A DNA stretch of 59,805 nt from Lachnospiraceae bacterium (GTDB taxonomy: Bacteria > Bacillota > Clostridia > Lachnospirales > Lachnospiraceae), in assembly GCA_017620375.1 (NCBI GenBank), contig JAFZQN010000046.1, forward strand, positions 1-59,805, written 5' to 3'. A program made the position numbers and the translations under genes. The stretch's first letter is position 1. Each line of letters starts with the position of its first letter. This document shows positions 1 through 59,805 of the stretch, in pieces. The notes beneath the pieces were generated by a model. That model searched no databases. It was not told the DNA's origin and saw only the letters and a list, made by a program, of their open reading frames with translations.

Positions 1-46
1 AGAACAGAAAACAGGTAAACATACGCTTATCTGTTTTCTTGTTTAA

Positions 47-118
47 GGCGCAATAGCCAAGTGGTAAGGCGTGGGTCTGCAACACCCTGATTCATCGGTT
101 CGAATCCGATTGTCGCCT
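47..118 (+). tRNA. tRNA-Cys (GCA anticodon)
   Basis: A cloverleaf can be drawn: D-arm with AGCC/GGC pairing, anticodon loop CTGCAAC giving anticodon GCA (cysteine), T-arm ATCGG/CCGAT with loop TTCGAAT, and discriminator base U73, which cysteinyl-tRNA synthetase requires. No CCA is encoded. The acceptor stem is imperfect: GGCGCAA faces TGTCGCC, leaving two adjacent mismatches (C5 with U68, A6 with G67), and the base pair closing the anticodon stem is U-U. Whether it is a working tRNA or a diverged copy cannot be told here. Confidence 0.88.
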
Positions 119-123
119 CTTTT

Positions 124-159
124 ACTCTGATATCCTATAAAGGTTGTCAGAGTTTTTTT
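124..159 (+). terminator. terminator after tRNA-Cys
   Basis: A 7-bp stem ACTCTGA/TCAGAGT around a 16-nt loop is followed directly by a run of seven T. It lies 5 nt after the tRNA and ends that transcript. Confidence 0.8.
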
Positions 160-198
160 ATGCATTATTTTAATATGTATATATAGGGAGATAACAAC

Positions 199-1845
199 GT
201 GAAAAAGGATAAACTGAAACCCATGCTTTTTAGCGTACTGGGCAAATACAGCGGAAAACAGTTTGCTACCGACCTAGTGGCTGGTTTGATAGTAGCCGTT
301 ATTGCATTACCGTTGTCTATTGCACTGGCACTTGCTTCAGGTGTAGGACCTGAACAGGGTGTATATACTGCCATCGTAGCTGGATTTATTATTTCTTTCT
401 TAGGCGGCAGCCGTGTACAGATAGCAGGACCTACTGCCGCTTTCGCGACAATTGTAGCCGGTATTGTGGCACGAAACGGGATGGATGGGCTTATACTGGC
501 TACCATTATGGCAGGTATCATATTGATCATAATGGGTATCCTGAGACTTGGGTCTCTTATTAAATTTATCCCGTATACTATCACCACCGGTTTTACATCC
601 GGCATAGCAGTAACCATACTTATCGGTCAGATAAAAGATTTCTTAGGACTGTCTTATCCTGCAGGTACAGAGAATATTGAGACGATGGATAAGATAAAAG
701 CCATAGGTACAAATATCGGCAGCATTAACTGGCAGGCAGTTTTGGTCGGGGTTGTATGTCTTGCTATACTTATCGTATGGCCGTTTATCTCGGAAAAGAT
801 CCCGGGTTCATTAATAGCTGTAGTAGTCGGTATTCTGATGGTAAAGCTTTTGGATATGAATGTAAATACCATCGGAAATCTTTACAGTATAAGTAATGAG
901 CTTCCGTCATTCCATTTTCCGGAGATATCATGGAGTGCTATAAGGAATGTAGCACCTGACGGATTGACTATAGCCATTCTTGCTGCGATCGAGTCACTCT
1001 TATCATGTGTTGTTGCAGACAGTATGATCAATTCACATCACAGATCAAACATGGAGCTTGTAGCACAGGGAGCAGGAAATATCGGTTCCGCATTGTTTGG
1101 AGGTATACCTGCTACAGGTGCTATCGCACGAACTGCTGCAAATATCAAAAACGGCGGAAGAACTCCCATAGCCGGCATGGTACATTCTATAGTACTGGTG
1201 CTTGTATTGGTATTCTTGATGCCGTATGCAGCGATGATACCCATGCCTGCTATAGCAGCGATACTGTTTATGGTCGCATACAACATGTGTCAGTGGAGGA
1301 CTTTCGTACATCTTTGTAAAACCGCTCCCAAGAGCGATATAATAGTTTTGGTACTTACGTTTGTTCTTACCGTCGTATTTGACCTTGTCATTGCTATCGA
1401 AGCAGGTATGATATGTGCATGTGTACTGTTCATGAAGAAGATGAGTGATGAGACCAAGATCAGCGGTTGGAAGTATTATGATCCTGAAGAGTATCCGGAT
1501 GGTCTTGATTTTAAGGAAGTACCGAGACACGTAAGAGTATATGAGATCTCAGGACCTATGTTCTTCGGAGATGCAGACCAGCTTTCCGGTGTTTCTTTTA
1601 AGGATTTCACCAAGGCGATAGTTATAAGAATGAGAGGTGTACCCGCCATAGATGCGACGGCTATGCATTCCTTAGAACAGTTATATGAGAGATGTGCAGC
1701 TAACAACATAACTCTCGTATTTTCTCATGTAAATGAACAGCCGTACAAAGCAATGGAAAAGAGCGGCTTTGTCAAAAAGGTGGGTAAGGAAAACTTCAGA
1801 CCTCACGTTGATGATGCACTTGCATGGGCTGCCGAGATTAAGTAA
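199..1845 (+). CDS. SulP-family anion permease with STAS domain
   Basis: Inner-membrane transporter of the SulP/SLC26 family, which moves sulfate, bicarbonate or dicarboxylates, usually with H+ or Na+. The protein is 548 aa, a normal length. The first ~410 residues hold repeated hydrophobic segments with the family motif RVQIAGPTAAF near residue 75; a cytoplasmic STAS domain follows from about residue 440 (YEISGPMFFGDADQL, then IRMRGVPAIDATAMHSLEQL). It starts at GTG with GGGAG 8 nt upstream. A TetR gene follows 27 nt downstream and may share the transcript. The substrate cannot be read from sequence; sulfate is only the default family label. Confidence 0.92.
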   Translation: MKKDKLKPMLFSVLGKYSGKQFATDLVAGLIVAVIALPLSIALALASGVGPEQGVYTAIVAGFIISFLGGSRVQIAGPTAAFATIVAGIVARNGMDGLILATIMAGIILIIMGILRLGSLIKFIPYTITTGFTSGIAVTILIGQIKDFLGLSYPAGTENIETMDKIKAIGTNIGSINWQAVLVGVVCLAILIVWPFISEKIPGSLIAVVVGILMVKLLDMNVNTIGNLYSISNELPSFHFPEISWSAIRNVAPDGLTIAILAAIESLLSCVVADSMINSHHRSNMELVAQGAGNIGSALFGGIPATGAIARTAANIKNGGRTPIAGMVHSIVLVLVLVFLMPYAAMIPMPAIAAILFMVAYNMCQWRTFVHLCKTAPKSDIIVLVLTFVLTVVFDLVIAIEAGMICACVLFMKKMSDETKISGWKYYDPEEYPDGLDFKEVPRHVRVYEISGPMFFGDADQLSGVSFKDFTKAIVIRMRGVPAIDATAMHSLEQLYERCAANNITLVFSHVNEQPYKAMEKSGFVKKVGKENFRPHVDDALAWAAEIK

Positions 1846-1872
1846 GATATAGACCAATGGGGATTACAGGAT

Positions 1873-2418
1873 ATGTCGACATTTACAAAGAAGGAAATAA
1901 AAAATACATTTTTGGGAATGCTTGAAGAAATGCCTCTTAACCAGATAACCGTAAAAGCGCTGGTAGAAAAGTGCGGGATCAACAGAAATTCTTTCTATTA
2001 TCATTATCAGGATATTCCGGCATTGATAGAAGAAATAGTGACAGAGGATGCAGATGAGATCATCAGCTCCTACAGTACTATCGACTCAATGCAGACCGGA
2101 TTAAAGGCGGTCATGGATTTCGTTTCAAGCAAGCGTAAGGCTATACTGCATATTTTTAATTCCGTAAACCGTGATATATTTGAACAGGATCTGTGGAAAG
2201 TATGCGAATATGTGGTAAAGCAGTATTTAACCCCGATTCTGACCAAAGGCGGATTAAGTGAATTTGATCAGGAAATAGCGATCAAGTTTTATAAATGCGA
2301 ATGTTTTGGCTTTGCTATAGACTGGTTAAATAACGGGATGGAAGATGAAGCAGAGGTTATGATAGACCGTTTCTGCGAATTCCATACAAAGATGTTTGAG
2401 CAAATGTTACATGTATAA
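1873..2418 (+). CDS. TetR/AcrR-family transcriptional regulator
   Basis: A 181-aa regulator. The N-terminal helix-turn-helix (about residues 22-45, ITVKALVEKCGINRNSFYYH) is typical of TetR proteins. The C-terminal ~130 residues form the ligand and dimer part and match no specific subgroup that I recognise. It sits between the SulP gene (27 nt upstream) and an MMPL exporter 205 nt downstream. TetR proteins often repress a neighbouring exporter, so the exporter pair downstream is the likely target; this is inference from position. A terminator separates it from the exporter. Confidence 0.88.
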   Translation: MSTFTKKEIKNTFLGMLEEMPLNQITVKALVEKCGINRNSFYYHYQDIPALIEEIVTEDADEIISSYSTIDSMQTGLKAVMDFVSSKRKAILHIFNSVNRDIFEQDLWKVCEYVVKQYLTPILTKGGLSEFDQEIAIKFYKCECFGFAIDWLNNGMEDEAEVMIDRFCEFHTKMFEQMLHV

Positions 2419-2488
2419 GTTAAAAGCTAAGAAGGTATTTAAGAAAAACGATGTAAATATAGCCAATATATATTAGACAGATTCGGTT

Positions 2489-2521
2489 ACGTGCCTAAAT
2501 TTTGGGCACGTGATTTTTTTT
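2489..2521 (+). terminator. terminator after TetR gene
   Basis: Stem ACGTGCC/GGCACGT with loop TAAATTTTG, then GATTTTTTTT. It ends the sulP-tetR transcript and so isolates the downstream exporter promoter. Confidence 0.85.
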
Positions 2522-2526
2522 GCCCA

Positions 2527-2555
2527 TTGTTTATCCCGGCTTATATGGTTATATT
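2527..2555 (+). promoter_or_regulatory. SigA-type promoter of exporter operon
   Basis: TTGTTT (2527-2532), 17-bp spacer, TATATT (2550-2555). The predicted transcription start near 2562 falls inside the inverted repeat at 2558-2584. Confidence 0.6.
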
Positions 2556-2557
2556 GG

Positions 2558-2584
2558 TTAGCAGTTAAAGGCACGGAGTGCTAA
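2558..2584 (+). promoter_or_regulatory. CIRCE-like inverted repeat over the start site
   Basis: TTAGCAGTT, nine spacer bases, GAGTGCTAA. The HrcA operator CIRCE is TTAGCACTC-N9-GAGTGCTAA. The right half here is exact, the left half matches 7 of 9, and the spacer is exactly 9. It lies at +1 of the promoter just upstream, the usual CIRCE position. It could instead be the operator of the neighbouring TetR protein. Confidence 0.5.
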
Positions 2585-2623
2585 TCGAAACGAAAAAAGA
2601 AAAACAATAAGGAGGGAAGAACG

Positions 2624-4708
2624 ATGAAGTTCGCAAAAACTATAGTCAGATATAGAGCTGCAATACTGATACTGACGATAGTACTTATGATCCCGGCAAT
2701 CCTGGGATATGCAAATACGAGAGTTAATTATGATATGCTCAACTACCTTCCGGATGATTTTGAAACCGTTAAAGGCCAGAATGAACTCATGAAGGATTTT
2801 GGTAAAGGAGCATTTTCTTTATTGATACTTGAGAATATGCCGGTGCATGAAGTATCCGAATTAAAAACTAAACTTGAAAATGTTGAGCACGTCGATTCTG
2901 TCATATGGTATGACACGATCGCTGATCTGTCGGTACCGCTGGAGATATTTCCAAAGAGTATCTATGAGATATTTAATACGGAAAACTCCACTATGATGGC
3001 TGTTTTCTTTGACAGTTCCACATCAGCGGATGTGACGATGGATGCCATACATGAGATAAGAAATGTAGCGGGTAAACAGTGCTTCGTATCTGGACTTTCC
3101 GCAATGGTCACCGATCTTAAAGACCTGTGTGAAAGAGAGGAACCCATATATGTAGCTATAGCGGTAATACTTGCACTTATAGCTATGATGATCCTGCTTG
3201 ATAATTTTTTGGTTCCGTTTGTATTCCTGGCTTCGATCGGAATGATGATAGTGCTCAATCTCGGAACCAACTATTTCCTGGGAGAGATATCCTATATCAC
3301 TAAGGCTCTTTCGGCAGTACTGCAGCTGGCTGTGACCATGGATTACTCGATATTCCTCTGGCACAGCTACAACGAAGAGAGCGGCAAATGCGAAGACAGG
3401 AAAGAGGCTATGGCAAATGCCATTCATAACACCTTAACAAGCGTTATAGGCAGCTCTGTAACTACCATAGCAGGCTTTATAGCCCTCTGTTTCATGACAT
3501 TTACCATGGGCAGGGACTTAGGGCTCGTAATGGCAAAGGGAGTTGTGTTGGGGGTTATCGGATGTGTTACGGTACTACCTTCACTTATCCTGTTACTTGA
3601 TAAACCATTGCAGAAGACTATGCATAAGCCTCTGATCCCGAAACTTGAAGGATTCTCCTCTACCATAGTAAAAAGGTTTCCGATATTCATAATAATCTTT
3701 GTTATCATCATGATCCCTGCATATATCGGATATTCAAAAACAAACGACGAAGTTTACTATGACATGGGAGATAAGCTTCCTCAGGATCTTGATTATGTGA
3801 TAGCAAATACCAAACTTAAAAATGAATTTAACGTAGCGTCTACGCATATGCTCCTTATCGATGCAAAAATGCAGCCCAAGGATATACGTTCCATGATGAA
3901 GGAAATGGAAAAGACGGACGGCGTAAAGTTTGTACTCGGAATGGAATCCCTGATCGGAGCGGGAGTGCCGGAAGACATACTTCCTTCTTCCATAAAAAGC
4001 ATCCTTGAAAGCGATAAATGGAAGCTGATGCTGATCAATTCCGAATACAGGGTAGCCAGTGATGCTGCAAATAAGCAGATCGATGAACTGAATACAATAC
4101 TTAAAAAATACGATCCGAACGGAATGCTTATCGGAGAAGCTCCCTGTATGAAGGATATGATCGAGACCACAGATAAGGATTTTAAGGTAGTAAACGTAGT
4201 GTCGATCCTTGCGATCTTTATTATCATAGCACTGGTTGAAAAGAGTATATCGCTGCCGGTCATCCTTATTATGGTAATAGAAGGATCGATATTCATAAAC
4301 CTTGGTCTGCCTCATTATTTGGGAAATTCACTTCCTTTTATAGCACCGATATGTATCAGTACTATACAGCTTGGAGCAACGGTCGACTATGCTATACTCC
4401 TTACCACGAGATATAAAAAGGAAAGGATCCTGGGGGCATGTAAACAGGATGCTGTAAAAACAGCACTATCCACATCTCTTCCTTCCATCATAGTATCCGG
4501 AATGGGACTGTTTTCGTCAACTTTCGGAGTAGCTGTATACTCTGATATAGATATCATAAGTTCGATGTGCATGCTTTTGGCAAGAGGTGCGGTAATAAGT
4601 GTGGTAATGGTAGTTCTGATACTTCCCGCAATGCTCATGCTGTTTGACAAAATGATCATCAAAACTACATTTGGAATGAAAAACTGTAATACAGAAACGG
4701 AGGCATAA
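2624..4708 (+). CDS. MMPL/RND-family transporter
   Basis: Membrane exporter of 694 aa, with the two-fold layout of MMPL proteins. Each half has one N-terminal membrane helix, a ~150-residue extracytoplasmic loop, then five helices. The two halves carry matching proton-relay segments, VTMDYSIFLWH (about residue 240) and ATVDYAILLTTRY (about residue 585). The family exports lipids or hydrophobic compounds using the proton gradient. AGGAGGGAAG precedes the ATG. The next gene starts 5 nt after its stop, with its ribosome site inside this gene's end, so the two are co-translated. The substrate is unknown. Confidence 0.92.
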   Translation: MKFAKTIVRYRAAILILTIVLMIPAILGYANTRVNYDMLNYLPDDFETVKGQNELMKDFGKGAFSLLILENMPVHEVSELKTKLENVEHVDSVIWYDTIADLSVPLEIFPKSIYEIFNTENSTMMAVFFDSSTSADVTMDAIHEIRNVAGKQCFVSGLSAMVTDLKDLCEREEPIYVAIAVILALIAMMILLDNFLVPFVFLASIGMMIVLNLGTNYFLGEISYITKALSAVLQLAVTMDYSIFLWHSYNEESGKCEDRKEAMANAIHNTLTSVIGSSVTTIAGFIALCFMTFTMGRDLGLVMAKGVVLGVIGCVTVLPSLILLLDKPLQKTMHKPLIPKLEGFSSTIVKRFPIFIIIFVIIMIPAYIGYSKTNDEVYYDMGDKLPQDLDYVIANTKLKNEFNVASTHMLLIDAKMQPKDIRSMMKEMEKTDGVKFVLGMESLIGAGVPEDILPSSIKSILESDKWKLMLINSEYRVASDAANKQIDELNTILKKYDPNGMLIGEAPCMKDMIETTDKDFKVVNVVSILAIFIIIALVEKSISLPVILIMVIEGSIFINLGLPHYLGNSLPFIAPICISTIQLGATVDYAILLTTRYKKERILGACKQDAVKTALSTSLPSIIVSGMGLFSSTFGVAVYSDIDIISSMCMLLARGAVISVVMVVLILPAMLMLFDKMIIKTTFGMKNCNTETEA

Positions 4709-4713
4709 TAAAG

Positions 4714-6630
4714 ATGAAAAAGATAGCGGTAGGAATTATTTCATTAGGATTAAGTGCAGCATTAGTATTTACCGGGTTAAAGAGTGCATCCGGGGTATGG
4801 GCAGATGAGACGGAAGGTAATACCGTTACGGTCAGTACTGATACCATAGAGAAAAATACAGGCGATCCGCTGACAGACGGTACCGAACAGCTCGGAAAAG
4901 ATGCCGGCGGACTTATACAGAGTCTGCTCGCTTCCGATAGTTTAGATGACCACTCTAAGACCATAAAGGATGAGACAGTCTATGTTATCGCAGACGCAAA
5001 CGGAAATACACAGAAGGTTATAGTAAGTGACTGGCTTAAGAATAATCTGAAAAACGGAACGATCAACGATGTAAGTGAACTTAACTCCATAGTAAACGTC
5101 AAAGGTGACGAAACCTATACGCAAAACGGAAGTGCTTGTACCTGGAATGCAAACGGTGCTGACATAAGTTATCAGGGTACGACCGACAAAGCACTTCCCG
5201 TAAACGTAAAAGTAAGATATTATCTTGATGGAAACGAAATGACACCCGAAGAGATAAAGGGTAAGTCAGGCCATGTGATCATCAGATTTGAGTATGAAAA
5301 TACAACAAAGCGCACCGTGAAAGTAGACGGAAAAGACGAGGAAATGCAGGTTCCTTTTGCGGCACTTTCGGGTGTGATCTTAGATGATGACAGGTTTAGC
5401 GAGATAAAAGCTTCAAACGCCAGACTGTTTAATGACGGATCAAGAACAGTGGTAGTAGGGGTTGCATTCCCCGGACTTCAGGAGAGCCTTAAGATAGACA
5501 AAGAGAAGTTTGAGATCCCTGAAAGCCTCGAGATAGAAGCTGATGTAACGGATTTCAGTCTCGGGATGACGGTTACCGCAGTTACTGATGAGATATTTGC
5601 AAAGCTGGGATCATTTGATATTTCTTCCCTTGATAATTTCAGTGATTCAATGGGACAGCTTAATGATGCAATGAAACAGCTTACCGATGGTTCGGGAGCA
5701 TTATCTGACGGACTGGCACAGCTTCTTGAAAAATCGGGAGAATTGGAAGCAGGTGTCGGGAAACTGGCTGATGGTTCATCGGAGCTTAAAAAAGGTATAA
5801 AAGCAGCAGACGAAGGAGCAGGAAAAATATCTGCAGGAGCCGGAAGTATAAGTGAGGGTGCCGGACAGCTTGATTCAGGTATTGACCAATTAAAGACAGG
5901 ACTGGAAACTCTTTCCTCAAACAATGACGCATTAATGGCAGGAGCCCTTCAGGTATTTAATACTATGCTGAAGGCGGCAGAAGACCAGCTTAAGGAAGCA
6001 GGAGCAGAAGTTCCTGCGCTTACCGTAGAAAACTATTCTGCAGTACTTGACGGTATAAAGGAGAAACTTACTCAGGCAGCAGCCCTTTACAAGGCATCTG
6101 ATCCCGCAACAAGTGCGGTTTATACCAAAAAAGCAGAAGCAGTAGCCGGACTTAAGGCATCACTTGACAGCTATAATAAATTTTATACAGGACTTGGTAC
6201 CTATACAGCAGGCGTAGCCGCATCGGCAAATGGAGCAGCCCAGATAAAGGCGGGCTCCGAAGCCTTGGTAAACGGCTCCAATGAACTTAAAACAGGTGCG
6301 GATGCATTAAAGGACGGTACAGGAAAGCTTTATGACGGTGCCGAAGCTCTTAACGGAGGTCTCGAACAGCTTAAAAGTAACATCCCGGCATTAAAGAACG
6401 GAGTAAGCGAGCTGTATAACGGATCGGTACTGCTTAAAGACGGTATTACGGAATTCAACGAAAAAGGTATCCAGAAGCTTACAGAAGCCGTTGAAGGAGA
6501 ACTTGAAGGTCTTGTATCAAGAGTACGTGCTCTGGGCGGACTCGCCGCAGATTATAATAATTTCGCCGGAATAGCCGATGATATGGGCGGACAGGTTAAA
6601 TTCATCTACAGGACTGAAGAGATAAAATAA
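4714..6630 (+). CDS. secreted Gly/Leu heptad-repeat protein (YhgE/Pip-like)
   Basis: A 638-aa protein with an N-terminal signal sequence (residues 1-30, ending near SGVWADE). A globular part covers residues ~75-290. After it come many repeats of the form DGSxxLxxGxxxL (about residues 300-420 and 510-600), the heptad pattern found in YhgE/Pip-type proteins, which commonly sit next to MMPL exporters. The repeats should form long amphipathic helices outside the membrane. The C-terminal membrane helices of full YhgE are absent; it ends at FIYRTEEIK. It is the likely extracytoplasmic partner of the exporter just upstream. Its exact role is unknown. Confidence 0.8.
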   Translation: MKKIAVGIISLGLSAALVFTGLKSASGVWADETEGNTVTVSTDTIEKNTGDPLTDGTEQLGKDAGGLIQSLLASDSLDDHSKTIKDETVYVIADANGNTQKVIVSDWLKNNLKNGTINDVSELNSIVNVKGDETYTQNGSACTWNANGADISYQGTTDKALPVNVKVRYYLDGNEMTPEEIKGKSGHVIIRFEYENTTKRTVKVDGKDEEMQVPFAALSGVILDDDRFSEIKASNARLFNDGSRTVVVGVAFPGLQESLKIDKEKFEIPESLEIEADVTDFSLGMTVTAVTDEIFAKLGSFDISSLDNFSDSMGQLNDAMKQLTDGSGALSDGLAQLLEKSGELEAGVGKLADGSSELKKGIKAADEGAGKISAGAGSISEGAGQLDSGIDQLKTGLETLSSNNDALMAGALQVFNTMLKAAEDQLKEAGAEVPALTVENYSAVLDGIKEKLTQAAALYKASDPATSAVYTKKAEAVAGLKASLDSYNKFYTGLGTYTAGVAASANGAAQIKAGSEALVNGSNELKTGADALKDGTGKLYDGAEALNGGLEQLKSNIPALKNGVSELYNGSVLLKDGITEFNEKGIQKLTEAVEGELEGLVSRVRALGGLAADYNNFAGIADDMGGQVKFIYRTEEIK

Positions 6631-6650
6631 ACTTAATAGACGCTTTTTTT

Positions 6651-6705
6651 AGCCGCCACCCGGGACGATTACAGATCCTCGGTGACGGCTTCTTCTTGCT
6701 TTTTT
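6651..6705 (+). terminator. terminator after exporter operon
   Basis: A long imperfect stem between AGCCGCCACC (from 6651) and GGTGACGGCT (to 6690), followed by a T-rich tract. It ends 29 bp before the -10 box of the LysR gene. Confidence 0.75.
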
Positions 6706-6724
6706 CCGGAGTAAGGAGTATAAT
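6696..6724 (+). promoter_or_regulatory. promoter of LysR gene
   Basis: TTGCTT (6696-6701), 17-bp spacer, TATAAT (6719-6724). The start of transcription near 6731 is only 3 nt before the first ATG (6734), which argues for the later start codon at 6767. Confidence 0.65.
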
Positions 6725-6766
6725 CATATCATTATGGACTCTATAGATATAGAAAGGGACATGCCT

Positions 6767-7666
6767 ATGAATACTAAGCAGTTTAAATACGCATTGTTAC
6801 TTGCAAATGAGAAGTCGTTCTCCAGATCGGCAGAGATACTCGGGATATCACAGCCGTCACTGTCGCAGTATTTAAAAAAGATAGAAAGCGAAGTAGGAGC
6901 TAAGCTTTTTGACCGCAGCGGAAGCGAAGTAAGGCTTACCGATGCGGGTAAAGCATATATAGAAGCAGGCAAGAAGATACTCGATATTGAGCATCAGATG
7001 GAAGGTAAGATCGCTGATATAAACAATGACATTAACGGCAGTATAGTGGTAGGTATCTCACCCTACAGGACGATAAGCCTTATGCCCGAAGCTATAAAAA
7101 AGTTCACTGCCATGTATCCCGGATTTAAGGTATGCCTGGAGGAAAGGACCGGGGCCGAGCTTTTGGAGGGATCCGAGCGCGGTGAGTACGATTTTTGCAT
7201 AACGCCTGCCCCTGTCGATACCAAAAAGTTTGATCATGTAAAGATCATGGATGAAGAGATAGTATTGGCAGCGCCTTCTACGAGAAACTTTAAGGCAGCA
7301 GCCGATAGAGACAGGAAATATCCCGTTATCGATATTTCGGTCCTGGCTAAAGAGAATGTCATAACGCTTTCCGATTCCCAGCTTATGCAAAAGATGCTGG
7401 ATGATATCTGTACCGAGTACGGGATAGTCTACGGCTCGTCGGTCACATGCACCAGTATAAAGGCCCAGATAGCTATGATAAGGGAAGGTCTCGGGATCGC
7501 CATAGTACCTGCCGGAACAGGAAACGAGAAGTCCGACGGAGTACGGTATTATTCGATAAAGCAAAGGCTTCCCAAAAGAGAGATCGTCGTAGCATACAGA
7601 AAAGAACAGTATCTCTCAAAGCCTATGAAGGACTTTATCGAAGTATTAAGGAGCCTTGATAACTGA
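6767..7666 (+). CDS. LysR-family transcriptional regulator
   Basis: A 299-aa regulator from the chosen ATG. The winged helix-turn-helix is at residues ~18-40 (SRSAEILGISQPSLSQYLKK), and an effector-binding domain of periplasmic-binding type follows from about residue 90. In-frame ATGs also lie at 6734 and 6761; 6767 is preferred because GAAAGGGA ends 7 nt before it and the promoter start is near 6731. LysR proteins usually control a divergent neighbour, but here no divergent gene is close, so the target is not evident. The glycosidase gene follows 54 nt downstream. Confidence 0.9.
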   Translation: MNTKQFKYALLLANEKSFSRSAEILGISQPSLSQYLKKIESEVGAKLFDRSGSEVRLTDAGKAYIEAGKKILDIEHQMEGKIADINNDINGSIVVGISPYRTISLMPEAIKKFTAMYPGFKVCLEERTGAELLEGSERGEYDFCITPAPVDTKKFDHVKIMDEEIVLAAPSTRNFKAAADRDRKYPVIDISVLAKENVITLSDSQLMQKMLDDICTEYGIVYGSSVTCTSIKAQIAMIREGLGIAIVPAGTGNEKSDGVRYYSIKQRLPKREIVVAYRKEQYLSKPMKDFIEVLRSLDN

Positions 7667-7720
7667 TCGGGGTATAATTAAAACCACAGATAAAAAACAG
7701 GAGTAATAACGGAGAGGATT

Positions 7721-9049
7721 ATGAAAAGAGTAAAAAAGATCGGATATATATGGGCACTGTTGGCAGTTATGCTTTTTATCATCTCAATATGTGCAAATGT
7801 AAATGTACATGCAGATACCGATACGGTCGGAAATACAGAAAACGAAATATCGGAACAGGATATTATAACGATAACGGACTCCGAGACACAAAAAGAATTC
7901 CGTGCGGTATGGATAGCATATTATGATTACAACGATATAGAGGAAAAGGATAAGGAAAGCTTTACAAAAGCTATAGGTGAGATGTTTGATAACGTGGCAG
8001 CTATGGGAATGAACGCAGTGGTAGTACATGTGCGTCCGTTCAGTGATGCTATGTACAAGTCAAAGTACTATCCCTGGTCATTTTATGCATCGGGAGAGCA
8101 GGGGGCTGACCCCGGATACGATCCTTTAAAGATCATGGTAAAAGAAGCTCATGACAGAAATCTTGAGATACATGCATGGCTTAATCCCTACAGGGTTACC
8201 AGCACATGGAACGGCGGGACCGATGTTACCAAGCTAGCGGAAACCAATCCTGCCAGAAAATGGCTCACCAATAAAAAGACCAAGGATGACAGATATGTTT
8301 TATCATACGGCGGGGCACTCTATTACAACCCTTCCATATCCGCAGTCAGAAAGCTTATAGTAAACGGAGTAAAAGAAATAGTTAAGAACTACGATGTGGA
8401 CGGCATCCATTTCGATGACTATTTCTATCCCGATCTGGATAAAAACTATGAGACAAATTTTGATGCTCCCGAATACGAAAAATATAAAAAGAAAACAGTA
8501 GCTGCAGGCGAGAAGCCCATGACCATCGCGGAATGGAGAAAGAACAACGTAAACCTTTTGGTAAAAGCGGTATACAAAGCTGTAAAAAAGACAGACAGTG
8601 ACTGTATATTCGGCATCAGCCCCGGAGGCTATATAGATTACTTTGACGAAGAGTTCCGCTGGTATGTGGACTACCGCACCTGGATGTCGGAGGATGGCTA
8701 TATTGACTATATCTGTCCACAGCTTTACTGGACATTTAACAGCAGGAACATATTCCCGTATAACGAGACCTTACAGCGCTGGTGTGATGCGGCGAAAAAC
8801 GAAAACGTAAGAGTATATGTCGGACTTCCCGCATACAGGATGAATACAACAAGCAATATAAGTTCGCTCGATAAAGTCACCGATACCGAGTGGTATAACC
8901 AGTACTTACTGGCCGACATGGTAAGGTACATGAGAAAAAACGGCAGAGCGTCGGGCTTTATTATGTTTGATTACTCCGATCTTGTTGCAGAGAAAAACAA
9001 AAAAGCTGTAGCAGCCTTAACTGAGGAGGTACTTTACGTACAACCATAA
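7721..9049 (+). CDS. secreted GHL10-type glycoside hydrolase (DUF187-like)
   Basis: A 442-aa exported protein with a signal peptide (residues 1-31, cut near VHADTD). The rest is a TIM-barrel of the GHL10/YddW-like group: FRAVWIAYYDY at the first strand, AMGMNAVVVHVRPFSDAMY, HAWLNPYRV, and VDGIHFDDYFYP holding the acidic residues seen at the active site of this group. These proteins act on cell-wall glycans or extracellular polysaccharides; the substrate is not known. GGAGAGGATT precedes the ATG. A TATAAT lies at 7673-7678 but has no good -35 partner. Confidence 0.87.
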   Translation: MKRVKKIGYIWALLAVMLFIISICANVNVHADTDTVGNTENEISEQDIITITDSETQKEFRAVWIAYYDYNDIEEKDKESFTKAIGEMFDNVAAMGMNAVVVHVRPFSDAMYKSKYYPWSFYASGEQGADPGYDPLKIMVKEAHDRNLEIHAWLNPYRVTSTWNGGTDVTKLAETNPARKWLTNKKTKDDRYVLSYGGALYYNPSISAVRKLIVNGVKEIVKNYDVDGIHFDDYFYPDLDKNYETNFDAPEYEKYKKKTVAAGEKPMTIAEWRKNNVNLLVKAVYKAVKKTDSDCIFGISPGGYIDYFDEEFRWYVDYRTWMSEDGYIDYICPQLYWTFNSRNIFPYNETLQRWCDAAKNENVRVYVGLPAYRMNTTSNISSLDKVTDTEWYNQYLLADMVRYMRKNGRASGFIMFDYSDLVAEKNKKAVAALTEEVLYVQP

Positions 9050-9136
9050 GATAATGTAGGCGTGACTGTGCGATCATAACCGGTTGATACCTGTTATAAA
9101 TCAGAAAAAAATGTATATAAAAAAGGAAAACATAAA

Positions 9137-10363
9137 ATGACAAATTCAGACAGAAACGAACTGCGCCGCAGATTCGTAAAGGACAATACCATAAGCAGGC
9201 TGGCACTCTGCTATGTAAACAGCGCACGTGAAAAAGTAGTGGTACAGAATGAGATGTTCTTAAGCCTTCCCGAGGAGGATATGTTTAAATACCTTGATAT
9301 CGCCAAGAAATCACTATCCGGTACCATAGGTGATAACCTTATGGAATTCGCATATACCTCGGCGCAGGAGGATGATGAGAACTACCGTTTTATGAAGGGT
9401 CTCCTTGACAGCGGACTGAAAAACGAGAGCCTGCTCGATATCCTTTTTGACAAGATCATAGACAGCTATGTATATGACGGTAACTTCCTGATCACAGTCA
9501 TAGCCGACAGCTATGATGTAATGACCAAGACAAGTGACAAGTTGAAGCTTGATGAATCGGAAGAAGTATTCTCATACATTATAGTAAGCATCTGTCCTGT
9601 TAACCAGACTAAGGCGGGACTCGGATACCTGCCCATGGAAAACAGGATGGGAGCCAGGGAAAAGGACTGGGTAGCGGGCGCACCTGAGGTGGCATTTATG
9701 TTCCCTGCATTTACCGACAGGGCGGCAGACATACATCATGTATGTTACTATACCAAGGATTCGGCGGATATACACGATGAGATAATAGATTCCGTACTCG
9801 GCTGCAGCAGGAAAAAGACTGCCACACAGTGCCGTGAAGTTCTTAAAAGCGCGGTAGTAAATGCAGTGGGCGGTGAGAGACCTGAGAAGGCCGAAGAGAT
9901 AGTGATCCGTATCCATGACAGCCTGAACTCTATCTTAGAAGAGTGTGAGGCCGAGGGTGAGAATATAAGCGAAAAAAGCCTTGATAAGATCGTGCTCTCG
10001 GCTGCGGTAAAGGATGTGGTCAAGGAAGAAGCTTATGTAAATAAAATAGTAGAATCCTGTGAGACAGAGTTTGACCGTGAGCCCCCTGTGGCAGAAGCCT
10101 TTGTAGATAAGAAGACCTTGAAAAAGACAGAAGGCGAAAGAAGAGAGAAGGAACTGGTCAGAGAAATAGCAGATCTTAAGCAGAAGCTTGAGAGATCCGG
10201 AAATCCGGAAGATACCGATTCAGTAAAGGTGCAGAAAGAAAATGTCAGCATCATAATACCTTCTGACAGAGCAGATACCGTCAGGATCGAGACCAAGGAC
10301 GGCGAGCGCTTTGTACTCATACCTTTAAAGGATGAGGAAGAGCCTGAGATAAGGGAAGTATGA
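9137..10363 (+). CDS. DUF4317 family protein
   Basis: A 408-aa cytoplasmic protein with no signal peptide or membrane segment. It matches the DUF4317 family, common in Lachnospiraceae and of unknown function, from the opening (RNELRRRFVKDNTISRLALC) through the central part (YLPMENRMGAREKDWVAGAP). The tail (residues ~320-400) is charged and probably coiled, with KKTEGERREKELVREIADLK before a short closing domain. AAAAAGGAAAA precedes the ATG. An 87-bp gap separates it from the glycosidase; no promoter is obvious in it, so the two could be cotranscribed. Confidence 0.85.
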   Translation: MTNSDRNELRRRFVKDNTISRLALCYVNSAREKVVVQNEMFLSLPEEDMFKYLDIAKKSLSGTIGDNLMEFAYTSAQEDDENYRFMKGLLDSGLKNESLLDILFDKIIDSYVYDGNFLITVIADSYDVMTKTSDKLKLDESEEVFSYIIVSICPVNQTKAGLGYLPMENRMGAREKDWVAGAPEVAFMFPAFTDRAADIHHVCYYTKDSADIHDEIIDSVLGCSRKKTATQCREVLKSAVVNAVGGERPEKAEEIVIRIHDSLNSILEECEAEGENISEKSLDKIVLSAAVKDVVKEEAYVNKIVESCETEFDREPPVAEAFVDKKTLKKTEGERREKELVREIADLKQKLERSGNPEDTDSVKVQKENVSIIIPSDRADTVRIETKDGERFVLIPLKDEEEPEIREV

Positions 10364-10384
10364 TCTGCGACACAATTATTTCAC

Positions 10385-10413
10385 TTTACAAAAATAGGAC
10401 AAAAGGCTATAAT
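10385..10413 (+). promoter_or_regulatory. promoter of O-antigen ligase-like gene
   Basis: TTTACA (10385-10390), 17-bp spacer, TATAAT (10408-10413). CGGAGG follows 24 nt later, just before the ATG at 10448. Confidence 0.75.
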
Positions 10414-10447
10414 ATCCTTGCTTGTGCGCTTATAACGGAGGTTTATT

Positions 10448-12499
10448 ATGAGCTATAAAAAAGGTGTAAAACCTGATAATTCAAATACAAAAAAAGCTGC
10501 GGATACTAAGCAGAAGAGTGTAAATACCGAAAGAAAAGCTAACGGAAAGTTTAATCCGTATATCCTGCCGCTGCTTTTCATACTCGGTATCCTGCCGCTT
10601 ATAGTTAGACTTAAAGTCGTAAAGACCAATATGGAAAACTTCGGTTTTTATTCGATAGCGGATCAGACTGAAGATATATTCCTGTACTACAAATCAATAT
10701 TTTTCATTACTGTCTGCAGCATAATGCTGATACTTATCATAGCCCAGGCATTTGTACACCATAGGGAGCTGAAAGCAACCAGACTTTTCATCCCGCTTGC
10801 GGCATATGCATTCCTGGCATTTTTATCGGCAGTATTTTCGGACTATGCATCATTTTCATTTACAGGTATCGTAGATCATTTTGAGTCGGTATGGGTGTTA
10901 CTTGGATATGCACTCTGTGTTTACTATGCATTCCTGTTTGTATCGGAGACCAAGGATGTAGAAGTACTTATGTCGGTATTTTATCTTGGGACCGTGCTTA
11001 TGTTACTCATAGGATTATCACAGGCGTTCTCACAGGATATATTCCGTTCGGGACTTGGCAGATGGTTGCTCCTTCCCAAAAAGTTCTATGATAATCCCGA
11101 TGCCCAGCTTAAATTCGAATTCCCGCTAGGCAGAGTATATCTTACACTGTTCAACCCGAACTATGTAGGCTCGTATGTATCACTTATCTCACCCGTATTC
11201 CTGATGCTTGCATTTGCAAAGAAAAAGGTATGGCTTGCAGTAGCAAATATCATAGTGTACATCGGATTGTTACTGTGTATCTTGGGTTCGGGATCACGTG
11301 CCGGATTTATCGGAGTAGCATTTTCACTTATATTGCTTCTACTGATCTTCAACAAGAAGCTGATAAAGTACATACCCGAAGCTTTGATAGTCATCGTACT
11401 TATAGTCGGTATTGTATATACATATAACAACTATTCCAACGGACAGTTGCTCTCACGTGCCAAGCAGGCTATGGAGATCGAAAAGACAGAGTATAACTTG
11501 AAGGCTATCGAAACAAATGATGATAATGTAGTGATCCATTATCTTGACCATCAGTTGAAGCTTTCGGTATATGTAAGAGATGACGGAACTGTTGAAGTAG
11601 GAGCATTGGACGAAAACGGAAAGGCTGTAAATGAAAACGGTGAGCTGATCTACACAGTAACGCCTAATCCGGATTCTGAAAATACATATGACTTTACTAC
11701 CACGGATGAACGTTTCAGCAATATAAGCTTCCAGTTCACACTGTTCCAGGGAGCACCGGTATTATATGTAAATATAGACAGGAAAAACTGGACCTTCATC
11801 TATGACGGAACAACATACTATTATATAAATCTTATGGGTAAAGCCGTTAAGATGAATAATGCGGAATATGTGGAGGGCTTGAGCAATTACGGAAGAGCAT
11901 TCTCGGGACGTTTCTTTATCTGGTCCAGGACATTGCCTCTGCTTAAGCATTATATACTGCTCGGATCCGGTCCCGATACATTTACGTTAACGTTCCCCAA
12001 TGACGATTACGTAGCGATGTATAACGGCGGTTACGAGAACATCCTCATGACCAAGCCTCATAACCTGTATCTGCAGATAGCGGTACAGACCGGATTCCTT
12101 TCCCTGATCTGCTTCCTGGCATTCTATATCTGGTACTTCATTACAAGCTTTAAGCTGTACGTAAGAGCTGACAGAAGTAAGTCGATAGTCATGGTCGGTA
12201 TCGGTATCCTGTGCGGAACATTCGGCTACATGATAGGCGGTATCATCAATGACTCAATGATAGTTATAGCTCCTCTTTACTGGGTACTTATAGGTATCGG
12301 ATTTGCTATCAACTCCATGATAAAGAGGGATAACGCATTTGCGGTGATCGAGACTATTGAAGCTTCTGAAACTAAGCAGGCTAAGACTGTTGCAAAACAG
12401 GCAGATACAGCAGATAAGCAGGAAGAAGCAGTAGAGCAAGATGAGACTCCTTCAGAAGCAGTAAATGACAGTTCCGATAATACAGAAAATATAGAATAA
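10448..12499 (+). CDS. O-antigen ligase/polymerase-family membrane protein
   Basis: A 683-aa polytopic protein. Membrane helices cover residues ~35-330, then a long soluble loop (about residues 335-480, rich in charged residues and predicted outside), then the Wzy_C motif region (HYILLGSGPDTFTLTF, then TKPHNLYLQIAVQTG), then more helices. The tail beyond residue 625 is Lys/Glu/Ala-rich and disordered. The family joins or polymerises lipid-linked glycans at the outer face of the membrane. The rfbC and glf genes downstream on the other strand fit a surface-polysaccharide role, though the exact polymer is unknown. Confidence 0.85.
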   Translation: MSYKKGVKPDNSNTKKAADTKQKSVNTERKANGKFNPYILPLLFILGILPLIVRLKVVKTNMENFGFYSIADQTEDIFLYYKSIFFITVCSIMLILIIAQAFVHHRELKATRLFIPLAAYAFLAFLSAVFSDYASFSFTGIVDHFESVWVLLGYALCVYYAFLFVSETKDVEVLMSVFYLGTVLMLLIGLSQAFSQDIFRSGLGRWLLLPKKFYDNPDAQLKFEFPLGRVYLTLFNPNYVGSYVSLISPVFLMLAFAKKKVWLAVANIIVYIGLLLCILGSGSRAGFIGVAFSLILLLLIFNKKLIKYIPEALIVIVLIVGIVYTYNNYSNGQLLSRAKQAMEIEKTEYNLKAIETNDDNVVIHYLDHQLKLSVYVRDDGTVEVGALDENGKAVNENGELIYTVTPNPDSENTYDFTTTDERFSNISFQFTLFQGAPVLYVNIDRKNWTFIYDGTTYYYINLMGKAVKMNNAEYVEGLSNYGRAFSGRFFIWSRTLPLLKHYILLGSGPDTFTLTFPNDDYVAMYNGGYENILMTKPHNLYLQIAVQTGFLSLICFLAFYIWYFITSFKLYVRADRSKSIVMVGIGILCGTFGYMIGGIINDSMIVIAPLYWVLIGIGFAINSMIKRDNAFAVIETIEASETKQAKTVAKQADTADKQEEAVEQDETPSEAVNDSSDNTENIE

Positions 12500-12503
12500 A
12501 AAT

Positions 12504-12545
12504 AAGCTTCCGAAACTGATATTATCAGGATCGGAAGCTTTTTTG
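12504..12545 (+). terminator. terminator between convergent genes
   Basis: Stem AAGCTTCCGA/TCGGAAGCTT (10 bp, perfect) followed by TTTTTT on the plus strand. On the minus strand a weaker T-rich tract follows, so it may also serve the convergent transglutaminase unit. Confidence 0.88.
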
Positions 12546-12564
12546 ATGCTGTGCTGCTAAACGA

Positions 12565-14043
12565 TCATTTGAATACTCTTATGGTGTATGCCAATCCGAG
12601 GATCCCGGCACTTTCTCTGTTTAAGCTGTATCCACAGCCGTATTTTTTGTTATATCCGAGTAAAACATCGTTTATGGTGTCTTCGATGGATATGTCGCTT
12701 TTAGTATAAATGAATTTAATAGTTAAGTCGTATTTTTTGCCAAGCACTTCATCGATACATTTTGACATATAGTTTTTAACTTCTTTTGTCGTGTCCAGCC
12801 TGGTGGTATAGTCGGCATATTTATTATAAATTATGCCGAGGTCTTTACTGGTAGCTTCAGGAAGGTTCTTCATGCTTGTTTTGTGGTTCCTGTTCATATC
12901 TTCATCCGTTACCAGGAAGTAGTCATATAATACACGTCCCTTTTCATCGGGGCAGGGATCGTCCCAGGTTACATCTATGGCATACCATTTGTCATTTATC
13001 TTAACCTTGTTCCATGCGTGGTCTTCGGTTGAATTGGTTGAGTCGGTAGCAGTACCGGTTACCAGTACACAGTCGATACCGTTCATTTTACAGAGAAAAT
13101 AGAACAGCTTAGAATATCCGTCGCATACAGCCTTGCCTTCATTTAAAGCAGAGCTTACGGTATGGATACTGTTACCTGAATAAGACATCGGATAAAGAGT
13201 ATTTAATACTATATAATCATGTATGTTCTTAACTGTATCATATTCTTTCTTGCCATTGAGTTCTTTTGCCAGAGCCGACAGCTTCTTGTACAGGGCTAGT
13301 TCATCAGAGTTTAAGTCTGATGTACTGCCGCTGTTTATAGCATTTTCGATAGCAAATTCATCATCGAACATAATGGAATCTGACTTTATTTCCATTTCAA
13401 CTTCGATCATATTGATGTATTTTGTTACATTGCAAAACTTTATACTCGTGATGAGCGGGTATAGATCCATGTATTCTTCGTATGAACGGAGCTGGCTCAG
13501 ATCCGTAATAAAAAGATAAGATCTGGAAGAAGCGTATCTGCTCTTATTATATATATACTTATCAACTGCTTCTTTACTGGAAATGACCTTGATGGTTGAA
13601 GTATCAACCATATAGTTTTCAACGGTAGCGCTTGCATCGAGTTCCTTGATCAGGGCCTCTGCCTTCTTTTTATACTCGCCGGTTTTGTTGGAAGCGGTTT
13701 CTTTTGCTTTCTTTACGGTAAATACTGTTTTTATCTTATAAGTTTTACCGTTCTGCTTAACGGTAGCCTTTACGGATGCTTTACCTTCGGCAACGGGTTT
13801 TACCTCTCCATTTTTGCTGACCGTGATTATCTTTTTGTTAGATGACTTATATTTTACGGTCGCGTTTTTAGCCAGATTGTTGATCTGGATCGTATAAGGA
13901 TCGGAATTGGTATAGAGGGTGACTTTTTTCTTCTCCATAGCGGGTTTTGCCGCCGCATTTACCTCTACGGTGTTAATTACGGAAGTACCGAGGATGACAG
14001 CAAGTGCAAAGATAAGGAAAGAGTAAAACAGTTTCTTTTTCAT
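12565..14043 (-). CDS. secreted transglutaminase-like protein with Ig-like domain
   Basis: A 492-aa exported protein. The signal peptide is residues 1-31, ending near VEVNAAA. A bacterial Ig-like (Big_2) domain follows (about residues 35-112, including KKIITVSKNGEVKPVAEGKA). A transglutaminase-like core comes later, with the usual Cys-His-Asp triad visible: Cys in NEGKAVCDGYSKLFYFLC, His in STEDHAWNKVKI, Asp in WYAIDVTWDDP. Such proteins act on peptides or proteins at the cell surface. It is the last gene of the five-gene minus-strand unit, 31 nt after galK, with AAAGGAG before its ATG. Confidence 0.87.
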   Translation of the reverse strand: MKKKLFYSFLIFALAVILGTSVINTVEVNAAAKPAMEKKKVTLYTNSDPYTIQINNLAKNATVKYKSSNKKIITVSKNGEVKPVAEGKASVKATVKQNGKTYKIKTVFTVKKAKETASNKTGEYKKKAEALIKELDASATVENYMVDTSTIKVISSKEAVDKYIYNKSRYASSRSYLFITDLSQLRSYEEYMDLYPLITSIKFCNVTKYINMIEVEMEIKSDSIMFDDEFAIENAINSGSTSDLNSDELALYKKLSALAKELNGKKEYDTVKNIHDYIVLNTLYPMSYSGNSIHTVSSALNEGKAVCDGYSKLFYFLCKMNGIDCVLVTGTATDSTNSTEDHAWNKVKINDKWYAIDVTWDDPCPDEKGRVLYDYFLVTDEDMNRNHKTSMKNLPEATSKDLGIIYNKYADYTTRLDTTKEVKNYMSKCIDEVLGKKYDLTIKFIYTKSDISIEDTINDVLLGYNKKYGCGYSLNRESAGILGLAYTIRVFK

Positions 14044-14074
14044 AAGGTGCTCCTTTCATATGAAAGCCTGCGGG

Positions 14075-15256
14075 TTATAAAAGTTCACTGGGTCCGTCTC
14101 CGATATCTACCACATAGAATGCGGGAGTGATGCCGGTTTTAGAAGTATATATTTCTTTCGTTTTTTCTGTTACCTGATCAACGTATTCGTCATGTACCAG
14201 GGCTACGGTACAGCCTCCGAAGCCTCCGCCCGTCATACGGGCACCTATGACTCCGGAAAGTGACTGCTCAGTCTCAGCCATGATGTTAAGCTCGGGGCAT
14301 GTAACTTCGTAGTCTTTATCTAAGGAAGCATGTGACTCATTCATGAGCTTTCCGAAGGTGGCTATCTCGCCGGCATTAAGTGCTTTTACGGCTTCTATGG
14401 TACGCAGGTTTTCGGTAACTGCGTGACGTGCACGTCTAAAGCATACCTCGTCCTTTATGGCGGAAGCATATTTATTAAATGATTCCTCATCCAGCTCGCC
14501 CAAAGCCTTGATATCGGTCACGGTCTTTAGGTCGCTTAATGCAGTCTCACTTTCACGTCTGCGGTCGTTGTAGCCTGAGGATGTAAGCTCATGCTTAACA
14601 TTTGTGTTTGATATGACTATCTTTATACCCTTTAGATCAACAGGCACGTATTCATACTTGAGTGTAGCGGTATCTAAGAATATGGCATGACCTGCTTTTC
14701 CGAAGGCGGATGCGAACTGGTCCATGATACCGCAGTTCATACCGTTGAAGTTGTTTTCCGAATCCTGACCGATGAGGGCAAGGTCCTGCTTGGTGACATT
14801 AAAACCATACAACTCGGAAAGACAATATCCGGTAAGTATCTCGATGGAAGCGGAAGAGGAAAGTCCTGAACCGTTCGGTATGGTACCGTAATACAGGATA
14901 TCAAAACCGCTGTTTATCTGCATTCCGCGTTTCCTGAAAGTCTCCACTATACCCAGAGGGTAATTGGCCCATTTGTATTCGAGCGAGTTAACAAGTTTTA
15001 CGGAAGCAGCAGCTTCTATAATGCCGTCTTTTTCAAAATTAAGGGAATAGAGCCTTATCTTGCTGTCGGGTCTGACTTTAACTGCAGCATAAGTGCCGAG
15101 GCTTAGAGCACACGGAAATACATGGCCTCCGTTGTAATCGGTGTGCTCACCGATCAGATTCACACGTCCGGGTGCAAAGAAGACCCTTACATCGGAGGAG
15201 CTGCCGTATATCCTTTTAAAATCAGATAAAAGCTTTGTCTTTATCTCATCATTCAT
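14075..15256 (-). CDS. galK: galactokinase
   Basis: Phosphorylates alpha-D-galactose to galactose-1-phosphate with ATP (Leloir pathway, cytoplasm). The 393-aa length is standard. GHMP-kinase landmarks are all present: the galactokinase signature GRVNLIGEHTDYNGG (residues 29-43), the phosphate-binding loop PNGSGLSSSAS, and the third motif ARMTGGGFGGCTVAL. The ATG lies one base after the stop of the upstream cellulase gene, so translation is coupled. No galT or galE is in the window. Pairing with glf suggests galactose flux towards surface galactofuranose, which is inference. Confidence 0.96.
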   Translation of the reverse strand: MNDEIKTKLLSDFKRIYGSSSDVRVFFAPGRVNLIGEHTDYNGGHVFPCALSLGTYAAVKVRPDSKIRLYSLNFEKDGIIEAAASVKLVNSLEYKWANYPLGIVETFRKRGMQINSGFDILYYGTIPNGSGLSSSASIEILTGYCLSELYGFNVTKQDLALIGQDSENNFNGMNCGIMDQFASAFGKAGHAIFLDTATLKYEYVPVDLKGIKIVISNTNVKHELTSSGYNDRRRESETALSDLKTVTDIKALGELDEESFNKYASAIKDEVCFRRARHAVTENLRTIEAVKALNAGEIATFGKLMNESHASLDKDYEVTCPELNIMAETEQSLSGVIGARMTGGGFGGCTVALVHDEYVDQVTEKTKEIYTSKTGITPAFYVVDIGDGPSELL

Positions 15257-15257
15257 T

Positions 15258-17402
15258 TTATTGTTGATCCTTTTTGGTTTTCTTATTTTTTGATCTTGAA
15301 AGACTGAGTAAACATATAAATATACCGATAACTGCCAAAATTCCGCCGATCACCAGGATCAAAACTCCTTTACCTGACCCGGAGTTCTTATCGGCATCAT
15401 CTTGGGTTTCGTTCTTTGTTTCGGTAGATGTAACAGCCGGATCGTCATTTTTGTCGGGCTTTCCGGTAGCCGGTATTTCAGTTACGATAACATCGGGAGC
15501 AGAGGTCACATCAGGTGTGACGGTTACCTCCGGAGTGGGATCTGAACTACCGTATTTCTGGGTGTATATCTGCATCGCTGCTTCGTCATATTCCGGTATC
15601 AGTTTAGCATATAAAGTAAGGGACTTTCCGGCTTCTCCGGTATATTCGGTACCTTCCTTGTAATCCTTGGTGGTATACCAGCCAAGTACCTTCATCTCAG
15701 GTAACGTGGTAACACTTGTCTCGGAAGAAAAACTCTGGCCGTTTACAAGGTACGTAATACTGGGCTTGAGAGTCACTGTATCAACCTCATATACAAGCAT
15801 ATCCGGTCCGTCGGACGCTATAACTATGGACTCCACTTTGGCAGCGTTATCTATACCGTATTTGCTTAAAGCATCGATCATATCCCTGTATTTGAAATAT
15901 GATATCTCACAGAGATCGGTCTTTTCTGTCTTGTAAGGAGCTACCGGTATATAGCTAAATCCGTCGGTCGCAGCACTGCTGGTCAGGTAGAAAGCGAGAT
16001 GCTCTGAGGAATCGCTTGCTACGGCTATGTCATTGGCAGAAACTATATAGCTTCTGATAACGGGGATGGATATGGGCTGCGCATGGCTGTATAAAAGACC
16101 GGCCACAGTATGTCCTTCCTTTTCTTCCCATATCACCTTTCCGCCGATGAGTTCGTTTTCTGACATTAAACTTTCATAAGCCAGCCTGTCAACTTCGGTC
16201 TGTTCGCCCCATTCCCTTACGGTTGAACCGTAGAAAAGGCTGTCAACCACAGTGGGGAAGTTCCAGGTAAGTGTTTTACGGTTTATCCATGCATGGCACT
16301 CACCACCGGAATTACCGTTACCTCCATTATCCCAGATGATAATGGGTACTCCGTATTCGTAGCATTTGAGGCCCATGTATCTGGCCCATTTTTCACGTTC
16401 TTCGGTATTATCCTTGTTGGTAGCACTTGTTTCACCAATAACGACAGGAATGTCGTTAAAAAGGAACTGCTCCTCCAAGGTATTAAAAAGAGTATCGATC
16501 TGTGAAGTATCGGTTTTACTATCGGGATCGAAGGTCATTTTTTCATCGCTTAAACAGAATTTATAGGGACTGTAGCAATGAGTTGAAATAATGATATTCT
16601 TAACGGTTTCACCCTCATAAGTAGGTATGGATATGGATTTAAGGATACCGTCCGAAGAAGAAGCGGCATATCCGGGTATCATAAGGCATCTCTCGGAGTT
16701 GTAACCCTTACCGTTACTTCTTATGGTATACGCGAAAACCTGGTTTAAGTAGTTTACGGCATTGTATGCATTCTGAAATCCATCCCATTCATGATCGACA
16801 CCTGTCATACGGGGTTCATTCATGGCTTCAAAGATGAGGTGCTGGTCATAATCAGCAAATGCATCAGCTATCTGGCTCCAAACAGCTGCAAGCTGTTCGG
16901 CCACCTTGGGATATTCCTTGTCAAGATTAGGATTGTTTACCCAGGCTTCATGATGAAGATTAAGGATGATATACATATCAAGATCGTATGCATAATCAAC
17001 GATCTCCTTAACTCTTTCGATAAACTTTTCGTTGATGGTATAGGTGCCGTCTTTTGATAAGAAGTTTGCCCAGGTAGTGGGGATACGTATGGTCTTAAAG
17101 CCTCTGTCGCGGATAGCTTTTATAAGCTCCGGTGTGGTGACCGGATTACCCCATGAGGTTTCCTGAGTTTTGGGGTTGGATCTGCCGCCACTGGTAGCAT
17201 CCATCGTATTACCGAGGTTCCAGCCTATTCCCATTTCGGCAGTGATCTCTTTGGCAGTTTTACCGGTGAGGGGAGCGGACTTTGCTTTCACTGTTCCCTT
17301 GGGAGTACAGGCTGAAAGAAAGATAACCGACAGTATAAGTATGAAAGGGGTTGAAAATTTACAAAATCTTTTTAATGTCTTATGATTGTGGTACATGTGC
17401 AT
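15258..17402 (-). CDS. GH5 cellulase-type lipoprotein with C-terminal membrane anchor
   Basis: A 714-aa surface enzyme. The start carries a lipoprotein signal with lipobox LSAC (Cys at residue 32). The GH5 catalytic domain spans residues ~50-400, opening with GIGWNLGNTMDA and carrying acid/base Glu in LIFEAMNEPR and nucleophile Glu in VVIGETSA; the pattern is close to subfamily GH5_4 (endoglucanase, xyloglucanase). Later come an InlB-repeat-like segment (LGWYTTKDYKEGTEYTGEAG, about residues 590-620), a Thr/Pro linker, and a C-terminal hydrophobic helix followed by Arg/Lys. It would be held at both ends. It sits inside a sugar-precursor operon, 8 nt after glf. Confidence 0.9.
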   Translation of the reverse strand: MHMYHNHKTLKRFCKFSTPFILILSVIFLSACTPKGTVKAKSAPLTGKTAKEITAEMGIGWNLGNTMDATSGGRSNPKTQETSWGNPVTTPELIKAIRDRGFKTIRIPTTWANFLSKDGTYTINEKFIERVKEIVDYAYDLDMYIILNLHHEAWVNNPNLDKEYPKVAEQLAAVWSQIADAFADYDQHLIFEAMNEPRMTGVDHEWDGFQNAYNAVNYLNQVFAYTIRSNGKGYNSERCLMIPGYAASSSDGILKSISIPTYEGETVKNIIISTHCYSPYKFCLSDEKMTFDPDSKTDTSQIDTLFNTLEEQFLFNDIPVVIGETSATNKDNTEEREKWARYMGLKCYEYGVPIIIWDNGGNGNSGGECHAWINRKTLTWNFPTVVDSLFYGSTVREWGEQTEVDRLAYESLMSENELIGGKVIWEEKEGHTVAGLLYSHAQPISIPVIRSYIVSANDIAVASDSSEHLAFYLTSSAATDGFSYIPVAPYKTEKTDLCEISYFKYRDMIDALSKYGIDNAAKVESIVIASDGPDMLVYEVDTVTLKPSITYLVNGQSFSSETSVTTLPEMKVLGWYTTKDYKEGTEYTGEAGKSLTLYAKLIPEYDEAAMQIYTQKYGSSDPTPEVTVTPDVTSAPDVIVTEIPATGKPDKNDDPAVTSTETKNETQDDADKNSGSGKGVLILVIGGILAVIGIFICLLSLSRSKNKKTKKDQQ

Positions 17403-17410
17403 TCCTTTTT

Positions 17411-18550
17411 TTAAAAATATGATTTGATATCATTAAGTGCGGCAGCGATAACCTTATCCATGTCATAGTACTTATACTGACCGAGCCTTCCACCGAAGAA
17501 TACGTTGGGTTCTTTGTCGGCTAAGTCCTTGTATTTGGCATAGAGGTCATTGTTCCTGTCATTATTAACCGGATAGTAGGGCTCGTCACCTTTTTCCCAT
17601 TGCTTGGGATATTCTTTAGTGATATAGGTAACGGGCTGCTTTCCGAACTCAAAATGTTTGTGTTCTATGATACGGGTAAACTTCTCATCGTGGCTGGTAT
17701 AATTGACCACGGCAACACCCTGATAGTTTTCTTTATCAAGCTTTTCAGTTTCAAACTTAAGGGATCTGTATTCAAGTTCACCGAATCTGTAGTCGAAAAA
17801 TGCATCGATCATACCGGTGTATATGACCTTGTCTGCAAGACCGAGACCTGCAACAGAAGAGGTTTCACCGTTAGCCTTCAGATAGTCATTTCTAAGCTCA
17901 AAATAATCGGTGTTGAGCCTGACATCCGTACCATCTAGCATCTTTTCTACCATGGCGGTATATCCACCGATGGGGATACCCTGGAATCTGTCGTTAAAGT
18001 AATTGTTATCAAAGGTGAACCTTACGGGAAGTCTCTTGATGATAAAAGCAGGCAGTTCCTTACAGCTCCTTCCCCATTGCTTTTCGGTATACTCCTTTAC
18101 CAGCTTTTCATACACATCACGTCCGATAAGTCTTAATGCCTGTTCTTCAAGGTTCTTGGGTTCACCATCTAGGTGCTCGGCAGCTATCTGTTCATTGATC
18201 TTAGCGGCAGCCTCATCGGGAGTAGTGATACCCCAGAGCTTTGAAAAGGTGTTCATGTTGAACGGAAGATTATAAAGCTCGTTGTGAAAACGTGCCACAG
18301 GTGAGTTTATAAAGTTGTTAAAGGATGCAAACTTATTCACATAATCCCAGATGCTCTTGTCAGAGGTATGAAATATATGTGCACCGTATTTGTGGATGTT
18401 GATGCCGTCAGCATTCTCGGTATAGATGTTTCCGCCGATATGACTTCTCTTATCTATAACAAGGCATTTGAATCCTTTTTGCTTTAACTCGTAAGCTGCT
18501 ACCGCACCGTACAGTCCGGCTCCGACTATAAGGTAGTCATATTTTTTCAT
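17411..18550 (-). CDS. glf: UDP-galactopyranose mutase
   Basis: Flavoenzyme that interconverts UDP-galactopyranose and UDP-galactofuranose for cell-surface glycans. The 379-aa length is normal. The FAD-binding Rossmann motif is at the start (YLIVGAGLYGAVAAYEL), followed by RSHIGGNIYTE and the conserved HKYGAHIFHTSD; the C-terminal part has GGRLGQYKYYDMD, typical of the family. Its ATG overlaps the rfbC stop by one base (TGATG), so the two are translationally coupled. Confidence 0.96.
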   Translation of the reverse strand: MKKYDYLIVGAGLYGAVAAYELKQKGFKCLVIDKRSHIGGNIYTENADGINIHKYGAHIFHTSDKSIWDYVNKFASFNNFINSPVARFHNELYNLPFNMNTFSKLWGITTPDEAAAKINEQIAAEHLDGEPKNLEEQALRLIGRDVYEKLVKEYTEKQWGRSCKELPAFIIKRLPVRFTFDNNYFNDRFQGIPIGGYTAMVEKMLDGTDVRLNTDYFELRNDYLKANGETSSVAGLGLADKVIYTGMIDAFFDYRFGELEYRSLKFETEKLDKENYQGVAVVNYTSHDEKFTRIIEHKHFEFGKQPVTYITKEYPKQWEKGDEPYYPVNNDRNNDLYAKYKDLADKEPNVFFGGRLGQYKYYDMDKVIAAALNDIKSYF

Positions 18551-19107
18551 CAGAAGATAACTCCGTATTCTTTTAAGTAATCCTTAAGATAAGGGGCATT
18601 TTTATCCTTCTCTGCGAGGATGGGATCGGTCTCACCCCAGTTAACATTGATGTCCGGGTCATCGAAGCGGATGCTTGCCTCGTGAGCGGGAGCGTAGTAG
18701 TTATCAAGTTTATAGATGAACTCTACATTATCCGATAAAGTAACAAAACCGTGTGCAAAGCCTCTGGGGATCATCAGCTGGAGTTTGTTCTCCTCGGAGA
18801 GTTCCACACCTATCCACTTGAGATATGTGGGGGACTCATGACGAAGGTCGACAGCTACGTCCAGTACAGTTCCTCTTACGCATCTTACAAGCTTTGCCTG
18901 TGAATACTCACCCTTTTGGAAGTGAAGTCCGCGCAGAGTTCCTTTCTTGGCTGAGAAGCTCTGGTTGTCCTGTACAAAATGATAGTGAAGACCTGCATTA
19001 TCAAGGTCTCTTTCGGTCCAGCTCTCGTAGTTCCAGCCCCTGTGGTCACCGAACACCTTGGGCTCTATGATATAAACATCTTTTAATGCTGTTTCTTTGA
19101 AAGTCAT
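18550..19107 (-). CDS. rfbC: dTDP-4-dehydrorhamnose 3,5-epimerase
   Basis: Converts dTDP-4-dehydro-6-deoxyglucose to dTDP-4-dehydrorhamnose in L-rhamnose synthesis. The 185-aa cupin protein has the family signatures FVQDNQSFSAKKGTLRGLHFQ (catalytic His in RGLHFQ), VAVDLRHESPTYLKW and IPRGFAHGFVTLSD. It leads the minus-strand unit behind a strong promoter, with TAGGAGGAAAAG before the ATG. The other rhamnose genes (rfbA, B, D) are not in this window. Confidence 0.96.
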   Translation of the reverse strand: MTFKETALKDVYIIEPKVFGDHRGWNYESWTERDLDNAGLHYHFVQDNQSFSAKKGTLRGLHFQKGEYSQAKLVRCVRGTVLDVAVDLRHESPTYLKWIGVELSEENKLQLMIPRGFAHGFVTLSDNVEFIYKLDNYYAPAHEASIRFDDPDINVNWGETDPILAEKDKNAPYLKDYLKEYGVIF

Positions 19108-19147
19108 TTCTTTTCCTCCTAAATAAATAACAAATATAAGCCATATA

Positions 19148-19176
19148 ATTATACTTTATATTATAGATTTAGTCAA
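19148..19176 (-). promoter_or_regulatory. promoter of the rfbC-glf-GH5-galK unit
   Basis: On the minus strand: TTGACT (19176-19171), 17-bp spacer, TATAAT (19153-19148). Only 13 bp separate it from the divergent metal-operon promoter. Confidence 0.85.
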
Positions 19177-19189
19177 TTGAAAAAGGGGG

Positions 19190-19246
19190 TTGACAAACTT
19201 TAAAACGGGTGGTATTATGAACATATGAACAGTTATTCATATGTTC
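19190..19246 (+). promoter_or_regulatory. promoter and operator of the metal-resistance operon
   Basis: TTGACA (19190-19195), 17-bp spacer, TATTAT (19213-19218), followed at once by a perfect 11-bp inverted repeat GAACATATGAA / TTCATATGTTC with 6 bp between (19219-19246). The ATATGAAC/GTTCATAT core is the known recognition pattern of SmtB/CadC repressors. It covers the transcription start, so bound repressor would block polymerase. Confidence 0.9.
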
Positions 19247-19275
19247 TTGAGTAAATAAAAAAGGAGAACCGAAAC

Positions 19276-19641
19276 ATGGCAGTAAATGATGTAGAGTGTT
19301 GTGAGATATCGCATGAGCACACACATGATAAGAAGATCAAGGAATATAAGAAAATGATGCCTGACGATGACAGACTGTATGACTTGGCGGAGCTGTTCAA
19401 GTGCTTTGGTGATTCGACCAGGATCAGGATACTGTTTGCATTGTTTGAAAGCGAGATGTGCGTATGCGACATAGCGACTACGCTTGATATGACGCAGTCC
19501 GCAGTATCACATCAGCTGAAAATACTTAAGCAGGCGAAGCTCATAGCCAGCCGGAGGGACGGAAAATCCGTCATATATATGCTGGCGGATGAACATGTAA
19601 GTTCCATGCTTTCACAGGGAATCGAACATATTTTGGAATAA
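19276..19641 (+). CDS. ArsR/SmtB-family metal-sensing repressor (CadC-like)
   Basis: A 121-aa winged-helix repressor that leaves DNA on binding metal. CadC-type metal ligands are visible: an N-terminal Cys pair (residues 9-10) with nearby His residues, and CVC in the recognition-side helix (SEMCVCDIATTL). A C-terminal Asp/His cluster (ADEHVSS, GIEHILE) resembles the alpha-5 site. The DNA-reading helix is TQSAVSHQLKILKQAKLI. It lies directly behind its own operator and leads the operon with the HMA protein and the P-type ATPase, so autoregulation by Cd, Zn or Pb is likely. Confidence 0.93.
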   Translation: MAVNDVECCEISHEHTHDKKIKEYKKMMPDDDRLYDLAELFKCFGDSTRIRILFALFESEMCVCDIATTLDMTQSAVSHQLKILKQAKLIASRRDGKSVIYMLADEHVSSMLSQGIEHILE

Positions 19642-19653
19642 AGGAGAAAAAAC

Positions 19654-19875
19654 ATGAAAAAGAAATTCAATTTACAGGATCTTGACTGTGCAAACTGCGC
19701 AGCAAAAATGGAAGAAGCTATCAAGAAGATCGACGGCGTAAATGATGCCAGCGTAAGCTTTATGACACAGAAGATGACCATAGATGCGGATGATGCACGT
19801 TTCGACGCTATCATGGACGAAGTAGTAAAGGTATGTAAGAAGGTAGAGCCTGACTGTGTAATATTAAGGAAATAA
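19654..19875 (+). CDS. heavy-metal-associated (HMA) domain protein
   Basis: A 73-aa ferredoxin-fold metal chaperone. The metal-binding CxxC is in LDCANCAAKMEEAI (residues 9-12), which is the pattern of HMA domains of Zn/Cd ATPases rather than the MxCxxC of copper chaperones. It lies 12 nt after the repressor gene with AAGGAG before its ATG. The ATPase 51 nt downstream lacks its own N-terminal HMA domain, so this protein is probably that domain made separately. Confidence 0.9.
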   Translation: MKKKFNLQDLDCANCAAKMEEAIKKIDGVNDASVSFMTQKMTIDADDARFDAIMDEVVKVCKKVEPDCVILRK

Positions 19876-19885
19876 ACATCAACAA

Positions 19886-19911
19886 CGTTTACAGGTCGGT
19901 CTGCACGACGC
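19886..19911 (+). repeat. 26-nt motif shared with the HD-GYP leader
   Basis: This stretch just before the ATPase ribosome site matches 39425-39450 at 21 of 26 positions, with the shared core GTCGGTC and an end of CGACGC. It is the only sequence between the HMA and ATPase genes. Meaning unknown. Confidence 0.5.
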
Positions 19912-19926
19912 AATTCAGGAGGCTGT

Positions 19927-21897
19927 ATGAGTGCAAAACAGAAAAAACTTCTAATAAGAATAATCATAGCCGGTATTATATACGGCGCTCTTCTCATATG
20001 GTCAACCACATACTTTTATGAGGACGTCATAGAAGATAATCTGCCTGAGCCCATACTGTTCTTTATTCCTTTCATTATAGCGGGTATTGATATTGTAATA
20101 AAAGCATTTAAGAACATAGCTCATGGTCAGGTATTTGACGAGAATTTCCTGATGCTGATAGCGAGTATCGGTGCGTACGGGATAGGGGAGTACTCCGAGG
20201 CTGTAGCGGTTATCCTGTTTTATCAGGTAGGCGAGCATTTCCAGTCATATGCAGTAGGAAAGTCCAGAAAATCCATAGCTGACATGATGGACATATGTCC
20301 CGAGTATGCCAATGTGGAAAAGGAAGACGGCAGTACGGAAGAAATCGACCCTGATGACGTGGAAACAGGCAGTATCATAGTGGTCAAGCCCGGTGAGAGG
20401 ATCCCGATAGACAGTGAGGTTATCTCGGGCGAGTCCTATATCGACACTTCGGCTCTGACAGGAGAATCTGTACCTAGACGTGCGGCAGAAGGCGACGTAG
20501 TATACAGCGGCTCCGTAAACGGAAACGGACTCTTAAGATGCCGTACCATTAAAGCTTATGAGGACTCTGCGGTAGCAAAGATCTTAGAGCTCGTAGAGAA
20601 TGCATCCTCAAGAAAAAGCAACCACGAGAATTTCATACACAGGTTTGCAAAATATTATACTCCGATAGTTACCATAGCGGCAGTGATCCTGGCAGTGGTA
20701 CCTTCACTTATCACAGGCGATTGGGCTGAGTGGATAAAGAGGGCATGTACATTCCTTGTTATCTCTTGTCCTTGTGCACTGGTCATCTCGGTACCCATGG
20801 GATTTTTCAGCGGTATAGGTGCAGCATCCTCCATAGGTGTACTTGTTAAGGGCAGCAACTATTTAGAGGCAGTATCCGGTATCAAGACCATATGCTTTGA
20901 CAAGACAGGAACACTTACCAAGGGAGAGTTTAAGGTAAACGGAATATATCCCGAGGGCTGCAGCGAGGAAGAACTTTTAGAGACAGCATATAAGGCTGAG
21001 AAGAATTCCACACATCCGGTGGCTTCGGCGGTATGTCAGGCATATAGGGACAGAACAAAAGAGAGTGATCCGGGGCAAGGGGCTAAAGATACAGATAACA
21101 GTCTGAGTGATAATAAGAACATATCTGACAGCTTTGAAGAACTTCCCGGGCAGGGTATATCCGCAATATCAAACGGTGAAGAGATCTTAGCAGGTAACGA
21201 TAAATTGATGAAGCTTAAGAATATAAGCTATACTCATTCCGATCATTCCGGGACGGTGGTATATGTTGCCAAAAACGGAAAGTTCATGGGAAGCGTGCTC
21301 ATATCCGATTCGATAAAGACTGAGAGCATTGATGCACTTGTTAATCTTAAGGCAAACGGTGTAGAAAAGACGGCACTCCTTACCGGGGATAAAAAAGAAC
21401 AGGCGGAAAAGATCTGTAACGAACTAAAAGAAAGTGCAAAGACGAGCCATCCTGCATTTACAGGTAACCTGATAGATGAGATAGGCTCTGATCTATATCC
21501 TCAGGATAAGGTATCTGCGGTAGAGAGGTTCATCACCGAACTTGAAGGCAGAGGAAAGGTGGCATTTGCCGGAGACGGCATAAACGATTCACCGGTACTT
21601 ACCAGAGCAGATATAGGTATAGCTATGGGCAGCCTGGGTTCAGACGCAGCCATAGAGGCAGCGGATGTGGTCATCATGGATGACAATCCCGCAAAGATAG
21701 CTTCAGTCATGAAGATATCACGCAAGACATTAAGGATAGTTAAGGAGAATATCGTATTTGCATTGGGAGTTAAGGTGTTGGTACTGATACTCGGTGCGCT
21801 GGGTATAGCCTCCATGTGGGCTGCAGTATTTGCCGATGTAGGAGTGGCAGTCATCGCGATCCTAAATTCCATGAGGGCGCTGAAAGTAGATAAGTAA
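19927..21897 (+). CDS. cadA: P1B-type Zn/Cd/Pb-exporting ATPase
   Basis: A 656-aa metal-efflux pump. Landmarks: actuator-domain loop TGES (SALTGESVPRRA), metal-binding CPC in the sixth helix (ISCPCALVISVP), phosphorylation site DKTGTLT, the nucleotide-domain HP in STHPVASAV, and hinge GDGINDSPVL. The last helices hold a Lys and a DxG pair (KVLVLILGALG, VFADVGVAV), the mark of the Zn/Cd/Pb subgroup. No N-terminal HMA domain is present; it is supplied by the preceding small gene. The cadA name is by subgroup and context; zntA would serve equally. Confidence 0.92.
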   Translation: MSAKQKKLLIRIIIAGIIYGALLIWSTTYFYEDVIEDNLPEPILFFIPFIIAGIDIVIKAFKNIAHGQVFDENFLMLIASIGAYGIGEYSEAVAVILFYQVGEHFQSYAVGKSRKSIADMMDICPEYANVEKEDGSTEEIDPDDVETGSIIVVKPGERIPIDSEVISGESYIDTSALTGESVPRRAAEGDVVYSGSVNGNGLLRCRTIKAYEDSAVAKILELVENASSRKSNHENFIHRFAKYYTPIVTIAAVILAVVPSLITGDWAEWIKRACTFLVISCPCALVISVPMGFFSGIGAASSIGVLVKGSNYLEAVSGIKTICFDKTGTLTKGEFKVNGIYPEGCSEEELLETAYKAEKNSTHPVASAVCQAYRDRTKESDPGQGAKDTDNSLSDNKNISDSFEELPGQGISAISNGEEILAGNDKLMKLKNISYTHSDHSGTVVYVAKNGKFMGSVLISDSIKTESIDALVNLKANGVEKTALLTGDKKEQAEKICNELKESAKTSHPAFTGNLIDEIGSDLYPQDKVSAVERFITELEGRGKVAFAGDGINDSPVLTRADIGIAMGSLGSDAAIEAADVVIMDDNPAKIASVMKISRKTLRIVKENIVFALGVKVLVLILGALGIASMWAAVFADVGVAVIAILNSMRALKVDK

Positions 21898-21970
21898 TGA
21901 CAATGGGGACGGTTCTGTTTGTCATATTTTAAGAGAATCGTGGGTTCGGTTGATACCGGGCCCACTTTTT
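21898..21970 (+). repeat. short copy of the fold-back repeat; probable cadA terminator
   Basis: The left end (21898-21924, starting TGACAATGGGGACGGTTCT) matches 42562-42588 with one difference. It is followed by the hairpin GTGGGTTCGG/CCGGGCCCAC (21940-21965) and TTTTTT, which works as a terminator for the ATPase operon. The long copy at 42562 has the same hairpin in its centre. The repeat overlaps the ATPase stop codon. The rest of the 21971-22129 gap is AT-rich with no gene. Confidence 0.75.
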
Positions 21971-22129
21971 TCGCGCAAAAAGCGGCTTGCAATACTTTCT
22001 AGATAATAATGGAAGTAGGCATAATTATTATAATCATATAATGGAACAAAAATGGAATAATAGGCATCGAGAACAGACCGTTTATCTTTGAAAAATACAT
22101 ACATACGGAACAAATATGGAAAAAAGAAC

Positions 22130-22158
22130 TTGACATTTCGGATGAAATGGAGTATAAT
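22130..22158 (+). promoter_or_regulatory. promoter of Uma2 gene
   Basis: Consensus TTGACA (22130-22135), 17-bp spacer, TATAAT (22153-22158); AGGAAG and the ATG follow closely. Confidence 0.88.
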
Positions 22159-22190
22159 ATGCTCAAACAAGGAAGAAACGAGGTATAAAT

Positions 22191-23129
22191 ATGATGACTA
22201 TAGATGAAATGATTGCTAAGAAAAAGGAGTATGGTTTTTCCTGTGATTACATATCACAGAAGTCCGGAGTGCCATTCAGCACAGTACAGAAGATATTTTC
22301 TAAGATAAGCCCTTCCCCCAGAAGGAAAACTTTAGAAGCGTTATGGAAGTTTTTTGATGAATTGGAAAAGACTACATCCGGTGCAAACGCACCGGTAAAA
22401 AGGAGCAGTTACCTGGATGAAGCTGACTCGGAAGGAGCATTCGGAGTAAGTTATGTGAATGACGGAGATGCGGAGTATGGTTCTGTAGCCGGAAGCAGCG
22501 CATTAAAACCGGATGAGTATTCCACATATGGAGCTGCACCATATGAAGGAAAGAAGAGGATAAAAGCCGGAGCCAAGGGTGATAAAACGCTGGCTGATTA
22601 CCTCGCATTACCTGAAGGAGTCAGAGTAGAGCTGATAGACGGTGTTTTCTATGACATGGCAGCACCGCAAGTATTACATCAGTGTATTAGTGGACGCATA
22701 TATAATAAGCTTTTATACTATGTTGATTCAAATAACGGACAATGCGTTCCGCTTATAGCACCAACTGATGTACAGCTTGATTGCGATGATAAAACTATTG
22801 TCGAGCCGGATGTATTTGTAGTGTGCGATAGGAATAAACTGAAAGAAGGTGCAAGAGTGTATGGAGCTCCGGATTTTATAGTTGAAGTACTTTCTCCATC
22901 AAATTGGCGTCATGATATGGTAAGAAAACTTAGAAAATATAAAAAAGCCGGAGTAAAGGAATATTGGATTATTGATCCGGAGGAATTATCAATTCTTGTT
23001 TATGATTTTTCTAAATCGGATTTACCTACAGAGTACAGTTTTGATGATGAGGTACCTGTGGGTATCTGGGACGGGAAGTGTAAGATTGATTTTAAAGATA
23101 TATATGAAAAGATAGCATTCATGCTGTAA
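22191..23129 (+). CDS. Uma2-family (PD-(D/E)xK-like) protein with N-terminal HTH
   Basis: A 312-aa protein in two parts. Residues ~1-60 look like an XRE-type helix-turn-helix (YISQKSGVPFSTVQKIFSKI). After a variable linker, residues ~130-310 form a Uma2/DUF820 domain: TLADYLALPEGVRVELIDGVFYD split into motif I (VELIDG), then IVEPDVFVVCD, FIVEVLSPSN and the lysine strand KEYWIIDP. The fold is that of PD-(D/E)xK nucleases, but a nuclease role is unproven for most members. It has its own strong promoter. A broken second copy lies 47 nt downstream. Confidence 0.85.
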   Translation: MMTIDEMIAKKKEYGFSCDYISQKSGVPFSTVQKIFSKISPSPRRKTLEALWKFFDELEKTTSGANAPVKRSSYLDEADSEGAFGVSYVNDGDAEYGSVAGSSALKPDEYSTYGAAPYEGKKRIKAGAKGDKTLADYLALPEGVRVELIDGVFYDMAAPQVLHQCISGRIYNKLLYYVDSNNGQCVPLIAPTDVQLDCDDKTIVEPDVFVVCDRNKLKEGARVYGAPDFIVEVLSPSNWRHDMVRKLRKYKKAGVKEYWIIDPEELSILVYDFSKSDLPTEYSFDDEVPVGIWDGKCKIDFKDIYEKIAFML

Positions 23130-23176
23130 AAAGGGACCCTTTGATTTGAACAGTTGAGTTTATGAGGTGAGGATGA

Positions 23177-23341
23177 ATGAAAACTATTGAAGATTACTTA
23201 GCATTACCTGAGGGAACCAGAGTCGAGCTTATAGACGGTGCTTTTTATGACATGGCAGAAACTTCAGTCGTCAATACGTATTTTGCTACGGAAATATGGT
23301 CAGCGTATAAATCATTTATTAAGAATTTGGTGGTAAATTGA
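23177..23341 (+). pseudogene. truncated Uma2 fragment
   Basis: A 54-codon frame opening with KTIEDYLALPEGTRVELIDG, nearly the same as the Uma2 motif in the gene just upstream (TLADYLALPEGVRVELIDG). Similarity is lost after about residue 30 and a stop comes at 23339. The rest of the domain, including the catalytic-side PDVF and EVLSP strands, is missing. It is best read as the remnant of a second, tandem Uma2 gene cut by a deletion. Confidence 0.75.
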
Positions 23342-23648
23342 ACCTTGACGGAGAGTGGAAAACGGATTAACCCAAACTTTTTAGTTGCAATTTTCAGTCA
23401 AATAGCATAAAATATTTAGTATAAATTAATAATTTATACTTGATAATGCAAATATTTGCTGGAAACTAGAATGTATAACGAGTGAACGCGGATAGATTAT
23501 AATTGTTGACAGTAATTGATTGCGTTCACGAGTATGGAGCCGATATATATCTTATATGATAATATCGGCTTGATTTGTTCGATAAACGAAAGTTTTTGTA
23601 GTAGGAACTTTTGTTGGCGGTTCAGGCGTGTTTGATACGGAGAAGTGT
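23342..23648. other. AT-rich intergenic stretch with three inverted repeats
   Basis: No gene is seen. It holds AGTATAAATTA/TTTATACT around 23419-23442, GTGAACGC/GCGTTCAC around 23482-23529 (arms ~30 bp apart), and AGCCGATAT/ATATCGGCT around 23538-23572. The last may be a weak terminator. No consensus promoter for the diguanylate cyclase could be fixed. Confidence 0.5.
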
Positions 23649-25565
23649 ATGGGATTTGTAGGACGTAAAAAGGTTGCCATATTCATGTGCGGCAGCGTAG
23701 TGGAATATCAGGAGCAGATGGTAAGCCACCTTTCAAAAGAGATGGCCAGGCTCGGATATTATTCAATAATATATAACTGGTTCGGCGGCTACGGGTCATG
23801 CGAAGACTTTGAAGCCGGAGAACTTAATGCGGCCTTTTTACCCGATTATTCCGATTATGACGGTATATTCCTTTGCCTGGATACGTTTTCAAATATCGAA
23901 GCTGCGGATGCGGTGTTGGAGAGAGTAAAAAAGTACAGTAAATGCCCTGTTATAAGCTTAAGACGTGAGGCGGACAATTATAATACGATCCTGATAGATG
24001 ATGAGAATTCCATGGAAAGTATCACCAGACATCTGCTGGATGACCATAAGTTCACGGATCTTTTCTATGTGAGTGGAATTAAGGGACATCCCGATGCCGT
24101 AAAGAGGCTTGAGTGTTTTAAAAGAGTTCTGAAGGCACATGGAATGGAGCTTAAGGAAGAAAATCTTTTCCATGGCGACTTTTGGAGAAACTGCGGCGAT
24201 CAGGTAGTGGATGAAATACTTGAAAGAAAGAACGGAAAACTGCCGGAAGCTATCGTCTGTGCCAACGATTATATGGCCATAGCCGTATGTCATTCGCTTC
24301 AGGAGAGAGGATATGAGATCCCGAGGGATGTAGTAGTGACCGGTTTTGACGATATAGCGGAAGCAAGCTATACCATCCCCTCACTTACATCGGTAAGGAT
24401 GGATGTCAGTGAAATGGCGGCCGCTGCGGCAGAGATGTTCGTTAAACTGCGCGACGGAAAGCCTGTTGAAAAATATGAATATATAGGAACTACGGTAATC
24501 AGAAGGCAGAGCTGCGGATGTTGTGAGAGCAGCATGAAGTCCTTGGCGGGGGCGGCCAGGAATTACTATGAGGCATGGGCAAGACAGAGGGATGAAAACC
24601 TGCAGGCATGCTTTATGAGCCTTGTCATGGAGACCACCACCGATATGGAGGAGCTGAATGCCGCAGTTGAAAGATATATAAGAAACAATGATTATTACAA
24701 AGATTTCTTTGTGGTACTCAACAATTATCCTTGGGAGAGCATAGAAAACGAGGATATGGTGGGGTATACCGACAAGATGTATATACGTACCGCTTTTGTC
24801 GATAACAAAAGACTGAGCAATGTTAAGATACCTATAGAAAGACGTCAGTTGCTTCCGGATGAGTTTATAAGCGATGAGCCTAAGGCGTATTATATCATTC
24901 CTCTTCATTTTGAAAGAGCAAGCTACGGCTATACTGTGATAGACTTTTATCCGGGCGGTACGATAGGAAGCTTTTACGAATTTATGCTCATATCGATTTG
25001 CAATGCGTTGGATCATATGAGAAATGCCAGAAGGACGGATTCGCTGATAGAAAAGCTTTCGAATATGTATGTCACGGATGTACTTACCGGCTTAAAGAAC
25101 AGACACGGCTTCGAGCTTGAGTCCCACAGGATGTATAACCTGGTACAGACCGAAGGCAGGACGATGGCCATAATCGGTATAGACATGGACGGCCTTAAGA
25201 TCATAAACGATACCTATGGACATGCGGAAGGAGATTATGCGTTAAGAGTATTGGCAGATGCCATAAGAAATGCCTCCTTTGTGGATGAGATCGGCTTCAG
25301 AGTAGGCGGAGATGAGTTCCAGGTACTTGCCATGGATTATTCCGAGAATTCGATACTAAAGTTCAAGAGCCGTATGGAAGCGTATCTTGATAATATCAAT
25401 AAGGGTGCGGAAAAGCCGTATAATATCTATGCCAGCTGCGGATATTCCATATGCTGTGTCAATCCGGGGATGAATCTTAATGAGTGGATGACCTTAAGCG
25501 ATAACCGTATGTATGCTGAAAAAGAGAGTCAGCGCGGGGTAAGGAAGATTATTAAAGAACAGTGA
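23649..25565 (+). CDS. diguanylate cyclase with LacI-type sensor domain
   Basis: A 638-aa cytoplasmic protein that should make c-di-GMP from two GTP. Residues ~1-290 resemble the sugar-binding domain of LacI regulators (KVAIFMCGSVVEYQEQMVSH, VVVTGFDDIAEASYTIPSLT) without the DNA-binding helix. A Cys-rich joint (SCGCC) and a middle helical sensor region follow. The GGDEF domain fills the last ~165 residues, with DVLTGLKNRHGFE and an intact GGDEF signature (RVGGDEFQ). No RxxD inhibitory site is evident. The ATG at 23649 follows GGAGAAG; a GTG at 23628 is an alternative without a ribosome site. The same sensor type heads the protein at 55838. Confidence 0.9.
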   Translation: MGFVGRKKVAIFMCGSVVEYQEQMVSHLSKEMARLGYYSIIYNWFGGYGSCEDFEAGELNAAFLPDYSDYDGIFLCLDTFSNIEAADAVLERVKKYSKCPVISLRREADNYNTILIDDENSMESITRHLLDDHKFTDLFYVSGIKGHPDAVKRLECFKRVLKAHGMELKEENLFHGDFWRNCGDQVVDEILERKNGKLPEAIVCANDYMAIAVCHSLQERGYEIPRDVVVTGFDDIAEASYTIPSLTSVRMDVSEMAAAAAEMFVKLRDGKPVEKYEYIGTTVIRRQSCGCCESSMKSLAGAARNYYEAWARQRDENLQACFMSLVMETTTDMEELNAAVERYIRNNDYYKDFFVVLNNYPWESIENEDMVGYTDKMYIRTAFVDNKRLSNVKIPIERRQLLPDEFISDEPKAYYIIPLHFERASYGYTVIDFYPGGTIGSFYEFMLISICNALDHMRNARRTDSLIEKLSNMYVTDVLTGLKNRHGFELESHRMYNLVQTEGRTMAIIGIDMDGLKIINDTYGHAEGDYALRVLADAIRNASFVDEIGFRVGGDEFQVLAMDYSENSILKFKSRMEAYLDNINKGAEKPYNIYASCGYSICCVNPGMNLNEWMTLSDNRMYAEKESQRGVRKIIKEQ

Positions 25566-25588
25566 AAAGTGATTTATAGGTTATTTTT

Positions 25589-25624
25589 AAGGGTATGTGT
25601 CTGATAACATATGCCCTTATATTT
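25589..25624 (+). terminator. terminator after diguanylate cyclase
   Basis: Stem AAGGGTATGTG/CATATGCCCTT (one mismatch), then ATATTTT. Confidence 0.75.
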
Positions 25625-25656
25625 TAGACAAATACAAGACGTTATATAATGTTATG

Positions 25657-25684
25657 TTGACAATGCCTTTTTTTTACATATAAT
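25657..25684 (+). promoter_or_regulatory. promoter of glmM
   Basis: TTGACA (25657-25662), 16-bp spacer, TATAAT (25679-25684). The transcript would start near 25691, which rules out the GTG at 25693 as a practical start and supports the ATG at 25777. A small hairpin GTCCG/CGGAC sits in the leader just before it. Confidence 0.85.
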
Positions 25685-25776
25685 AGGAAAAAGTGGGGCA
25701 TAAAGCGCCCTATATAAACATAACAACCCGATATGATCGGGAGAAGGGAAAGTCCGGTTTCGGACAAAAGAGAATA

Positions 25777-27138
25777 ATGGGCAAGTATTTTGGTACAGAC
25801 GGTTTTAGAGGCAAGGCAGGAAAAGTATTAAGAGCAGAGCATGCTTTTAAGACGGGACAGTTCCTCGGCTGGTATTACAAGCAGAAGCACGACGGAAAGG
25901 CAGCAAAGATAGTAATAGGCAAGGACACCAGAAGGTCATCCTACATGTATGAGAATGCACTTGCTGCAGGTATCACATCTACAGGTTCTGATGCATATCT
26001 TCTGCATGTAACCACTACTCCCTGTGTAAGTTACATCACAAGGACTGAAGGCTTTGATTGCGGAGTTATGATCTCAGCATCACATAACCCTTATTTTGAC
26101 AATGGTATCAAGCTCATGAACAGCGAAGGCGAGAAGATGGATGATGATCTTCAGGACGAGCTTGAGCGTTTTATAGACGGAGATCCCGCTGCACTTCCCG
26201 AGGCAACAGAGGACGCTATCGGAAGCACAGTTGATTTCTATACAGGAAGAAACCGCTACATCGGTTATCTTACAGGCCTTGCTACACGTTCATTTGAGAA
26301 CTACAAGATAGCACTTGACTGTTCAAACGGTGCAGCATGGATGATAGGACCCGCAGTATTCAACGCACTCGGAGCAAAGACTTATGTTATCAATAACGCT
26401 CCTGATGGATTAAACATCAACATGAAGTGCGGTTCAACTCACTTAGAGTCCTTAAAGGCATATGTTAAGGAAAACAAGATGGATATCGGTTTCGCATTTG
26501 ACGGTGATGCTGACAGATGTCTTGCAGTAGACGAAAACGGCGAAGAGATCAACGGTGACAAGATCATGTACATCTGCTCAAAGTGGATGAAGAAGAACGG
26601 TATGCTCCCTTCAAACACTGTAGTTACCACAGTTATGTCAAACTTCGGTCTTTACAAGGCACTTGATGCGGTAGGTATCGAGTATGAGAAGACAGCAGTC
26701 GGAGACAGATACGTATATGAAAACATGAAGGAATATGACCATATGATCGGCGGAGAGCAGTCAGGTCATGTTATTTTCCGTAAATATGCACACACAGGTG
26801 ACGGACTCATCACAGCCATCATGCTCATGTCGGTACTTATCGATACCAAGCTTCCTGTATCAGCACTTGCTGCAGGCTGCGAGATGTTCCCTCAGGTACT
26901 TAAGAACGTAGAAGTAGATGATAAGGACGAGACCTTAAACGATGAGGCTGTTAAGGCAGCAGTAGAGAAAGCTACCGCTGAACTCGGAAATGACGGACGA
27001 GTATTACTCAGAAAATCCGGTACAGAGCCTGTACTCCGTGTTATGTCAGAAGCAGGCACTGTTGAAGAGTGCGAGAAGCAGGTAGATAACATCATAGAAG
27101 CTATGAAGGTATCGGGACATCTTCAGAAGATCAGATAA
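25777..27138 (+). CDS. glmM: phosphoglucosamine mutase
   Basis: Interconverts glucosamine-6-phosphate and glucosamine-1-phosphate for UDP-GlcNAc and peptidoglycan. It is 453 aa from the preferred ATG, close to the family's ~450. Landmarks: opening GKYFGTDGFRGKAG, phosphoserine loop VMISASHNPYFDNGIKL, metal loop FDGDADRC, sugar loop GGEQSGHVIF and phosphate loop RKSGTEPVLRVM. The neighbours, a GntR regulator and nagB, form an amino-sugar group. An upstream in-frame GTG at 25693 would add 28 residues unlike the family. Confidence 0.93.
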   Translation: MGKYFGTDGFRGKAGKVLRAEHAFKTGQFLGWYYKQKHDGKAAKIVIGKDTRRSSYMYENALAAGITSTGSDAYLLHVTTTPCVSYITRTEGFDCGVMISASHNPYFDNGIKLMNSEGEKMDDDLQDELERFIDGDPAALPEATEDAIGSTVDFYTGRNRYIGYLTGLATRSFENYKIALDCSNGAAWMIGPAVFNALGAKTYVINNAPDGLNINMKCGSTHLESLKAYVKENKMDIGFAFDGDADRCLAVDENGEEINGDKIMYICSKWMKKNGMLPSNTVVTTVMSNFGLYKALDAVGIEYEKTAVGDRYVYENMKEYDHMIGGEQSGHVIFRKYAHTGDGLITAIMLMSVLIDTKLPVSALAAGCEMFPQVLKNVEVDDKDETLNDEAVKAAVEKATAELGNDGRVLLRKSGTEPVLRVMSEAGTVEECEKQVDNIIEAMKVSGHLQKIR

Positions 27139-27192
27139 TATACGTCAAATGCTATGTTATAAGGCCGGACGCTTCGAAAGGAGAGAAATCTA

Positions 27193-27918
27193 TTGAACAA
27201 GAAAACAGAAGTCAAACTTAATTCGGATGCGTCGAACCCTTTGTACGTACAGCTGATGCAGAAGATAAAAAACAGCATCAGTACCGGTGAGCTTAAGACA
27301 GGATCAAGGATCCAGCCTGAACAGGAGCTGTGCTCCACCTACGGAGTGAGCCGTATTACGGTACGAAAAGCTATATCGGAACTCGAGAAGGAAGGCATCC
27401 TTGAAAAAAAGCAGGGTAAGGGAACGTTCGTCACAGTACCTGCCATACATAGAAAACTGCATGCGGTAAACAGTTTCCATGACACCTGCCGTATGAACGG
27501 GAAAAAGCCTTCAACGAGAGTACTGGTATCAAGATCGGGCATAGCCGGCAAACAGGATGTCGATGAACTCGGTGTTGCTCCGGGAAGCAGGATCATAGAG
27601 ACGGTGAGAGTACATTTCGCTGACAGGGTGCCTGTTATACTGGAAGAAAACCATTTTTCCATGGCATATTCCTACCTGCTTGAGAGCGATCTGAACGGTT
27701 CACTGTATAATCTCTTAAGTGAATGTGGTGCCGAGCCCGCACAGGCTACTCACATAATATCCTTAAAGAGTGCCACAAAGCAGATAGCCGGACTCCTTAA
27801 AATGGAAGAAAATGCCCCTGTAATGTACCTGCACGAAGTAATATACGATAAGAAGGGCAGACCCCTTCACACATCAAGCCAGTATATAAGGGGTGACATC
27901 TTTTCGTTTAGGATATAA
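27193..27918 (+). CDS. GntR-family regulator with UTRA domain (NagR-like)
   Basis: A 241-aa regulator of the GntR/HutC group. The winged helix is in residues ~12-80 (IQPEQELCSTYGVSRITVRKAI with the typical KKQGKGTFVT wing). A UTRA ligand domain follows (VPVILEENHFSMAYSYL to the end). It starts at TTG, with AAGGAGAG 8 nt upstream. Lying between glmM and nagB, it probably senses an amino-sugar phosphate and controls nagB, as NagR/YvoA does; that is inference. Confidence 0.9.
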   Translation: MNKKTEVKLNSDASNPLYVQLMQKIKNSISTGELKTGSRIQPEQELCSTYGVSRITVRKAISELEKEGILEKKQGKGTFVTVPAIHRKLHAVNSFHDTCRMNGKKPSTRVLVSRSGIAGKQDVDELGVAPGSRIIETVRVHFADRVPVILEENHFSMAYSYLLESDLNGSLYNLLSECGAEPAQATHIISLKSATKQIAGLLKMEENAPVMYLHEVIYDKKGRPLHTSSQYIRGDIFSFRI

Positions 27919-27922
27919 ATAA

Positions 27923-28080
27923 AGAAAGCTGCATAAGCAGCTTTCACTTGGTCGGAGTTTTAGTCCGACCAAGGAGTTGCGTAGCAACATTTATTTACCG
28001 AGAAAAATGCGAAGCGTTTTTGGAGGTGACATGCGAAGCATCAGTTGCTTACCGAGAAAAATGCGAAGCGTTTTTTTAGG
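27923..28080. repeat. cluster of small hairpins with a duplicated unit
   Basis: Between gntR and nagB are, in order, AAAGCTGC/GCAGCTTT, GGTCGGA/TCCGACC, GTTGC/GCAAC and two copies of a unit that reads ACCGAGAAAAATGCGAAGCG plus TTTTT (about 27997-28021 and 28051-28076). Each unit folds as AAAATGC/GCGTTTT. The first hairpins probably end the gntR transcript. Confidence 0.7.
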
Positions 28081-28124
28081 TAAGTTAATGATATAAAAAC
28101 GTTGATAAAAGAGAGGTATTAATA

Positions 28125-28913
28125 ATGAAGGTCATAATTCAGGAAAATTATGAGAAAATGAGCAAGTGGGCTGCTGAGCACATCATCACAGCCATCAACA
28201 ACCACAAGGAGAACAGACCGTTCATCCTTGGACTTCCTACAGGTTCATCACCCATCGGTGTATACAAGAACCTTGTAGAAGCTAACAAGGCAGGCCGTGT
28301 TACATTTAAGAATGTTGTAACATTCAACATGGATGAGTATGTAGGACTTCCCAAAGAGCATCATGAGAGTTACTGGTATTTTATGCATGACAATCTTTTC
28401 AATCACATTGATATCCCGAGAGAGAATATCAATATCTTAAACGGCTTAGCAGAGGATCCCGAGGCTGAGTGTGCAAGATACGAAGAGAAGATCAAGTCAT
28501 ACGGCGGGATCGACCTCTTTATGGGTGGCTGCGGTGTAGACGGACATATCGCATTCAATGAGCCCTTCACATCACTTAACTCACGTACCGGTGTTAGAGA
28601 CCTTACCGAGGATACAAGAATTGTAAACTCAAGATTTTTTGACAACGATCCCAACCAGGTTCCTTCAAAGGCTCTGTCTGTAGGTGTAGGCACAGTTACA
28701 GATTCCAAGGAAGTTATGATCCTTATCAACGGCCATAATAAGGCCAGAGCTCTTGCAGCAGTAGTAGAGGGCGGAGTATCACAGATGTGGACATTAAGTG
28801 CACTTCAGCTCCATAACAATGCCATCATTGCATGCGATGAGCAGGCTTGCGGAGAATTAAAAGTAGATACTTATAAATATTTCCTTGACATTTATAAGGG
28901 TGAGAGGTTATAG
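28125..28913 (+). CDS. nagB: glucosamine-6-phosphate deaminase
   Basis: Converts glucosamine-6-phosphate to fructose-6-phosphate and ammonia, feeding amino sugars into glycolysis. At 262 aa it matches the hexameric family. Landmarks: [24 protein letters not shown] with the catalytic Asp, and [14 protein letters not shown] with the active-site His region. It sits just downstream of the NagR-like regulator. No nagA is in the window. Confidence 0.96.
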
Positions 28914-28962
28914 TATAGTGCAAATGCAACTACATGTATTTGCAAAGGTAATATGAAACGAA

Positions 28963-28993
28963 GCAGGAGTTGCATTTCGCAGCTCCTGTTTTT
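28963..28993 (+). terminator. terminator after nagB
   Basis: Imperfect stem CAGGAGTTGC/GCAGCTCCTG followed by TTTTT. Confidence 0.8.
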
Positions 28994-29070
28994 ATGATGT
29001 CAACCCACATATTTTGGGTGACAATCTGAAACAAAAAACTTTATAGGTCTCAAAAAGAAAGGACAACAAA

Positions 29071-30165
29071 ATGGCAGAAGAAGTAAAGAAGCAGGCTGAT
29101 CAACAGGACAGTAAGCTGAAAGCATTTCTTAAGAAGCAGAACATCGAGATTTCTGCAAAACGTTATTTTATTGATGCCATGGGCGCTATGGCACAGGGTT
29201 TGTTTGCATCACTCCTCATCGGTACCATAATCGGAACACTGGGCGACCAGCTCGGACTTGAGTTCCTGACCGAAATGGGCGGATATGCAAAATCCGTAGC
29301 AGGACCTGCCATGGCAGTAGCTATCGCATATGCGTTAAAGGCATCACCGCTTGTATTATTCTCTATGCTGGCAGTCGGTACTGCGGCTAATTCTCTCGGC
29401 GGAGCAGGCGGACCTCTGGCAGTATTCTTTATCGCAATAATCGCTACAGAACTTGGAAAACTCGTTTCAAAACAGACTAAGATAGATATACTTGTTACCC
29501 CGCTGGTAGCTATCGGATCAGGTGTTGTGCTTGCAAAACTGACTGCACCTTCCATTGGTGAAGCAGCAAGCTCCATTGGTGAAGTCATCATGTGGGCAAC
29601 AAAGCAGCAGCCCTTCATCATGGGCATAGTAGTATCAGTGGTAGTAGGTATGGTACTTACACTTCCCATCAGCTCGGCAGCCATATGTGCGGCTCTTTCA
29701 CTTACAGGACTTGCAGGCGGAGCAGCAGTAGCAGGATGCTGTGCACAGATGATCGGTTTTGCATTTATGAGTTATCGCGAAAACAAAGTAGGCGGACTTA
29801 TCTCACAGGGTCTTGGTACCAGTATGCTTCAGATGGGTAATATCGTAAGAAATCCCAGGATCTGGATCCCGCCCACACTTGCAGCGGCCATCACAGGTCC
29901 CATTGCTACATGTCTGTTCAAGATGGAAATGAACGGTGCAGCTATCTCATCAGGTATGGGTACCTGCGGACTTGTAGGTCAGATCGGTGTATACACCGGC
30001 TGGGTTAATGATGTGGCAAGCGGTGCAAAAGAAGCTATCACAGCATTTGACTGGGTAGGAATGATCCTTATCTGCTTTGTACTTCCTGCAGTTCTTTCAT
30101 GTTTATTCTGCTGGTTGCTCAGAAAGATCAACTGGATCAAGGACGGAGACTTGAAGCTTAATTGA
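29071..30165 (+). CDS. PTS IIC-like membrane protein (EIIC_2 type)
   Basis: A 364-aa integral membrane protein of the PTS_EIIC_2 kind, with about ten hydrophobic segments rich in Gly and Ala. It has a short charged N-terminus and the family's repeated small-residue motifs (GTAANSLGGAGGPLAVFF, GLISQGLGTSMLQMGN). No IIA or IIB domain or gene is adjacent, so whether it works as a sugar PTS is uncertain; family members often occur alone. Its place after nagB hints at amino-sugar uptake, but nothing in the protein confirms it. AAAGGAC precedes the ATG. Confidence 0.82.
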   Translation: MAEEVKKQADQQDSKLKAFLKKQNIEISAKRYFIDAMGAMAQGLFASLLIGTIIGTLGDQLGLEFLTEMGGYAKSVAGPAMAVAIAYALKASPLVLFSMLAVGTAANSLGGAGGPLAVFFIAIIATELGKLVSKQTKIDILVTPLVAIGSGVVLAKLTAPSIGEAASSIGEVIMWATKQQPFIMGIVVSVVVGMVLTLPISSAAICAALSLTGLAGGAAVAGCCAQMIGFAFMSYRENKVGGLISQGLGTSMLQMGNIVRNPRIWIPPTLAAAITGPIATCLFKMEMNGAAISSGMGTCGLVGQIGVYTGWVNDVASGAKEAITAFDWVGMILICFVLPAVLSCLFCWLLRKINWIKDGDLKLN

Positions 30166-30202
30166 TTGCTTATACAGTAATAATTTAATTATGAATAATC
30201 AT

Positions 30203-30236
30203 AACTGTACTTTTTGTAAAAAAAGTACAGTTTTTT
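30203..30236 (+). terminator. terminator after PTS IIC-like gene
   Basis: Stem AACTGTACTTTTT/AAAAAGTACAGTT (perfect) followed by TTTT. The 3' tract merges with AT-rich sequence and a TATAAT at 30253-30258 that may drive the next gene. Confidence 0.88.
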
Positions 30237-30289
30237 AATCTCAAAATTTTGCTATAATCAAAAATGAAAAGAGAATGAGGTATAGTATC

Positions 30290-30589
30290 ATGTTCGAGAA
30301 ACCGATTTCAATTAACTATTTAAAGCTTCAGTCTTACTACGGCAGTTACGAAGGCGTAAGCTTTGCATTTATAAAAAAGGATGACAGATTAGAAGCTTAT
30401 CTGTATCCGGCACCATTTGGCTTCGAAGCAACACCCGACGAGAAAAAGCTAAAAGCAGAGTTTGAGTTTAGCGACGAAGGGTATGCGGAGGCTGTAGCCT
30501 GGATGAACGAACACTTTAAAGATTTTGAATTTATTCCGCACGGAAAGCGGTTTGCTCTTGACAGCATAAACAAAGCTGTGAGAGAATAA
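30290..30589 (+). CDS. small hypothetical protein
   Basis: A 99-aa acidic, soluble protein with no signal or membrane segment and no family I recognise. It is aromatic-rich near the start (YLKLQSYYGSYEGVSFAF) and ends in a helix (ALDSINKAVRE). An earlier ATG at 30275 adds five residues, but GAGG 8 nt before 30290 favours this start. A second small gene follows 23 nt downstream and is probably cotranscribed. Coding is supported by ribosome sites and by codon use like that of its neighbours. Confidence 0.65.
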   Translation: MFEKPISINYLKLQSYYGSYEGVSFAFIKKDDRLEAYLYPAPFGFEATPDEKKLKAEFEFSDEGYAEAVAWMNEHFKDFEFIPHGKRFALDSINKAVRE

Positions 30590-30612
30590 GTATTACTAAC
30601 CGGAGGTGTGTA

Positions 30613-30867
30613 ATGGGACTCTTTTTCAAAAGTAAAGAAGAAAATCAGCTGGATCTGCTTATTGAGAAGATTAAGATGAATATCCAGAATAACTATAAGG
30701 ATACGGCTCTTCAGGACGTAGCTAAGTTTGAAGAGACGCTTAAATTTCTTGTGGAAAATAAGAAGATCAAGGACTATAAGGCTGAAGATTATACAGAGAT
30801 CCTGGATGAGTTCAAAGAAAAACTTAAAGGCGTATCAAACAGTGAGCAAAAACCTTATTGGTCATGA
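30613..30867 (+). CDS. small hypothetical helical protein
   Basis: An 84-aa protein with a strong ribosome site (CGGAGGTG). It is Lys/Glu-rich and almost wholly helical by composition (DLLIEKIKMNIQNNYKDTAL, then EDYTEILDEFKEKLKG). No family is recognised. It forms a two-gene unit with the preceding small gene and is closed by the terminator at 30893. Confidence 0.7.
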   Translation: MGLFFKSKEENQLDLLIEKIKMNIQNNYKDTALQDVAKFEETLKFLVENKKIKDYKAEDYTEILDEFKEKLKGVSNSEQKPYWS

Positions 30868-30892
30868 TATGGCCATAAATGTATTGGGGAAG

Positions 30893-30920
30893 AAAAAGCA
30901 GCCATGGGGGCTGCTTTTTT
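30893..30920 (+). terminator. terminator after the small-gene pair
   Basis: Stem AAAAAGCAGCC/GGCTGCTTTTTT with a short G-rich loop. Confidence 0.88.
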
Positions 30921-31010
30921 ACTTTACTATGGTAGTTTAGCAGATTGGAAATCTGTTTACCGGTTTAAATAAAGCCGGATAAAAATATAAATATTTGTTG
31001 ATTTTGTATA

Positions 31011-31039
31011 TTGACTTAAATTAATACTTATGTTATGTT
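31011..31039 (+). promoter_or_regulatory. promoter of pflBA
   Basis: TTGACT (31011-31016), 17-bp spacer, TATGTT (31034-31039). Transcription would start near 31046, exactly at the 5' edge of the riboswitch aptamer. Confidence 0.8.
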
Positions 31040-31045
31040 TAATTA

Positions 31046-31172
31046 CGGACAGTGAGTTCTGACGGATGACTGTTCGTGGAAAAAACCACGGTGAGCCCTG
31101 TCCCGGTATTGTTCGCAATACTTGTTATGCCGACCGTCTGGGCAGTGTTTTCGTTTGAAAGCACTGCCTTTT
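31046..31172 (+). promoter_or_regulatory. ZTP (pfl-motif) riboswitch with overlapping terminator
   Basis: Outer stem GGACAG (31047-31052) with CTGTCC (31098-31103). Inner stem CGTGG/CCACG with an A-rich loop (31075-31090), followed by GTGAGCC. A variable hairpin GGTATTG/CAATACT comes next, then the hallmark CCGACCGTCTGGGCA (31130-31144), very close to the ZTP consensus CCGCCTGGGCA. The GGGCA end is also the 5' arm of a terminator GGCAGTG/CACTGCC with TTTT (31141-31172). Known biology: ZTP/ZMP, signals of folate one-carbon shortage, bind this RNA and prevent termination, switching the downstream genes on. Confidence 0.88.
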
Positions 31173-31246
31173 ATATTTCTCTTTATCACGCTAACGTGGT
31201 AGTAGGATATAAAGGGCTTAATTCTAAAATTCAGGAGGTTAGCGTT

Positions 31247-33472
31247 ATGGAAGCATGGGCAGGATTTAAAGGAGAAACCTGGAAGCAGGAGATCAATGTA
31301 AGGGATTTTATCCAGCAGAACTATACACCTTATGAGGGAGACGAGAGTTTCCTCGCAGGAGCAACAGAAAGGACAAGTGAGCTTATGCACAAGCTCTCGG
31401 GGCTGTTTGAGCTCGAGCAGCGTTTCGGCGGCGTACTTGATATCGATACTCAGCATGTTACCTCCTTGCTTAATTATAAACCCGGATACCTTGATAAAGA
31501 TAAAGAACTGATAGTAGGCCTTCAGACCGACCGCCCTTTAAGACGTGGTGTTAACCCCTTCGGCGGCCTTAACATGACCAGAAAGGCATGCCAGGCATAC
31601 GGCTACGAGCTTTCGGAAAAAGTAGAGGAAGAATTCTTATACCGTACCACACATAATGACGGTGTATTCCGTGTATACAGCGATGAGATCAGAAAAGCCC
31701 GCCATGTCGGTATCATCACCGGACTTCCCGATGCATACGGCCGTGGCAGGATCATTGGCGATTACAGACGTGTAGCACTGTATGGCGTGGACCGTCTGAT
31801 CGAGGAAAAGCAGAAGGATAAGGCTGAACTTGCTGCTCAGCTTCAGGATGCTGAATCCATCAGACGCTTAGAGGAGCTTTACCAGCAGATCAACTTCTTA
31901 GGAAAGCTTAAGGACATGGCACTTCTCTACGGCATAGATATCTCTAAGCCCGCCACCAATGCACGCGAGGCTGTTCAGTGGCTGTATTTCGGATACCTCG
32001 GAGCCATCAAGGAGCAGAACGGTGCAGCCATGAGCTTAGGACGTACATCTACATTCCTTGATATATATTTCAACAGGGATCTGGAGAACGGTACATATAC
32101 AGAGAGCGAGCTTCAGGAGATCCTTGATGATTTCGTTATGAAGCTCCGTATGGCCAGACATCTCCGTACACCCGAGTACAACGAGCTTTTCGCAGGCGAT
32201 CCCATGTGGATAACCGAATCTATCGGCGGTATGGGAGAGGACGGCAGACCTTTAGTTACCAAGAATTCATTCAGAATATTAAATACACTTTATACATTAG
32301 GACCGTCTGCAGAGCCCAATCTTACAGTACTTTACTCAAAAGACCTGCCTAAGAATTTCAAGCGTTTTGCAGCCAAGGTGTCCTGCGATACACACGCTAT
32401 CCAGTACGAAAACGACGACATTATGCGTCCTATCTACGGCGATGATTACGGTATCGCATGCTGCGTATCTGCTATGCGTCTCGGAAAGGATATGCAGTTC
32501 TTCGGAGCACGTGCGAACCTTGCCAAGCTCCTGCTCATGAGCTTAAACGGCGGAAAAGACGAGAGATACGACACCCAGGTAGGCCCCGAGATGCCCGTAT
32601 ACGAGGATGAATACCTTGATTATGATAAGGTAATGGAGCGCATGAGCTATTACCGCAAGTGGCTGGCAAAGACATATGTCACAGCCATGAACATGATCCA
32701 CTACATGCATGACAAGTACGCATACGAGAAGACACAGATGGCTCTTCACGACACCAATGTACATCGTTACATGGCATTCGGTGTAGCGGGTCTTTCGGTA
32801 TTGGCAGATTCACTTTCAGCCATCAAGTATGCAAAGGTACGTGTTATCCGTGATGAAAACGGCCTGATCAAGGATTTTGAGACCACAGGCGAATTCCCCT
32901 GCTACGGAAACGATGACGACAGGGTAGATATGATAGCTAAGGAGCAGACAGAGCTCTTCTTACATGAGCTCCAGCAGATCCCTACTTATAGAAATGCAGA
33001 GCATACACTTTCAATCCTTACCATCACTTCAAACGTAATGTACGGTAAGAAGACAGGCAACACTCCTGACGGAAGACGTGCCGGCGAGCCTTTCGCACCC
33101 GGTGCCAACCCTATGCACGGAAGAGATAAGAACGGCGCGCTTGCATCACTCAACTCTGTAGCGAAATTAGAGTACAAGACCTGTAAGGACGGTATCAGCA
33201 ACACCTTCTCCATCGTACCTCAGGCTTTGGGACATTCTGATGAGGAGCGTTACGAGAACCTGATCAATATCTTAGACGGATATTTTGCACAGGGTGCACA
33301 TCACCTCAACGTAAACGTACTTAACCGTGAGACTCTGATCGATGCAATGAACAACCCCGAGAAATATCCTACACTTACCATCCGTGTATCGGGATACGCT
33401 GTAGTATTTAACAAACTTACCTTAGAGCAGAAGAAGGAAGTTATCAGCCGTACATTCCATGAGGCTGTATAA
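31247..33472 (+). CDS. pflB: formate C-acetyltransferase (pyruvate formate-lyase)
   Basis: Glycyl-radical enzyme: pyruvate + CoA gives acetyl-CoA + formate under anaerobic conditions. It is 741 aa from the ATG behind AGGAGG. The active-site Cys pair is in [10 protein letters not shown], and the radical glycine is in [13 protein letters not shown] near the C-terminus. Starting further upstream would read through the riboswitch, so 31247 is firm. It is followed by its activase 14 nt later. The ZTP switch suggests the enzyme also supplies formate for 10-formyl-folate and purines. Confidence 0.97.
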
Positions 33473-33486
33473 GACAGGAGTTAAAT

Positions 33487-34446
33487 ATGATAAATAAAAA
33501 CACAGAACCTAAAATCGGATACGTACACTCCCTCCAGAGTATGGGGGCGGTGGACGGCCCCGGTATACGGTTCTGTGTTTTTTTGCAAGGATGCCCCTTA
33601 AGGTGTATGTACTGTCATAATCCTGATACCTGGCTGGTAAAAAAGACAGGAGATGATCAGTCTTATTTCGGTACCCCGTATACTGCCGAAGAACTGGTGA
33701 AAAAGATACTGCGTTACAAAACATACTTTGCAAACGGCGGAGGTGTGACCATATCCGGCGGAGAACCGCTCATGCAGGCAGAGTTTGTGACTGAACTTTT
33801 CATACTCCTTCATGAAAACGGAGTGCACACTTGTCTGGATACTTCCGGTAATTTTCCGGAGAATCTTTCTGAACTTGCTCCGATTCCTGTAGAACATGAT
33901 GATGCAGCAACTGGATCCGCTAATCTTGAAACAGATGTGCTTAAGGAGGTGGTCTTTTCTGACACACATCCTGACACAAAAGCTATAGATGCGTCAAAAG
34001 GAATAGGTACTTCTAACACTTGCGTTGACACAAAAGTAATAGAAATAAGAAAAAACAGTACTGCCCATGAGAAGTACGACCGCCTATTAGATGTAACAGA
34101 CCTTGTTATCTGCGACATTAAGTTTACAACAGAAAAAGACTACCGCGAGTGTACCGGCGGCAGTCTGAAAAAAGTACAATATTTCCTTGATATGGTAACT
34201 AAGCATTCCGTACCTTTATGGATAAGGCATGTAGTAGTGCCCGGTTACACCGATTCTGAAGAAGAAGTCAGTGCTATGGCTGAGATAGCACGTTCATATC
34301 CGACATTGGAGAAGATAGAGCTTCTTCCTTTCCATAAGCTATGTATCCCGAAATACGAAGCACTTGGCATACCTTTTAGGTGCGCCGATATACCGGAATG
34401 CAGCAGGGAAACTATTGAAAAACTAAACCTGTTGATCTCAATCTAA
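33487..34446 (+). CDS. pflA: pyruvate formate-lyase activating enzyme
   Basis: Radical-SAM enzyme that installs the glycyl radical on PflB. The [4Fe-4S] motif is CxxxCxxC in LQGCPLRCMYCHNPDTW, with the glycine-rich SAM strand GGGVTISGGEPLMQ. At 319 aa it is ~70 residues longer than usual (~245). The extra residues (about 126-195) follow LDTSGNF and precede YDRLLDVTDLVICDIK; they are polar and low in motifs. The core on both sides is intact, so it is probably active. GACAGGAG overlaps the end of pflB. Confidence 0.93.
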   Translation: MINKNTEPKIGYVHSLQSMGAVDGPGIRFCVFLQGCPLRCMYCHNPDTWLVKKTGDDQSYFGTPYTAEELVKKILRYKTYFANGGGVTISGGEPLMQAEFVTELFILLHENGVHTCLDTSGNFPENLSELAPIPVEHDDAATGSANLETDVLKEVVFSDTHPDTKAIDASKGIGTSNTCVDTKVIEIRKNSTAHEKYDRLLDVTDLVICDIKFTTEKDYRECTGGSLKKVQYFLDMVTKHSVPLWIRHVVVPGYTDSEEEVSAMAEIARSYPTLEKIELLPFHKLCIPKYEALGIPFRCADIPECSRETIEKLNLLISI

Positions 34447-34506
34447 TTAGTTGAACTACGCATTTAACCATGTGTTTTCACATATGAAAACCGGACAGTG
34501 TAATTT

Positions 34507-35643
34507 TTACTTCCAATTTCCGGCCGTTTTGTTCAAACGCTCCGTAAGAGCTATGAATTCCGGCTCATTTCGAATGAAATCAAACCGATCGCTTTTCAGC
34601 TCATCCAGCATAACGGCGGTCGGATTTTTTTCTGTACTTATTCTAAAACGTCCGTATTCTGCATCGCGAAGGAACAGAGAAGTGTGTTTTTTATCTTCGT
34701 CATGCTGCAGAAATGCTTCTGCGTGTGCAGCTGATGCTTCAAGGTATGACATGGTTTTTGCTTTGTCCTTATCATAACGGGCAGCAATCCTTGCAATGTG
34801 AAGATTTGCTCTCTGCAGGCTATCATGGAAGAATCCGAAGTCTTTATTTTCAAACAGAACATCCAAAATATCAATGACCTTTTGGGCAAGGGCAGCTTCT
34901 TCGTGGGCGTCGTATGCGTAAGTTCCGTCTGAATATTGCATATTGCCGTTATCAAGCATTACGCAGAGATTCTGGAGCAGCATGAAATACTCATGCTGCT
35001 TGCATTCATACTTGTCATGATCTTTACTTACGATGGAAAGGAGCCCTTCGCGGCATACCGATATAGTCGGCATCTTTTTGGCGATTTCTATGGCCTTTTC
35101 ATTTTCTCCAATATTGTTATAAGCAAAACATAGTATCTGGTTTGCAGCGGCACGCAATTCCTCATCCCTGCATCCGTCCAGGATTTTCTGTGCATAGTCG
35201 ATGCTCTTTTGCAGGTTTTTCACTACACGTTTCTTTCCCTGTTCTGAGCCATCATATTCATATTCATTGGTAAGGCCAAAGTATAGATGCATCAGAGAAG
35301 ACATAAGGTTATAATTATTCGGAAAACGTTTGTGTGCATCCAGAAGTAATTTTTCTGCCTTGGCAGTGTGAGCACGGTCCAACAGCCGGTTGGCTTCGTC
35401 GTTGATCCTTTTGATCTCCTCCTCGTCCTTCTCGCGGTCGATCCCGAGCAGTTCATCCGAGGAAACATTGAATATATGGCAGAGTACGGGGATGGCTGAA
35501 ATGTCAGGCATAGTCCTTCCGTTTTCCCACTGGGATATAGCTGATACAGATACTCCGAGCTGCTCTGCAAGCTGATCCTGGGTAATATCTGATTTTTTAC
35601 GAAGTTTTGCTATATTGCTTCCGAGATTGTTTAATGTATTCAT
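34507..35643 (-). CDS. XRE-family regulator with TPR-like C-terminus
   Basis: A 378-aa regulator. The helix-turn-helix covers residues ~8-62 (SDITQDQLAEQLGVSVSAIS, ENGRTMPDISAIPVLCHIFN). The remaining ~300 residues are helical and repeat-like (for example DEANRLLDRAHTAKAEKLLL), as in XRE proteins with TPR-like peptide- or partner-binding domains. It is transcribed away from the Na/Pi gene and towards pflA. AAGGAG precedes the ATG. Its target and signal are unknown. Confidence 0.88.
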   Translation of the reverse strand: MNTLNNLGSNIAKLRKKSDITQDQLAEQLGVSVSAISQWENGRTMPDISAIPVLCHIFNVSSDELLGIDREKDEEEIKRINDEANRLLDRAHTAKAEKLLLDAHKRFPNNYNLMSSLMHLYFGLTNEYEYDGSEQGKKRVVKNLQKSIDYAQKILDGCRDEELRAAANQILCFAYNNIGENEKAIEIAKKMPTISVCREGLLSIVSKDHDKYECKQHEYFMLLQNLCVMLDNGNMQYSDGTYAYDAHEEAALAQKVIDILDVLFENKDFGFFHDSLQRANLHIARIAARYDKDKAKTMSYLEASAAHAEAFLQHDEDKKHTSLFLRDAEYGRFRISTEKNPTAVMLDELKSDRFDFIRNEPEFIALTERLNKTAGNWK

Positions 35644-35685
35644 TTTGTATCTCCTTATTATTGAATTGTACGGCGCCTTGTATAT

Positions 35686-35714
35686 AATATACGATGTCCA
35701 CGCAGGAAAGTAAA
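35686..35714 (-). promoter_or_regulatory. promoter of XRE gene
   Basis: On the minus strand: TTTACT (35714-35709), 17-bp spacer, TATATT (35691-35686). Confidence 0.7.
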
Positions 35715-35788
35715 GGGAGTATTACTAAAGAGTAACTTTAGCGAAACATAAAAAATTAAGTATAAATACAGATTAAGCGAATAAAAAT

Positions 35789-35811
35789 AAGACTTTGATG
35801 AACAAAGTCTT
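35789..35811 (-). terminator. hairpin with minus-strand T tract in the divergent gap
   Basis: Perfect 9-bp stem AAGACTTTG/CAAAGTCTT with loop ATGAA. On the minus strand it is followed by TTATTTTTATT. No gene reads into it from the right, so it may end a small RNA or shield the XRE promoter. The rest of 35715-35989 holds nothing firm; a TATACT lies near 35891 without a good -35. Confidence 0.5.
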
Positions 35812-35989
35812 GATCAATAGCCTCGAAAAAGTTTTCAATAGTATCCTGTATTACGCAATAAAATAGTAGATTTATTTTCGAAATTCTGCTATACTGTTTT
35901 CTGGTCGGCGTGACCAAAGAGGACTAGTTTCGTAGTATACGACATGGGTGTATAAATTCAGAAAACACCTGCATAAAAAGGAAAACAGC

Positions 35990-37813
35990 ATGAACATATT
36001 TAACGTTATTGCACTGTTTGGCGGACTGGCTTTGTTCTTATACGGAATGAAGCTCATGGGAAACAGCCTGAAGGAAGGATCTTCGGGTACATTAAAGGTA
36101 GTAATGGAGAAGGTCACGAATAACCCTGTCAAGGCCTTCTTTCTTGGAGTTATTGTTACGGCTGTCATCCAGTCGTCAACAGCAACCATAGTTATTACTT
36201 CGGGTCTGGTAACCGCGGGCATTATTTCGCTTAGACAATCCCTCGGTATTATCGTCGGTGCAAACGTAGGTACTACCGTTACCGGCCAGATCATCCGACT
36301 GCTCGATGTTAACGCAGAGGGCGGTTCTATTCTTAAATTCTTTACTCCGTCGACGCTGGCACCTTTAGCACTTATCGCCGGCATCATTCTTATCATGTTC
36401 CTTAAGTTTAAAAAGTCCGACAACATCGGAAATGTCTGCATGGGTTTCGGTATACTTTTCACCGGACTTATGAACATGACGGCAGCGGTAAGCAGCCTTA
36501 CGGAAGGCGGACTTATTGAAAATATATTCTCAAGTTTGGGCGACAATCCCTTACTCGGTTATTTAGCGGGTGCGGGTGTTGCATTTGTTCTGCAAAGCTC
36601 GTCAGCTTCCATCGGTATTCTGCAGGCCTTTTCTATGGCCGGAGAAATCCCGTTCAAAACAGTATATATCATTCTGGTCGGCATTTACCTTGGTGACTGT
36701 GTGACCACAGCTATTGTATGTTCGATTGGAGCGAAAGCTGAATCAAAACGTGTAGGTATTATAAATATCCTTTACAATCTCAGCAAAACTGTCTTGGTCA
36801 TCGTCGGTGTTACCATATTCCATAAGATCGGAACGCTGGATAACCTTTGGGATGCATCCCAGACAGCAGGTACCATCGCCAATGCCAACTCGGTATTTAA
36901 CTTAAGCTGTGCGCTTTTGCTTCTTCCGCTTGTAAGTGTATTTGAAAAGCTTAGTTATGTAATCGTAAAAGACGATACTACGACCAAGGGCAAGTATTCT
37001 GAAAAGCTTAATGCATTAAGCCCGGTGTTCTTTGACACACCCGCTCTGGCACTTCGAAGCATTTATGACGTACTTCGTACCATGCTCGAAGCATCGATTA
37101 TCAATATTGATAAGGCCATGAACCTTATCTATGATTACAGGCCCGGTATAGCAGCAGAGATAGAAAAAGAAGAAGATAACATCGATCAGATGACGGATGC
37201 AGCCAGCAGCTATATGCTGAAGCTGAATCCGCACTTAAAAGATGAACTCCACATCAAGATCATAGACCAGTATTATAAGGATGTCACGGAATTTGAGCGA
37301 CTCGGCGACCATGCGGTAAATCTTATGGAAAGTGCAGAACAGCTCTCAAAGGACGGAAACGGGCTCACCGAAGAAGCTAAGAAAGAACTTGATATCTTAA
37401 GAAGACTTATCGGCAGGATACTTGAAAACGCCTCCTTAGCCTTTGTAAAACGTGATGTAGTAGCGGCACGTCACATCGAGCCTATGGAAGAGGTAGTAGA
37501 TGACCTGGTCAATTCACTGCATGACAACCACATAGCACGACTCAGGGACGGAAAATGTAAGGTTAATTCAGGTATCATATTCCTGGATATCCTGACTAAC
37601 ATAGAAAGGATATCGGATATCTGCTCCAACATCGGCGTGGCTACCATCGCCCGTGCGAACCCCGGAGCAGAAACACTCGCTCATTCCTATATTTCCTCGC
37701 TTCATCAAGGAAATGATAAGGACTACAATATGGAATACAGCAAGATCCACAGCGAGTTCTATAACATGTTCAAAGAAAACGATAACACAGAAGCAGCGAA
37801 TACGAAGGCGTAA
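35990..37813 (+). CDS. Na/Pi cotransporter-family protein with PhoU-like domain
   Basis: A 607-aa protein. The N-terminal half holds two inverted repeats of the Na+/phosphate cotransporter (PF02690), each with the QSS motif: VIQSSTATIVITSG and FVLQSSSASIGILQAF. The C-terminal ~200 residues (from about residue 350) form a helical PhoU-like domain (INIDKAMNLIYDYRPGIAAE, FERLGDHAVNLMES). It imports phosphate or a related anion. The ATG at 35990 follows AAAAAGGAAAA; an upstream GTG at 35948 is unlikely. A tandem repeat array begins 7 nt after the stop. Confidence 0.92.
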   Translation: MNIFNVIALFGGLALFLYGMKLMGNSLKEGSSGTLKVVMEKVTNNPVKAFFLGVIVTAVIQSSTATIVITSGLVTAGIISLRQSLGIIVGANVGTTVTGQIIRLLDVNAEGGSILKFFTPSTLAPLALIAGIILIMFLKFKKSDNIGNVCMGFGILFTGLMNMTAAVSSLTEGGLIENIFSSLGDNPLLGYLAGAGVAFVLQSSSASIGILQAFSMAGEIPFKTVYIILVGIYLGDCVTTAIVCSIGAKAESKRVGIINILYNLSKTVLVIVGVTIFHKIGTLDNLWDASQTAGTIANANSVFNLSCALLLLPLVSVFEKLSYVIVKDDTTTKGKYSEKLNALSPVFFDTPALALRSIYDVLRTMLEASIINIDKAMNLIYDYRPGIAAEIEKEEDNIDQMTDAASSYMLKLNPHLKDELHIKIIDQYYKDVTEFERLGDHAVNLMESAEQLSKDGNGLTEEAKKELDILRRLIGRILENASLAFVKRDVVAARHIEPMEEVVDDLVNSLHDNHIARLRDGKCKVNSGIIFLDILTNIERISDICSNIGVATIARANPGAETLAHSYISSLHQGNDKDYNMEYSKIHSEFYNMFKENDNTEAANTKA

Positions 37814-37819
37814 CGAGAT

Positions 37820-38190
37820 GATGCTACACAGAAAGTGAGAAAGGACCGGTGTGTTGCATGAAGCTGGGGAAATAATTGGCAATACTACACAGGAGCTGCG
37901 GTAGGATTTGCGTGTAGCATAAAGCTTGGGAAAAAATCTGGTAATGCAACACAGAAGGTTAGGTAGGATTTGCGTGTAGCATAAAACCAGAAAAACGACC
38001 TCGTAATGCAACACAGAAGGTTAGACAGAGCTTGCGTGTAGCATAAAGCTATGAAAATAAGTCTGTAATGCTACATACAAAAAGATATAGGAGCCATATG
38101 TAGCATCAAGCAAGAAAAACGACCTCATAATGCAACATAGAAATTGAGAAAGCTCAGGTGTGTAGCATACCCCCGAAATCGAAGGACCTA
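37820..38190. repeat. six tandem 62-bp units with inverted half-sites
   Basis: Units: 37820-37880 (61 bp), 37881-37942, 37943-38004, 38005-38066, 38067-38128, 38129-38190 (62 bp each). Every unit has ATGCWACAY near its start and its mirror TGTWGCAT at offset 33-40; two arms per unit give twelve half-sites in alternating orientation about 31 bp apart. The sequence between arms is poorly conserved, while the tail often reads GAAAAACGACCTCGT. It is not coding: 62 is not a multiple of 3, so the frame shifts from unit to unit. Confidence 0.92.
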
Positions 38191-38199
38191 AAAAAGCAA

Positions 38200-38236
38200 A
38201 AAACAAAAAAACAGGGAGCATATCAACTATGCTCCC
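38200..38236 (-). terminator. terminator of the DHH gene
   Basis: Stem GGGAGCATA/TATGCTCCC (9 bp) followed on the minus strand by TGTTTTTTTG. It ends the DHH transcript at the edge of the repeat array and may also work weakly in the plus direction. Confidence 0.88.
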
Positions 38237-38306
38237 TAAATTTTGCGCTTATAATTCGAATAATAAGATTTGCTGAGGTTTCGTAAGCATGCGACGTTAT
38301 TGATCC

Positions 38307-39227
38307 TTAGTCATTAGCAAGTGAGCAGAGTTCGTTCAGCATCTTGGGAAGTTCACTTTCCATATTCTCATCGGAGAACTGGCAGGTACCTACTGCCTTG
38401 TGGCCACCGCCGTTGTACTTAAGCATAAGAGCTCCGACATCAAGTGTACAGGTGCGGTTAAGTATGCTGTAACCTACAGCTGCGGAACATCCGTGGCCGC
38501 CACGACCTGAAACTATCCATGCGGATATGTTCTGATCGGGATAGAGGCTGTAGATCATGAAACGGTTGCCTGTATAGATGGGATCAACACCTCTTAAGTC
38601 GGTGATGATAACATTGCCCTTGGTGGAGGTGTACTTTACGATCATCTCCTTGAACTTAAGGCTCTGCTCCTCATAAACTTCGATACGTTCCTGAACATCG
38701 GGAAGAGCGAGGATCTGATCTATAGTCATGGTACGGCAGGCATCGATAAGCATTTCCATCAACTGATAGTTGGAAATAGTGAACTGTCTCCAACGTCCTA
38801 AGCCTGTTCTGGGATCCATAAGGAAACCGATGAGTATCCAGCCGGAAGGATTAAGTACTTCCTCACGGGTAAGGTTACCGGAGTCAACCTTGTCAACAGC
38901 TACCATCATATCGGTAAACTGAGGGAAGCGCTCCTCACCACCGTAATAATCATATATAATTCTTGCACATGAAGGAGCAATCCTGCTTTCGCCCTTGTAC
39001 TTGCCCTGAAGCTCATTTCTCTCAAATTCGCTTGAATGATGGTCAAACCACAGACCACATCCGGGAACAAAAGGAACATTTGCCAGACAGTCGTTCTCGT
39101 CTACTTCTACGATGCCATCCTGCAGATCCTTGGGATGAGCAAACTTCCAATTATCGATAATGCCGGCCTCTTTAAGAAGAGCACCGCATGCAAGACCATC
39201 AAAATCCGAACGTGTAACTAATCTCAT
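38307..39227 (-). CDS. DHH-family phosphoesterase
   Basis: A 306-aa protein of the DHH/DHHA1 superfamily (exopolyphosphatase and nanoRNase relatives). Motifs: DFDGLACGALL (metal site I), WFDHHSSE (the DHH motif) and the C-terminal DHHA1-type glycine loop KYNGGGHKAVGTCQF. The exact substrate (polyphosphate, short RNA or a dinucleotide) cannot be decided. The start at 39227 is preferred to 39281, because the mapped promoter would place the transcript start at about 39288. It may also hydrolyse linear products of c-di-nucleotide turnover, which is speculation. Confidence 0.85.
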   Translation of the reverse strand: MRLVTRSDFDGLACGALLKEAGIIDNWKFAHPKDLQDGIVEVDENDCLANVPFVPGCGLWFDHHSSEFERNELQGKYKGESRIAPSCARIIYDYYGGEERFPQFTDMMVAVDKVDSGNLTREEVLNPSGWILIGFLMDPRTGLGRWRQFTISNYQLMEMLIDACRTMTIDQILALPDVQERIEVYEEQSLKFKEMIVKYTSTKGNVIITDLRGVDPIYTGNRFMIYSLYPDQNISAWIVSGRGGHGCSAAVGYSILNRTCTLDVGALMLKYNGGGHKAVGTCQFSDENMESELPKMLNELCSLAND

Positions 39228-39294
39228 ATTAAACCACCGATACCGTATAACGGTTCCTTTCCAATACTTCAGCGGCCCCATACCGCTTTAAAAA

Positions 39295-39323
39295 ATTATA
39301 ATATAGGTTTACTGTTTTTGCAA
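39295..39323 (-). promoter_or_regulatory. promoter of DHH gene
   Basis: Minus strand: TTGCAA (39323-39318), 17-bp spacer, TATAAT (39300-39295). Confidence 0.78.
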
Positions 39324-39357
39324 GGGGATTTTAAGGAGTTTTATAAACAAATATATC

Positions 39358-39386
39358 TTGTTAATAAAGAAAAATTATGCTATTAT
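39358..39386 (+). promoter_or_regulatory. promoter of HD-GYP-like gene
   Basis: TTGTTA (39358-39363), 17-bp spacer, TATTAT (39381-39386). It leaves a leader of about 140 nt. Confidence 0.7.
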
Positions 39387-39404
39387 AAAATATTAGAGGT
39401 AGAT

Positions 39405-39526
39405 TGGCGAATGTCGCGAAGCGACGTTTGCCAGTCGGTCCGCGCGACGCCTGGCGCGGTCAATCAAAGGAAACCCGGAACAACGTGGAGGGGTTCTGTC
39501 ATATGGCGAATGTCGCGAAAGGAGGG
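39405..39526 (+). promoter_or_regulatory. leader with duplicated arm, possible RNA switch
   Basis: The string TGGCGAATGTCGCGAA occurs at 39405-39420 and again at 39504-39519, the second copy touching the ribosome site AAAGGAGGG. GCGACGTTTGCCA (39421-39433) can pair with either copy. A further hairpin CCGCGC/GCGCGG lies between (about 39440-39458). The two pairings are mutually exclusive, and one would sequester the region beside the ribosome site. Confidence 0.55.
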
Positions 39527-39532
39527 ACCTGA

Positions 39533-41443
39533 ATGGCAGTTATAGAAAGCGGACTGATCACTGAATTTTATAATCAATACCGTAGAAATCAGAACAGGTC
39601 CCGTGATATAGAGGCCGGCCTCGTAAAGGCTTCCGACAGGAGCAGCTGGGTTGAGAAACTTGCGGAAAAATCTGAGTTCTTGAGAAATACCTATGCATAC
39701 AATGAGGAACGCCTGGGCAAGCTCATATATCCATTTGTGCGTGAAGGCAAAAAGCTGGATATGGAGACGGCGGATGAGTTTTTCATAAACATCTACTCTA
39801 TGACGCTTGATTCGGAAAACGATTCGCTGCTCACGACAGAGATGCTGCTTAAGCTCCAGAGTTTTTATAAGAGTAGAAATGTAGAGGATAAATGGCTGTT
39901 TACCACATATATGCTCGGACTGACATACAATGACAAGTCAAATGATATATCCATAGAGAAAGCCCGTGACTGTTTCGAGACGGTAGCGAGCATGAGCGAC
40001 ATATACTGTGATATGCCCGACTGGGAGACGAGACAGAGGATACTTCTTTCTACCTATTACAGTATCGAGGACAAGGACCTGAAGAACAACGGTGAGCGTA
40101 TAGAACGTATCGTCATGTACGAGAACTTCAAGAAGTTCCTGCAGAGGCAGGACGTGCGTGCACTTGATGAGGATAAAGTCGATTTTGACGACTTTCTTCA
40201 GCGTACCAAGGAAGCTCTCATGTGGGCGTTGGTAAGATCTGATTCAAAGCCCGACAGGGCGGTACTCGAGTACGTTATACTCGAACTGCTTCCCGACGGT
40301 ATCACCAGAGAAAACCTGAATAAGCAGACAGCGGTAAATGCCTTCACTTACATCTGGTGTAACATGTATGCCCATAATTTCCAGCCTGATACGGCAGTAA
40401 CGCTGCTGTTCAGATATTACCGTGAAAACGATGTTGAGATAGACTATCACACGGTACTCAACTCGCATACTACGGATGATACATACCAGAAAAAGATCAC
40501 CTGTATGCAGGAGTGCTTCAGGGCACTTTCGTTCCCGAATGTAACTTTGGAGAACAGAGAAGAACTGTTCTATGAGATGGCGGCAGAATTCAGGAAGATA
40601 TATACATCCATGCCGCATCTGGCAAGTAACGGATATATAAATGATGACCTGTGCCGTACGGTTCGTCTGATGCTGAGGACCGCCTATGCCGAAGAGGAGT
40701 CGCTGGAATACATCCAGGAGGTTATCCTGAACCGTAATTCCATGACGCTGATACATTCCATGATGGTAGGTAAGATAGCCAGTATCATCATAAATGCGCT
40801 GATAGACAAGACACCCGATATGTTCTTTGAACTGCTCGGGACAAGAGATGTGCATCTGGTAAGGAACAGAAGGCAGTATCTGGTAAATTATATCGAACGC
40901 TGCGCACATCTGCATGATATCGGAAAAGCATATATTTCGGATATCATCAACCAGCAGACCAGAAAACTGACCGATGAGGAGTTTTTCCTTATAAAACAGC
41001 ATCCGACTTTCGGTGCGGAGCTGCTGGCCGGTACTAAGCTTGCCGAAAAGTATAATTCCGTAATAGAGGGACATCACAAGAGCTATGACGGAAAGACGGG
41101 ATATCCCGAGTCCTTCAGCAGTATCGGTGACAGAATGAAGATAATGGTAGATATCATCACCATCGCGGACTGTATAGATGCGGCTACGGATACGCTCGGT
41201 AGAAACTATACAAAGAGTAAGACCTGGCTGCCTGCTTTGGCAGACGAGCTTGAAAACGACGAGAAAATGAGATATAATCAGGAAATCGTCAATATAATAA
41301 AGAATGACAAAGAGACCTGCGACAGCATATCTTACATTACAGATGAAGGACGTACGGATATTTACTACGATATCTACAGAAAGTACATCTCGGATGCGGA
41401 AGAGGATAATGCGATACAGATCGAGCAGGTGCTCATAAAATGA
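39533..41443 (+). CDS. HD-GYP-like phosphohydrolase
   Basis: A 636-aa cytoplasmic protein. The N-terminal ~400 residues are helical and repeat-like with no named domain. The C-terminal ~190 residues carry an HD-GYP-type domain: HLHDIGKAYISD (the HD pair), HPTFGAELL, EGHHKSYDGKTGYP (the HH and GYP motifs) and IITIADCIDAATD. HD-GYP proteins cleave c-di-GMP; the key metal residues are present, but substrate preference is not proved. AAAGGAGGG precedes the ATG. trpS follows 27 nt later and may share the transcript. Confidence 0.87.
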   Translation: MAVIESGLITEFYNQYRRNQNRSRDIEAGLVKASDRSSWVEKLAEKSEFLRNTYAYNEERLGKLIYPFVREGKKLDMETADEFFINIYSMTLDSENDSLLTTEMLLKLQSFYKSRNVEDKWLFTTYMLGLTYNDKSNDISIEKARDCFETVASMSDIYCDMPDWETRQRILLSTYYSIEDKDLKNNGERIERIVMYENFKKFLQRQDVRALDEDKVDFDDFLQRTKEALMWALVRSDSKPDRAVLEYVILELLPDGITRENLNKQTAVNAFTYIWCNMYAHNFQPDTAVTLLFRYYRENDVEIDYHTVLNSHTTDDTYQKKITCMQECFRALSFPNVTLENREELFYEMAAEFRKIYTSMPHLASNGYINDDLCRTVRLMLRTAYAEEESLEYIQEVILNRNSMTLIHSMMVGKIASIIINALIDKTPDMFFELLGTRDVHLVRNRRQYLVNYIERCAHLHDIGKAYISDIINQQTRKLTDEEFFLIKQHPTFGAELLAGTKLAEKYNSVIEGHHKSYDGKTGYPESFSSIGDRMKIMVDIITIADCIDAATDTLGRNYTKSKTWLPALADELENDEKMRYNQEIVNIIKNDKETCDSISYITDEGRTDIYYDIYRKYISDAEEDNAIQIEQVLIK

Positions 41444-41470
41444 TATGATCATAGGAGAGAGGACATCAAA

Positions 41471-42559
<1,089 letters not shown>

Positions 42560-42561
42560 TG

Positions 42562-42895
42562 TGACAATGGGGACGGTTCTTTTTGTCATCTTTTTTGAGA
42601 ACGGATGGCCAAACTAATGCATATGTATAAAACCCGTCTTCGCTTCGCAGGATATGCCAATCCATATCCGTCTGCATCTTCATATAAGACGCTCGCAATC
42701 GTGGGTCCGCTTGATACCGGACCCACTTGTGCTTCGCTCAAAAATCGGTTTGGTTAACCGATTTTTGCATATATTCCGATGCGACGTATACGGAGGCATA
42801 TCAGCTGCTTGCTTTATGGTTTTATACATTATGCCTTAGCTCGGCCATCCTTTGTTCTGACTGATAGATTGACAAAAAGAACAGTCCTACGTCAA
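42562..42895. mobile_element. ~335-bp fold-back (MITE-like) element, long copy
   Basis: The ends are inverted: TGACAATGGGGACGGTTCT (from 42562) against the reverse complement of the sequence near 42870-42895 (TTGACAAAAAGAACAGTCCT). Inside lies a second nested pair, GGATGGCC with TGTATAAAAC on the left and GTTTTATACAT with GGCCATCC on the right, then further matching arms, and at the centre the hairpins GTGGGTCCG/CGGACCCAC (42701-42726) and AAAATCGGTT/AACCGATTTT. Nearly the whole element pairs with itself. It encodes nothing. The GGGGACGGTTCTTTTTGTC end is one I associate with IS200-type non-autonomous repeats in Firmicutes. Confidence 0.75.
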
Positions 42896-42918
42896 ATGCT
42901 CCCGTGGAGCGTTTGACA
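42892..42918. other. hairpin upstream of trmO
   Basis: GTCAAATGCT/AGCGTTTGAC with loop CCCGTGG lies at the right edge of the fold-back element, about 55 nt before the TrmO start. It may end transcription weakly or belong to the element. Confidence 0.55.
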
Positions 42919-42972
42919 CGGATCCGCTGCGTAGCAGTGGAGTGGGCTTATAGAAGGAGAAAAAAGATAGAG

Positions 42973-43665
42973 ATGAAAATCGCACCGATAGCGCATATAA
43001 GAACCGACTTCCCGGAGAAGTTTGGGATACCGAGGCAGCCGGGTGTGGTAGAGGAGCTTAAGGGGAGGATTGTGTTTGAGCCCGAATACAGAAATCCTGA
43101 CATGATAAGGGGGCTTGAGGAGTTTTCACATATATGGCTCATATGGGAGTTTTCCAAGAATCTGGCAGATGACGGAAGCAGTAAGTTTTCTCCTACCGTA
43201 CGCCCGCCCAGACTTGGCGGTAATAAGAGAATAGGGGTTTTTGCCACGAGGTCTCCGTTCAGACCTAATCCGATAGGGTTGTCTGTTGTAAAAATAGAGA
43301 AAATCTCTGAGGATAAAGGCATTGGTCCGGTTATTCATGTGCTTGGTGCTGATATGGTTGATGGGACTCCGATATATGACATAAAGCCATATATTCCTTA
43401 TGCGGATTCTATCCCCGGGGCCAAGGGCGGCTTTACGGATGATATGGAATATAAGACCTTGAAGGTGGAGTGGAAATGGGACAATAATGATATTCCTAAG
43501 AACACAAAAATAAGCTTGGAGAAGATACTTTCAAATGATCCCAGGCCGCATTACCAAAACGATTCGGACAGAGTGTACGGTATGTCATATGCAGGATATG
43601 AAGTGAAATTTAAGGTGACGGGTGAAGTGCTGACGGTATTAAGTGTCACAAAAAGAATAACCTGA
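42973..43665 (+). CDS. trmO: tRNA (N6-threonylcarbamoyladenosine37-N6)-methyltransferase
   Basis: TsaA/TrmO family, which methylates t6A37 in tRNA using SAM. The 230-aa protein has the family core: HIRTDFPEKFGIPRQPG, HIWLIWEF, VRPPRLGGNKRIGVFATRSP and RPNPIGLSVVKI, then DGTPIYDIKPYIPYADS. The ATG at 42973 matches the usual start IxPIAHIRTDF; AAGGAG lies rather far (13 nt) upstream. A longer frame from 42904 runs into the fold-back element and is unlikely. Confidence 0.92.
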   Translation: MKIAPIAHIRTDFPEKFGIPRQPGVVEELKGRIVFEPEYRNPDMIRGLEEFSHIWLIWEFSKNLADDGSSKFSPTVRPPRLGGNKRIGVFATRSPFRPNPIGLSVVKIEKISEDKGIGPVIHVLGADMVDGTPIYDIKPYIPYADSIPGAKGGFTDDMEYKTLKVEWKWDNNDIPKNTKISLEKILSNDPRPHYQNDSDRVYGMSYAGYEVKFKVTGEVLTVLSVTKRIT

Positions 43666-43706
43666 ACATCTGAAACTTGAACTTGTTGAAAAATCGAACA
43701 AATGTC

Positions 43707-43735
43707 TTGACTTTTTAAGGTATTTGTGCTAATCT
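43707..43735 (+). promoter_or_regulatory. promoter of antitoxin RNA, cassette A
   Basis: TTGACT (43707-43712), 17-bp spacer, TAATCT (43730-43735). Confidence 0.7.
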
Positions 43736-43741
43736 AAATAT

Positions 43742-43850
43742 GCAAAAGGTGCTACCGTAGAACGACGGTCAGCAACCTAACAATGAGTTACGATAAAAAA
43801 AATAACCGCTTACACAAAGTTTTGGCTGACTGAGTGGCGGTTATTTTTTT
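43742..43850 (+). ncRNA. type I antitoxin RNA, cassette A (predicted)
   Basis: The transcript from the plus-strand promoter would run about 109 nt to the bidirectional hairpin AATAACCGC/GCGGTTATT with T run (43801-43850). It begins with a hairpin (GGTGCT with AGCAACC, inner CCGT/ACGG). It overlaps the last ~50 nt of the toxin transcript coming from the other strand, the arrangement of txpA/ratA pairs. No frame of note lies in it. Confidence 0.7.
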
Positions 43851-43960
43851 GTGTCTGAATTCGTTTTCTTTTGTTTATGTATGTCCTTGCCAATTGTGTA
43901 AAATAACATCGCAACTGCGCAGAGCATAATAACAAACTGAAATGCTTCTGAAACACTCAC
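43841..43960 (-). CDS. type I toxin, holin-like small membrane peptide, cassette A
   Basis: A 39-aa peptide starting at GTG behind a strong site (GGAAGGAGGTG). It begins SVSEAFQFVIMLCAVAMLFY, one hydrophobic helix, and ends in a charged tail (IGKDIHKQKKTNSDTKK). This fits the TxpA/holin-like toxin family. Its stop codon lies in the arm of the shared terminator. A long unpaired leader (about 75 nt) precedes it. The same gene occurs at 51120 with 45 aa. Confidence 0.8.
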   Translation of the reverse strand: MSVSEAFQFVIMLCAVAMLFYTIGKDIHKQKKTNSDTKK

Positions 43961-44040
43961 AGCACACCTCCTTCCTGAGAAGCCCTAACACTTCTCCGGT
44001 GCAGGCTGCTGACCGCCATACGTCTGGTAGCACCATAATT

Positions 44041-44069
44041 ATTATAGCAAACAAATGTTCAGAAGTCAA
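44041..44069 (-). promoter_or_regulatory. promoter of toxin gene, cassette A
   Basis: Minus strand: TTGACT (44069-44064), 17-bp spacer, TATAAT (44046-44041). Near-consensus, stronger than the antitoxin promoter. Confidence 0.85.
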
Positions 44070-44109
44070 TGGAAATATAGAAAATATGTACGTTTTCGAG
44101 GTGAGAAAA

Positions 44110-44264
44110 TTATGTGATTTCTCCAGCTTCCTTCAACGCTAACTTAGTTATCACAGGCCCTGTCAGTTCATAGATAACGGTGCCGCAGAGAATGATGGTA
44201 CGGATCCGGGGACCGTAATCGAGCATCTTTCCTATTACCCTGAATACGATATAGATAATACCTT
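44110..44264 (-). pseudogene. decayed 3' fragment of the cation/proton antiporter gene
   Basis: It matches the end of the intact antiporter gene (46327-47496). For example, CTTCAACGCTAACTTAGTTA and GATGGTACGGATCC occur in both, with a stop reached as GGAGAAATCACATAA. A stretch equal to about 46437-46562 is missing, and the match fades by 44264. It marks a duplication of this end of the antiporter locus. The 44265-44402 gap after it is AT-rich with no clear promoter. Confidence 0.8.
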
Positions 44265-44402
44265 TTGACTTTTTGCTTACATATAATAAAATATATATAA
44301 ACCTATAACTTAATTCAGAAAATATTTAAAACACCCGTTACTTTTTTTATTATCAAAAGTCAGTATTAATGAAGGGCAACAAAACGAGAGGGATTAAACA
44401 CG

Positions 44403-44900
44403 ATGCAGGCAGATTTTTCGAAAATATACCATGAATACTCCAAACGGCTGTATCTGTTCATTTATGGAAAATGCAGGAACAGGGAAATAGCCGAGGATGT
44501 ACTTCAGACCACTTTTCTAAAAGCAATAATGAATATACAGGGATTCCGCGGAGATTGTGCAATGTATACCTGGCTTAGCCGCATCGCACTAAACACGCTT
44601 TATTCCGAAGGGAAATTGGCCAATAACAATAATTCATCTCTCGACGAATTGTCTGAAAGCAATCCCGACATCTTCATTTCAGACGAGACGGACCCTTTAC
44701 AAAGTATCATCGAAAAAGAAAATACTGACGAATTATACCGAAGAATAGCACTATTAAACGAAGACCAACAAAAAATTATCAAAATGCGGTTAAAAGACAT
44801 TCCGTTTAAAAAAATAGGTGAAGCCTTCGGTAAAAATACGGCCTGGGCGAAAATGAATTACTATCGCGCAGTCGAAAAAATGAAAAGGTTAGGTAAATAA
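44403..44900 (+). CDS. ECF-type RNA polymerase sigma factor
   Basis: A 165-aa sigma-70-like factor. Region 2 is near residues 10-75 (YGKCRNREIAEDVLQTTFLK) and region 4 near residues 110-160 (LNEDQQKIIKMRLKDIPFKK, then IGEAFGKNTAWAKM). There is no long N-terminal region 1, so it is an extracytoplasmic-function type. The next gene, which looks like its membrane-bound inhibitor, starts one base after its stop. GAGAGGG precedes the ATG. It lies between duplicated flanking sequence (see findings). Confidence 0.9.
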   Translation: MQADFSKIYHEYSKRLYLFIYGKCRNREIAEDVLQTTFLKAIMNIQGFRGDCAMYTWLSRIALNTLYSEGKLANNNNSSLDELSESNPDIFISDETDPLQSIIEKENTDELYRRIALLNEDQQKIIKMRLKDIPFKKIGEAFGKNTAWAKMNYYRAVEKMKRLGK

Positions 44901-44901
44901 A

Positions 44902-46095
44902 ATGATTGATTGCAAAAAAGCGGAAGAACTGATGCCGGATTATGTGATGAATCTGGTAGAAGAAGATGCTAAAAAAGAGATGGAAGAACATCTGAATGAG
45001 TGCAAATCATGCCGTGAGCTCTACGAAAGCATGAAAAAAGAAGGGGATGCATACGATGAAGCCCCTGAAGATAAACCATTCCAAAAAATTAACAAAGAGA
45101 TAAAAAAAATCAGGGTGAAAAAGATACTATTCTTTTACATAACCCTCATACTCGCCATCTTATTATTGGCATTGGTAATCGGTGAGCTCAACCCGAGAAG
45201 TGGGCTTCCAAGCATCACCCGTTTAAGATACAGGTCAAAAGCACGGTCGATAGCACAGGACTTTTTTGACGGTAAGATGGAAACCGTATTAATGGGTGCT
45301 GCAATTGAAGATTGTGGTGCGATGGTTTTCAAAAACGGTAAAGGGTATGTAGGAACAGAAATTATCGAAGACTATATTTTACAGCTGAAAAAACTATATA
45401 ATGATGAATTGGTTCCGCACAATTTTGAAATTCTGGATACCGATGTTAAATACACAAGAAGCGACTTGTACTACATAGATCTTATGGATTCGTTAGAAGC
45501 CGACGATACGGATAACTATGTTGTAAAAATGCTGATCGGAAACGGAGGAAACAGATTTTATATTGAAGTCAGCTTTGCAGATCTGAATACCTATTCGGTA
45601 GGTCTGATAAGTGCACATCGGGAGCTTGGGCAGGAAGAGAATGAATTTGATAAGGCCATAGAAAAAGCCGACAAATATATTTCCTTTGTTGAAGGCTTCA
45701 TCTTTGACGGATATTACGGGAAATACGTCCTTTATGACAGGCTTTGCGGAGAAAAACAATATATAGAAATAGGAGACAATTTCTTTACTACGAATTGTAT
45801 GAATTCGGCCAATGAAGACTACACGGCAGCTCTAAATGAGAAATTGCCCCAGATAATTGAAATCGGCAAAACCGAATCCGCAGACATGGTTATACATGAC
45901 TATGACAAGGACAAACATACATTAAATGTAATGCTTGTCTGGAAAATCGAAGATGCAAACGGCAAAAAAGCCATCATGACAAAATATTTCAACCAAGGGC
46001 CTTTCGGATACCAGAAGGCAGATGAGACAGAGCAGATAATGTCTGAAGAAGGATTTGATCCTAAATTGATTCAACAAATGAAGGATCTGTTTTGA
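44902..46095 (+). CDS. zinc-finger anti-sigma factor, membrane-anchored
   Basis: A 397-aa protein. The start carries a zinc-binding HxxxCxxC finger (EEHLNECKSCRELYESM, residues ~28-45) typical of anti-sigma factors that bind ECF sigma factors. One membrane helix is at about residues 72-92 (FFYITLILAILLLALVIGEL). The remaining ~300 residues would lie outside the cell and match nothing I recognise; they are acidic with several Tyr-rich strands. This part probably senses the signal. Its start lies one base after the sigma stop, so the pair is translationally coupled. Confidence 0.82.
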   Translation: MIDCKKAEELMPDYVMNLVEEDAKKEMEEHLNECKSCRELYESMKKEGDAYDEAPEDKPFQKINKEIKKIRVKKILFFYITLILAILLLALVIGELNPRSGLPSITRLRYRSKARSIAQDFFDGKMETVLMGAAIEDCGAMVFKNGKGYVGTEIIEDYILQLKKLYNDELVPHNFEILDTDVKYTRSDLYYIDLMDSLEADDTDNYVVKMLIGNGGNRFYIEVSFADLNTYSVGLISAHRELGQEENEFDKAIEKADKYISFVEGFIFDGYYGKYVLYDRLCGEKQYIEIGDNFFTTNCMNSANEDYTAALNEKLPQIIEIGKTESADMVIHDYDKDKHTLNVMLVWKIEDANGKKAIMTKYFNQGPFGYQKADETEQIMSEEGFDPKLIQQMKDLF

Positions 46096-46142
46096 GAACC
46101 CTTTCTATTTGACTATGAATAGTATAGTTCTGATAGTTGATC

Positions 46143-46330
46143 TGTTGAAAAATCGAACAATCAGCAACCTAACAATGAGTTACGATAAAAAAAATAACCG
46201 CATACCAAGTTTTAGCTGACTGAGTGGCGGTTATTTTTTTGTGTCTGAATTCGTTTTCTTTTGTTTATGTATGTCCTTGCCAATTGTGTAAAATAACATC
46301 GCAACTGCGCAGAGCATAATAACAAACTAG
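46143..46330 (-). pseudogene. decayed toxin-antitoxin remnant, cassette C
   Basis: It matches cassette A from TGTTGAAAAATCGAACAA, skips ~65 nt that hold the antitoxin promoter, then continues through the shared terminator and the 3' part of the toxin gene. The toxin start, ribosome site and promoter are gone; at the join, toxin codon 8 (CAG) has become TAG, which now serves as the stop of the antiporter gene. No product is expected. Confidence 0.8.
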
Positions 46331-47496
46331 GAGATTTCTCCAGCTTTCTTCAACGCTAACTTAGTTATAACAGGACCGGTCAGTTCGTAGATTACTGTAC
46401 CGCAGAGGATGATGGTACGGATCCTCGGGCCGTAGTCGGGAACTATCGACATGGCGGTGGTAGCAAGACCGATAGCTACACCGGCCTGTGGGATGAGTGT
46501 GAAGCCCAGATATTTTTGAACATTTTTGTTTGCTTTTGATATCTTAGCTCCTGCAAATGAACCGAGCATCTTTCCGAGCACTCTGAATATGATGTATATG
46601 ATACCGATCACGCCAACCGACGGGATGATGGATATATCAAGCGCTGCGCCGGACAGGAAGAAGAACATCATAAATATTGGAGGTGTCATACGGTCTGTCT
46701 GCTCGAAAACAACATCTGCAAATGAAGATGTGTTGGCAAGTGTGGCTCCAAGTGCCATGCAGGCTAAAAGTGATGATACGTCGAGCATTTCGCCGAGTCC
46801 GATACATACAAATACCATGCAGTATGTGACGGCAAGTCTGTTTCCGCGTCCTGTGAACCATTTGACGGCAAAACGGAAGAGTATACCGAAGATTATGCCT
46901 ATAGCCAGAGCGGCGATGATCTCTAGTAAAGGCTTTGCGATAGTCATGATCAGGCTGTCGCCCACACCGCCTTCTATGGTCTTGGCGATGGCTACCGATA
47001 TACCAAAGCACATAAGAGCTGTGGCGTCATCAAGTGCTACGACGGGCAGCAAAGTCTCGGTTACAGGACCGTGAGCTTTGTACTGCTTTACTACCATGAG
47101 TGTGGCAGCAGGAGCGGTAGCGGCTGCGATGGCACCTAGACAAAGGGAAAACGGTACGTCATTTCCTGTTACGATCAGAGCAAAATCAACTACGAGTACT
47201 GCTCCGATGGATTCGAGGCAAGCGATGATGATAGGAGCTTTTCCTACTTTCTTCAGGTAGCTGAACCTGAATTCCGAACCGATGGAAAAAGCGATAAAAC
47301 CAAGTGCCACATCAGGTATGATCCCGAGGCTGTCGACGGTGTCCTTGGGGATGATATTAAGTACGTAGGGGCCTGCCAGCAAGCCGACCAAAAGGTAACC
47401 TGTAACATTCGGAAGCTTGATAAGCTTCATCAGCTTGCTCGAGAGCAGAGCCAGGCACAATGCTATTGCTATATATATAAGTATATGGAGTTCCAT
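46327..47496 (-). CDS. cation:proton antiporter (CPA2-type)
   Basis: A 389-aa membrane protein with about 12 hydrophobic segments, of the Na+/H+ or K+/H+ exchanger family. Family segments: LPNVTGYLLVGLLAGPYVL, the PAATLMVVKQY and ALDDATALMCFG cores with the paired Asp, and SSLLACMALGATLANTSS. It ends GEIS, with the TAG stop at the joint with the toxin remnant; the decayed copy at 44110 keeps a different ending (EIT then TAA), so this gene's last codons were altered. No TrkA-N or other regulatory domain is attached; a PII-like protein gene lies 99 nt upstream. Confidence 0.9.
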   Translation of the reverse strand: MELHILIYIAIALCLALLSSKLMKLIKLPNVTGYLLVGLLAGPYVLNIIPKDTVDSLGIIPDVALGFIAFSIGSEFRFSYLKKVGKAPIIIACLESIGAVLVVDFALIVTGNDVPFSLCLGAIAAATAPAATLMVVKQYKAHGPVTETLLPVVALDDATALMCFGISVAIAKTIEGGVGDSLIMTIAKPLLEIIAALAIGIIFGILFRFAVKWFTGRGNRLAVTYCMVFVCIGLGEMLDVSSLLACMALGATLANTSSFADVVFEQTDRMTPPIFMMFFFLSGAALDISIIPSVGVIGIIYIIFRVLGKMLGSFAGAKISKANKNVQKYLGFTLIPQAGVAIGLATTAMSIVPDYGPRIRTIILCGTVIYELTGPVITKLALKKAGEIS

Positions 47497-47595
47497 TTCT
47501 GAAAGATTATTTTTCTCACTTTCTATTATAATAATTGAAATATCTGTTATATTTGTTTTTCAAAAGGGTCTACGTGGGATTTTAGAAGTTTACCT

Positions 47596-47931
47596 TTACT
47601 TGCCCAGTCCCTCTACATACGTGATAGGCACAACAAACATGATCCCGGTGTTGGGTTCTTTTAAGTTGACCATCTGTTTTACGGTCTCGCGGGCTTCAAC
47701 TACCTGCTCATCCCTTATTACGAAGAGTGCCACGTGTACGGCTTCGCGGTCCTCGTCTTTCATGAGACGGCGCAGAGTGGCAAACATCGGGACATCCTCC
47801 ATATTCATAAGCTCTTCGCCCATACCCTTTCCGGAGAGTATCGTGCCGCCTTTTACGCCCTCATCAGCCAGTTTTTTTAGTATTTCATCCAAAAGTTTCT
47901 CATTTTTAAGTATTACCACCAATAATTGCAT
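47596..47931 (-). CDS. PII-like signalling protein
   Basis: A 111-aa protein of the PII/CutA-like fold: LVVILKNEKLLDEILKKLAD opens like PII, and GGTILSGKGMG and GIMFVVPITYVEGLGK fill the later strands. The classic T-loop Tyr of GlnB is not evident, so it is not a nitrogen PII. Sitting just upstream of a cation/proton antiporter in the same direction, it may gate that carrier by binding a nucleotide, as PII-like proteins do next to other transporters; this is inference. AAAGGAC precedes the ATG. Confidence 0.78.
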   Translation of the reverse strand: MQLLVVILKNEKLLDEILKKLADEGVKGGTILSGKGMGEELMNMEDVPMFATLRRLMKDEDREAVHVALFVIRDEQVVEARETVKQMVNLKEPNTGIMFVVPITYVEGLGK

Positions 47932-47981
47932 AACCGTATCCGTCCTTTCTGTGATACCGATAATGATTTATATTATATCGC

Positions 47982-48009
47982 ATTATAGTGTTAATAAATA
48001 AAAAGTCAA
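47982..48009 (-). promoter_or_regulatory. promoter of PII-like gene and antiporter
   Basis: Minus strand: TTGACT (48009-48004), 16-bp spacer, TATAAT (47987-47982). Confidence 0.78.
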
Positions 48010-48025
48010 GCGGATTTTAATTTCG

Positions 48026-48054
48026 TTGCAATTTTTATTAAAAAAGATTATACT
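48026..48054 (+). promoter_or_regulatory. promoter of S1-domain gene
   Basis: TTGCAA (48026-48031), 17-bp spacer, TATACT (48049-48054). It is divergent from the PII-like promoter 17 bp away. Confidence 0.75.
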
Positions 48055-48100
48055 GTAATATTGAGGGTATATACATTAAATATCTATCAGGGGGACGAAA

Positions 48101-49030
48101 ATGGAAGAAACAAATTATGAAGGCATTCCTTCAATGGACGATTTTAAGGCGGAGCTCGAACACAGCTTCAAAAAAATAAATCCCGGTGACGTCGTATACG
48201 GTACAGTATGCGGTGTATCGGATAAAGATGTAACGGTGGACCTTAACTCATATTCAGAGGGCATTATTTCTATAGATGAACTCAGCAACAACCCTGCATT
48301 TTCCATAAAGGCGGATATACATGTGGGCGACAAGGTAAGCTGTGTGGTGCTCGGCGAGACGAGGGACGGTGTGATCAAACTCTCCATGAAGGAAGCAGAC
48401 GACATGCTTTCATGGGATAAGCTGATAAAAGCAAAGGCAGACGGCACCATAGAAAAGGTAAAGATCAACGAGGCGGTAAAGGGCGGAGCAGTAGCGTACA
48501 TATACGGTATCAGGGCATTTATCCCCGCATCGCAGCTGGCACTTACCTATACAGAGGACACCTCGGAGTTTGTCGGAAAGACTTTGGAGTGCAGAGTCAC
48601 CGAAGTGAACCGTGAGGACAAGAAGGTAATACTTTCTGCAAAATCTGTACTTGCGGAAAAGGCTGAGGCAGAGAAAAACCTCAAGGTATCGAAGGTACAG
48701 AAGGGTACGGTAGTGACCGGAAAGGTTGAAAAACTTATGCCTTTCGGAGCATTTGTGGATATAGGCGACGGAATCACCGGATTGGTACATATCTCACAGA
48801 TAGCATATAAGAAAATAAAATCGCCCGCAGAGGTATTAAAAGAAGGCGAAGAGGTAACAGTTAAGGTAATAGATGTAAAGGACGGCAAGCTTTCATTGTC
48901 TATGATAGCGGTTCAGGAAAAGGATGAGACCGAGACCGTAGAGGAAGCACTCGACGAGCCCACTGAGTACAGTGACGGCGATGCACCTTCCACAGGACTT
49001 GGAAGTTTGCTCGCAAAGTTAAAACTTTAA
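48101..49030 (+). CDS. S1 RNA-binding domain protein (short S1-like)
   Basis: A 309-aa protein with three S1 OB-fold repeats, at about residues 17-92 (PGDVVYGTVCGVSDKDVTV), 107-180 (GGAVAYIYGIRAFIPASQL) and 192-268 (KGTVVTGKVEKLMPFGAFVD, GITGLVHISQIA), the last the best conserved, followed by an acidic tail. Low-GC Gram-positives commonly have such short S1 homologues that bind mRNA or associate with ribosomes. It is not the full six-domain S1 of Gram-negatives. GGGGGACG precedes the ATG. Possible roles include translation or RNA turnover. Confidence 0.9.
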   Translation: MEETNYEGIPSMDDFKAELEHSFKKINPGDVVYGTVCGVSDKDVTVDLNSYSEGIISIDELSNNPAFSIKADIHVGDKVSCVVLGETRDGVIKLSMKEADDMLSWDKLIKAKADGTIEKVKINEAVKGGAVAYIYGIRAFIPASQLALTYTEDTSEFVGKTLECRVTEVNREDKKVILSAKSVLAEKAEAEKNLKVSKVQKGTVVTGKVEKLMPFGAFVDIGDGITGLVHISQIAYKKIKSPAEVLKEGEEVTVKVIDVKDGKLSLSMIAVQEKDETETVEEALDEPTEYSDGDAPSTGLGSLLAKLKL

Positions 49031-49100
49031 TGGACATATGGATCTGATCAGCCGGATTGATGATTGAACATCATAATACAGCGTTTATCGGGTAGTAATT

Positions 49101-49116
49101 TGATTTACGTAAATCA
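49101..49116. promoter_or_regulatory. perfect 16-bp palindrome at ribosome site
   Basis: TGATTTACGTAAATCA directly abuts the AGGAG of the MerR/RDD gene, ending 8 nt before its ATG. It could be an operator for the protein's own MerR-like domain, or an RNA hairpin hiding the ribosome site. Confidence 0.6.
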
Positions 49117-49124
49117 GGAGCAAT

Positions 49125-50957
49125 ATGAATTACAGGGAACTGGCGAAGGAGCTGGGATTAAACAGTTCCAAGCTTTTAAACATCGAGAACAGAGGGCTTG
49201 TTAAAAGCCACGGAGCGGCAGCGTTACTGGCCAGCTTTGACGATGAAGACGTCAAGGTGATCAGGCAGTGCTGTCTGTTCAGCATGCTCGGAATCCCTGA
49301 TGAGGCAGCGTTCTCCATTGTAAAAGGGGAATCTGACCTAAAGCCCACACTTAAGAAATATTTGGATGATATCCTGTCGGATGAGAAGAATCACACTCAG
49401 GCGGCCATAGTTATCCAGAATATCAGGCGTGAGTGTCAGAATATCGATGAACTCGATCCGGTGCCTTTCCTGCAGCACATTAAGGAATTAAAAGCTTCCG
49501 GCGGAACATTTTATGATGTAAACAGCGGAAGACTTGAGGAAAGAAAAGCAGCTACTAACGATAATAAACCCGGAAAATCCGGACTGTTTGGCGGATTATT
49601 CGGCGGCCTGATGGGGAGCAGCTCTAAGGAAGATGAGCCCCGTGGCCGTAACACGGATGTATATAATGGAAGAAAACCGGATGATTCACCGGATGCAGGG
49701 AAAAGCGGCAGTTATGACAGCTCGGAAGCTTCCACAGACAAAATCGGAGATGAAAAAAAGGACACTTCGGAAATTGAAGATGGAATAAGTCGTGTAAGCG
49801 ATACATCCGATGAAGAGAAAACAGCCACAGATGAGGAAACTAAAAATTCATCGGACAGTACGCAAAATGAGCGCTGGAGCCCCTATACCACACATGGCTA
49901 CGGCGATTCAAATATGGGTTCGGGCAACTGGCACGGATGGTCACCCGGATACGGGACATACACCACAAAAATCGGAGCCAGAGAGCGTATAAATAACGGT
50001 GAGAAAACCTGTCCATATCCGGCCAGACGTTTTTTGGCCAGGATAGTGGACACCACCATCGTGACTTTGATAGGAAATGCCATATTAAAGATCGGATTCA
50101 GGGTCAATACCGGACTTTCTTTGGAGACAGTCATGTATTGCGAGATGGTATTCTGGCTGTTTGAACTTATGATCGAGCCATTGCTTCTTGCAACCATAGG
50201 GACTACGCCCGGAAAATGGATCATGGGCATCAAGGTCAGAGACTCAAAGAGTAAGGGCAAACTTGATATAAAGCAGGCATACATCAGAGCTTTGAAACTT
50301 GCATGGCACGGATTTGGATTTATGATCCCGATCTTTTCAATATATAAACGAGGTGTTTCATATATAAGATGCAGGATGAATGACACCATGCAATGGGATG
50401 AAGGCATAGATGTCGAACTTGATGATGACAAGCAGACCAGGATAGTGCTGTGCGTTGTAGCGATCATCCTGCTCAATGTATTTGACGAATTTGTCGCAAA
50501 GCAGGCTATGCTGCCACAAAACAGAGGCGATATCACCGTTGAACAATTCAGGGAAAACCTGGTCGAACTTATGAAATATACCGGGTATACCGGTGACATT
50601 CTTGATAATTACAAGGTTACCGCAGGAAGCAACGGGTATGTAAGATCCGTATCCATCACATTTACAGATGAACAGGATACGGCAGACAGGTATAATCAGA
50701 TGTATCTGGCATTCCTGGCATTTGCAGGGGCAGCGGACGGCTCAAACGGGATCAACCTTATGATGACCTCTGTCAATGGCAGAATGAAGACGTATTATAA
50801 TTCGTTTGTAGACAGTTACTGTGGGGTGACTATTCAAAATATATCGGATAGTACGATCGTGGATGAGAACGGTTACAGTAACCTGTATATGGCTTTGTAT
50901 GGGGCCACACCGGCAGTACCTGCGTTTAACCAGACATTTACGATGATAAAGGAGTAG
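49125..50957 (+). CDS. MerR-like domain fused to RDD membrane domain
   Basis: A 610-aa protein of unusual build. Residues 1-70 look like a MerR helix-turn-helix (NYRELAKELGLNSSKLLNIE, then DEDVKVIRQCC). A low-complexity, Gly then Asp/Ser-rich linker covers ~150-290 (SGLFGGLFGGLMGSS). An RDD membrane domain follows (PARRFLARIVDTTIV with the Arg/Asp motif, then GTTPGKWIMGIKVRD), with about three or four helices to residue ~460. The last ~150 residues are a soluble extracytoplasmic-type domain. A DNA-binding start and a membrane body imply a membrane-tethered regulator. Confidence 0.8.
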   Translation: MNYRELAKELGLNSSKLLNIENRGLVKSHGAAALLASFDDEDVKVIRQCCLFSMLGIPDEAAFSIVKGESDLKPTLKKYLDDILSDEKNHTQAAIVIQNIRRECQNIDELDPVPFLQHIKELKASGGTFYDVNSGRLEERKAATNDNKPGKSGLFGGLFGGLMGSSSKEDEPRGRNTDVYNGRKPDDSPDAGKSGSYDSSEASTDKIGDEKKDTSEIEDGISRVSDTSDEEKTATDEETKNSSDSTQNERWSPYTTHGYGDSNMGSGNWHGWSPGYGTYTTKIGARERINNGEKTCPYPARRFLARIVDTTIVTLIGNAILKIGFRVNTGLSLETVMYCEMVFWLFELMIEPLLLATIGTTPGKWIMGIKVRDSKSKGKLDIKQAYIRALKLAWHGFGFMIPIFSIYKRGVSYIRCRMNDTMQWDEGIDVELDDDKQTRIVLCVVAIILLNVFDEFVAKQAMLPQNRGDITVEQFRENLVELMKYTGYTGDILDNYKVTAGSNGYVRSVSITFTDEQDTADRYNQMYLAFLAFAGAADGSNGINLMMTSVNGRMKTYYNSFVDSYCGVTIQNISDSTIVDENGYSNLYMALYGATPAVPAFNQTFTMIKE

Positions 50958-50983
50958 TTTTGTTAAGCTAACTGAAAATTGCT

Positions 50984-51012
50984 TGACTTACAAAACAAAC
51001 GGGTGTATATTA
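50984..51012 (+). promoter_or_regulatory. promoter of antitoxin RNA, cassette B
   Basis: TTGACT (50984-50989), 17-bp spacer, TATATT (51007-51012). Confidence 0.78.
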
Positions 51013-51018
51013 TAAACA

Positions 51019-51129
51019 GAATAAGGTGTTGTCCGTCAAAACGACGGTCAGCTACCTGACTACGGGTTACATTAAAAAGAATAACCGCTAATAACGAGTC
51101 TGGGGAGACTGGTGGCGGTTATTTTTTTG
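51019..51129 (+). ncRNA. type I antitoxin RNA, cassette B (predicted)
   Basis: About 111 nt from the plus-strand promoter to the shared bidirectional terminator AATAACCGC/GCGGTTATT (51081-51129). Its 5' sequence starts AAGGTGTTGTCC and includes ACGGTCAGCTACCT, which the toxin transcript of the same cassette also carries. It overlaps the toxin mRNA 3' end. Confidence 0.7.
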
Positions 51130-51257
51130 TGTTCTTATGTATATTCTCTTGATCATTATGTTTCTTATGCTTGGAAATATCCTTGCCGATCGTATAAAAT
51201 AACTTTGCAATCGCGCAGAGCATGATAACAAGTTGAAATACTTCTGATACACTCACT
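51120..51257 (-). CDS. type I toxin, holin-like small membrane peptide, cassette B
   Basis: A 45-aa peptide starting at GTG behind GGAAGGAGG. It begins SVSEVFQLVIMLCAIAKLFY, a single membrane helix, with a Lys/His-rich tail (IGKDISKHKKHNDQENIHKN) six residues longer than in cassette A. The stop codon lies in the terminator arm. It differs from cassette A at many silent and some coding positions, so it is an older duplicate, not a recent one. Confidence 0.82.
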
Positions 51258-51338
51258 GCTTCCTCCTTCCTGAGAAGCCCTGACACTTCTCCGGTGAGGT
51301 AGCTAACCGCCATCCGTCTGGACAACACCTTGATTATA

Positions 51339-51367
51339 TTATAGCAAACGTATGTTCGAACGTCAAT
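51339..51367 (-). promoter_or_regulatory. promoter of toxin gene, cassette B
   Basis: Minus strand: TTGACG (51367-51362), 17-bp spacer, TATAAT (51344-51339). Confidence 0.83.
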
Positions 51368-51385
51368 GCTTTTTAAAGAAAAAAC

Positions 51386-51414
51386 TTGATATTATCAAGC
51401 ATATATGGTATCCT
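51386..51414 (+). promoter_or_regulatory. promoter of tagD-like gene
   Basis: TTGATA (51386-51391), 17-bp spacer, TATCCT (51409-51414). The -35 box lies in a near-perfect palindrome, CTTGATATTATCAAG (51385-51399), a possible operator. Confidence 0.65.
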
Positions 51415-51473
51415 ACAACGCGGATGTTATCATGGATTTAAGACCGGAAACATAATCCGGTTCGGGAGGTAAA

Positions 51474-51866
51474 ATGAGAAAAGTAATTACTTACGGAACT
51501 TATGACCTGCTTCACGTTGGACATATAAATCTGCTTAGACGTGCCAGAGAACTGGGTGATTATCTTATAGTTGTTGTATCTTCGGATGAGTTTAATGCTA
51601 TAAAAGGAAAGAAAGCTTATTACAGTTTTGAAGACAGAAAAAAGATACTTGAAGCCATAAGATACGTGGATGAAGTACTCCCTGAATATACATGGGAGCA
51701 GAAAATAGACGACGTGGTAAATAATAATGTAGATGTTTTTGTTATGGGAGATGACTGGACCGGAAAGTTTGATTTCCTTAAGGAATACTGTGAAGTCGTT
51801 TATCTGCCCAGAACTGAAGGAATATCTACCACAAAAATTAAGCAGGACTTGTTTGAGAAGAAATAA
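51474..51866 (+). CDS. tagD: glycerol-3-phosphate cytidylyltransferase-like protein
   Basis: A 130-aa nucleotidyltransferase that makes CDP-glycerol from CTP and glycerol-3-phosphate, for teichoic-acid-type polymers. The family's two motifs are clear: GTYDLLHVGHINLLRRA with HxGH, and RTEGISTTKIK at the end; WTGKFDFL is also conserved. No other teichoic genes adjoin it, so the polymer is not known. GGGAGG precedes the ATG. It is monocistronic, ending at the terminator at 51877. Confidence 0.92.
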   Translation: MRKVITYGTYDLLHVGHINLLRRARELGDYLIVVVSSDEFNAIKGKKAYYSFEDRKKILEAIRYVDEVLPEYTWEQKIDDVVNNNVDVFVMGDDWTGKFDFLKEYCEVVYLPRTEGISTTKIKQDLFEKK

Positions 51867-51876
51867 AAACGCACAA

Positions 51877-51918
51877 AAAAATAACCGCCTATGCTTTACT
51901 GAGCTCGCGGTTATTTTT
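51877..51918 (+). terminator. terminator after tagD-like gene
   Basis: Stem AAAATAACCGC/GCGGTTATTTT followed by T. The stem is the same as the terminators of the type I cassettes. Confidence 0.88.
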
Positions 51919-51937
51919 GTATTTTTATAAGAAAATC

Positions 51938-51966
51938 TTGCATAAAAACCGAAAATGTGCTATTCT
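51938..51966 (+). promoter_or_regulatory. promoter of lysA
   Basis: TTGCAT (51938-51943), 17-bp spacer, TATTCT (51961-51966). An imperfect stem between CCCGTTGT and GACAGCGGG follows in the leader (about 51969-52006). Confidence 0.65.
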
Positions 51967-52046
51967 AAACCCGTTGTTTATTTTTTTTTAATAAATAGAC
52001 AGCGGGATTATTTATGTAAAGAATTAACAGAAAGACAGTGAACATC

Positions 52047-53306
52047 ATGAAAACACCATTTGTAACAAAAGAACAGATAGAAGAGATCGTAAAGAAATAT
52101 CCCACACCTTTCCATATCTACGATGAGAAGGGCATCAGGGAAAATGCAAGAAGATTAAAGCAGGCATTCAGCTGGAACAAGGGATATAAGGAGTTTTTTG
52201 CGGTGAAGGCAACACCCAATCCGTTCATCATAAACGTGTTAAAGAGCGAAGGCTGCGGCGTGGACTGCGCATCCATGCAGGAACTGCTCATAGCAGAGGC
52301 GTGCGGGATGGGAGAAGGCGATATCATGTTCTCATCCAACGAGACACCCGCGGGCGAGTTCACCAAGTGCAGGCAGCTTAACGGATATATCAACCTGGAC
52401 GACATCACACTCGTGGATTTCCTTGACAAAGAGTGCGGCGTGCCCGAGACCATATTCTGCCGTTACAATCCCGGCGGAGTATATACTGTATCCAATGGCA
52501 TCATGGACAACCCCGGAGATGCAAAATACGGCATGACCAGACCTCAGATAGCTGAGGCGTTTAAGAGATTAAAGGAGCTCGGTGCAAAGAAATTCGGTAT
52601 TCACGCATTTTTATGCAGCGGTGCCGTATCGAACGACTATTATCCCATGCTGGCACGCGACCTGTTCAAGCTCGCTGTAGAGCTTAGGGACGAGACCGGC
52701 TGCGACGTAAAATACATCAACCTTTCAGGCGGCGTAGGTATACCTTATCGTCCTGACCAGGAAGGCTGCGATATCTTAAAGATCGGCGAGGGCGTAAAAA
52801 AGGCATACGAAGAAGTGATCGAGCCCGCAGGTATGGAAGTAGCCATATTTACCGAGCTTGGAAGATTTATGCTGGCACCTTACGGACACCTGATCGTAAA
52901 AGCTATCCATGAGAAGCATACATATAAGGAATACATTGGTGTTGACGCATGTGCAGCCAACCTTATGAGACCTGCTATGTACGGCGCTTATCATCATCTG
53001 ACCGTGCTCGGCAAAGAAAATGCGCCGAAGGACCATACTTACGACGTAGTAGGAAATCTGTGCGAGAACAACGATAAATTTGCGATAGACCGTCAGCTCC
53101 CGAAGATCGATATGGGTGATTATATCTGCATCCACGATACCGGAGCACACGGATTCTCGATGGGCTATAACTATAACGGCATGCTGAGGTCAAAGGAGCT
53201 TCTGCTCCACGAGGACGGAAGTGTCGAGCTTATCCGCCGTGCTGAGACGCCCAAAGATTATTTCGCAACATTTGATTTCTGCGATATTATGAAGAAGGTG
53301 CTATGA
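52047..53306 (+). CDS. lysA: diaminopimelate decarboxylase-like protein
   Basis: PLP enzyme of the alanine-racemase fold (ODC/DAPDC class); it removes CO2 from meso-diaminopimelate to give lysine. It is 419 aa from the ATG at 52047; a GTG at 52038 would add three residues. The PLP lysine is in FFAVKATPNPF, the glycine-rich phosphate site is in YINLSGGVGIPY, and the substrate-side Cys is in DFLDKECGVPE or GNLCENNDKF, where the catalytic CENND matches the family. Other decarboxylases of this fold share these motifs, so lysine synthesis is likely but not certain. It has its own promoter. Confidence 0.88.
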   Translation: MKTPFVTKEQIEEIVKKYPTPFHIYDEKGIRENARRLKQAFSWNKGYKEFFAVKATPNPFIINVLKSEGCGVDCASMQELLIAEACGMGEGDIMFSSNETPAGEFTKCRQLNGYINLDDITLVDFLDKECGVPETIFCRYNPGGVYTVSNGIMDNPGDAKYGMTRPQIAEAFKRLKELGAKKFGIHAFLCSGAVSNDYYPMLARDLFKLAVELRDETGCDVKYINLSGGVGIPYRPDQEGCDILKIGEGVKKAYEEVIEPAGMEVAIFTELGRFMLAPYGHLIVKAIHEKHTYKEYIGVDACAANLMRPAMYGAYHHLTVLGKENAPKDHTYDVVGNLCENNDKFAIDRQLPKIDMGDYICIHDTGAHGFSMGYNYNGMLRSKELLLHEDGSVELIRRAETPKDYFATFDFCDIMKKVL

Positions 53307-53395
53307 TAATGCCTTCACCTAAATGAGAGGCTGTACTCTGATAAAGCCTTCCCCTCAAGGGGAAGCCTATATAAATATACCACAGGAGGATAAAA

Positions 53396-54904
53396 ATGGA
53401 CAGGAGTTTACAGGAATCGATAGCGTTTGCCATCTATCTGGTGATAGTATTGGCGATCGGTATCATCTTCTTCCTTAAGGGAAGAAAGGAAAAAGGCGGA
53501 GACAAGTCGTATTTCCTTGGCAACCGTAACATGAACGGTCTGGTAGCGGCACTCTCGGCAGGAGCATCGGACATGAGTGCGTGGGTACTCATGGGACTGC
53601 CCGGATCCATCTATCTTTGGGGCATGGGCCAGGTATGGATCGCGATAGGACTTCTTATCGGTACCGTGCTTGCATGGATACTGGTAGCACCCGGACTGCG
53701 CCGTTTCTCCATCATCGCGGATGACTCTATCACCATCCCGCAGTTCCTTACCAACAGATTTAAGTCAAAGAGCCATATACTGCTCGTAGTCAGCGCTATC
53801 GTATTTATCGTAGCTTACTGCGTATATGCGGCATCGAGTATCGATGCATGCGGTACACTGTTCCAGACAGTATTCGGTTTTGCAGATGATAAAAAGCACT
53901 GGGTAATGATCGGTGCTACAGTCATCATCCTGCTTTATACATTCCTCGGCGGATTCAACGCAGTATGCTGGACCGACTTCGTACAGGGCCTCATGATGCT
54001 TGCAGCCATCATGGCAGCACCCATCATCGCAGTAGCAGCTATGGGCGAGCCTGACTTTACACCTATGGCAAAAGTAACTACAGATGAAAATTATTACAAC
54101 CTGCTCTCATCCGGTAAATTTGACTGGAAGAGTATATCGGATATCTTAAGCGGCTTCGGCTGGGGGCTCGGATACTTCGGAATGCCTCATATCTTAGTAA
54201 GATACATGGCTATCCGTTCCGAAAAAGAAATGAGAAAATCAAGAGTGACCGGTATCCTCTGGACCACACTTATCCTGGCTATGGCATGTGTAGTGGCACT
54301 TGTAGGCCATGAGTACCTTGGAAGTTTCTTAGCAGAAGGCGAGCAGAAGAAGGTATTTATCGTAATGGTAAGAGACCTCTTCCCTGCATTTGTAGGCGGT
54401 ATCCTTCTTTCAGCTATCTTAGCGGCATCCATGAGTACAGCAGATTCACAGCTGCTCGCATCATCATCGGCATTCGCTTCCGACGTATATAAGAAGATAA
54501 TCAGGAAAAAGGCTGATGACAAGGAAATGTTACTCGTAGGACGTATCGTAGTAGCAGTTATATCTGTCGTAGCACTTATCATAGCACTTAACCCCAACAA
54601 CGGCGGTATCATGGCACTCGTAGAATGCGCATGGGGCGCATTCGGTGCAGCATTCGGTCCCGTTATCCTGCTTGCACTTCACTGGAAACGCTTCACATAT
54701 AAGGGCGCTGTAGCCGGCGTGGTAGTAGGTTTTGGCGTAGATGCATTATGGTATGCATTCCTTTCATCCGAGACAGGTCTCTATGAGATCATCCCCGGAT
54801 TCATCTGCGGTATGATCGCAGCCATTGTTGTAGCTAAGCTCGATAAAGAGCCTACAGCGGAAGTACTTGAAATGTTTGATAAGGCTCAGAAGCCGGTTGA
54901 CTAA
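53396..54904 (+). CDS. putP: sodium/proline symporter
   Basis: A 502-aa membrane protein of the sodium:solute symporter family, with about 13 hydrophobic segments. The PutP-type core is present: DKSYFLGNRNMNGLVAALSA, then AGASDMSAWVLMGLPG, the Na+-site helix AILAASMSTADSQLLASSSA, and WTDFVQGLMMLAAIMAAP. Proline is the closest match; other compatible solutes cannot be excluded. CAGGAGG precedes the ATG. A hairpin CTTCCCC/GGGGAAG lies in the gap after lysA (about 53344-53361). Confidence 0.92.
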   Translation: MDRSLQESIAFAIYLVIVLAIGIIFFLKGRKEKGGDKSYFLGNRNMNGLVAALSAGASDMSAWVLMGLPGSIYLWGMGQVWIAIGLLIGTVLAWILVAPGLRRFSIIADDSITIPQFLTNRFKSKSHILLVVSAIVFIVAYCVYAASSIDACGTLFQTVFGFADDKKHWVMIGATVIILLYTFLGGFNAVCWTDFVQGLMMLAAIMAAPIIAVAAMGEPDFTPMAKVTTDENYYNLLSSGKFDWKSISDILSGFGWGLGYFGMPHILVRYMAIRSEKEMRKSRVTGILWTTLILAMACVVALVGHEYLGSFLAEGEQKKVFIVMVRDLFPAFVGGILLSAILAASMSTADSQLLASSSAFASDVYKKIIRKKADDKEMLLVGRIVVAVISVVALIIALNPNNGGIMALVECAWGAFGAAFGPVILLALHWKRFTYKGAVAGVVVGFGVDALWYAFLSSETGLYEIIPGFICGMIAAIVVAKLDKEPTAEVLEMFDKAQKPVD

Positions 54905-54926
54905 AAACGAATAGTATACACTATAA

Positions 54927-54956
54927 AGGGCTCTGCCTGCACAGAGCCCTGTTTTT
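54927..54956 (+). terminator. terminator after putP
   Basis: Perfect 9-bp stem AGGGCTCTG/CAGAGCCCT with loop CCTGCA, then GTTTTT. Confidence 0.92.
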
Positions 54957-54977
54957 ATGCCTGTTTGTATAATGATC

Positions 54978-55280
54978 TTATTTCAATCCTTCTGTTTTTT
55001 TATATATATCTCCTCTGGATCCTGCAAGTAATGTATCAATAACTACTATCTTTCCGTTTATTACGGCATATATAATGCGGTATCCGCCTATCCTCATACG
55101 ATAATAATCGTTTCGTTTCCCTTTTATACGCTTTATATCCACACTTTCCGGATGATCGCCGGTCAGGACTTTTTTTATATTGATACAGTACTGTTGCCTG
55201 ATATCATCATGAGCCTGGAAAAATTTCATGGCGGCTTTGCTATAACGTATCTCATATGAAAAATGTTTAGAATCTGCCAT
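54978..55280 (-). CDS. RelE/ParE-family toxin
   Basis: A 100-aa small basic protein of the RelE/StbE fold: YEIRYSKAAMKFFQAHD at the start, IKRIKGKRNDYYRMRIGGYR in the middle, and IIYAVINGKIVVID near the end. RelE toxins cut mRNA on the ribosome, while ParE toxins hit gyrase; the arrangement fits RelE best. The antitoxin gene lies 11 nt upstream, so this is a type II toxin-antitoxin operon on the minus strand. Confidence 0.88.
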   Translation of the reverse strand: MADSKHFSYEIRYSKAAMKFFQAHDDIRQQYCINIKKVLTGDHPESVDIKRIKGKRNDYYRMRIGGYRIIYAVINGKIVVIDTLLAGSRGDIYKKTEGLK

Positions 55281-55291
55281 AAAACCCCCTC

Positions 55292-55561
55292 TTACAGTTC
55301 AAAACGCTCTGAAGCAACAATCTCAAGGTCGTCATCGCTCATTGACTCGAGGTGCCCAAGGATTTCTTCCGATTCTTCAGGGTCAGCTTCCATCACATGG
55401 GAAGTGAGACGATAGTAGGGGTCTTTTTTTAGTTTATTGATATACTGCCTGATGGCGTTTTTAACGATCTCGGTCTGGGACATGTTAAAAACCGACGAAA
55501 CTTTTTTAATATCCTCGATATCTGCTTCATCCATCTTAAAATTCAAAGCTTTCGTAGCCAT
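55292..55561 (-). CDS. RHH-type antitoxin of the RelE pair
   Basis: An 89-aa protein. The N-terminal ~50 residues look like a ribbon-helix-helix DNA-binding domain (LNFKMDEADIEDIKKVSSVF, MSQTEIVKNAIRQYI), and the rest is an acidic helix (HVMEADPEESEEILGHLES) that would wrap the toxin. It lies first in the operon, as is usual for antitoxins. AGGAGGTGATC precedes the ATG. Confidence 0.85.
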   Translation of the reverse strand: MATKALNFKMDEADIEDIKKVSSVFNMSQTEIVKNAIRQYINKLKKDPYYRLTSHVMEADPEESEEILGHLESMSDDDLEIVASERFEL

Positions 55562-55599
55562 ATGATCACCTCCTGCATTACTCGACTTACTGTAAAGAT

Positions 55600-55628
55600 A
55601 GTATACACCATAAAGACGATAAATTCAA
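55600..55628 (-). promoter_or_regulatory. promoter of the RelE-type operon
   Basis: Minus strand: TTGAAT (55628-55623), 17-bp spacer, TATACT (55605-55600). Confidence 0.75.
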
Positions 55629-55705
55629 GTATTAAGAAAATAATTTTAAAAGTCAAAAAATGATAGTAAAAAACACCAATTATTAAAGTATAAAAAACCA
55701 CGAAA

Positions 55706-55837
55706 ATTTGATATACTATGCTACAGTAAGGGGAAATATACCTTGAAACGGTTTTAAGCCCCAAGATATGGGGGATAACGGCCTATATGTAGTGGTTTCG
55801 CAGCACAGGTAAGACGTTAAGTCTTGCGGGGGGATTT
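55706..55837 (+). promoter_or_regulatory. structured leader of the large EAL protein
   Basis: An extended TATACT lies near 55711 with a weak -35. The 5' region has CCCC/GGGG hairpins (about 55759-55775) and GTAAGAC/GTCTTGC (about 55809-55827), the latter just before the ribosome site GGGGGGA. I could not match it to a known riboswitch class. Confidence 0.45.
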
Positions 55838-58800
55838 ATGAGCGGTAGAGGAAAGGTTTTGGGAATATGTCTTGCCAAAATGCAGGACAGAATAAGAACT
55901 GAATATTTAAGCGCCATAAACAGGTCTGCGTCCTTACGTGGCTGGAAAACGGTGGCGTTCAACAGTTTTCGTGACTTTAGAAAGAACGATCTGAGCCTGG
56001 TGGGCTCGAAATCCGTATATAACATCATCAACTATGATGACGTTGATGCGGTGATCGTATTTCCGGAGAGCATAAACAACAGCGAGATATCAGACAGTCT
56101 GATAGAGACTGCACAGGCCGCCGGCAAGCCCGTGATATGCGTCGGACCTGAGAAAAAAGGCTGCTTTTCGATAGTACGCGACTACGAAAAAGGCTGCAGG
56201 GAGATGCTCAACCATGTGATCAACGAGCATAACGCACGTAACCTGTATTTCGTAGGCGGATTTAAGAACGACGACGAAAGAAGCACTAATTTCCTGAACA
56301 TCTTTAGGGAAGTACTTAAGGAAAACGACATAGAATTTGACGAGAAAAAGCTCTGTTACGGCGACTATAAGGACGAAGTGATAGACGGGGCGGTGGACCG
56401 CATCCTATCAGGAAGTGACATCCCCGATGCCTTCATATGTATAGATGATAAGACCGCCATAGCGGTATGCGAAAAAATGCAGGAGTACGACCTAAAGACC
56501 CCTGACGACATAATCGTCACCGGATTCGGAGGCATACCTGCGGCATATTATTACCACCCGAGCATCACGACATGTTCGGACGATGTGGAACGGTTCGCCG
56601 AAGTGGTGATAGAGGCGGCCGGAGATGCATTCGACGGAAAAGCGCCCGGTATATACAAGGACGAGTTTAAGGCACGTATCAGAAGGTCCTGCGGATGCGA
56701 CATGCGTTCATACATGTCGGCAGGCAGACGTTCGTACGACTTAGAAGCTGCCAAGGCAGCAGGCATGTACCTGCCAGAGAGCGAGAACAGGGCAAATGGA
56801 GCAGGCGGTACACAGGGAAGCGGAGCCGAAGAGAAAACAGGCGGGAGAAATTACGAAAAGCCCCTGAGACTCCCGGAAGATGAAAGAACAGAAGACGATA
56901 CAGTATTCATGCCGAGCGCGGATGCCGTAAAACTGGTAGGCCAAGCGGCTGCCGGGACTGCGGCAGTCGGAGCTGCGGCTGCCGGGAATATATCGGTGAC
57001 CGGAGCTAATACAGATGAAAGCAATGATCTAAATACCCAGAGCGTACCGATGGGATTTAATATAGCGGAAAAGTATGGCGACAGCAAGACGATGTCGGCG
57101 ACCGTCACCACACCTACGATAAAAGATGAGCCCGAACCGCAGATAGCCCCTATCCAGCATGACAGGCGTGAGGGAGCGAAGCCGGTGAGCGTCGAGGCAG
57201 CGGTAAAGCGTGCTTTTGAAGTAGCGGATGACAAGCGCTGCGCAGGACTCCACGGGGACAAACGTTTCCGTTCGGGCAACCACGTAGCCTACATATATAA
57301 AGAGCTCGATGAGATAGAGCGCAGGGAGGATTCGCTGCTCGCATGGCTCGACCGTATGCTCGAGATCACGGAAGTATCCGACATATGTGACGAGATATCA
57401 AAGCGTATACCGCCCGGCTCGGAGCTTTATCTCTACACAGAGTTTTTAGAGTCCAGTTTCGACATAGAAGGCTTTGAAGAAAAGTACTACGGCGATAAGG
57501 ACAAAAAAGAAAGTATAACAAATGAAAAGCTGAAGGATCTGAAGCTGACTAGGATCAGATCGGCCAAGGATATGCATAATATGCAGCCGGCCGATCACAT
57601 AGCCATGGGGCACACTCAGACCGCAGAAAACGAAGAAATAACCTTAAGAAATATCACGGCGGACTACATAAAGGGAGAAGCCGACGGACGGATGCTGATA
57701 TTCAACCCGGTATTCATCAGTGACTTTGCCTGCGGATATTTCGGAGTAAAGACAGAACAGATAAGCGACATAAGGAGCATGGTTAAGCTGCTTAACACCG
57801 GACTCAACATGATATTCCGGTTCTTAGCTAACCAGAACAGGCAGCAGAGGATGCTCTACAACATAGAAAACTCGGTATATGTAAGCTCCATGACGGGACT
57901 CCCGAACCTGAAGGGCTCAACCAGGTGGTTCGAAGGCTTCTCGGCAGTGACGGAAAATCACCGAAAGCCGCTGAGTATCAGCGTATTTGCGATACCGAGG
58001 TACGCATACATCTACGAAAACTACGGACTCAACGAAGTAGAGGATGCAGTAAAAGTAGTAGTGGAAAACATCAGAAACGCCTGCAGAAAATCAAGCTTTA
58101 TAGGTCAGTTTGCTGAAGGCGAATATATAGTAATAGACATTGAAAACGATGTCGGCGACATCTACGGAGACTCGGTAACCGAGACATACGGCGACGAGAT
58201 ATTCCGGGAGTTCAACAGGACGATGGAATCCTTCAACCGTACCAGTACCAAGGAGTATTTCTTAGAGGTCAACTACGGTACGGCTACTGTTGAAGTCGGC
58301 TGGGATGCCACCCTGGAAAACCTCGTACGTATGGCGATGAGTGACATGTATTTAAGGAGACTCCGCCAGGGCAGGTCGGCAGCAGCGATAAGAGGCAGGA
58401 CGTTCGATCGTGAGTACTTCACCACCTTCGAACTCTTAGTGGACAGGAACCTGTTCCGCTACCATTACCAGCCCATCGTAGACGCGGCGACCGGCAAGAT
58501 ATACGGCTACGAAGCCCTGATGAGGACCGGAGGCGGCATATCGATGTCACCGCTCGACGTACTGGAGATAGCGAAAAACGCCAACAGGCTGTATGACGTA
58601 GAAAAAGCTACGCTAACGAATGTAATAAGTTATTACGTAGAGAATAAAGAAAAATTCGGTGACAAGAAGGTATTCATAAATACCATACCCGGACATTTCT
58701 TGACGAGGGAAGACTTAAACGAGCTGATCGCAAAGTACGGCCAGCATCTCGGAGCCTTCGTATTTGAGATGACCGAGTCCAACACCGTAAAAGATGAAGA

Positions 58801-59805
58801 ACTTGAGGAACTCAGGAACATCAACGTAAACGGAGTACATCCGATATTTGCGGTAGATGACTACGGTACCGGACATTCCAATATTGTTAACCTGCTCCGG
58901 TACAGGCCCGAGGTAATAAAGCTGGACCATTACCTGGTCAACAACATCCAGGATGACTCAAATAAGCAGATGTTCGTAAAGAACACCATCGAGTTCGCCC
59001 GGATGAACGGTATCAAGGTATTGGCGGAAGGTGTGGAGACCTACGAAGAACTCAAGAAAGTCATCGAATACGGAGTTGACTTCGTACAGGGCTTCTACAC
59101 GGCACATCCTTCAGCGGAGATAATGGAGAAGATCCCGGAGAACATAAGAAACGAGATCCTGTCCGAGAGGATAAAGGCAGCTCAGTTTGATAACGACAAC
59201 CTCGTATATAACGTAAAGGCGGGCGAGACAGTCAATCTGCTCGAGTTAGCCCTGAGAAAATATACGATGCTCAATATCCTGGGCGGCAAGGTCAAACTGG
59301 TCGGCGAGCCGGACAACATCATCGACATGATCATACGTACGGCGGATGGCAAGAAGACGGATCTCACCTTTGAAAACGTCAACCTGCGAGGAGCATTGGA
59401 GACCACGGTCCAGCTTGGAAAGAACTCCGAGACGGCACTCACTATCACCGGTGAATGTACACTCAATAAGGATGGTATCTTGGTACCGTACGGATCGAGA
59501 CTCACGGTATCCGGTGACGGCGGACTGCACATCATCACCAGCAGGAACTTAAGCGTAGGCATCGGCTCCAATGCCAACGAGCCATACGGCGACATCACGT
59601 TTGACATGACAGGCAGTGTAAAGATCGTGGCAAACGGTGACAAGGCGGTCGGCATAGGCGGCGGACGGTGTGACGGATCAAGGATCAGGCTGCTGAACGG
59701 TATATTTGATGTAAGCGCCAAAGCAATACATGCGGTAGCTATTGGCAGCAACTCCGGTGACACTGACATATATATAGGAAGATCTGCAAAATGCAGGCTG
59801 AAGAG
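55838..59805 (+). CDS. large c-di-GMP phosphodiesterase (sensor, degenerate GGDEF, EAL) with beta-repeat tail; partial
   Basis: Open to the window edge: 1322 codons with no stop, so the C-terminus is missing. Residues 1-~290 resemble a LacI sugar sensor (ending VIVTGFGGIPAAYYYHPSIT, then SCGCD). An Ala/Gly-rich linker and a helical region follow to ~600. A degenerate GGDEF domain is at ~680-830, with FAEGEY in place of GGDEF, so no cyclase activity is expected. The EAL domain is at ~864-1106 with its residues in place: YGYEALMR, FEMTES, DDYGTG, EVIKLDHY, LAEGVET, QGFY. From ~1110 comes a Gly-rich repeat domain (TVNLLELALRK, VGIGSNANEP, AVGIGGGRCDGS). GGGGGGA precedes the ATG. Confidence 0.9.
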   Translation, partial: MSGRGKVLGICLAKMQDRIRTEYLSAINRSASLRGWKTVAFNSFRDFRKNDLSLVGSKSVYNIINYDDVDAVIVFPESINNSEISDSLIETAQAAGKPVICVGPEKKGCFSIVRDYEKGCREMLNHVINEHNARNLYFVGGFKNDDERSTNFLNIFREVLKENDIEFDEKKLCYGDYKDEVIDGAVDRILSGSDIPDAFICIDDKTAIAVCEKMQEYDLKTPDDIIVTGFGGIPAAYYYHPSITTCSDDVERFAEVVIEAAGDAFDGKAPGIYKDEFKARIRRSCGCDMRSYMSAGRRSYDLEAAKAAGMYLPESENRANGAGGTQGSGAEEKTGGRNYEKPLRLPEDERTEDDTVFMPSADAVKLVGQAAAGTAAVGAAAAGNISVTGANTDESNDLNTQSVPMGFNIAEKYGDSKTMSATVTTPTIKDEPEPQIAPIQHDRREGAKPVSVEAAVKRAFEVADDKRCAGLHGDKRFRSGNHVAYIYKELDEIERREDSLLAWLDRMLEITEVSDICDEISKRIPPGSELYLYTEFLESSFDIEGFEEKYYGDKDKKESITNEKLKDLKLTRIRSAKDMHNMQPADHIAMGHTQTAENEEITLRNITADYIKGEADGRMLIFNPVFISDFACGYFGVKTEQISDIRSMVKLLNTGLNMIFRFLANQNRQQRMLYNIENSVYVSSMTGLPNLKGSTRWFEGFSAVTENHRKPLSISVFAIPRYAYIYENYGLNEVEDAVKVVVENIRNACRKSSFIGQFAEGEYIVIDIENDVGDIYGDSVTETYGDEIFREFNRTMESFNRTSTKEYFLEVNYGTATVEVGWDATLENLVRMAMSDMYLRRLRQGRSAAAIRGRTFDREYFTTFELLVDRNLFRYHYQPIVDAATGKIYGYEALMRTGGGISMSPLDVLEIAKNANRLYDVEKATLTNVISYYVENKEKFGDKKVFINTIPGHFLTREDLNELIAKYGQHLGAFVFEMTESNTVKDEELEELRNINVNGVHPIFAVDDYGTGHSNIVNLLRYRPEVIKLDHYLVNNIQDDSNKQMFVKNTIEFARMNGIKVLAEGVETYEELKKVIEYGVDFVQGFYTAHPSAEIMEKIPENIRNEILSERIKAAQFDNDNLVYNVKAGETVNLLELALRKYTMLNILGGKVKLVGEPDNIIDMIIRTADGKKTDLTFENVNLRGALETTVQLGKNSETALTITGECTLNKDGILVPYGSRLTVSGDGGLHIITSRNLSVGIGSNANEPYGDITFDMTGSVKIVANGDKAVGIGGGRCDGSRIRLLNGIFDVSAKAIHAVAIGSNSGDTDIYIGRSAKCRLK

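Follow-up and report, generated by a model that had tools for sequence, protein, structure and literature searches.

A tandem array of alternating half-sites about three helical turns apart behind a gene of a Lachnospiraceae bacterium, a possible phased binding site for a symmetric protein

The array in the window and its surroundings

The DNA analysed here, referred to as the window, is a stretch of 59,805 nucleotides from a Lachnospiraceae bacterium (assembly GCA_017620375.1, contig JAFZQN010000046.1). A tandem array lies in it between a Na/Pi cotransporter gene and a convergent gene, for which neither Pfam nor NCBIfam gave a match at E 0.001 (Table 1). The terminator-like hairpin beyond the array is one of three terminator-consensus sites in the 1.1 kb scanned, while 1.1 were expected. 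An open reading frame (ORF) of 148 amino acids on the minus strand (37568-38014), which overlaps the array, was judged spurious.

Table 1. Features at the array locus (positions in the window)
Feature	Position	Strand	Remark
Na/Pi cotransporter gene with PhoU domain, upstream	35948..37813	+	array begins 8 bp after its stop codon
Whole array	37821..38168	.	twelve half-sites in alternating orientation on six units, the first of 61 bp and the others of 62 bp
Unit 1 inverted pair	37821..37859	.	forward 37821-37828 ATGCTACA, reverse 37852-37859 TGTTGCAT
Unit 2 inverted pair	37882..37920	.	ATACTACA (one mismatch) and TGTAGCAT
Unit 3 inverted pair	37944..37982	.	ATGCAACA and TGTAGCAT; A/A at pair 5/35
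Unit 4 inverted pair	38006..38044	.	ATGCAACA and TGTAGCAT
Unit 5 inverted pair	38068..38106	.	ATGCTACA and TGTAGCAT
Unit 6 inverted pair	38130..38168	.	ATGCAACA and TGTAGCAT
Terminator-like hairpin beyond the array, T tail on minus strand	38212..38238	-	consensus match only
Convergent gene, DHH motif visible in sequence	38307..39281	-	DHH name from the first-pass annotation

A pattern scan for ATGCWACAYA and its complement, in which up to one mismatch was allowed, recognised six head-to-tail units with twelve 8-bp half-sites, six forward and six reverse in strict alternation. The half-site word is ATGCWACA with its complement TGTWGCAT, at positions 1-8 and 32-39 of the units, respectively, and 11 of the 12 half-sites carry the exact 8-mer. 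The core starts are 31 bp apart throughout, except for 30 bp at the first inter-unit junction. The first-pass annotation, which had described six units of 61 or 62 bp with these alternating words, is confirmed in this by the scan and by Tandem Repeats Finder (TRF), which independently recovered the 62-bp array. Corrections are needed to the offset of the mirror word, given there as 33-40, and to the half-site distances, given as 30 and 32 bp; the statement that the spacing is near three helical turns holds. Taken as one chain, the locus comprises 12 alternating half-sites, and no chain of three or more at 29-34 bp was present in 1.48 Mb of mononucleotide-shuffled loci.

The window also contains a small palindromic intergenic repeat around GGGACGGTTC, with two exact core words (21906-21915 and 42570-42579) and five matches to the core at up to one mismatch (1.67 expected). 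In relatives, this repeat is found close behind stop codons at L173, L174, L176 and L179, upstream of the gene that we take to be thiI.

Occurrence and turnover of the arrays

The array does not stand alone, contrary to what had been predicted for a chance duplication. Seven further arrays of two to four units each are located on contigs C58, C62, C93, C97, C103, C142 and C146 of this genome (G000, ~86% complete), and others were found in the sister species G019, in G216 and G457 of a second genus and, in divergent form, in G357 of a third genus; the carriers are a few uncultured gut members of the family. Two pair patterns gave 12 and 23 matches in this genome, all within arrays, and neither pattern detected a single doublet; the exact pair pattern, with 12 forward matches in the whole genome, had no match in the reversed control. 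The exact word ATGCWACAYA occurs 52 times, 35 times in arrays and 17 times elsewhere, the latter near the level of the reversed control (13). A sequence-only profile, by which 150 of 1232 candidates were scored, revealed no further locus with E below 1 in this genome.

Within the genus, arrays are present in 2 of 24 genomes, namely G000 and G019, which has an array at one place, and the other genomes gave no profile match below E 0.03. In a sample of the family, a pair pattern matched in 12 of 397 genomes, 12 times in this genome, 19 times in G216 and once in each of ten others. One of these ten, G357, possesses a divergent five-unit array, and the loci of the remaining nine contain no chain. 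Both genomes found for the second genus carry arrays, with at least six arrays of 63-bp units in G216, each of about 4 to 10 units; for C10 of G216, TRF reports about four units, of which two pairs are intact. The profile retrieves the G216 arrays with a best E of 6.7e-8, but of 31 control loci (22 of them picked because their arms matched) L078 came to 2.8e-7 and a further six fell below 0.01, so that the profile alone cannot prove descent of the G216 arrays.

A strict pattern searched across the genomes of 84,980 species returned 36 stretches, with several matches only in Lachnospiraceae RUI443, the record of G019. Among these stretches is a contig of G457 (isolate RGIG10340, yak rumen), which on inspection has two units. 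A contig of G457 starts inside an array (L266:1-205), and assemblies may therefore break at these repeats and undercount arrays. In Algoriphagus, a chain of three half-sites, one of them mismatched (L101), was judged to be due to chance. Viral contigs yielded two single inverted pairs and no match to the tandem pattern, which is narrow because it required ATGCAACA first. An origin from phages or plasmids was considered and rejected, as the phage and plasmid records searched held no similar DNA. A generic detector of alternating arrays, run over 773,539 bases, listed only these half-site arrays and a 68-bp tandem inverted repeat of other sequence on an IMG/VR contig (L114:484-620); since it missed the C62 and C146 arrays, it is not sensitive. 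A literature search of limited depth retrieved no description of this repeat. Other tandem repeats were seen in the genomes with arrays: G357 has a different tandem array (L267:11459-11626), whose 65-bp units have TACCT/AGGTA-like inverted arms, and G216 has 52-bp tandem repeats (L254:1802-2173) close to a 37-bp palindrome (2299-2335) with the half-site core at both ends.

The ORF scans, from which all gene positions were taken, place the arrays of this genome 2-123 bp past a stop codon, when small or over-extended ORFs that overlap some of the arrays are disregarded. Neighbouring ORFs, of which 20 were scanned, have unrelated functions, which argues against a regulon. The sole recombinase among the neighbours scanned, which cover some of the arrays' neighbours, is an XerS/XerC-like tyrosine recombinase, whose gene (L053:4953-6002) starts 12 bp behind the C103 array and does not reach the curated cut-offs of the corresponding NCBIfam models; it was considered as an array-binding protein. 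In G216, a 258-amino-acid ORF on the minus strand (L221:7934-8710) adjoins a ten-unit array; searches of Pfam, NCBIfam and PHROG gave no match for it at E 0.001, and we assume a resemblance to PD-(D/E)XK nucleases. Near two other arrays of G216 are a weak AbiEi-like ORF (L252:4079-4534) and a Bro-N/DinD-like ORF (L253:1947-2417).

The number of units, for which a comparison between strains had been suggested in the first-pass annotation, was found to vary between species at two orthologous loci. Upstream of a ribosomal protein gene, presumably rpsL, this genome has two units and G019 has six, and the alignment gap of 248 bp corresponds to four units. At a locus flanked by what we take to be aldolase and transporter genes, G216 has five units and G457 two, with flanking alignments of 97% and 91% identity. 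At the locus of the window array, the aligned ends of the two genes are 63-142 bp apart in six syntenic relatives, which have no chain there, and among 22 and 23 loci of the genes presumed to be thiI and rsmA, for some of which synteny and an intact gap were checked, a chain occurs in this genome only; the gaps of the relatives are too diverged to place the array junction. The absence of arrays at the loci of relatives and the differing unit numbers indicate that arrays come and go and change in length. The tandem units clearly arise through duplication.

Conservation of the half-sites and pairing of the arms

Within arrays, the cores are kept about five times better than the spacers. Unit pairs in 13 arrays differ at 6.3% of core positions, 26% of adjacent bases, 35% of loop and 29% of linker positions, a contrast that is somewhat inflated, since unit pairs are not independent and the patterns allow no more than one or two mismatches; degenerate half-sites are thereby under-represented, and part of the core conservation stems from ascertainment. 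This comparison omits the C93, C10, G457 and G357 arrays as well as, among single units, the 61-bp first one of the window, the short-loop one of C58 and the fifth ones of C6 and C35. From one array to another in this genome, the mismatch is 15% in cores, 64% in loops and 66% in linkers. The equal divergence inside and outside the arms that had been named as a sign of chance duplication is thus not seen. Of the earlier description, in which the arms and a tail were conserved and the sequence between them variable, the part on the arms stands, while conservation of the tail is not supported, given the linker mismatch between arrays. Each of the 60 half-sites tallied for this genome has the same C4, A6, C7 and A8.

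The spacing is similarly regular. In this genome the inner spacing is 31 bp in 29 of 30 units and the outer spacing 31 bp in 21 of 22 cases, and in five G216 arrays the inner spacing is 31 bp in 27 of 27 and the outer spacing 32 bp in 20 of 21 cases; inner spacings were taken from the half-site scans and entered into the tally as fixed values. The second genus mostly has 31/32 bp. Exceptions are the C105 array of G457 (32/32/31) and the array of G357 (33/30), so the spacing is near three helical turns, but not absolute. At 10.5 bp per turn, a step of 31 bp makes the helix face drift along a long array.

Regarding the arms as possible hairpin stems, the fraction of paired arm cells did not exceed that of shuffled arms. 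The observed value was reached by 178 of 500 shuffles for 34 units of G000 and G019, out of 36 that are complete (omitting the 18-bp-loop unit of C58 and one G019 unit), and by 457 of 500 for 29 units of G216 and G457 (omitting C35, which has the opposite polarity, one C6 unit and two C105 units of G457). Cells with both sides changed were matched by 26 of 500 shuffles in the first set and by 489 of 500 in the second; among five covariation measures, this is the sole one that leans to a hairpin in the G000/G019 set. In 35 units (two C58 units omitted, the one with the 18-bp loop and the first, which is degenerate), pair 5/35 is mismatched in 10, with both sides changed in one, and in the C32b array of G216 it reads T/T in 8 of 10 units. 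Pair 9/31 is Watson-Crick in 24 units (20.1 expected), and pair 13/27, one among 19 pairs looked at, is paired in 24 (15.2 expected). The loops of 17 arrays folded slightly better than shuffled loops, as the mean z was -0.51 (s.e.m. 0.21) on the plus strand and -0.44 (0.20) on the minus strand. The G357 units carry inner complementarity, and two of their inner pairs show changes that look compensatory by eye. Apart from these exceptions, hairpin selection as a general rule is unsupported by the 35, 34 and 29 units and by the loop shuffling in 17 arrays. Since opposed arms pair no more than shuffled ones, the sequences favour recognition of double-stranded half-sites, with hairpin formation probably secondary at most.

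Interpretation and comparison with known systems

We tentatively propose, with a confidence just short of even, that the arrays are a REPIN/BIME-like dispersed intergenic repeat which acts in situ as a phased array of double-stranded binding sites for a symmetric protein. The proposal builds on established features, namely the sites, their phasing, the selective conservation of the cores, the lack of an arm-pairing excess, the differing unit numbers and the absence at orthologous sites. Three-turn alternation, conservation of the half-sites in place and the lack of regulon-like neighbours together point to such an array. A symmetric DNA-binding protein would recognise the half-site (A)TGCWACA, and the alternating half-sites at 31 bp, or in the second genus mostly 31/32 bp, would bring its protomers onto nearly one helix face, where, due to the alternate inversion, neighbouring protomers would meet head-to-head and then tail-to-tail. 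Such an alignment may enable cooperative binding, or bridging and looping of the DNA by the protein, and a compact nucleoprotein block could form behind a gene. Recombination between units would allow the arrays to grow and shrink, and the role would be structural, in topology or insulation, rather than control of particular genes. Among the candidates listed by the first-pass annotation, an array for a nucleoid or partition protein is the best supported as far as binding is concerned, while no partition or nucleoid protein was identified.

The main rival, possible though on balance doubtful, is a non-autonomous mobile repeat of the REPIN/BIME or MITE type without a host role, whose arms would be recognised by a trans-acting transposase or recombinase and be kept for mobilisation, the arrays being amplified modules. 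Amplification of a mobile repeat in place had also been suggested earlier, and the dispersal over eight places of this genome and the patchy occurrence across genera fit it. The presence in 2 of 24 genomes and the absence at orthologous loci of relatives are likewise what a selfish repeat would show, and count against the binding-array reading. Moreover, the C29 and C35 arrays of G216 have unit sequence in common. Regularly spaced alternating REPs and a strain-dependent length are described for BIMEs in the part of PMC2817692 that treats them, and conserved arms with a less conserved spacer of fixed length for REPINs in the corresponding part of PMC3116915. However, half-sites are kept in arrays whose units have diverged by about one third, which selection for mobility alone explains poorly. 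Furthermore, the two pair patterns gave no single doublets in this genome, its arrays share little besides the arms, as the loop mismatch between them shows, and no Y1/REP-type transposase was encoded among the 20 neighbouring ORFs scanned.

A more far-reaching version of the binding-array reading, which we consider rather unlikely, is a chromatin-like positioning element, where a dedicated protein would polymerise on the phased half-sites behind genes, the length would be tuned by recombination, and the element would move between Lachnospiraceae genera with its protein.

An RNA element, transcribed behind stop codons and stabilising or processing mRNA by serial hairpins, is unlikely. The position of the arrays behind stop codons in the ORF scan would suit it, and the array of the window, taken as RNA, folds better than 100 shuffles (z -3.68), as inverted repeats would give. 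The covariation measure reached by 26 of 500 shuffles and the inner complementarity of the G357 units also lean this way. Serial hairpins, another early candidate, are nevertheless disfavoured, because arm mismatches are mostly uncompensated, as at pair 5/35, and paired arm cells do not exceed shuffles. Pair 9/31 reads T.G seven times and C.A four times, counted on the strand as aligned and not on the transcription strand. In G216 both polarities relative to the upstream genes occur: in C29 the CACAG-bearing arm has the direction of the upstream gene, and in C6 and C32a the opposite direction. In Rfam, positions 37400-38600 gave nothing above the gathering score, and the two sub-threshold matches lie past the array end. 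A functionless chance tandem duplication of an inverted repeat is highly improbable: although tandem units do arise by duplication, the core and a similar geometry recur at separate loci and in a second genus, and the cores are far better kept than the spacers.

If binding in place is true, the arrays would be natural rulers in which the geometry of the protein (31 to 31.5 bp, alternating) is written in DNA. The protein would then be retrievable with a defined bait, and the phase rule would be directly testable.

SeqA-type phased site pairs have sites about three helical turns apart that are used by a symmetric protein. The arrays resemble them in the spacing and in the symmetric protein proposed here, by analogy only, and differ in sequence, organism and array form. 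With CRISPR arrays they share short conserved words and spacers of nearly constant length. However, CRISPR repeats measure 24-48 bp according to the relevant part of PMC3733652, whereas the words here have 8-10 bp and are alternately inverted, and the spacers, which are non-repetitive in CRISPR arrays, here resemble one another within an array.

With REPINs and REPIN clusters the arrays share two conserved arms in inverted orientation, around a spacer that has a set length and is less well conserved. As far as the REPIN sections of PMC3116915 describe them, REPINs are mostly single, compensatory changes are common, and ordered tandem clusters exist. Unlike REPINs, the arms here do not pair above shuffles (178/500 and 457/500, with a counter-signal in the value of 26/500 and the two G357 pairs), and all 12 and all 23 pairs in this genome fall in arrays. 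For BIMEs, the passages concerned in PMC2817692 describe extragenic, regularly spaced alternating elements whose module number varies between strains, and binding of gyrase or IHF is reported; a REP is given there as an imperfect palindrome with usually more than 100 copies per genome. Similarly, inverted elements alternate regularly in intergenic space here, with gene positions from ORF scans, and unit number varies between species (2 and 6, 5 and 2). In contrast to BIMEs, whose REPs are palindromes of 20-40 bp with a foot of GTAG or CGTC, what alternates here is a core of 8 bp that is not palindromic and recurs every 31 bp, in the eight arrays found in this genome; the core is GCWACA/TGTWGC, and GTAG and GTTG both occur. 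While some of the tested defining features of both are absent, BIMEs and REPIN clusters are the closest kinds by layout. If the arrays do bind a protein in place, they would make it easier to tell apart mobility and binding, which are usually mixed in BIMEs and REPINs, since no single elements were found in this genome and half-sites are kept in diverged arrays.
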